A stretch of 32,347 nt of DNA from Sulfurovum sp. (lineage in GTDB: Bacteria > Campylobacterota > Campylobacteria > Campylobacterales > Sulfurovaceae). Below the pieces are notes generated by a model. It saw only the letters and a list, made by a program, of their open reading frames with translations. It ran no database searches and had not been told where the DNA came from. Made by a program: the position numbers and the translations under genes. Within the stretch, counting starts at the first letter, position 1, and each line of letters begins with the position of its first letter. The stretch is from positions 1-32,347 of the forward strand of contig DYMA01000008.1 in NCBI GenBank assembly GCA_020721815.1, in the 5' to 3' direction. Shown here in pieces: positions 1 to 32,347 of this stretch.

Positions 1-897
1 TAATTTTCTATTAAGAGTATCCCAATCCAATGAAAATAAGTTTTTATCATTATCTTTTATATTAAAATTTGTTCTTTCATCATTTACTGTTCTATCAAAA
101 AAAGTAGAAGTAACAAAAAAAAGCAATCCTTTATCCCTAGAAGTTCTAAAATTTACATCGAGTCCATCTTGTTTTACACTTCTTTTATCTGCACAATAAA
201 AACCTTTAATAGACGAGCCTTTTTGTTTATAAGATACTTTAAAGGTCTCTTCCATATCTCTAACTTTTATCGTAAACTCTTCATCAATGAAATTTGAGCC
301 ATGTTCTTTTGCTTCAATACTTTCTTTTAAAACATCATCAATATACAATTTAATCAAAACATTTTTATTTTCATCTACCATAAATTTGAATATTGATAAA
401 AAATGATTAATTATCTCTTTTGCTTCAACACTTAAATCTGATGATACTTCTCTATTTTCAATATTTATATATTTTAATTTTGTTTTTTTAACTAAAGTTT
501 CATTTTCTATTACTATTGGCTTTATCTCTTCTGTTTCCAAATTAAAATTGAATTTTATATTTTTATTATTGTTATGGCTTTCAAACTCTACTTTTTCACA
601 AATAGTTAGATAAGTAAACCTTCCTACACCTTTGCATCCTAAAGCTAATTTGTATTCACTCATATAATGATTGAATGAATCTATATTTTTATCTGTAAAA
701 CCATCTCCATTATCAACTATTGATACATTTTTAACTTTTCTAGTATCTCCAAATAAATTGGTGTCTATGGTATAAAAATAAATCTCAATTTCTGTTGCAT
801 TTGCTTGAATACTATTTGCTATAGCTTCATTAAGAACACTCAATAGCTTTAGATTTGTCGGTAATTTTTTTACGATTTGTTTAGTTGTTACTTTCAT
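1..897 (-). CDS. GHKL (HSP90/MutL-type) ATPase-domain protein, truncated by the left window edge
   Basis: Manual translation of the reverse strand is open from ATG at 897 to base 1 (299 codons): MKVTTKQIVKKLPTNLKLLSVLNEAIANSIQANATEIEIY...VSIVDNGDGF...LALGCKGVGRFTYL. N-box (NEAIANSIQANA), G1 (DNGDGF) and G2 (GCKGVGRF) motifs are present. Not in the ORF track, probably because it runs off the window. Confidence 0.88.
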   Translation of the reverse strand, partial: MKVTTKQIVKKLPTNLKLLSVLNEAIANSIQANATEIEIYFYTIDTNLFGDTRKVKNVSIVDNGDGFTDKNIDSFNHYMSEYKLALGCKGVGRFTYLTICEKVEFESHNNNKNIKFNFNLETEEIKPIVIENETLVKKTKLKYINIENREVSSDLSVEAKEIINHFLSIFKFMVDENKNVLIKLYIDDVLKESIEAKEHGSNFIDEEFTIKVRDMEETFKVSYKQKGSSIKGFYCADKRSVKQDGLDVNFRTSRDKGLLFFVTSTFFDRTVNDERTNFNIKDNDKNLFSLDWDTLNRKL

Positions 898-904
898 TGA
901 ATAT

Positions 905-1045
905 CTATTTCTTAATTTTTTTAGAATTTAAATTTGGTTGAAACACTCTTACTGATTCACCGTCACGCTTTTGGCTAGGTTGTGGCACCTTTAAATCCTC
1001 TTCCACTTTGGTGCGTAAAAAATCTTTGCTCTCGTTCATTACCAT
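905..1045 (-). CDS. Small hypothetical protein (46 aa) directly upstream of the GHKL ATPase gene
   Basis: Translation MVMNESKDFLRTKVEEDLKVPQPSQKRDGESVRVFQPNLNSKKIKK*. AAAGG lies upstream of the ATG and there is a 7-nt gap to the next ATG. Below the ORF-track length cutoff. Confidence 0.45.
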   Translation of the reverse strand: MVMNESKDFLRTKVEEDLKVPQPSQKRDGESVRVFQPNLNSKKIKK

Positions 1046-1138
1046 TTAACCTTTTGATTTTGTCAGTGCGTATTTTATCCAATTAGTGCTTATAGAGCCT
1101 CTTTTAATACCTCTATTGTAATCCCTTGTTTTGATACT

Positions 1139-2265
1139 CTAAAAATGATAATTCACAAAAACTCTCATATTTGTAAACGACTCATCCTTGAAGCTTTTCT
1201 CTTCTATGTCGCTGTAGATGAGTTGAAGATTTAAGTTTGCGTTGTAGCTGTACTCAAGTGTAATATCACGTTCGTTGATAGATTGTAGAGTTTGGCGTTC
1301 TACATTGAGGTGAGCAATCCCCAATGTTAGATTCTCTATTCCCACTACACCCAAATCAAATGAAGCACCAACTAACAAAGCGTTAGCATTATCCCCGCCA
1401 TTGGCAACGGTAATATGCTCCGAACTCGTAAAAAAGGGCCCTCCGCCAAAAAAGTTATCGGCAGCTTTTCCATCCACTTCATTGTAGGCAAGTGTTGTTG
1501 TCACTCCAAAGGGTTCATAGGTGGCTTCAAGGGATACCCCGTAGATGGTTGAACGCTCCCCATTTTCGTAATCTTGAACGCTGTATTGTCCCGATAAAGT
1601 TGAATTGATAGCTCCCAATTGCAGATAATAATTGGCTTCAAAATATCCCAGTTTGGCTTGGTTGGGAATAGTGTAAACCCACGCTTTAAGTTGCGTATTT
1701 TCAACTCCTCCGTAAGTACCACCCACTATCCAAACACCGCTATCCCCATTCATTTTGCCAAAACTTTGGGGCGTGTGGCTATCTACTCCGCTCCATTTAT
1801 CAAGATAAGCAACAACTATCTTATTGCGTTTGGGTCTATTTTTATAGGTGAGTATCACGCCCTCAAAGGTGTATTGGGAATCATTCCTATATCATCGGCA
1901 TTGGCAAAGGGGCTATCAAAGGCTTGACGACCGATTACTACCTTTGTTAGCCCAAATTTTAGACGCAAATAGGCTTCACCCAAAATGGCATAGGAGTTGT
2001 TTTGATTATCATAAAAAGGCACACCAATATTTTCTTGGTTTTTAAGTGCATAGGTAGCATAGAGTGAAGCCCCCAATGCAAAGTAACCCTTTTGTTTTAG
2101 CTCAATATTAAGTTTGCCTCCCATTGCTTTATCGTGCTTATCCATCACGCCATCTTCAAGACTTTGATATCCTAGACGCAAATAGCCATCATGGCTCAAC
2201 TCCATTGCATTAATATCAATACTCATTGTCAATAATAATCCAAAAAAAATAGTTCGTTTCTTCAT
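1139..2265 (-). pseudogene. OprD-like outer membrane porin, frameshifted into two ORFs (1855..2265 and 1139..1858)
   Basis: N-terminal ORF has a signal peptide and porin-like beta strands ending ...ADDIGMIPNTPLRA*. The second frame continues TFEGVILTYKNRPKRNKIVVAYLDKWSGVDS... and ends in an aromatic C-terminus (VNYHF*). The frames join at a GTGT (1869-1872). Confidence 0.8.
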
Positions 2266-2319
2266 TGTAATCCTTATCGGTTAATTTAAATAAAAATATA
2301 TAGGCGAAAGTTTGGCAAA

Positions 2320-2346
2320 TTCAAACGACCCATAGAGTCGCTTGAA
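2320..2346 (-). terminator. Hairpin between feoA and the porin gene (terminator or attenuator)
   Basis: Minus-strand RNA UUCAAGCGAC-ucuaugg-GUCGUUUGAA: 10-bp stem with one G-U pair and a 7-nt loop. No strong U-tract follows. Confidence 0.4.
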
Positions 2347-2391
2347 AGCAAAATCACATTGTTGTAGTCTCTTTGTTAATTTTTCTCAATC

Positions 2392-2610
2392 TCAATCAAT
2401 CTCAATCAATCTCATTTCAGTTTGTCGCAATCCCACAAGGGTATCATCGACAAGAAGCTCTACGTTTTGTTTGCCTATAGCAAAGCCTCGTACTTCAATA
2501 TCAGCTCCTCTAGTGAGTCCTAAGGATTGAAGTCGTAGCTTCAAATCTTTTTGGGCGTGAATATCCACCACTTTGGCTTTTTCGCCAATATTCATATCTA
2601 CAATGCTCAT
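2392..2610 (-). CDS. feoA: FeoA-family ferrous iron transport protein
   Basis: 72 aa, MSIVDMNIGEKAKVVDI...LKLRLQSLGLTRGADIEVRGFAIGKQNVELLVDDTLVGLRQTEMRLIEID; FeoA SH3-like pattern; in the same cluster as feoB. Confidence 0.88.
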   Translation of the reverse strand: MSIVDMNIGEKAKVVDIHAQKDLKLRLQSLGLTRGADIEVRGFAIGKQNVELLVDDTLVGLRQTEMRLIEID

Positions 2611-2891
2611 TTGTTATTCACCTCTTTTGGTTTGTTTTGATTAAAAATTGAGACTATCTCAATGGATTGTGTCTCCGTTTTGATACGATAGACAATCGTA
2701 TAGCCTTTAAAAATCATATCACGAATCTCTTTGTTATTAAAATAGATTGATTGACGATATTGGTAGGGAAAATCTACCATATTATCAAGCTGAATGCGAA
2801 ATTTCTTACTTGCTCCAATCTTGTCTTTGGCAATAGTTTCTAAAATATGCAAAAGTTCATCTTGATACTGTTGAGTTTTTTGAATATTCAT
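2607..2891 (-). CDS. RelE/ParE-family toxin
   Basis: 94 aa with ...YRQSIYFNNKEIRDMIFKGYTIVYRIKTETQSIEIVSIFNQNK, typical of the ParE/RelE C-terminal half. Paired with a short upstream ORF. Confidence 0.75.
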   Translation of the reverse strand: MNIQKTQQYQDELLHILETIAKDKIGASKKFRIQLDNMVDFPYQYRQSIYFNNKEIRDMIFKGYTIVYRIKTETQSIEIVSIFNQNKPKEVNNK

Positions 2892-3132
2892 CTTCTAATC
2901 TTTCAAAAAGTGCATCAATTTGTTTTTGAGACTCTTGATCGGAATAGATTTTCATCTTTCCACTATCTATAGCTTCCAATGTTTTTTGAAGTTGCTCTTG
3001 ACGTTGATAAAAATAGGGATCTTGCACCCAATCAGGATTTTTTTGAAGTTTGATTTTATCTTTATAGCCTTCGATAATCCTCAAAAAATCTTGCATAAAA
3101 CTCTCTTCTACATTAATAATAAGGGTTTGCAT
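2857..3132 (-). CDS. Putative antitoxin partner of the ParE-like toxin
   Basis: 91 aa, overlaps the toxin ORF and lies immediately upstream of it; small charged protein. Confidence 0.6.
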   Translation of the reverse strand: MQTLIINVEESFMQDFLRIIEGYKDKIKLQKNPDWVQDPYFYQRQEQLQKTLEAIDSGKMKIYSDQESQKQIDALFERLEDEYSKNSTVSR

Positions 3133-3181
3133 TATTTTTCCTTTTTTATTTAATTTAACGTCAAAACGAACACATTCGTTT

Positions 3182-5296
3182 TTACGCCATGATTACCAAA
3201 ACTCTGTAGGTTATAAAACTCAATACCCACGCACTACCCGTTGTAAATACAAAAAGATAGCCCAAATATTTCCAACTTCCCGCTTCTCGTACAAATACCA
3301 TTGAAGCGGCCAAACAAGGGAGGTAAATCATAACAAAAACGATAAACGCCATAGCAGCAGGAAAGCTTATGTTTTGACGTAGCTGTTCTTGCAAATTGCT
3401 ACTTGTCTCATCACTCTCTCCTATTGCATAGAGTATTCCCAGTGTCGAAACCACCATCTCTTTGGCAGCTAGTCCCGTTTCCAAAGCAACCGCCATCTTC
3501 CAATCCATGCCCAAAGGCACAACCAAAGGCTCGGTAAATTTGCCGATAATGCCCAAATAGCTATTTTCAAGCAGTTTCATTTGCAACTCATTAGCCAAAG
3601 CCACCTTTGTCTCTTCCGCTGTTGCGTTTTCAATTTTTGTGTTGTAACTTGCTTCAAGCACCCTGTTTTTGGGATAGTTGCTCGCAAACCAAATCACAAT
3701 CGAAGCCAACAAAATAAACGTTCCTGCCTTTTTGAGATAGGAGAGTGCTTGTATGTAAACCGTATGCCAGATTAGCTTGAGTGAGGGCAAACGATACTTT
3801 GGCATCTCCATAACAAAGGGTTCATCCTCGCCTTTAAATACCAAAAGATGCAGCACTTTAGCCCCGATTAGCCCCAATAACGCCCCAGCAATATAGATGA
3901 GAAACAACACATTACCCGCACTGCTTGGGGCAAAAAAGGCAGAGACAAACAAGACATAAATAGGCAATCTCGCCCCACAACTCATAAAGCCAATGATAAA
4001 AAGTGTAAGCAATCTATCCCGTTCGTTTTTGAGTGTGCGTGCTGCCATGTAGGCGGGTACAGAGCATCCAAAGCCTGTCACAAGTGGGATAAAGCTCTTG
4101 CCGTGGAGTCCAAATTTGTGAAAAAATCCATCAAGCAAAAACGCCACACGGCTCATATAGCCCGTCGTTTCAAGCAGTGCAATACCGATAAAAAGGATAA
4201 TAATATTGGGCAAAAAAAGCACCACCGCTCCCACACCTGCAATCATTCCATCGGCTACCAATTGCCCCAAATTGCCCTCACCCAGTATAAATTTGGCTTG
4301 TTCTCCCAAATAGGCAAAAAAGGCATCAATATACTCCATAGGAATAGCCCCTAGCTCAAAGGTAAGCTGAAACAAAGCCCACATAAAAAAGAGAAAGATA
4401 GGAATCCCTACAATCTTGTCAATCAAAATATTATCAATTTTTTGCGTGAGATTGGCTGCTCGCATACTTTTGGTACTCATTACCTCCATTTTGACACCTT
4501 TGGCAAAGGCAAAATACTCATCGCTAAAGATTTGGGTTATATCTTGGGTGTCGGTATGAAGATAGATGTGCGTTTTGGCTTCACGGATAATCGGGGCTAT
4601 CTCCATCCAAATAGGCTTATCGTGGATAAGGGCATAGGCCTCTTTGTCTTCTTGCAACAACTTAATACTCATTTGACGATAGCTATAAGGTGAGACAAAT
4701 TTTTTGGCTTTGAGAAAAAAGTTAAGCTTTGCAATCTCTTCTTCCATAAAATCACTATAGACAACTTTGGAGGGAGTGTTTGGGCTATTGTGGGCTTTGA
4801 TAATAGCGCTTTTAAGCTCCTCTATCCCTATCTTTTTGTTGGCACTGGTTTTGATGCACGGTACACCCAAAATAGTGGAGAGTTGTTTGTGGTCTATCTC
4901 AATCCCCTCTTTGTTGGCTTCATCTATCATATTGAGGGCTACGACGACTTTTTTGCCCATCTCAAGGAGTTGCGTCGTAAAGGTGAGATTGCGTTGGAGA
5001 TGGGTAGAATCGACTACATTAACTATCACGTCATACTCATCGCTCAACAAAAAGCTTCGAGTGACTTTCTCTTCTATTGTATAATCCGTAAGCGAATAGG
5101 CTCCTGGTAAATCAATAATATCAACGCTGTAATCTTGACAACTCACCTCATCGCAAAATCTAAAATTGATTTGTGTCTTTTCTACCGTGACCCCCGAAAA
5201 GTTGCCTACTTTGAGTTTGGCATTGGAGATGGCATTAATGAGTGAACTTTTGCCCACATTGGGCTGACCTGCAAGAGCTACCTTGATTGTGTTCAT
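3182..5296 (-). CDS. feoB: Ferrous iron transporter B
   Basis: 704 aa with N-terminal G domain (ALAGQPNVGKSSLINAI, DLPGAYSLT, NMID) and Gate-type membrane domains (GFGCSVPAYMAARTL). Confidence 0.97.
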   Translation of the reverse strand: MNTIKVALAGQPNVGKSSLINAISNAKLKVGNFSGVTVEKTQINFRFCDEVSCQDYSVDIIDLPGAYSLTDYTIEEKVTRSFLLSDEYDVIVNVVDSTHLQRNLTFTTQLLEMGKKVVVALNMIDEANKEGIEIDHKQLSTILGVPCIKTSANKKIGIEELKSAIIKAHNSPNTPSKVVYSDFMEEEIAKLNFFLKAKKFVSPYSYRQMSIKLLQEDKEAYALIHDKPIWMEIAPIIREAKTHIYLHTDTQDITQIFSDEYFAFAKGVKMEVMSTKSMRAANLTQKIDNILIDKIVGIPIFLFFMWALFQLTFELGAIPMEYIDAFFAYLGEQAKFILGEGNLGQLVADGMIAGVGAVVLFLPNIIILFIGIALLETTGYMSRVAFLLDGFFHKFGLHGKSFIPLVTGFGCSVPAYMAARTLKNERDRLLTLFIIGFMSCGARLPIYVLFVSAFFAPSSAGNVLFLIYIAGALLGLIGAKVLHLLVFKGEDEPFVMEMPKYRLPSLKLIWHTVYIQALSYLKKAGTFILLASIVIWFASNYPKNRVLEASYNTKIENATAEETKVALANELQMKLLENSYLGIIGKFTEPLVVPLGMDWKMAVALETGLAAKEMVVSTLGILYAIGESDETSSNLQEQLRQNISFPAAMAFIVFVMIYLPCLAASMVFVREAGSWKYLGYLFVFTTGSAWVLSFITYRVLVIMA

Positions 5297-5321
5297 GCTC
5301 TTTTCCTTCTTTTATTTCAAT

Positions 5322-5340
5322 AATGATAACAGTTATCATT
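5322..5340. promoter_or_regulatory. Candidate Fur box upstream of feoB
   Basis: Perfect 9-1-9 inverted repeat AATGATAAC-a-GTTATCATT, resembling the Fur consensus, 26 nt upstream of the feoB start. Confidence 0.75.
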
Positions 5341-5451
5341 TTTTGAATACTACGCTTTTTTTGGTGAAAGTTTGCTTAAAATTGCTGTTTTTAAATCAAA
5401 TGCAGGATTTTTTGTGTGATAGATTGCAGTATGCGTTAAACGCACACTTAT

Positions 5452-5949
5452 CTATTTGAAGTTTCCAAATACCAATGGAGCTTTGAGATCAAGTTGTTTG
5501 AGCGTCGAAATAACGCTCTGAAGATCATCGATGCTTTTGCCGCTCACACGCACCTCGTCGCCTTGAATGCTGGGTGTGACTTTGAGTTTGAGATCTTTGA
5601 TAGCTTTGACAATCTGTTTGGCTTCATCTTTTTCGATACTATCGACGATTTTGTAAAGCACTTTGAGGTTGCCACCGCTTACGCCCTCGCTTTTAATCTC
5701 TTCGAGCGATTTTCCTGCAATATTGCGTTTGATGAGTTTGGATATCAAAATATCTTTGAGTGCGTCAATCTTTTGTTCACTTGAAGTGGTGAGATTAAGC
5801 GTTTTTGCCTTTTCGTTGAGTTCAATTTCGGCTTTGATACCTTTGAAATCAAAACGGGTGGCGAGTTCTTTTTGTGCCATAATGACAGCGTTTTTCATCT
5901 CTTGCATATCAAGTTTGGCGGATATATCAAAATAGTGTTCTTTTGCCAT
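5452..5949 (-). CDS. yajQ: YajQ family nucleotide-binding protein
   Basis: 165 aa, MAKEHYFDISAKLDMQEMKNAVIMAQKELATRFDFKG... characteristic of YajQ/DUF520. Confidence 0.93.
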   Translation of the reverse strand: MAKEHYFDISAKLDMQEMKNAVIMAQKELATRFDFKGIKAEIELNEKAKTLNLTTSSEQKIDALKDILISKLIKRNIAGKSLEEIKSEGVSGGNLKVLYKIVDSIEKDEAKQIVKAIKDLKLKVTPSIQGDEVRVSGKSIDDLQSVISTLKQLDLKAPLVFGNFK

Positions 5950-5962
5950 GGAGTCTCCTTTG

Positions 5963-6820
5963 TTAGATGGGTAAGAGTATATCGACTAAGATAAATGCAA
6001 AAAAAACAAAACCCAAATAGCCATTTACGGTAAAAAAGGCTTTGTCGATTTTGGTAAAATCTTTTTGCACCAAATAGTGTTCGTAGCCTAGCATAGCGAT
6101 ACTAAAGCCAATAGCCACCATAGCAAAAGCTCCCAAATGAGCCTCGCAGACAAAAAGTGACCAAAAAGTAATCGTTAGCACATGAAAGCCTTGGGCTAAC
6201 CACAGAGTATAGGTAGCCCCTAGCTTGGAGGGTATGGAGTGAAGATGGTGTTCTCTATCAAACTCCATATCTTGAAGCGAATAGAGCAAATCAAACCCCG
6301 CTACCCAAAACATCACGCCAATGGCTAGATAAATCGACCAAAGCGTAATGGAGTTGCTCACCGCTACCGCCCCTGCAATAGGAGCAAGACCCAAACTCAC
6401 ACCCAGCACCAAATGTGCCAAAGCCGAGAAGCGTTTGAAGAGCGAATAGAGTCCTAGAATTATCAAAATAGGCAACGAAAGCTTAAACGCCAAATCATTA
6501 ATAAGATAGGCAACACCAACAAACACCAACGCATTAATGACAATAAAACCCAACATCTCACGAGGAGTTACCCGTCCATCGACTGAGGGGCGATTGGCAG
6601 TGCGGGGATTGAGCGCATCAATGTCACGATCAAGGTAGCGATTGACTCCCATAGCGAAGTTTCTAGCACTTAGGGCAGCTAAGAGTCCCAAAAGCAAAAG
6701 CCTCCATCCAAACCATCCATTGGAGGCTACAACCATCGCCACAAAGATGAAAGGCAACGAAAACACAGAGTGTTTAAACATGACCAATTCATTGAATGTG
6801 CGAAGATATTTGAGCATCAA
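5963..6820 (-). CDS. mqnP: UbiA-family prenyltransferase (probable MqnP)
   Basis: 285 aa membrane protein with NRYLDRDIDALNPRTANRPSVDGRVT and DLLYSLQDMEFDREHHLHSIPSKLG (both Asp-rich UbiA motifs). Confidence 0.88.
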   Translation of the reverse strand: MMLKYLRTFNELVMFKHSVFSLPFIFVAMVVASNGWFGWRLLLLGLLAALSARNFAMGVNRYLDRDIDALNPRTANRPSVDGRVTPREMLGFIVINALVFVGVAYLINDLAFKLSLPILIILGLYSLFKRFSALAHLVLGVSLGLAPIAGAVAVSNSITLWSIYLAIGVMFWVAGFDLLYSLQDMEFDREHHLHSIPSKLGATYTLWLAQGFHVLTITFWSLFVCEAHLGAFAMVAIGFSIAMLGYEHYLVQKDFTKIDKAFFTVNGYLGFVFFAFILVDILLPI

Positions 6821-6826
6821 AAGAGC

Positions 6827-7387
6827 CTAAGGATGAGGGATTTTGAGTTTGCTATTGAGACTCAACGCAATCAAAACCACAAAAAAAGCGACAAGGTAGC
6901 TACTCGTAATAATCCCATAGGCAAAAAGCAGATACAAAATCCACAACAAAATCGCCCCTAGCGGTGTAGGAACGCCCTCGAAATATTTGGAGACTTTGCC
7001 CACTTGAACTTTGAGATTAAAAGCTACTAAGCGTCTAAGACCGCTAATAATATAGAAGATAAATACCAATCCAATCAAAAGCTCTTGGGTTGTATCGGTT
7101 TGGTTGAGCGTGATGGCATAAAAGACCAAAAAGGAGGGCATAATGACAAACGAGACAAAATCGGCAAAACTATCAAGCTGTATCCCAAATTCGGTAGAGA
7201 GGTTGAATTTTCGTGCTACTTTTCCATCGGCTATATCAAAAGCTCCCGCAATCCATGCAAAAACAATAGCCGTAAAAAAATCTCCCTTGACAGTGAAATA
7301 GATAGCGATTACCCCACAAGCGATATTGCCAAAGGTAATTAAATTAGCAGCATTAAAATGGCTGTTTTTATCCATCAAAAACATCAA
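6827..7387 (-). CDS. pssA: CDP-alcohol phosphatidyltransferase (probable phosphatidylserine synthase)
   Basis: CDP-alcohol phosphotransferase motif DIADGKVARKFNLSTEFGIQLDSFADFVSF. Confidence 0.85.
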   Translation of the reverse strand: MMFLMDKNSHFNAANLITFGNIACGVIAIYFTVKGDFFTAIVFAWIAGAFDIADGKVARKFNLSTEFGIQLDSFADFVSFVIMPSFLVFYAITLNQTDTTQELLIGLVFIFYIISGLRRLVAFNLKVQVGKVSKYFEGVPTPLGAILLWILYLLFAYGIITSSYLVAFFVVLIALSLNSKLKIPHP

Positions 7388-7450
7388 TACAATCCTTACT
7401 TTAAAACAGTAATTTTATCTTATTTGAAATTAGGTACGGTTTAAGCGTGA

Positions 7451-8962
7451 CTATATCACCCCATCCATGGGCGGAATAGTTGAGGCATCAATGATTTTGA
7501 TTTCAAACTTTTTGGGTTGGGCGATATTGTAGATGGAGTTTTTGGATAGATAGAGTGATCGATTGGAGGAGATAGTGAGTGTGTTGTGTTGATACTCCAA
7601 ATCAATAATCGCATCTTTGGCATCTTCATAGAGGGCAATACTAAGGGCGTAGCAAAAATTGAGTACTTTAAAACTGCTCTTTTTGGGCAACAAATCCCTA
7701 TAGTAGCGGTAGTGAGTCGATTTTTTAACATCTTTGCCTTGCATAAGCAACAACATGGAGATAAGCACAATGGATTTGTGGCGGTATTGGTAGCTCAACT
7801 CTTGCGAAGCGATATAGAAAGCATGCTCGTTGGCGTGATAGATGGTAAGCGATTTGCCGATATTGGAGAGCTTAATAGCACTGGCTAACTCCATGGAGTA
7901 GTCTCTATCTTCATCCATCTTAAGGTTGTATCGCAATAAATTATAAAGCTTCAAAGCACTACCGATTGCATTGTCGTAACGTTTTAAGGTTTTGTCAAAG
8001 CGATCTTGCATGGAGATGATGCTAGGATTGATAGAGGCAGGGAAGCGGTAGTTGTAATTTTGGAGCAATTTGGATAAAAAAATCCCTTCACGCACCCCTA
8101 CACCGCTTGTAATCACCTCTTTTGCCTTGATTGCTTCGAGAATGGAGACAAAAATAAGTGTACCCTCACGAATAGTATCAAAGCGATCCTCCTTGAGATA
8201 GAGCCTTGCTAATCCCTCTAAATCACTGCGAATGATGGTATCAAAGTAGCTTGATTGCTCTTGAAGGGCATAACTAAAGGCGTGAAGTTTTTTAAGTGGG
8301 TAGGACTTTTTTGTCATAATGGCTTTGCTTAAGGCTCGAATAGTGCCACCCATCCCAATAGCGCTTTGATGGTGAAAATGTTCGGGAATACGTGCTATCT
8401 CTTGGTCGATAAAGTTTTGCATCTCCTCTAAGCTTTTGCCTTTGTCACGAAAAAGCTCTTTGAGACGAACACCGCCCAAATTAAGCGAGATAGTATCGAC
8501 TACCTTGCCCATCTTCATCAAAGACATATCAGCCGAACCCCCACCAATATCAATAGTAATACCGCTTTGAATAGGCAAAAGGTTAAGCGCTGCAATGGAG
8601 CCGTAAAATGCCTCTTTGCCGCCATCAATGACATCAATCTCAATGCCTATATTTGCTTTGATCCAATCAATAAACTCTTTTGCATTGGGAGCATCACGCA
8701 GTGCAGAGGTTGCTACACAATAAATATGCCCCACATCGTATTCACGAATCGTTTGCATAAAGCTATCAAGTGCTTGATAGGCACGGGTAATGCCAATGGC
8801 TTGAAGCCTCCCGCTATTTTGATAGGCTCCCTCACCAATGCGTACACGACTTTTTTGTTCGCATATAATATGAAAGCCAAATTTACTGCTGCGTTCAAAA
8901 ATCACCAAACGCGCGGAATTGGAACCAATGTCAATAACGGCCGTGTGTTTTTCCAGCTCCAT
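7451..8962 (-). CDS. Ppx/GppA family exopolyphosphatase/guanosine pentaphosphatase
   Basis: 503 aa; AVIDIGSNSARLVIFE, TIDIGGGSADMSLM and GMGGTIRALSKA motifs of the ASKHA/Ppx fold. Confidence 0.92.
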   Translation of the reverse strand: MELEKHTAVIDIGSNSARLVIFERSSKFGFHIICEQKSRVRIGEGAYQNSGRLQAIGITRAYQALDSFMQTIREYDVGHIYCVATSALRDAPNAKEFIDWIKANIGIEIDVIDGGKEAFYGSIAALNLLPIQSGITIDIGGGSADMSLMKMGKVVDTISLNLGGVRLKELFRDKGKSLEEMQNFIDQEIARIPEHFHHQSAIGMGGTIRALSKAIMTKKSYPLKKLHAFSYALQEQSSYFDTIIRSDLEGLARLYLKEDRFDTIREGTLIFVSILEAIKAKEVITSGVGVREGIFLSKLLQNYNYRFPASINPSIISMQDRFDKTLKRYDNAIGSALKLYNLLRYNLKMDEDRDYSMELASAIKLSNIGKSLTIYHANEHAFYIASQELSYQYRHKSIVLISMLLLMQGKDVKKSTHYRYYRDLLPKKSSFKVLNFCYALSIALYEDAKDAIIDLEYQHNTLTISSNRSLYLSKNSIYNIAQPKKFEIKIIDASTIPPMDGVI

Positions 8963-8971
8963 AAAGAGACT

Positions 8972-9223
8972 CTACTCCTCGTCTTGGAGTTGTTGAAACT
9001 TAAATTTAAGTTCATCAATCGTTTCAATATTATCAGGGTCAGGCACAATGCAATCAACGGGACATACCGCAATACACGATGGGTCATCGTAGTAACCAAC
9101 ACACTCTGTACATCTATCGGGGTCTATGATATAGATGGGATCATTTTCTTCAATTGCGTCATTGGGACACTCCTCTCTACAAGCGTCACAAGCGATACAT
9201 TCATCATTAATTAATAGAGCCAT
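8972..9223 (-). CDS. 2[4Fe-4S] ferredoxin (YfhL-like)
   Basis: Two clusters: CIACDACREECPNDAI and CTECVGYYDDPSCIAVCPVDCI. Confidence 0.92.
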   Translation of the reverse strand: MALLINDECIACDACREECPNDAIEENDPIYIIDPDRCTECVGYYDDPSCIAVCPVDCIVPDPDNIETIDELKFKFQQLQDEE

Positions 9224-9573
9224 TTTATCCTCGGTTTTTAAAATTTTATGATTTATATCTTATCAAAGCTTATTGTTTTATTAAATCTATCAATAATATG
9301 AACGATATTTTTGCATAATGTGTAATTTTTTGAAGTTTTGAGAACAATAAAAGAGAGTATTTATCCTCTATTTGTTTTGAGTAGTCTTAATGGGAATGCG
9401 TTTAGCAAAGGGGTTAATTAATTGTCTTCAATAATCATCCATATAAGAGGCTTCTTTTGGAGTATTTATAGCCAAAAATCTGATGGTGAATTTTCCAATG
9501 CAGAAATTTTGAAGTGCATACCATCAGCTATTGAGTCTTTTGTGACTATCTTGTAACTCTTTTTGAATACACT

Positions 9574-11400
9574 ATGAAAAAATTTCATATGGAGAGCATC
9601 ATGCGAGGTATGACACGACGAGAGTTTATCAAGGTTTCAGGTGCAGTGGCTTCAACCATTCTTATCTCTACAGGCTTAAGTGCTTGTGGTAGCAGTTCAA
9701 ACAATCAAGACAATCAATCGGCAATGCTTCGTGTTGCCTTTAATCACGGCGTGGCAAGTGGTGATCCTTTGGCTACTAGCGTGATTATTTGGACTCGTGT
9801 GACGCATCTTGAAGCACTCCAAAGCGATATTGAAGTCACTTTTGAAGTCGCTACCGATAAGGCGTTTGCAAACCTTGTCCATAGCGGCATCTACACCGCC
9901 AACCAAACCAGTGATTTTACCGTCAAAGTCGATGCGCAAAATCTTCAAGCAGGTACAACCTACTACTATCGATTTAGCTCCAACGGCGTAATTTCACCCA
10001 TTGGCAAAACCAAAACACTCCCTATCGACAATCCAGAACAAATCAAAATGGCACTCTTTACCTGCGCTAATTACCCCAATGGATATTTCAATGTCTATAC
10101 CGAGGCAGCCAAAATAGAAGATTTGGACGTAACGCTTCATTTGGGGGATTATATCTACGAATACGGGATGTACGAAAACGATGATTTTGATGCCAAAGTA
10201 CCCGCCTATGCGACCTCCAAAGCCGTTGCAATTGGCAGAGAATTACCCCAAGACAACAACAAAGAGCTACTTTTACTCGAAGATTACCGCAAACGTTACG
10301 CACTCTACCATACCGATAGCGGCACACAAGCCATTCATGCAGCAGCTCCTATGATAGTAGTATGGGATGACCATGAAGTAGCCAATGACACCTACAAAGA
10401 GGGGGCTCAGAATCATGATGAGAGCGAGGGAGATTTTGCTCAGCGTACGCAAGATGCTCTACAAGCCTATTTTGAGTGGCTACCCATTCGTACTATTGAG
10501 GACAAAAAAGCTATCTATCGTCGTTTTGATTTTGGAGGATTGGTATCGCTTTATATGCTTGAAACCCGTCTCTTTGGGAGAGATAAGCAGCTTAGCTACA
10601 GCAGCTATTTTGATGCCCAAGGCAACTTTGATGCACAAACCTTTCAAAGCGACATTGGAAGCCCCACACGCACCATGCTAGGGGCTACTCAATTGGAGTG
10701 GTTGCAACAACAAATGGCAACCTCAAACGCCACATGGCAACTGCTAGGACAACAAGTATTGATGGGCAAAATGTACCTACCTTCCGAATTGCTTATGGTC
10801 ATTGGAGGGCTTGATGGTGCGACAGGCGAAACCAAAACGGCACTTTTGACCCAACTCAATGCACTTTTGGGTGAGCTTGTCACTATCAAAACACGAATGT
10901 TGCAACAAGATGCGACACTAACCCAAGAGGAAATAGCACGCGTCACTACCGTACTTCCTTACAATTTGGATGCGTGGGATGGGTATTTTATGGAGCGTGA
11001 GACGATTTTTGGCACAGCTAAGGCGTTGGGCAAAAAGCTTGTCGTAGTAGCAGGAGATACCCATAATGCGTGGGCTAATAATCTTAGAGACTACAAGGGT
11101 GAAGTTATCGGAGTCGAGTTTGCTACCCCTTCCGTTACCTCTCCAGGGCTTGAAGAGTATGCGGGATTGAGCGATGTTATGATGGCGGGACAGTTTGAGG
11201 GAGCGATTGATTTGCTCATCGATGACCTCAAATACCTTAATGCTTACGATAGAGGCTTTATGACGCTCACCTTTGATGCTGCGCAAGTAAGTGCCAATTG
11301 GTACTATGTAAACGGTTGCGACTCCACAGAATATAGCCTAAACGCTCATAGAGCCAAGACTATCACAGTAGCCAACACTACAGGAGCTTTGAGTATTTAG
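9574..11400 (+). CDS. phoD: PhoD-like alkaline phosphatase with Tat/lipobox-like leader (start possibly at a downstream ATG)
   Basis: MTRREFIKVSGAVASTILISTGLSACG leader; VAFNHGVASGDPLATSVIIWTRVT, TCANY, LHLGDYIYEYG, VVWDDHEVANDTY and VVAGDTHNAWA motifs. Confidence 0.92.
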   Translation: MKKFHMESIMRGMTRREFIKVSGAVASTILISTGLSACGSSSNNQDNQSAMLRVAFNHGVASGDPLATSVIIWTRVTHLEALQSDIEVTFEVATDKAFANLVHSGIYTANQTSDFTVKVDAQNLQAGTTYYYRFSSNGVISPIGKTKTLPIDNPEQIKMALFTCANYPNGYFNVYTEAAKIEDLDVTLHLGDYIYEYGMYENDDFDAKVPAYATSKAVAIGRELPQDNNKELLLLEDYRKRYALYHTDSGTQAIHAAAPMIVVWDDHEVANDTYKEGAQNHDESEGDFAQRTQDALQAYFEWLPIRTIEDKKAIYRRFDFGGLVSLYMLETRLFGRDKQLSYSSYFDAQGNFDAQTFQSDIGSPTRTMLGATQLEWLQQQMATSNATWQLLGQQVLMGKMYLPSELLMVIGGLDGATGETKTALLTQLNALLGELVTIKTRMLQQDATLTQEEIARVTTVLPYNLDAWDGYFMERETIFGTAKALGKKLVVVAGDTHNAWANNLRDYKGEVIGVEFATPSVTSPGLEEYAGLSDVMMAGQFEGAIDLLIDDLKYLNAYDRGFMTLTFDAAQVSANWYYVNGCDSTEYSLNAHRAKTITVANTTGALSI

Positions 11401-11506
11401 GAGTGCTTCTTGCACTTCTTAAGAGAAAAGTGCTAAATATAAAACTTTTTATTGATAAATATATGATATAATCTTCCCTAATAATTTTGTAAAGGATTAA
11501 GAAAAA

Positions 11507-11572
11507 ATGAGTTCATCCAACTCTTATAATAGGCGTACCTCAACTCTTGCTGTTGTGAGGTACGCACAATGA
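11507..11572 (+). CDS. 21-codon leader ORF overlapping the downstream start codon
   Basis: AAGGA about 10 nt upstream of [24 protein letters not shown]. Its TGA (11570-11572) overlaps the next gene's ATG (11569-11571). Confidence 0.55.
   Translation: MSSSNSYNRRTSTLAVVRYAQ
11533..11565 (+). promoter_or_regulatory. Hairpin immediately upstream of the CBS-domain gene start codon
   Basis: Perfect 10-bp inverted repeat GCGTACCTCA (11533-11542) / TGAGGTACGC (11556-11565), ending 3 nt before ATG 11569 and covering the expected ribosome-binding site. Confidence 0.65.
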
Positions 11573-12654
11573 CCCTGTTGCTCACGTATCTATTTGCTGC
11601 ACTGTTTATCTCCTTTTTGTGTTCGGTTCTTGAGGCTGTTTTACTCTCTAGTACCTCTTCTTATATTGAAACTTTGGCAAAAGATGGCGATACCAAAACC
11701 TCTAAAATGCTAAAAGACCTAAAGTCCAATATTGACAAACCCATATCTTCCATCTTGACCCTCAACACGTTTGCTCATACCATGGGAGCCGCAGGTGTAG
11801 GCGCACAAGCCCAAATTTTATTTGGCAATGAGTGGCAAGCTTTGATTGCTTTTATCTTGACACTACTCATTCTTTATTTTTCAGAGATTATCCCCAAAAC
11901 AATCGGTGCAATTTATTGGAAAAGCCTTTTGATTCCAGCGGCTTATATCATATCGTTTATGATTAAAGTTACTTATCCTTTGGTTTGGTTTTCGGGTTTA
12001 ATAACGAGCTACATCTCAAAAGGCAAAAAAGATGAAATCAATTTTTCAAGAGATGAGATTATGGCGGTTGTTACTATGGGTGAAAAAGAGGGTTCTATCC
12101 AATCCAAAGAGAGCCTTTTGATAGAAAATCTCTTAAAACTCAAAAACATAAAAACAAAAGCGATTATGACACCCAGAAGTGTCGTTTTTGCACTCAATGC
12201 CGATATTACCGTCCAAGAAGCTATCGAAGATGATAAAATGTACATTCACTCAAGAATACCCATCTACAACGAATCCATTGATGATATTATAGGCGTTGTC
12301 TTTAATCAAACAATTTTGGAAGAGAGTGTTGAAGAGAGAGACCAAACGCTTCTAAGAGACATTACCGTTGCGGTTCATAAGATTTCAGAAAATGTTCCCG
12401 TTTCGGTACTCATAGATCTGTTTGTCAAAAGAAAAACTCACCTATTTGTCGTTCACGATAGCTACGGACAAACCAGTGGCGTTGTGACACTCGAAGATGC
12501 GATAGAGACGCTTTTGGGCGTAGAGATAGTCGATGAGATGGATGAAGTTGAAGATATGCAAGTTTTAGCAAAAGACAAAAGCAAACGATTTCAAGATAAG
12601 CTATTGGTCGAAAAGAAAAGATTGCAAAATTTAGATTCATCGAAAAAAAATTAA
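11569..12654 (+). CDS. CNNM/CorC-like (DUF21 + CBS) membrane protein, hemolysin family
   Basis: 361 aa; N-terminal DUF21-like helices, ...[23 protein letters not shown]... [18 protein letters not shown]... [36 protein letters not shown]. Confidence 0.9.
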
Positions 12655-12697
12655 CATTTGTTGCACACTTAACAATTATCTCTCAAAAAGGAACGCA

Positions 12698-13588
12698 ATG
12701 AAATTTGTAGGAGCGCACGTAAGCAGTAGTGGCGGAGTCGATAACGCACCGTTAAACGCCATGGAGATAGGAGCAAAAGCCTTTGCACTCTTTACCAAAA
12801 ACCAACGCCAATGGGTTGCCAAACCACTTGAAAGCAAGACTATTGATAAGTTTTTGGCAAATCTTGAAAAGAGCGGAATTTTGCCCAAACATATTTTGCC
12901 TCACGATAGCTATTTGATCAATCTAGGACACCCAGAGAGAGAGCAACTCGAAAAATCACGCCACGCTTTTATCGATGAGTTGCAACGTTGCCAACTTTTG
13001 GGGCTTGATAGACTCAATTTTCACCCTGGTAGCCATTTGGTCAAACTATCCAAAAAAGAGCCTCACTACGCTCAAATGCTGCAAGAGGCAGAGAACGGTT
13101 GCCTTGAAGTTATAGCTGATTCGATGAATAGAGCCATTGAGGCGACGAAAGACTCCCATGTCAAACTTGTCATTGAAAACACCGCAGGACAAGGGAGCAA
13201 TTTGGGTTATAAGTTTGAACATCTAGCCAAACTCATTGAACTAGTCGAAGATAAAAGCCGTGTGGGAGTCTGCCTCGATACCTGCCACACTTTTACTTCA
13301 GGGTACGATTTACGCACCCGTGAGGCGTACGATGCTACCATGGCAGAGTTTGAGAAACTAGTAGGATTTGAGTATCTAATGGGAATGCACATCAACGACT
13401 CCAAACCCGCCCTTGGCTCACGCGTCGATAGACACCACTCACTAGGTCAAGGTGAAATTGGTTGGGATACCTTTGGATTTATTATGAACGATAGTCGCAT
13501 GAATGATATACCTTTGATACTCGAAACCATTGATGAGTCTATTTGGGCAAAAGAGATTGAGGATTTGTATCATTTGATAGAGAAGTAG
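12698..13588 (+). CDS. nfo: Endonuclease IV
   Basis: 296 aa; [81 protein letters not shown]. Confidence 0.97.
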
Positions 13589-13605
13589 CTCAAAGGCTAC
13601 TTTTT
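13583..13605. terminator. Bidirectional intrinsic terminator between the convergent nfo and S8 protease genes
   Basis: AAGTAGC-tcaaag-GCTACTT followed by TTT; 7-bp stem containing both stop codons (nfo TAG 13586-13588; protease stop 13597-13599). Confidence 0.65.
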
Positions 13606-14718
13606 ATACTCCCTAGCAGCCAATACCGCTTTGTGGGCATCGATTTTGCCGTAGGCGTATTTGCGGTTCCATCCTGCGATGTACTCTACGCCTCCTATCT
13701 TTTGGGCGTTGGTGATGATGATTTCACGCACCTCTTTGGGCGTAAGGCTGGGATTGACGCTAAGCATCAAGGCTACTACACCCGAGACAATAGGAGCCGA
13801 TGCTGATGTACCCGAAAAAAAGGTGTATCCATCCTCCAATATCCCCTCATGCAAACCCATCCGATGCGTTCCATAATCATCGGTTGCCACGATACCGATA
13901 TACTCACCCGCAGGTGCTAAAATATCAATACTATCGCCGTAGCTTGAGTAGGAGGAGCGAGTGTTTGATTCGCTACTCGACCCTGCTCCCAAAACAAAAG
14001 CCAATTCAGACTCATCATCAATACCGTAGCGATCCAAACTCAAACCGTCGTTACCCGAAGCAAACACCACGACAATACCCTCATCGTAAAGCTCTTTGAT
14101 TTTGTGAGCAACAGCGTCGGAGACATTATTGGTACCCCAACTGCAATTAATCACTCTAGCACCGCTCTTTTGGGCATATTCAAAGGCTTTGAGCGTATCG
14201 GCATCGGTAGTGAGTTGGCTATCTTGAATCAACACAATTTTTGCTTTGGGAGCGACTCCTATTGTGCCTACACTGTTGGAAACAGCCGCTACAATACCTG
14301 CAACAGCGCTCCCGTGCGTACTAAGCCCCTCGGTTGAAATTTCACTGTTCTCATTGACGACACTGTAGGTTAAAACGATATTATCTTTTAAATCCTCATG
14401 ATTGACATCAAATCCATTGTCGATAATAGCAATCAACACCCCCTCTCCTTTGGTAATCTCCCACGCTTTGGCGACATTGGCTGAAGAGTCTTGGGTAATA
14501 GCGTAGTTGTATCCAAAGGTGCGATTGGTGGGTGCTTCGATATGCCATAGGTATTGTCGGTAGGGGTCTTGCAGCTTAGCCACCTTGCCATCATACAACA
14601 AAGAGCTATCAACAAGAGGTTTTGGGGTTGTGTTGGCATCAAGAGAGGTTGTACCGCCTCCGCCTCCACAAGCGACCAGTCCAAAAGCCAAAAAGAGCGT
14701 ATAGGCTAGATTCTTCAT
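13597..14718 (-). CDS. Subtilisin-like S8 family serine peptidase, predicted lipoprotein
   Basis: Lipobox FGLVACGGGGG; catalytic D (IAIIDNGFDVNHEDL), H (STHGSAVAGIVAA), S (FFSGTSASAPIVSGVVALM). Confidence 0.93.
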   Translation of the reverse strand: MKNLAYTLFLAFGLVACGGGGGTTSLDANTTPKPLVDSSLLYDGKVAKLQDPYRQYLWHIEAPTNRTFGYNYAITQDSSANVAKAWEITKGEGVLIAIIDNGFDVNHEDLKDNIVLTYSVVNENSEISTEGLSTHGSAVAGIVAAVSNSVGTIGVAPKAKIVLIQDSQLTTDADTLKAFEYAQKSGARVINCSWGTNNVSDAVAHKIKELYDEGIVVVFASGNDGLSLDRYGIDDESELAFVLGAGSSSESNTRSSYSSYGDSIDILAPAGEYIGIVATDDYGTHRMGLHEGILEDGYTFFSGTSASAPIVSGVVALMLSVNPSLTPKEVREIIITNAQKIGGVEYIAGWNRKYAYGKIDAHKAVLAAREYKK

Positions 14719-15089
14719 CGTGTTTGTTTGGCTTTGATAAAATTGGGATGGGCAGATGTAACGCCCTCTTCATGATAGATTAAAGCGGCGATTTCAAAAA
14801 CCCTATCCCTTGGGGTCACTTTGCATCGATAAAAACGGTTGCCTATCTTTTCAACGACATCAATAGGATATTTTGCAACCAGTGCATCAATATTTTGCGT
14901 TTCAATAATAATCTCATCGCCTACTCCCACGGTTCTATTGTGTTCATCCACAAAGGTATCAACCGACAAATGCGAACGTAAAGAGGTCTCTTGTTTGGTG
15001 AGATATACTTTTTGAGCGTTTTGGTAGTAGAAAGTTTGCGGATATAAAAACGAGGAGAGCATCAAAAGAGGAAATATCTTTTTTCTCAT
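14715..15089 (-). CDS. Secreted protein resembling a detached S8 protease propeptide
   Basis: 124 aa with signal peptide and C-terminal ...EIAALIYHEEGVTSAHPNFIKAKQTR, like the end of S8 pro-domains. Overlaps the protease gene by 4 nt (ATGA). Confidence 0.55.
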   Translation of the reverse strand: MRKKIFPLLMLSSFLYPQTFYYQNAQKVYLTKQETSLRSHLSVDTFVDEHNRTVGVGDEIIIETQNIDALVAKYPIDVVEKIGNRFYRCKVTPRDRVFEIAALIYHEEGVTSAHPNFIKAKQTR

Positions 15090-15166
15090 AATTGTTCTTT
15101 CATTGTATTAGTCTCCTTTGCAAGAAGCAAAGCCCCTTGCAAATTCACCTTTATGATTTTGAGGGG

Positions 15167-17410
15167 TTAAAATTTTGTCCCCATTGAAAACTCAAAAGTA
15201 CTTGTGCTATCACCCGTCTCATCATCCAAAGCTTTGGCAAAGACGAGATTGATAGGACCAAAGCCCGATTGCCACTCAATGACGACACCTGCTGAACTTC
15301 GTTTGATCTCATCAAAGCTATCTTCACCTATCATACCGTAGTCATAGAAACCTGTCAAACGCATTTTGGCTTCGGTGGAGAGCGGAATACTTGCCTCGAT
15401 ACTGGTTGTGAAGTTTTGAAGTCCCCCTGTTCGTCTGCCCAATGTATCTCTAGGAGAGAGTGAGTAGGCGTTGTATCCTCTTAAGCTTCCGATACCACCC
15501 ATAAAGAGTTTTTCAGCAATTGGCACATACCCTTCATCGGTGATGTAATTGATTCTGGCTTTGTATCGCAAAATCAAATCGTAATCAATAATATCTTGGA
15601 AACCGTAATAAGCACCAAATTTTGCTTTGTATTTGATAAACTCGGCATCTCCGCCCAATCCAGCGTATTCGATGTTGAGTCCTGCAATGATACCCTCACG
15701 CGCTACATAAAAATCATCGGTGTTGTCGAAACTAAACCCAATAAGTCCTGCACTTTTGACGTAAGTACCTGTAAAGATAGGGTCAATCACCCCTCCACCA
15801 ATAGCGTTGGGATTGGCAGCGTTGTTAGCTTCGTGAAAATCGGTATCGACATAGGCGTATCCCAATGAAGCGTAGAAGTTTCGAGTGAGCTGTTTACCCA
15901 CCGCAATGCTTCCACCAATTTGCTCTTGATCGTAATCAATGTACTCATAATCACGTTTATAGAGATTGAGTGCCAATGAGTATTCGCTATCAAAAACCCT
16001 TGGGTTGGAGAAGCTTACATTGTAGTTGGTTGAAACCTCTGAAACATCAAATCCTAAACTCGCCGTAATCCCTGTACCAAAGATGTTTTTATCCGATACA
16101 CTCGCATTGAGCATAAACCCTTCGTAGCTTCCGTATCCACCTCCAGCGGTAATGCTACCTGTGGCGGTCTCTTTGACTTTGACGTGCAAATCGACTTTGT
16201 CGGAGGATACACGCTTGGGTGTGATTTCAACATTTTCAAAAAATCCTGTTCGTCCCAAAGCACTTTTGGAGTCTTTGAGATCGGTATAGCTGTAGGTATC
16301 ACCTGGAGCGAGATAGATGTAGCGTCTAACTACGCTATCTTTTGTCGCACTGTTTCCTGAAATGATAACGTCATTGATTTTGACTTGATCACCTGCAAGA
16401 ACCTGATAGGTTACGCTTACTTTTTTGTTTTGGGTATCTTTTTGGAAGTTTGGCATGATTTGGGCGTTGGCATATCCCAAATTTCCTACTTGTTCGGTGA
16501 GGTATTTGATATCTTGTCGCACTCTTTCGATATTAAAGACACGCCCTGTTTGAAGCTTGAACTCATCTTTATCGACTTTGAGTCCTGGTACATTTTGCAT
16601 AATATCGACACGAGAAACACGGTATTGTACTCCCTCATTGACGACATAGTTTACCTCGGCGTTGTAGGTACCAAAATCGACACGCATGACAGGTTTGCTC
16701 ACGGTTGCATCAAGGTATCCTTTTTCGAGGTAAGCATCTCTTGCACGGTAAGCATCGTAAGAGAGCTGATCGACATTGGCATCTCCGCTGTTACGTCCTG
16801 GCAAAAAGCCCAACACTTCGCTCTCTTTGTTGGCGACTTTTTTCTCAATTTCGTTTTTGCTTAGATTTTTTGCCCCTACGAAATTGACTTTTTTGATATT
16901 AATCTTCTCGCCCTTATTGACTTTAAACGTCAATGCCATACCGTCGTTGATTTTTGTCTCTTCGATAGTGACAACCGTATCGTAGTAGCCCTCCGATTCA
17001 ATTTTTTTGGCTAGTGCTTGTTTGGCCTTTTCGATGGTGATTTTGTCGTAAAAATCGCCTCGTTTGAGTCCTACTTGCTCCAATGCCTTGACACCATCTT
17101 CTTCGCTGCCGTATCCCTCTACTTTGATATTGGTAATGGCATTTTTCTCTTTGACGTGATAGACTAAACCGCCACCGCCTCTGTTTTCGACATAAACATC
17201 GCTAAAGTAACCCTGGGCAAAAAGTTTTTTGACCGACTCATTGACACGTCGAGGATCCAATGGATCGCCTACATGAATATCGGCAACCTCTTTGGCTACC
17301 TCTGGTGATAGATGCACAAGACCATCAAATTTGATACTTGTAACCTTTTGCCCCATCAAGAGCGAACCTGCAACAAGTGATAACGCTATAATTTTCTTCA
17401 TAAAACACAC
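15167..17410 (-). CDS. bamA: Outer membrane protein assembly factor BamA
   Basis: 747 aa with POTRA repeats, FMGGIGSLRGYNAYSLSPRD and C-terminal beta signal FEFSMGTKF. Start may be MKKIIAL, a few codons downstream. Confidence 0.96.
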   Translation of the reverse strand: MCFMKKIIALSLVAGSLLMGQKVTSIKFDGLVHLSPEVAKEVADIHVGDPLDPRRVNESVKKLFAQGYFSDVYVENRGGGGLVYHVKEKNAITNIKVEGYGSEEDGVKALEQVGLKRGDFYDKITIEKAKQALAKKIESEGYYDTVVTIEETKINDGMALTFKVNKGEKINIKKVNFVGAKNLSKNEIEKKVANKESEVLGFLPGRNSGDANVDQLSYDAYRARDAYLEKGYLDATVSKPVMRVDFGTYNAEVNYVVNEGVQYRVSRVDIMQNVPGLKVDKDEFKLQTGRVFNIERVRQDIKYLTEQVGNLGYANAQIMPNFQKDTQNKKVSVTYQVLAGDQVKINDVIISGNSATKDSVVRRYIYLAPGDTYSYTDLKDSKSALGRTGFFENVEITPKRVSSDKVDLHVKVKETATGSITAGGGYGSYEGFMLNASVSDKNIFGTGITASLGFDVSEVSTNYNVSFSNPRVFDSEYSLALNLYKRDYEYIDYDQEQIGGSIAVGKQLTRNFYASLGYAYVDTDFHEANNAANPNAIGGGVIDPIFTGTYVKSAGLIGFSFDNTDDFYVAREGIIAGLNIEYAGLGGDAEFIKYKAKFGAYYGFQDIIDYDLILRYKARINYITDEGYVPIAEKLFMGGIGSLRGYNAYSLSPRDTLGRRTGGLQNFTTSIEASIPLSTEAKMRLTGFYDYGMIGEDSFDEIKRSSAGVVIEWQSGFGPINLVFAKALDDETGDSTSTFEFSMGTKF

Positions 17411-17526
17411 ACTCTCTTATAGAAAAATTTTAAGAATAGTGTATCTATTTTTGGCTAAAAAGTTCATAATAAAGGCTTGAAAATATCAAATTAACCCCAA
17501 TAATAACAAAATGAATGCAATACAAC

Positions 17527-17560
17527 CCCTACCCTCCCCGCCCGTGCGTTTTTCGTGCAC
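17527..17560 (-). repeat. Copy A of the 3'-gene-end repeat
   Basis: Minus strand GTGCACGAAAAACGCACGGGCGGGGAGGGTAGGG; 31/34 identical by eye to copy C. Confidence 0.75.
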
Positions 17561-17613
17561 GAATACTTCTACATTTTGGTATAATAGTCCAATAGTTACC
17601 AAAGGAGCTTAAG

Positions 17614-17859
17614 ATGATAGCGATTGGATTTGAAGTCACTAGAGCAGATTTAGTTGATGAGTTTATGCAGTGGTTGCACCAGCAAAAAAAAGAGGATGTG
17701 AAGCTTACGTTTGTGCGTGATAGATCGGCTCAATTTGATGAAAATGGTATTGAGTATGTTGATGATAGAGAGCAAAAAGAGATTGAATCGATATTGGCAC
17801 AATTCACGCCACAAGATAGAGAAGTTTCACATACCAAAACATTGACGATAGAGCTTTAA
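17614..17859 (+). CDS. Putative antitoxin of a RelE/ParE-type module
   Basis: 81 aa; 1-nt stop/start overlap (TAATG) with the toxin ORF; preceded by AAAGGAG. Confidence 0.6.
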   Translation: MIAIGFEVTRADLVDEFMQWLHQQKKEDVKLTFVRDRSAQFDENGIEYVDDREQKEIESILAQFTPQDREVSHTKTLTIEL

Positions 17860-18146
17860 TGCAACGCCAAATCAAAATTACTTACCTCAAAAAAGCAACC
17901 AAATTCCTCAACAAAAATCCTAATAGTATTACCGAAGAAGATGTGGATGCTCTAATGATTTTGGCAATCAAAAAGAGAGTTTTTATGCAAGATGTAAATC
18001 TTGATATTAAAGCTTTAAAGGGTTCTTATCTAGGCAAAAATAGAGTACGCAAAGGCAAAATTCGCATTATCTTTGAAATAATTGAAAATAGTGTAGTTAT
18101 TGAGTCAATTGTTGAAAATATTGATTTTAGGGGAAGTATTTACTAG
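17859..18146 (+). CDS. RelE/ParE-like toxin
   Basis: 95 aa ...NLDIKALKGSYLGKNRVRKGKIRIIFEIIENSVVIESIVENIDFRGSIY, RelE-like C-terminal pattern. Confidence 0.72.
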   Translation: MQRQIKITYLKKATKFLNKNPNSITEEDVDALMILAIKKRVFMQDVNLDIKALKGSYLGKNRVRKGKIRIIFEIIENSVVIESIVENIDFRGSIY

Positions 18147-18151
18147 AGCAT

Positions 18152-18202
18152 TTCTCCTCAGCCGTGCATTTTTCTTGTACTGATGATGTGAAAATCTTGG
18201 CT
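18152..18202 (-). repeat. Copy B of the 3'-gene-end repeat
   Basis: Minus strand AGCCAAGATTTTCACATCATCAGTACAAGAAAAATGCACGGCTG; 4 mismatches by eye over about 40 nt against copy C. Confidence 0.75.
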
Positions 18203-18410
18203 ATCTCTTTTGCCACTTGAATATATCAAGTATCTCAATGGTTGCATTATTTACGCAATAGACCACTGTGTAGCCTAGATGCATCAAATCTCTACAGTTT
18301 GTGTCATCTTTGTGTGGGTCATTGCGAGGCACGAAGCAATCTATTTTAAATTGTGTCACAAGCAACGACTTTAAATCTGTAGCCTCGGCTTTAGCCCGAG
18401 TTTGAGACAC
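18201..18410 (-). pseudogene. Truncated RelE/ParE-like toxin remnant fused to interspersed-repeat sequence
   Basis: Only the C-terminal CRDLMHLGYTVVYCVNNATIEILDIFKWQKR is toxin-like. The N-terminal part of the ORF lies inside the repeat element at 18318-18499. Confidence 0.6.
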
Positions 18411-18499
18411 CTGATAGCCTCTAATTTGTTCGGCTAAAGCCGAACCTACTAAAAAAGTAGAAATAAAACCCAGATTGCTTCACTAGCGTTCGCAATGAC
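18318..18499. repeat. Palindromic MITE-like/interspersed repeat element
   Basis: Ends GTCATTGCGAGGCACGAAGCAATCT (18318-18342) and AGATTGCTTCACTAGCGTTCGCAATGAC (18472-18499) are imperfect inverted repeats. Interior hairpin GTTCGGCT-AA-AGCCGAAC (18428-18445) and CTCGGctttagcCCGAG. Confidence 0.7.
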
Positions 18500-18566
18500 G
18501 CACTCTAACGGGGTAATTTTTTAAGTGCGCAACATCAGCTGTACAATATGAGAGCATTGGGATTTT

Positions 18567-18923
18567 TTAAAGCATGAGTTGTTTTAACGCACTCTCTACC
18601 AAAAAGGTAGAGCGATTGATATTGTGGCTTTTGGTGTAGTTATCAATCTGTTCAAGGGCATAGGCAGGTATGGTGATATTAATTCTTTTTGTTTTCATCA
18701 AGTGAGAGGGCTCTTTGATACTATCCCCTTTGACAAGGGCTACATCCAAATAGGAGGCAAAAGCCAATTTCGCATCATTAATTGCCTCTTCGATACTCTC
18801 TCCATCCCCTGCAATAAAGGGCATATCAACATAATAAGCCAATATACCTCCACCCTCAGCTTCACTTAGCTCTCGCGTAGCGATACCATACTCCAATGCT
18901 AGATAATAGTCTCTATTTCTCAT
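18567..18923 (-). CDS. HicB-family antitoxin
   Basis: 118 aa; ...GGGILAYYVDMPFIAGDGESIEEAINDAKLAFASYLDVAL... plus C-terminal RHH (RINITIPAYALEQIDNYTKSHNINRSTFLVESALKQLM). Confidence 0.82.
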   Translation of the reverse strand: MRNRDYYLALEYGIATRELSEAEGGGILAYYVDMPFIAGDGESIEEAINDAKLAFASYLDVALVKGDSIKEPSHLMKTKRINITIPAYALEQIDNYTKSHNINRSTFLVESALKQLML

Positions 18924-18982
18924 CCAAAACTCCTAGTGATTTTAAAAGTTTCTCTTTTTTACTCACGGTGTGCCTTTTTATA

Positions 18983-19003
18983 TGTGTACTGTTATTATAC
19001 ACA
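18983..19003 (-). promoter_or_regulatory. Candidate hic promoter/operator
   Basis: Minus strand TGTGTATAATAACAGTACACA: inverted repeat TGTGTA/TACACA containing a -10-like TATAAT, upstream of hicB. Confidence 0.5.
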
Positions 19004-19278
19004 CTTTTATAGTTGAATGCAAATACATTCACACTTACATCCGTTCGCAAACATATCAAAGAAGCCCTGCTGTGGTGGTCTCAAACATCTGCATTTCACA
19101 ATACAATTGCAAAACGAGAGAAAATTTATTTTTTGATCTTTAGTCTATATGTTTGACTTCATATTGTTTCTTTTTTCCAATATCATCTATGCGTACTTGA
19201 TTGGTTTTTTGATTTATTTTTATATCTTTTTTATCATCAGTAACAATGAGTATATTTTTGGCATCTTTGTTTTTGACA

Positions 19279-19334
19279 CCCTACCCTCCCCAGCCGTGCA
19301 TTTTTCGTGCACTGATGATGTGAAAATCGTCGCT
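19279..19334 (-). repeat. Copy C of the repeat, coinciding with the 3' end of the 19281..19808 gene
   Basis: Encodes the C-terminus SDDFHIISARKMHGWGG*; partial copies A and B lie at 17527 and 18152. Confidence 0.75.
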
Positions 19335-19808
19335 GATGTCGATGGGGTTGATGGCTACGAAGTAGTTGTCTTGAAGCGTATGAAACCACCGTTCGTAGGT
19401 TTGGGGGTTTTTATCGGTGAAGGCTAGAATAATGCCTCCGCTTTTGATAACGGTATAGACTTTTTGGATAAACTCCCCAAGCATCTCCTCTTCAATGGTG
19501 GCACTCACATAGAGATAGTCGTAAAATTTGCCTTGCATTCCGTAGCGGGGCTGTTTGAGATGGAGTAAACGCACACTTGAACTAGGCGATGAAAAGCGGG
19601 ATTTGTACTCTTCGAGTTTGTCGCTACGCACAAGATTGAGTTGAAAATCGTAATCGCACCTTTGGGTGTGTTCAAATAACCTTTGGGTGAGCTTAATCTC
19701 ATCGTCAAATTGCACTTGCCCATCGCTTATCTGCATCACTCTTGTGGCGGGATAGGGGAGTATGATATTGACAATATCGGCTAGGGTTTTATCGTTTAAT
19801 TTTTTCAC
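19281..19808 (-). CDS. Conserved hypothetical protein, possibly methyltransferase-like
   Basis: 175 aa; ...FYDYLYVSATIEEEMLGEFIQKVYTVIKSGGIILAFTDKNPQTYERWFHTLQDNYFVAINPIDISDDFHIISARKMHGWGG. The C-terminal half resembles a Rossmann-type fold; family uncertain. Confidence 0.75.
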   Translation of the reverse strand: MKKLNDKTLADIVNIILPYPATRVMQISDGQVQFDDEIKLTQRLFEHTQRCDYDFQLNLVRSDKLEEYKSRFSSPSSSVRLLHLKQPRYGMQGKFYDYLYVSATIEEEMLGEFIQKVYTVIKSGGIILAFTDKNPQTYERWFHTLQDNYFVAINPIDISDDFHIISARKMHGWGG

Positions 19809-19938
19809 AATTTACTCCTATTTTATGGTTTTGTAATCTTCTATATAGTATATTGTGCCAAAACTTACAATTAAGACTATTGAAACAAAACCGATCCAAA
19901 CAAACTTACAACGTTTCAATAGGTTTCAAGAGGCAATC

Positions 19939-20958
19939 ATGCAACGAAAAAAGATTTACAATCCAGACTCTACCGAAAAGACACGCGATAGAAAAATATT
20001 TGGGGGCGATCCTACAGGGATTTTTGAACTCAACAACATCAAATACCAATGGGCATACAACCTATGGGAGATGATGCTCAACAACACATGGTTTCCAAAA
20101 GAGGTCGATATGACTCCCGATGTGCAAGACTACAAGCACCTCACCGATGCCGAAAAGGTAGCCTACGATAAGGTTTTGGCGCAACTTATCTTTATGGATT
20201 CGCTCCAAACCAACAACATCATCGACAACATTAACCCCTTTATCACCTCGCCCGAGATCAATTTGGTACTCGTTCGTCAATCCTTTGAAGAGGCTCTGCA
20301 CTCTCAAAGTTACGCCGTTATGGTCGATTCTATCTCTACTAATAGCGATGAGATTTATGAGTTGTGGCGGCGTGATATGATGCTCAAAAGCAAAAACGAT
20401 GCCATTGCCAAAGTCTATAATGAACTTAGTAGCAATCCCAATGACCGCAATATCGTCAAAGCGATGTTTGCCAATCAGATACTAGAGGGGATTTACTTCT
20501 ACAGCGGTTTTACCTACATCTACACCCTAGCACGAAGCGGCAAGATGCTAGGTTCTGCACAAATGATTCGCTTCATTCAACGAGATGAGGTGACGCACCT
20601 CTTGCTTTTTCAAAATATGATTAATGTCACCAAACGGGAACGCCCCGAACTCTTCACGCAAGATTTGCTTGATGAAGTCTATGCGATGTTCAAAGATGCC
20701 GTACGATTGGAGAGTGCATGGGGCAAATACATCACCCAAGGGCAGATTTTGGGACTCACCGACAACATTATAGAACAATACATTCAATACCTAGCCGATG
20801 AACGTCTAAGGGCGGTAGGACTCGAAAAGCTCTACAATGTATCGCATCCTATCAAATGGGTCGATGATTTTTCAAAGTTTAACGATCAAAAGACCAACTT
20901 TTTTGAGGGAAATGTCACCAACTACTCCAAAGGGAGTTTGGATTTTGATGATTTTTAG
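19939..20958 (+). CDS. nrdB: Ribonucleotide-diphosphate reductase beta subunit
   Basis: [23 protein letters not shown]..., [58 protein letters not shown]. The ORF is open from 19855, but ATG 19939 has AAGAGG upstream and starts the conserved region. Confidence 0.93.
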
Positions 20959-20970
20959 AGGAGTAGCTCA

Positions 20971-21684
20971 ATGATTATCACCGCTTTGCAGTTTACGACG
21001 ACTCCCAACGACTACCAAGCAAACCTCAACCGCCTTATTGCTTTGATACAATCGCATGACCAAAGCGATATTATCGTAGCTCCCGAAGTAGCGCTCACGG
21101 GCTTTGATTATGAGCGTTTTGAAGAAGCGGCCGCTTTTTATGATGAGGCTATCAATACCTTAAGGGCTTTTGTGGGTGAATGGTTGCTTGTTATGAGCCT
21201 TGTCAAAGCTACTCCTGATGGCATAGTCAATTGCGCTATTGCCATGCACAATCACCAGCTTATCTATTCGCAAAACAAAGCCAAACTTTTTAGATTGGGT
21301 GATGAGCATCGCTATTTTTTGGAAGGTAGCACGCAACACATTACCAAATTTCAACTAGGAACGCTTACTTTTGGTATCCTTATATGCTTTGAGTTGCGTT
21401 TCAAAGAGCTGTGGCAAAAACTAGAAGGGTGCGATATTATCTTCATCCCTGCCCAATGGGGCAAACCCCGAAAAGCCCATTTAGAAACCCTTAGTCGTGC
21501 TTTGGCGATTATTAATCAATGTTTTGTGGTAGTAGCCAACGGAGCCAACGACGATATGGCACGTTCAAGTGCAATTATTTCGCCCAATGGAGATGCGACG
21601 ATAAACGATAGACTCCAAGCCATTAGCACCACAATTGATTTGCACGAAATCAAAACAATGCGACGCTACATTGATATTCGATAG
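20971..21684 (+). CDS. Carbon-nitrogen (nitrilase-family) hydrolase
   Basis: 237 aa; E (VAPEVALTGFDYERF), K (QNKAKLFRLGDE), C (GILICFELRFKELWQ) triad context. Confidence 0.9.
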   Translation: MIITALQFTTTPNDYQANLNRLIALIQSHDQSDIIVAPEVALTGFDYERFEEAAAFYDEAINTLRAFVGEWLLVMSLVKATPDGIVNCAIAMHNHQLIYSQNKAKLFRLGDEHRYFLEGSTQHITKFQLGTLTFGILICFELRFKELWQKLEGCDIIFIPAQWGKPRKAHLETLSRALAIINQCFVVVANGANDDMARSSAIISPNGDATINDRLQAISTTIDLHEIKTMRRYIDIR

Positions 21685-21693
21685 GGAGAGACG

Positions 21694-22302
21694 ATGCAAT
21701 CTATCCTATTTAACCATCAACCCATTACCCCCTCAAAGATTGTCTGTATTGGACGCAACTACGTCGAACACATCCATGAACTCAACAATGAAATACCCCA
21801 AAAGATGGTGCTTTTCAATAAACCCAACTCCGCTATTAGCGATACGTTGCGCTACTTTGGCGAGGATACCCGATTTGAAGGAGAGATGGCTTTTTTGATT
21901 TTTGATAACCAAATCAAAGGGGTGGGTTTTGGGCTCGATTTAACCCATGCCGATATTCAAAACCAACTCAAAGCCAAAGGATTGCCGTGGGAGAGAGCCA
22001 AAAGCTTCGATGGTTCAGCACTCTTTGGAGAGTTTGTGGCTTTTGATGGGGATTTGAGTCATTTATCGATGGAGTTGTGGATTAACGACCAACCTATCCA
22101 ATACGCCCATTATGAACTCATGATTCACAAACCCCTTGAGATTATCCACGAGATTAGCACCTTTATGCACCTTGAAGATGGTGATATTGTTATGAGTGGC
22201 ACACCCAAAGGAGTAGGTGGTTACCGTAAACATGATAGATTTGTAGGGAAAATACTCTGCAAAGATAGGCTATTGGTGCAATCGCAATGGGAAGTCCATT
22301 AG
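21694..22302 (+). CDS. Fumarylacetoacetate hydrolase family protein
   Basis: 202 aa; KIVCIGRNYVEHIHELNNEIP, FEGEMAFLI, LPWERAKSFDGSALFGEFV, GDIVMSGTPKGVG. Confidence 0.93.
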   Translation: MQSILFNHQPITPSKIVCIGRNYVEHIHELNNEIPQKMVLFNKPNSAISDTLRYFGEDTRFEGEMAFLIFDNQIKGVGFGLDLTHADIQNQLKAKGLPWERAKSFDGSALFGEFVAFDGDLSHLSMELWINDQPIQYAHYELMIHKPLEIIHEISTFMHLEDGDIVMSGTPKGVGGYRKHDRFVGKILCKDRLLVQSQWEVH

Positions 22303-23213
22303 CCTCCAAAAAGCCTCTCAATAAGTATCAAATCAAAATAAGACAACGCTACAAAGAGGAGCGTTGAGACCAATACCGTGGCGGTGACATCGTAGGGTTT
22401 GCAGTGGTAGAGTGCTGCCATATTGACATTATTGACCGCCAAAGGGACGATAAGTGAGACAATGAGTATAGCACTTAGATGCGCAGGAAAAGTGGTGAAA
22501 CTCACAATCGCAACGCCCAAAAGGGGCAAAAGGACAAGCTTGACCAAACTGACACTAAGCGTTAGGCGAAAGTTTTGGCTTTTGATGGGAGTTTTGGCAA
22601 GATAGATTCCAAAGATAATAAGTTGCAAAACAATCGTAGCATAGGCCGCCATTTGCAAAATAAGCTCAATTTGAGGATGAATCCCCCATCCGCTGTAGTT
22701 GTAAGCAAGTGCAACCATGGCACTCCACAAAATAGGAATTTTCACCATCTCCATCAAGGATTGTTGGATACCGTTGCGACTTTTGGCATAAAAATAGATA
22801 CCCACCGTGTAGATAAAAAAGATATTGGCGATATTGATAATGCTCATATACGCCACACTCTCCTCGCCAAAAAGTGCGATACCCAAAGGAATACCCAAAT
22901 TGCCCGTATTGCCAATAAGCGATGAAGCGATAAAAATAGAACGATCGTGGGTATCGGCAAAGATAAAGGGTGCTGCGATGATTAAAACAATAAGCATCGC
23001 CGTAATGATAACAAAATATAAAAAAGGGGTATAGAGAAGCGTAAAATCAATAGGGCTTCGTGTCAATCCCCAAAATACAAAAAAAGGTTGCAAGAAGTAG
23101 AGCGAAATAAGCATAAAACTCTTATCATCAAGACGATCATCAAATACTTTTTTGGCAACAAAACCTATCACAATAAAAACATAGATAGAGGCTACCGCCA
23201 AAAGAGCGTTCAA
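22299..23213 (-). CDS. AEC family (auxin efflux carrier-type) transporter
   Basis: 304 aa with multiple TM segments and ASSLIGNTGNLGIPLGIALFGEESVAYMSI. Confidence 0.88.
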   Translation of the reverse strand: MNALLAVASIYVFIVIGFVAKKVFDDRLDDKSFMLISLYFLQPFFVFWGLTRSPIDFTLLYTPFLYFVIITAMLIVLIIAAPFIFADTHDRSIFIASSLIGNTGNLGIPLGIALFGEESVAYMSIINIANIFFIYTVGIYFYAKSRNGIQQSLMEMVKIPILWSAMVALAYNYSGWGIHPQIELILQMAAYATIVLQLIIFGIYLAKTPIKSQNFRLTLSVSLVKLVLLPLLGVAIVSFTTFPAHLSAILIVSLIVPLAVNNVNMAALYHCKPYDVTATVLVSTLLFVALSYFDLILIERLFGG

Positions 23214-23215
23214 GA

Positions 23216-24520
23216 CTACTCCTTTTCTTGAACATTGGTAAGTATCACACGAGCCACGGCACCTACGCTATCTTCTCTATTTTTAATCTCCAACCTCGCC
23301 CCCAAAGCATCGGCGGCACTTTTTGCCAAAAAGAGTCCCAATCCTGTGCCTTTGGATTTGTCACTGCGTACAAAAGGGGCAAAAATATCAATCGCTTCAT
23401 TAATCCCCTCCCCCTCATCCAAAACTTCGATGATAAATTGCTCCTCATTGGCGTAGCTTTTGAGTACCACCGCCCTACCCTCTGGCGTAAAACGCAAAGC
23501 ATTTTGGACAAAGTTTTGCAAAATTTGTGTCAATAAAAGCGGTTGGATTTTCATAAAATAGTGACGTGGAGTGAGATTGTACTCAAACTTTTTATCTTTT
23601 GAAGCGGCATAAAATTTGAAATCGTTGCACTTTTTATGCAAATACTCAATCACATCAAGGGTTTGAGGTATCTCAAATTGAGCTCCCTCCGCACGTCCAA
23701 ACTCCAAAATGGAACTGACGATTTTGTTGAGTTCATCAATAGAGAGGATGTTTTGTTCTACTGCCTCTTTGAGTTTTTGCGGTGTAATATCTTTTTTCAT
23801 AAGCGTGACTTGATTTTTGGTCTTCATCACCGCCAACGGCGTTTTGAGTTCATGGGCACTGCCAATAAAAAGCTCTTTTTTGTAACGCAAAAAGTTTTCG
23901 ATACGCTTAAGCAATCCATTGAGCGACTCCCCCAATCGCTTAAACTCAATAGGCAAATGGGCCACATCAATCGATTTTATCATGTTTTCATTCATCTGTG
24001 AAAGGCTCTCGTTGAGCTTCTCAATGGGTGCAATAAGCATTTTGGAAAGAATAATAGCGTAAAGAGCGATAAAAAAGATAATCAAAATATTGCTAATAAC
24101 CATTGATTTGTAGATGGAGTATTGCATTTGCTTTTGGGCTGTTACATCTTTTTTGATGCTGATATAGTGGCTCGTCTCCTTATCGTGAGGGATAAGCAGC
24201 TCATAATAGTAACGATCCTTTTCGCTGTATCGATTGAGGCGTTTGTGGTGATTTTTGATATTGCCTACTACTTGCACGATACGAACATCAATCTCAAGGG
24301 TTTTTTGCATGATGTCGTGTTGGAGTTCAATATCTTGAGGGATATTGTTGTAGGTGGCCAAAATATAGTGAGCGTTTTGAGAGAGTGATTTTTCAATAGC
24401 CTTATCAACACTGTAGCTGATATGATTGTAGAGTATAAACGAAAAAACTATCGTCAAACTCACCATTGAAAAGGAGAGTTTGACAAGAAAGGTTTTTCTT
24501 ATGCTTTTTTGGGAAAGCAA
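23216..24520 (-). CDS. Sensor histidine kinase
   Basis: Two TM segments, H-box FIGSAHELKTPLAVMKTKNQV, N-box LTQILQNFVQNALRFTP, G-box DEGEGI and GTGLGLFLAKSAADAL. Confidence 0.95.
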   Translation of the reverse strand: MLSQKSIRKTFLVKLSFSMVSLTIVFSFILYNHISYSVDKAIEKSLSQNAHYILATYNNIPQDIELQHDIMQKTLEIDVRIVQVVGNIKNHHKRLNRYSEKDRYYYELLIPHDKETSHYISIKKDVTAQKQMQYSIYKSMVISNILIIFFIALYAIILSKMLIAPIEKLNESLSQMNENMIKSIDVAHLPIEFKRLGESLNGLLKRIENFLRYKKELFIGSAHELKTPLAVMKTKNQVTLMKKDITPQKLKEAVEQNILSIDELNKIVSSILEFGRAEGAQFEIPQTLDVIEYLHKKCNDFKFYAASKDKKFEYNLTPRHYFMKIQPLLLTQILQNFVQNALRFTPEGRAVVLKSYANEEQFIIEVLDEGEGINEAIDIFAPFVRSDKSKGTGLGLFLAKSAADALGARLEIKNREDSVGAVARVILTNVQEKE

Positions 24521-25170
24521 AAGCGGTAACCTCTTCGACGAACGGTTTCAATCGTCGTGATATTGAGGGGTTTATCCATTTTTTGTCGGATTTGGTTGAT
24601 GGCGACTTCGATAACATTGGGCGTAACCAATTCGGGTTCTTCCCAAATGGCATCAAGGAGTTGCTCTTTGGATACGATTTGATCTTTGTGCATGGCTAAG
24701 TGAGTGAGTACTTCAAAAGGTTTGCCTTTGAGTTCAATCTCTTTCTTGTTGTAGATGATTTTTTCCTCTTCGGGATTGATAATCAAATTTTCGATTTCGA
24801 TGATATTGCTACCGCCAAATCGCAGTTTTGCTTCGATACGCACCAACAAAATCTCAAAATCAAAAGGTTTTTTGATATAATCATCGGCTCCGCCTCTAAG
24901 AGCTTCAATTTCGCTCTCTTTATCATCACGAGCCGAAAGAACAATAATAGAGGTTTTAGGCGTATGCGACTTAATCTCTTCAATCAAATCAATCCCACTT
25001 CCATCGGGCAACATCCAATCCAATAAGACCAAATCGTAATTTCTAATCCCCAAATAGTATCGTCCATCGGCTAAATTTTCAGCCACATCGTTTTGATAAT
25101 CAAACTCTTTGAGTCCATCGGATAGGGTTTTACTTAAAGATACTTCATCTTCAATAATTAATATTCTCAT
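24499..25170 (-). CDS. OmpR-family response regulator
   Basis: MRILIIEDEVSLSKTL..., LVLLDWMLPDGSG, DDYIKKPFDFEILLVRI, C-terminal winged helix. Overlaps the kinase gene by 22 nt. Confidence 0.95.
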   Translation of the reverse strand: MRILIIEDEVSLSKTLSDGLKEFDYQNDVAENLADGRYYLGIRNYDLVLLDWMLPDGSGIDLIEEIKSHTPKTSIIVLSARDDKESEIEALRGGADDYIKKPFDFEILLVRIEAKLRFGGSNIIEIENLIINPEEEKIIYNKKEIELKGKPFEVLTHLAMHKDQIVSKEQLLDAIWEEPELVTPNVIEVAINQIRQKMDKPLNITTIETVRRRGYRFCFPKKA

Positions 25171-25205
25171 TTTATAATACCAACCTATTTAAGTTTTTTT
25201 TTATA

Positions 25206-25211
25206 ATTATA
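25206..25211 (-). promoter_or_regulatory. Candidate -10 element for the two-component operon
   Basis: Minus strand TATAAT in an AT-rich 70-bp gap with T8A9 tracts between folB and the response regulator gene. Confidence 0.35.
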
Positions 25212-25241
25212 CCATAAAAATTGCTTTTTTTTAAAAAAAAA

Positions 25242-25571
25242 TTAAAATTTCACATATTTTGAAAGCGAAACGATACAATGCTCCAAAATATCGGGTTTTT
25301 GCATCTCAATGCTAAGGCTTTTGAGGAGTTTGGAGTATCGATGAGTGAGCAAAATCTCAATAGCCTCTATCGCCTCTTCGAGAAGTTTGAAGCGTTGCTT
25401 TATCACCAACTCCTCTATCTCTTGTGCAACTTTAGCGTAATCAATAAAGACTCCCTCGCTATATTCATACTCCATTGCAACATCAACCACAACCCTTTGA
25501 GGCGTATGGCGCTCATGTTCCAAAATGCCTATAATCGCCTCAAAGGTGAGTTGCTTAATACGAATCGTCAT
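25242..25571 (-). CDS. folB: Dihydroneopterin aldolase family protein
   Basis: MTIRIKQLTFEAIIGILEHERHTPQRVVVDVAMEY... FolB-like. Start at 25571 overlaps the plsY stop (ATGA), shorter than the ORF track. Confidence 0.88.
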   Translation of the reverse strand: MTIRIKQLTFEAIIGILEHERHTPQRVVVDVAMEYEYSEGVFIDYAKVAQEIEELVIKQRFKLLEEAIEAIEILLTHRYSKLLKSLSIEMQKPDILEHCIVSLSKYVKF

Positions 25572-26185
25572 ATCGCCTTTTCTTCTTTGTTGAAGAGCCG
25601 TACAAGATTGGGGATGTGCTTGTAAAAGACAATAATGGCTATTATCCACACAGGCGAATGCGAACCAATCCCCTCTACCTCAGGATAGACAACATAACTT
25701 GCCATAACAAAACCTGCCAAACCAATCAAGGAGGAGAGTGAAGATATTTTGAGTACCTTTGCACCAAATGCCCAAAAAGCAATCGCCACAAGTGAAGCAA
25801 ACGGCATCATGAGAGTGAGTACTCCAATAGCCGTCGCAACCCCTTTGCCCCCTTCAAAAGCCAAAAAAACCGAAAAACAATGCCCTACAACTGCCAATAC
25901 CGCTATCGACCAAAGCGTATCTTCGCTCACACCAAAAGCCATAGCCACAAGCATGACAACTACCCCTTTGATAGCGTCCAAAAAGAGCGTAATAGCTCCT
26001 AGTTTTTTTGCCAAAACGGGGTCTTTTTGTTTGACGACACGCAACACATTGGTAGCACCAATATTGCCGCTTCCCTCTTTTTTGATATCCACTTGCGCAA
26101 ATTTCATAGCCAAAAGATAGCCAAAAGGAATACTAGCCACAAGATAGACGGCGATATAAAACGCAATATTAATATTAAAATCCAT
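25568..26185 (-). CDS. plsY: Glycerol-3-phosphate acyltransferase PlsY
   Basis: 205 aa; SIPFGYLLA, KEGSGNIGATNVLRVV, FLAFEGGKGVATAIGV. Confidence 0.96.
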   Translation of the reverse strand: MDFNINIAFYIAVYLVASIPFGYLLAMKFAQVDIKKEGSGNIGATNVLRVVKQKDPVLAKKLGAITLFLDAIKGVVVMLVAMAFGVSEDTLWSIAVLAVVGHCFSVFLAFEGGKGVATAIGVLTLMMPFASLVAIAFWAFGAKVLKISSLSSLIGLAGFVMASYVVYPEVEGIGSHSPVWIIAIIVFYKHIPNLVRLFNKEEKAI

Positions 26186-26187
26186 CG

Positions 26188-26421
26188 TTATTTCTCTTTT
26201 ACTTGTACATCAATTGAAAGCGCTTCAAACTCACCGTGGCACTCTTTTTTGATATCAATATCTTGTACTTCAATATATTTTCTCACAACATCAATTATAT
26301 CTTTTTTTAAATCTTCCATGAAAGGATAATTATCATTTTGCTTATCGGTCATAATGGCGATACGCAAACGATCTTTTGCAACTGCGGCACTTTTTCGCTT
26401 TTTGTTCCAAGGAAAATTCAT
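26188..26421 (-). CDS. minE: Cell division topological specificity factor MinE
   Basis: MNFPWNKKRKSAAVAKDRLRIAIMTDKQND...LKKDIIDVVRKYIEV. Start overlaps the minD stop. Confidence 0.93.
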   Translation of the reverse strand: MNFPWNKKRKSAAVAKDRLRIAIMTDKQNDNYPFMEDLKKDIIDVVRKYIEVQDIDIKKECHGEFEALSIDVQVKEK

Positions 26422-27230
26422 GAAAACAATCCTTTGAGTTTGCCTACTAATCCCTTGTTGTTTACAGTAGGCTCTTGAATAGGAATATTGTCTCCACAAA
26501 GCCTTGCTGCAATTCTTTTGTAGGCTGCCCCCGCTACCGATTTGGGGTCAAGGATGATAGGTGTGCCTTGATTGGAAGCCTCAATAACCCCTTTGTCTTC
26601 GGCAACTTTTCCCAAAAGCTTAATATTAAGAATCTCTAAAATATCTTCACTGCTAAGCATATCACCGCTTTGTACCATCTCGGGGATAATTCGGTTGATA
26701 ATAAGATACTTATCGACCTCTTCACCATCTTTGACTTTTTGTGATTTGGAATCAAGTATCCCAATAGCACGGTCGGAATCACGAATCGAAGAGACCTCTG
26801 GATTGACAATAACAATCGCACTATCAGCAAACTCAATGGTGTGTTCATAACCGCTCTCAATGCCCGCTGGAGCATCCAAAATCACATATTCAAACTGAGT
26901 ACTAAGCTCATCGACTAGTTTTTTAATCTTTGAAGAGACAAGAACGCTTTTGTCTTTGGTTTGTGAAGCGGCCAAAAAATAGAGGTTTTCATTTGATTTA
27001 CTTTTAATCAACGCTTGATTGAGTGAGGCTTCGCCATCCATTACCTGTACCAAGTCGTAAACCACACGATTTTCTAGCCCCAATATCATATCAAGATTTC
27101 GCTGACCTATATCAAAATCCACAACCACGCATTTACGTCCATACATTGCAATGCCCAATCCGATATTAGCCGTAGCTGTTGTTTTACCAACACCACCCTT
27201 TCCACTAATAACTGCAATAATCATACCCAA
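26418..27230 (-). CDS. minD: Septum site-determining ATPase MinD
   Basis: MIIAVISGKGGVGKTTATANIGLGIAMYG...VVDFDIGQRNLDMILGLENRVVYD; C-terminal LVGKLKGLFS. Confidence 0.97.
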   Translation of the reverse strand: MGMIIAVISGKGGVGKTTATANIGLGIAMYGRKCVVVDFDIGQRNLDMILGLENRVVYDLVQVMDGEASLNQALIKSKSNENLYFLAASQTKDKSVLVSSKIKKLVDELSTQFEYVILDAPAGIESGYEHTIEFADSAIVIVNPEVSSIRDSDRAIGILDSKSQKVKDGEEVDKYLIINRIIPEMVQSGDMLSSEDILEILNIKLLGKVAEDKGVIEASNQGTPIILDPKSVAGAAYKRIAARLCGDNIPIQEPTVNNKGLVGKLKGLFS

Positions 27231-27808
27231 GTTAGCTCCTTTTTTGAGATTGCTTTAATAATGATTTCATTATCCACAAACTCTATCATATTTAATCTAT
27301 TTTCCAATAATGTATTGTCTATCTTGACTCCGTGAAAGAGTATATTGGACTTTTGTGTATCACCCACGAGAATAAAATCTCCCGTTGAGCTTATATCACC
27401 ATTAACAACATTAAGTGCTATTACATTGCCTTTTGCTACAACTTTTGCACCGCTGTTGATACGCTCTGCTATTACAATGTCCCCCTCGTGTTCTACATAT
27501 TGACCGCTTCGCAAAGGCTCTGAAATAACTTTGCAACTCTCTTTGCACTTTTGCTCCTCATAGTGAGGCATTACAAAATTATCTTTGATTTTTTTTGCTT
27601 TGGGAAAATCAAAATTGTTAATATATTTTAGTGATTTTTTTTCAAGATACTGTTGTACCCTTTGAGGAATATCACCCTGAAGACAAAGCAGGTGATGTTT
27701 AAAAAGTTCATAATTGGCATCTATAAACGCCAAAAACTTATCTTCATCTTCAATCGTTGTCTCAAAGACCTTAATTGAATATTGATTGCTCTTCAATAGA
27801 CTCTCCAC
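27221..27808 (-). CDS. minC: Septum site-determining protein MinC
   Basis: 195 aa; C-terminal beta-helix-like SGQYVEHEGDIVIAERINSGAKVVAKGNVIALNVVNGDI. Directly upstream of minD. Confidence 0.9.
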   Translation of the reverse strand: MESLLKSNQYSIKVFETTIEDEDKFLAFIDANYELFKHHLLCLQGDIPQRVQQYLEKKSLKYINNFDFPKAKKIKDNFVMPHYEEQKCKESCKVISEPLRSGQYVEHEGDIVIAERINSGAKVVAKGNVIALNVVNGDISSTGDFILVGDTQKSNILFHGVKIDNTLLENRLNMIEFVDNEIIIKAISKKELTWV

Positions 27809-27871
27809 ACCATAATTTAAACAATTTTATCTTATTTTTGTTTAAAATAGGTATAAAGAGGCAATAATAGG

Positions 27872-28132
27872 CTATTTTGTGCTGTTTGAGTCTGATTTAT
27901 ACTCTTTAATCACTTTCAATAGTCCTTCACCTATACCTTTGACATTGGTGACATCATCAATCTTTGTAAATTCATTTTTCTTTCGGTACTCAATAATAGC
28001 CTCTGCTTTGGACTCACCGATTCCTTTGATCTTCATCAGCTCCTCTTTGGAGGCACTGTTAAGCTCACTTACACTCATCCCATACGCAAGTGAGACCGAT
28101 AGCAAAAACGCAGACAACAAAGTTCTTAACAT
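27872..28132 (-). CDS. ComEA-like helix-hairpin-helix protein with signal peptide
   Basis: 86 aa; SVSELNSASKEELMKIKGIGESKAEAIIEYRKKNEFTKIDDVTNVKGIGEGLLKVI. Confidence 0.92.
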   Translation of the reverse strand: MLRTLLSAFLLSVSLAYGMSVSELNSASKEELMKIKGIGESKAEAIIEYRKKNEFTKIDDVTNVKGIGEGLLKVIKEYKSDSNSTK

Positions 28133-28237
28133 AAAAATCCTTTTTAATAAAATATAATAATTTTAACAAAAAAATACTTATATGAACTTATAAAATTGTA
28201 AAATTGTATTAAAAATATTTATTAATAATTTGTTAAG

Positions 28238-28260
28238 CTAAGTGGATTAATATCCACTAG
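28238..28260 (-). terminator. Hairpin at the end of the nuo operon
   Basis: AGTGGAT (28241-28247) / ATCCACT (28252-28258) inverted repeat overlapping the nuoN stop. The downstream tail is AT-rich but not a clean T-tract. Confidence 0.5.
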
Positions 28261-29737
28261 CTCCAACCATATAGGAGATGTAATTAATAAGCGGTTGAAC
28301 GTAGAAAATAGAGGTTACTGTGACAACTACGGCTATACCAATAATGGTCATTAATGGCTTTGCAAGGTTGTAGTAAATCGTTCCATCGTTACTAGCCGGG
28401 TCTTTTAAGAACATATAGACTATAAGCTTAAGGTAATAATAGGCCGATATAGCGGAGTTGATACCCATTACGATAGCCAACCACACATACCCCGCATCAA
28501 CGGCTGCACCCATAATGAAGATTTTGCCCCAAAAAACCGAAAAGGGAGGTACACCTGCCAACGAGAGCATAAAAAGTGCCATCACTACCGCACCCATGGG
28601 CATAACGTGAATAAGTCCTGCAAACTTCTCATAGGGGTGGTCAAATCTATCATGGTAGGTATTGTTTTTGTGTCGGCTTATCCAAAGCATCGCAAAAGCA
28701 CCCAAATTGGTAAAGAGGAACATCGTATAATAGAGGAATATACCTGTGTTTCCTTTAGTAGTATCAAGTGCAATAGCAGCCATTACAAAACCTGCGTGCG
28801 AAATGGAGCTATACGCCAACATTCTTTTCACATCGCCTTGAACCAAAGCCATAATGTTTGCCAACGTCATAGTAAGAACCGAAAGCACCAAAATAGCGTC
28901 ACGAATCGCTTCAATACCAATATCAATATACATACCAAAAATTCTCATAGCCACTACCAATGCGGCAAGTTTAGGAATAATGGACATATACCCCGCTAGT
29001 GGTGCGGAAGCACCCTCATAGGCATCAGGTCCCCATGTATGAAAAGGAAAGAGTGACATCTTAAAGGCAAAAGCAACCAACAACAATGTACCACCGCCAA
29101 TCAATGCAATCATCAATCCTGCTTCATCCATACGTGATTGCATCACTTCGGCAATCTTATAAAGCTCAACCGATCCCGTCGTAGCATAAACCGTAGCCGC
29201 ACCCATCGCAAAAAAGCCTGCAGCCATTGCACCCATCGTAAAGTACTTCACGGCCGCCTCGTACGAATTGGGGCGATTGTGCATAGCAATGAGCGTATAG
29301 AGTGCCAAAGAGGCAGTCTCAAGTCCTACAAAAATCAAAATAAGATTATCACTCGAAACCATAAATTGATACCCTGCAATCATAAAGAGAAAGAGAGCAA
29401 AATATTCGGGATAGGAGTACTCATGAAAACGCTTGGATGTAAGTGCCAAAGGAATAAAGAGCATCGAACCTAATAAAATAAGAGCTTGTGAGATAATTGA
29501 AATACCATCAATAAGCATCAAATTAAAAAAACCTCGCTGATTGACGCTCAACCCCAAAACAGCACCCAAATCAACCAATAACACAAGAAGAGTAAGCATC
29601 ACATAGAGTGATTTGTGCAATCCATCTTTAAACAAATCTATAATCAATATAGCCAACGCACCACCAATGGCTACAAGCATTGGCGTTAGCGTCGCTAATT
29701 TTAGATCTTCCAAACTTACACTAATAGCTTCTAACAT
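28247..29737 (-). CDS. nuoN: NADH-quinone oxidoreductase subunit N
   Basis: 496 aa polytopic protein; FFAMGAATVYATTGSVELYKI, FKMSLFPFHTWGPDAYEGASAPLAGYMSIIPKLAAL. Confidence 0.96.
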   Translation of the reverse strand: MLEAISVSLEDLKLATLTPMLVAIGGALAILIIDLFKDGLHKSLYVMLTLLVLLVDLGAVLGLSVNQRGFFNLMLIDGISIISQALILLGSMLFIPLALTSKRFHEYSYPEYFALFLFMIAGYQFMVSSDNLILIFVGLETASLALYTLIAMHNRPNSYEAAVKYFTMGAMAAGFFAMGAATVYATTGSVELYKIAEVMQSRMDEAGLMIALIGGGTLLLVAFAFKMSLFPFHTWGPDAYEGASAPLAGYMSIIPKLAALVVAMRIFGMYIDIGIEAIRDAILVLSVLTMTLANIMALVQGDVKRMLAYSSISHAGFVMAAIALDTTKGNTGIFLYYTMFLFTNLGAFAMLWISRHKNNTYHDRFDHPYEKFAGLIHVMPMGAVVMALFMLSLAGVPPFSVFWGKIFIMGAAVDAGYVWLAIVMGINSAISAYYYLKLIVYMFLKDPASNDGTIYYNLAKPLMTIIGIAVVVTVTSIFYVQPLINYISYMVGASGY

Positions 29738-31260
29738 TATTTATCCTCCCCAGTGTTTGTGCTAATAATTATATCCTTAGCCTCTTGCGTTTGCGCTTTT
29801 TTCTCCATAAAAGATACCAAAGCTTTGACACTGTTATCAATAGGTTCCAATACTGGCTTTGGATAGATACCCAACCAAATGACAATCGCTACCAATGGCA
29901 CCAATGAAATAATCTCTTTGCTGTTTAAATCTTTGAGTTTTTTATTCTCTTCGTGTGTAACACGACCAAAAAAAGTTCGCTTATAGATACTTAGCATATA
30001 TACCGAACCGATAATAATCGTCAAACCTGCAACAATTGTCATCATAGGTGAAACTTTGTAAAAGCCCAAAAGTACTAGAAACTCTCCAACAAATCCAATC
30101 GTAAGGGGAAGTCCTACCGATGCCATAAGCATAATACCAAAGATGGTAGCATACTTTGGCATAACAGCGGCCAATCCACCAAATTTGTCAAGCTCTTTGG
30201 TGTGCGTTCTGTCGTAAATAACACCGACAAGCATGAACAGTGCACCCGAAACGATACCGTGCGAGAGCATCAAAAAGATAGAACCACTGATACCCTCGGC
30301 ATTCATTGCAAATACACCCAGCATAATAATACCCATGTGCGAAACCGATGAATAGGCGATCACTTGCTTAATATCTTTTTGAGCGTAAGCTACCATTGCG
30401 GTATAGACCACCATAATAAGCGACAAAATAGCTATTGGCGTAATCATCATTACTGAAGCATCGGGGAATATAGGCAATGAAAAACGTACAAATCCGTACG
30501 TCCCCATCTTAAGAAGTACCGCTGCAAGGATAACCGAACCAATCGTTGGAGCTTGTCCGTGAGCGTAAGGCAACCATGTATGAAACGGAAACATAGGAAC
30601 TTTAATCGCAAATCCAAAGAAGAATGCGATAAAGAGCCACACTTGATACTCCATTGGAAGCACCAACGCATACCAATCGGTAATAGCAAAACTCCATGTA
30701 CCCGTCACATCGTGATAGAGATACGCCAAGAAGAGCATACCTACAAGCATAATAAGTGAACCAAAAAAGGTGTAGAGAAAAAACTTAACCGCTGCATAGA
30801 CTCTTCGAGGTCCTCCCCAAGCTCCAATAATATAGAGCATTGGCACCAATGAGAGTTCCCAGAAAACATAAAAGACAATCGCATCAAGTGCCACAAAGAC
30901 ACCTACCATTGTCATTTCAAGAAAGAGCAGAGAGATAATCATGTTTTTAACATCTTTCTCAATGCTCATGCTAATCATCCCTACCAATGTCATTAAGGCA
31001 GCCAAAATGACAATGAAAAGAGAAATTCCATCCACTCCCAAATAGTAGCTAATCCCAAAATCAGGCACAAGAGGCAACATCTCTACAAACTGCATACCCC
31101 CATTAGAGCCATCAAAGCTCATCCATAACCACAGTGCTATAAAGAGTTCAATAGTGGCAACGGCTATACCGTAAGCCCTTGCACTCCCTTTATCGACGAC
31201 AAAACCAAGCAATCCAGCAAATGCTGGAAAAAATACCAAAATAGTTAAAATATGATCCAT
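29737..31260 (-). CDS. nuoM: NADH-quinone oxidoreductase subunit M
   Basis: 507 aa; YYLGVDGISLFIVILAALMT, FYVFWELSLVPMLYIIGAWGG, FPFHTWLPYAHGQAPTIGSVILAAVLLKMGTYG. Confidence 0.97.
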   Translation of the reverse strand: MDHILTILVFFPAFAGLLGFVVDKGSARAYGIAVATIELFIALWLWMSFDGSNGGMQFVEMLPLVPDFGISYYLGVDGISLFIVILAALMTLVGMISMSIEKDVKNMIISLLFLEMTMVGVFVALDAIVFYVFWELSLVPMLYIIGAWGGPRRVYAAVKFFLYTFFGSLIMLVGMLFLAYLYHDVTGTWSFAITDWYALVLPMEYQVWLFIAFFFGFAIKVPMFPFHTWLPYAHGQAPTIGSVILAAVLLKMGTYGFVRFSLPIFPDASVMMITPIAILSLIMVVYTAMVAYAQKDIKQVIAYSSVSHMGIIMLGVFAMNAEGISGSIFLMLSHGIVSGALFMLVGVIYDRTHTKELDKFGGLAAVMPKYATIFGIMLMASVGLPLTIGFVGEFLVLLGFYKVSPMMTIVAGLTIIIGSVYMLSIYKRTFFGRVTHEENKKLKDLNSKEIISLVPLVAIVIWLGIYPKPVLEPIDNSVKALVSFMEKKAQTQEAKDIIISTNTGEDK

Positions 31261-31270
31261 TAAACGCTCC

Positions 31271-32347
31271 TTAACCTAATACCGATGAGAGTGATACAAT
31301 CACTGCAAGTAACAAGACCCCTACTGCCATCCAGTTGAGGTAGTGCGACAAGTTACCTGTCTGCATTGCTCTTGATTTATCTCCACTAAAGTAGATAAAT
31401 TTGGCAATCGCATCAACAACCGCATCAACAATTTTAAGATCTACTTTCTTCCATAGCATATCTGAGATTTCTGCATAGGGTTTTGTAAACATTATATCGT
31501 AGAATTTTGGTATATAGTATTGATTGGAGAGCAGTCTATAGACAAAGCTACCCTCTACTTTTTCATCACGAATAAGCCCTGCACCGTATTTTTTGTAAGC
31601 ATAAAAAATACCACTCAAAGCAATAAACGTTGTCAAAATGATAAATATCCATGCTATTTCATGCGTAGCGTGACTCATCTCGTAAGCAGGAAGTACCGTC
31701 GAGGTGAATGCTTGAAACGAATCCATAAAGACAAATCCAAAAATAACCGCCAAAATAGCCAAAGGTGCCATAGCAATCAATACATAATTGGGCATCTCAT
31801 GAGGGTGATGACCGAGTTCTTTGTAGCGTTCATTTCCGCTAAAGGTAAGGAAAACTTGTCTGAAGCTATAAAATGCCGTAAGACCCGCCGTCACCCAAAG
31901 AGCAAACCATATCAAATAGGTATCTTCATTGATAGCAACTTCCAGTATCGTATCTTTGGAGTAGAAACCTGCCAATGGAAAGATACCTGCAAGCGCCAAT
32001 GAAGCAAGACCCATATAGATGTAAGTCCACTTCATCACTTTGCTCAATCCGCCCATTTTGAAGATATCAAGCTCATCGTGCATGGCGTGCATGACGTTAC
32101 CTGCACCCAAGAAGAGTAACGCTTTGAAAAATGCGTGTGCCGCAAGATGGAAAAGCGCTACCCAATAGGCACCCAATCCCGCTGCTGCAAACATATATCC
32201 CAATTGCGAGAGCGTAGAGTAGGCGATAATTCTTTTGAGGTCTCTATTGACCAAAGCCATCGTAGCTGCAAACATCGCTACAAAAGTACCCAAATAGGCG
32301 ATAAAGAGGCTCACCCCCGCTACGGCTTCATCACTGTAGAGTGGATT
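31271..32347 (-). CDS. nuoL: NADH-quinone oxidoreductase subunit L, 5' end beyond the right edge
   Basis: RIIAYSTLSQLGYMFAAAGLGAYWVALFHLAAHAFFKALLFLGAGNVMHAMHDELDI. The frame stays open past the tracked GTG at 32314 to the edge (NPLYSDEAVAGVSLF). Confidence 0.96.
   Translation of the reverse strand, partial: NPLYSDEAVAGVSLFIAYLGTFVAMFAATMALVNRDLKRIIAYSTLSQLGYMFAAAGLGAYWVALFHLAAHAFFKALLFLGAGNVMHAMHDELDIFKMGGLSKVMKWTYIYMGLASLALAGIFPLAGFYSKDTILEVAINEDTYLIWFALWVTAGLTAFYSFRQVFLTFSGNERYKELGHHPHEMPNYVLIAMAPLAILAVIFGFVFMDSFQAFTSTVLPAYEMSHATHEIAWIFIILTTFIALSGIFYAYKKYGAGLIRDEKVEGSFVYRLLSNQYYIPKFYDIMFTKPYAEISDMLWKKVDLKIVDAVVDAIAKFIYFSGDKSRAMQTGNLSHYLNWMAVGVLLLAVIVSLSSVLG

Follow-up and report, generated by a model that had tools for sequence, protein, structure and literature searches.

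Duplicated host gene ends may record successive toxin-antitoxin acquisitions at a Sulfurovum hotspot

Insertion with long target duplication was reportedly described for restriction-modification (RM) systems by Nobusato et al. in 2000 and by Furuta et al. in 2010. Three papers describe this type of insertion for RM systems, first from comparisons of Helicobacter pylori (PMC1643837, PMC3031569, PMC3874152), and a fourth also cites it (PMC4978471). H. pylori belongs to the same phylum as Sulfurovum, the source of the 32,347-nucleotide stretch of DNA analyzed here (contig DYMA01000008.1, hereafter the window), in which the end of a host gene occurs in three copies around two toxin-antitoxin (TA) modules. 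This locus and others like it in Sulfurovum resemble the RM insertions in that addiction-type modules lie between long direct repeats of host sequence of variable length (of the order of 100 bp for RM systems), with no transposase. Unlike the RM insertions, they carry mainly TA modules and single-operon defence genes, they duplicate mostly the 3' ends of genes, over 32-154 bp, and their modules stack at one site, with sites reused in sister species. Since the cargo is not RM (it is TA in the window, and TA, RhuM, YhcG and other defence candidates in a sister genome), we regard these loci as a variant of insertion with long target duplication rather than as strict members of the class.

Two further systems are comparable. 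The T6SS effector-immunity arrays of Vibrio cholerae have been explained by homology-facilitated illegitimate recombination (PMC5361080). As may be the case in Sulfurovum, modules are added there beside the resident one through a one-sided homologous anchor, and protective genes are retained. However, in T6SS arrays displacement of the old effector leaves only the immunity genes, whereas Sulfurovum keeps whole TA pairs or their remnants, and an unrelated housekeeping gene would supply the anchor through its end. Integron cassettes and Xer/pdif TA modules also form TA arrays separated by repeats in a single orientation, but the Sulfurovum repeats are locus-specific host sequence, with neither a conserved or folded site nor a dedicated integrase. 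The question that these loci address is how small TA and defence modules move without a mobile element.

Three gene-end copies and their cargo

We compared the genome to which the window belongs (2.41 Mb in 277 contigs) with those of Sulfurovum sp. FS08-3 and of a cave Sulfurovum bin, which are 97% and 95% identical to the window over the studied region, respectively. All compared genomes are metagenome assemblies. The order along the window is gene end C, HicB/ParE remnant, gene-end fragment B, RelE pair, gene-end fragment A and bamA, and the features are the following:

15167-17410, minus strand: bamA (Omp85 and POTRA), the flank beyond copy A
17527-17560, minus strand: copy A, displaced gene-end fragment (core and stop-codon side), carrying AAAAACGCAC
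17614-17859, plus strand: antitoxin-like 81-aa gene of the A-B module, so called from its position before the toxin; no family match
17859-18146, plus strand: predicted RelE/YafQ-fold toxin of the A-B module (profile and Foldseek)
18152-18202, minus strand: copy B, displaced gene-end fragment (upstream half and core), between the ends of two convergent toxin reading frames
18201-18311, minus strand: putative C-terminal remnant of a ParE-like toxin (DDTNCRDLMHLGYTVVYCVNNATIEILDIFKWQKR) in the B-C module, recognized by eye only
18304-18538, no strand assigned: dispersed repeat of about 235 bp interrupting the B-C toxin; about 40 matches in the window's own genome
18567-18923, minus strand: HicB-like antitoxin of the B-C module (PF15919, 2.7e-12)
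19279-19334, minus strand: copy C, intact 3' end of the host gene
19281-19808, minus strand: 175-aa host gene, conserved across the family, C-terminus ...SARKMHGWGG*
19930-20958, plus strand: nrdB, the flank on the host-gene side

Copies B and C align over 49 nt (18154-18202 against 19286-19334, 90% identical, score 36.5), and copies A and C over the 34 nt of copy A (against 19279-19312, 31/34 identical, score 26.5). Both scores are well above what the 2-kb region yields after dinucleotide shuffling: across 200 shuffles, the best direct repeat scored 16 and the median was 11. The first-pass annotation of this DNA had described three copies in the same orientation, with C as the real end of the gene, and both points are confirmed. 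All three copies lie in one orientation as direct repeats of host sequence (27-49 nt), and the C-terminal peptide is conserved in relatives: KMHGWG, in the form (A/K)KMHGWG(G), is kept in the 30 orthologues examined across the family. This conservation indicates that the core shared by the copies is primarily a protein-coding end, and that A and B are its displaced copies. The host gene itself has no Pfam or NCBIfam name, and an Rfam search returned no match. When we searched the whole 2.41 Mb of the window's own genome for the 19-nt core, allowing up to three mismatches, we retrieved three sites, all at the window locus. The core is therefore not a dispersed repeat, a possibility that the first-pass annotation had itself raised against its interpretation.

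In the A-B module, the 81-aa gene overlaps the following 95-aa gene at position 17859, and neither protein has a name in Pfam or NCBIfam. A two-sequence profile of the 95-aa protein matched RelE3 in the PDB (E 1.9e-4), and its structural model (mean pLDDT 72) matched YafQ and RelE1 in Foldseek with probability 1.00. On the basis of the profile match and of the modelled fold, this protein is most likely a RelE/YafQ-type toxin, which supports the initial assignment of the module as a RelE/ParE-type pair. A predicted RelE-fold toxin with a small overlapping gene ahead of it is also the layout of RelE/ParE type II systems. The B-C module is made, as first described, of a toxin remnant, a repeat and a HicB antitoxin, the last identified by its Pfam match; the ParE-like remnant has no match in Pfam. 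This module is probably dead. The dispersed repeat within it is of the GTCATTGCGAGGCACGAAGCAATC type and has many matches in FS08-3 too. We detected no plasmid relatives, either by DNA or by the toxin protein, and viral contigs contained neither a match to the core nor a relative of the toxin. Elsewhere in the window, at 2607-3132 on the minus strand, another toxin of the ParE family (PF05016) is encoded together with an upstream gene that overlaps it, and no gene-end copies flank the two.

The locus and its counterparts in sister genomes

At the corresponding locus, the sister genomes carry other cargo. In FS08-3, a RelE-type pair whose toxin is 47% identical to that of the window follows the orthologous host gene. 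About 50 nt past the end of this pair comes a 14-nt stretch that matches the start of copy A exactly. In the cave bin, where the locus is split over two contigs, a different antitoxin follows the orthologous host gene at the end of one contig, and a degenerate A copy lies beside a ParE-like fragment on the bamA side. The idea of cargo that is bounded by the copies, was acquired piecewise and differs in other species is supported. The homology on the bamA side stops at 17521 against the cave bin and at 17504 against FS08-3, in which bamA lies elsewhere, abutting tyrA, with no gene-end copy there. The A-type copies of the three species share AAAAACGCAC, whereas the intact gene ends (C) and copy B have AAAAATGCAC. 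This shared variant indicates that A is one ancestral displaced end and that the cargo has turned over since. The comparison across strains proposed by the first-pass annotation was therefore borne out for the alternative cargo; as for empty sites, they were found only for other loci, and no genome examined joins the host gene to bamA with a single copy. The RelE-type pair is inverted between the window and FS08-3, which is not explained by simple additive insertion. The missing empty site and the contig breaks make the order of events uncertain. Homologs of the TA genes in other genera (L078-L083) had no obvious gene-end copies in their flanks.

The same architecture is detectable at other loci. 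Among 30 ParE loci surveyed in the three genomes, several are bounded by direct repeats far above the control, and most have no such repeats. Several of the flanking repeats were set aside, as they turned out to belong to dispersed elements (L110, L106) or to be CRISPR-like (L098, L112). Other loci have the design seen in the window. One is a radical-SAM gene of the window's own genome, the last 43 nt of which are present at three places, followed by gatC. YoeB- and RelE-type toxins lie between the first two copies, and a BrnT toxin with its antitoxin lies between the last two. The end of the same gene is duplicated around unrelated cargo in FS08-3, and it occurs in two copies in the cave bin, with BrnA- and BrnT-like frames on two contigs. 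Across the three species, the displaced copies share variants that are absent from the intact gene ends. The radical-SAM locus of the window's own genome can be read as stacked alleles, in the same way as acpS in FS08-3.

The acpS locus of FS08-3 consists of the acpS end, ParE and HepT, a 126-nt fragment of the 5' end of the next gene, a second acpS end, VapBC and the intact next gene. The 5' fragment matches the next gene at 124/126 positions, and the second acpS end matches at 32/32. The cave bin has the VapBC allele alone (acpS, VapBC, gene); ahead of the intact gene, FS08-3 has upstream sequence that matches the cave bin and a remnant in the window's own genome. The VapBC-only allele and the matching upstream sequence indicate that FS08-3 contains the resident and a second acpS-locus allele. 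The two alternative TA alleles lie one after the other, separated by remnants of both neighboring genes.

To look for empty sites, we built the predicted joined flanks from FS08-3 and searched them in the other two genomes. At the position of the FS08-3 locus S9, the window's own genome has an empty site: the flanks form an uninterrupted match at 93% identity with a single copy of the 43-nt target, which shows an insertion with target duplication. For acpS, the cave bin, which has VapBC alone, supplies the site that is empty with respect to the added allele. The search returned no informative empty site for loci S1, S5 and S8 in these two genomes.

We extended the analysis to 1.383 Mb of FS08-3 with an unbiased census of locus-specific direct repeats lying 300-4500 bp apart, from which high-copy and intragenic repeats were excluded and tandem paralogs were set aside before counting. 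Overall, we identified about 13 loci with 32-154 nt duplicated around cargo, mostly the 3' end of a neighboring gene (valS, hsdS twice, a carbonic anhydrase, a histidine kinase and an MlaD-family gene, among others). The cargo is mostly TA genes or candidate phage-defence genes identified by PADLOC. The former comprise two MNT/HepT pairs and VapBC twice, once with ParE and HepT; the defence candidates are two RhuM proteins (PDC-S05), PDC-M38AB, a YhcG nuclease (PDC-S02) and PDC-S32. A GNAT protein, a 23S-IVP protein, an ion channel and a lipoprotein form the remaining cargo. The repeats of different loci have no motif in common, and they share k-mers no more than shuffled sequences do. In a separate, independent test, locus-specific direct repeats bound four of the 12 HepT loci in the three genomes, compared to 1.2% of random positions in FS08-3, in a small sample where two of the four bounded loci are the orthologous valS site and the background comes from FS08-3 only.

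An MNT/HepT pair follows valS in both FS08-3 and the window's own genome (L164 9105-12620 and L219 1862-5270, respectively). The displaced valS end measures about 151 nt in the former and 49 nt in the latter, which gauges the decay of the scar. The window's own genome also has a tandem of near-identical TA pairs (L127, contig C188:8000-11837, at 2461-3784; score 592.5 over 595 nt), and a 31-nt piece of the 3' end of the upstream gene lies between them.

How the copies may have formed

We consider it likely that TA modules were added at least twice in succession at a single intergenic hotspot, located between the 175-aa gene and bamA, and that the three copies are the scars of these acquisitions. 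The order of features in the window fits two stacked acquisitions. Incoming DNA bearing a TA module would join at the 3' end of the host gene, which stays intact as C, and each event would push an older copy of the last 30-50 bp of the gene away, first as B and then as A. The DNA would arrive from relatives, probably by natural transformation, which is possible since ComEC is present in the window's own genome and in FS08-3. One end may join through homology within the gene end while the other joins illegitimately; the process is probably homology-anchored illegitimate recombination, as put forward for the T6SS arrays. Gene ends would be found repeatedly because an insertion would be tolerated only when it restores the gene, and no dedicated recombinase would be needed. 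As loss of a resident TA module would be costly, cells that add a module may outlive those that replace one. We infer from this that TA addiction selects addition over replacement, which is the least secure step of the proposal. Some of the cargo is neither TA nor defence (the ion channel and the lipoprotein), and therefore addiction is not strictly required.

The nearest alternative is plain insertion with long target duplication through break repair, in which a staggered break or a template switch picks up a stray piece of TA DNA and copies 30-150 bp of host sequence again, while neither donor homology nor TA addiction plays a part. Such events would produce the variable lengths of the duplications, the lack of a common motif, the non-TA cargo at some loci and the clean empty site at S9, and two papers describe the known RM insertions in this way (PMC3031569, PMC3874152). 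However, both flanking genes contribute ends to the block inserted at acpS, which is to be expected if an allele of the same locus came in but not if stray DNA did, and insertions of this kind lie at the same host genes in several species. We therefore consider break repair on its own unlikely.

The interpretation put forward in the first-pass annotation was that the copies may be attachment-like sites, at which a tyrosine recombinase acting in trans would recognize a quasi-palindromic core and integrate TA cassettes in the manner of integrons or of Xer/dif modules. The repeats do derive from the 3' end of a gene, lie in a single orientation, enclose several cargos and conserve the core between A and C, and Xer-like integrases exist in the window's own genome. 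On the other hand, the core encodes a conserved peptide in C, occurs nowhere else in that genome and, as single-stranded DNA, folds no better than shuffled sequences (z -1.6, 0.5 and 0.15, not significant), contrary to the structured site first suggested. The approximately 13 loci of the census have unrelated repeats of variable length, which are the ends of adjacent genes and share no motif, and the acpS locus duplicates the 5' end of a gene too. As already remarked in the annotation, no integrase is present among the annotated proteins of the window, and the annotated cargo is also free of recombinase genes. The same annotation suggested a search for orphan tyrosine recombinases; the only full-length integrase-family genes of the window's own genome are two Xer-like genes (274-277 aa) common to all three species. 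With no significant fold of the core and no integrase in the window, the locus does not resemble an integron; with no motif common to the loci and no integrase in the annotated cargo, it does not resemble a set of tyrosine-integrase attachment sites either. A recombinase is thus a very improbable explanation of the copies.

A single local event that duplicated the gene end in tandem, with TA genes that arrived independently by unrelated routes, would account for just three copies, all local. This hardly deserves credence, given that about 13 loci show the pattern, each pair of repeats enclosing cargo, and that such repeats flank HepT modules much more frequently than they flank random positions.

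If the copies are scars of successive additive acquisitions, host gene-end duplications are a readable record that marks each arrival, and the scars at about a dozen other places in FS08-3 point to a general route of entry for such genes that needs no transposase. Genome searches for locus-specific gene-end duplications could then uncover TA and defence genes. More tentatively, addiction may itself shape recombination: were replacement lethal at TA hotspots, only additive recombinants would survive, and TA alleles would consequently stack in tandem and leave scars of host gene ends. This recombinase-free ratchet is conceivable, though we would not count on it; if true, it would assemble islands of TA and defence genes in bacteria that recombine naturally.

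Modules and arrays with CRISPR-like repeats

On contig C192 of the window's own genome (L126, 126-1414), two ParE-type TA modules lie between three copies of a CRISPR-like repeat (CCCCTTAAAATCGGGTCAGTGTTG). The locus adjoins cas1 and two cas2-like genes, and the TA pairs are placed as if in spacer positions of an array that is incomplete, since the contig starts there. Contig C62 of FS08-3 contains very long CRISPR arrays at about 64600-68150 and 142950-146900 (L149 and L153), which have one repeat in common (ATAATAACAACGTCCTTATAGGATTTGAAAC). Between these arrays, at 136534-142344, the genes resemble a type III effector operon, which we report as a candidate.
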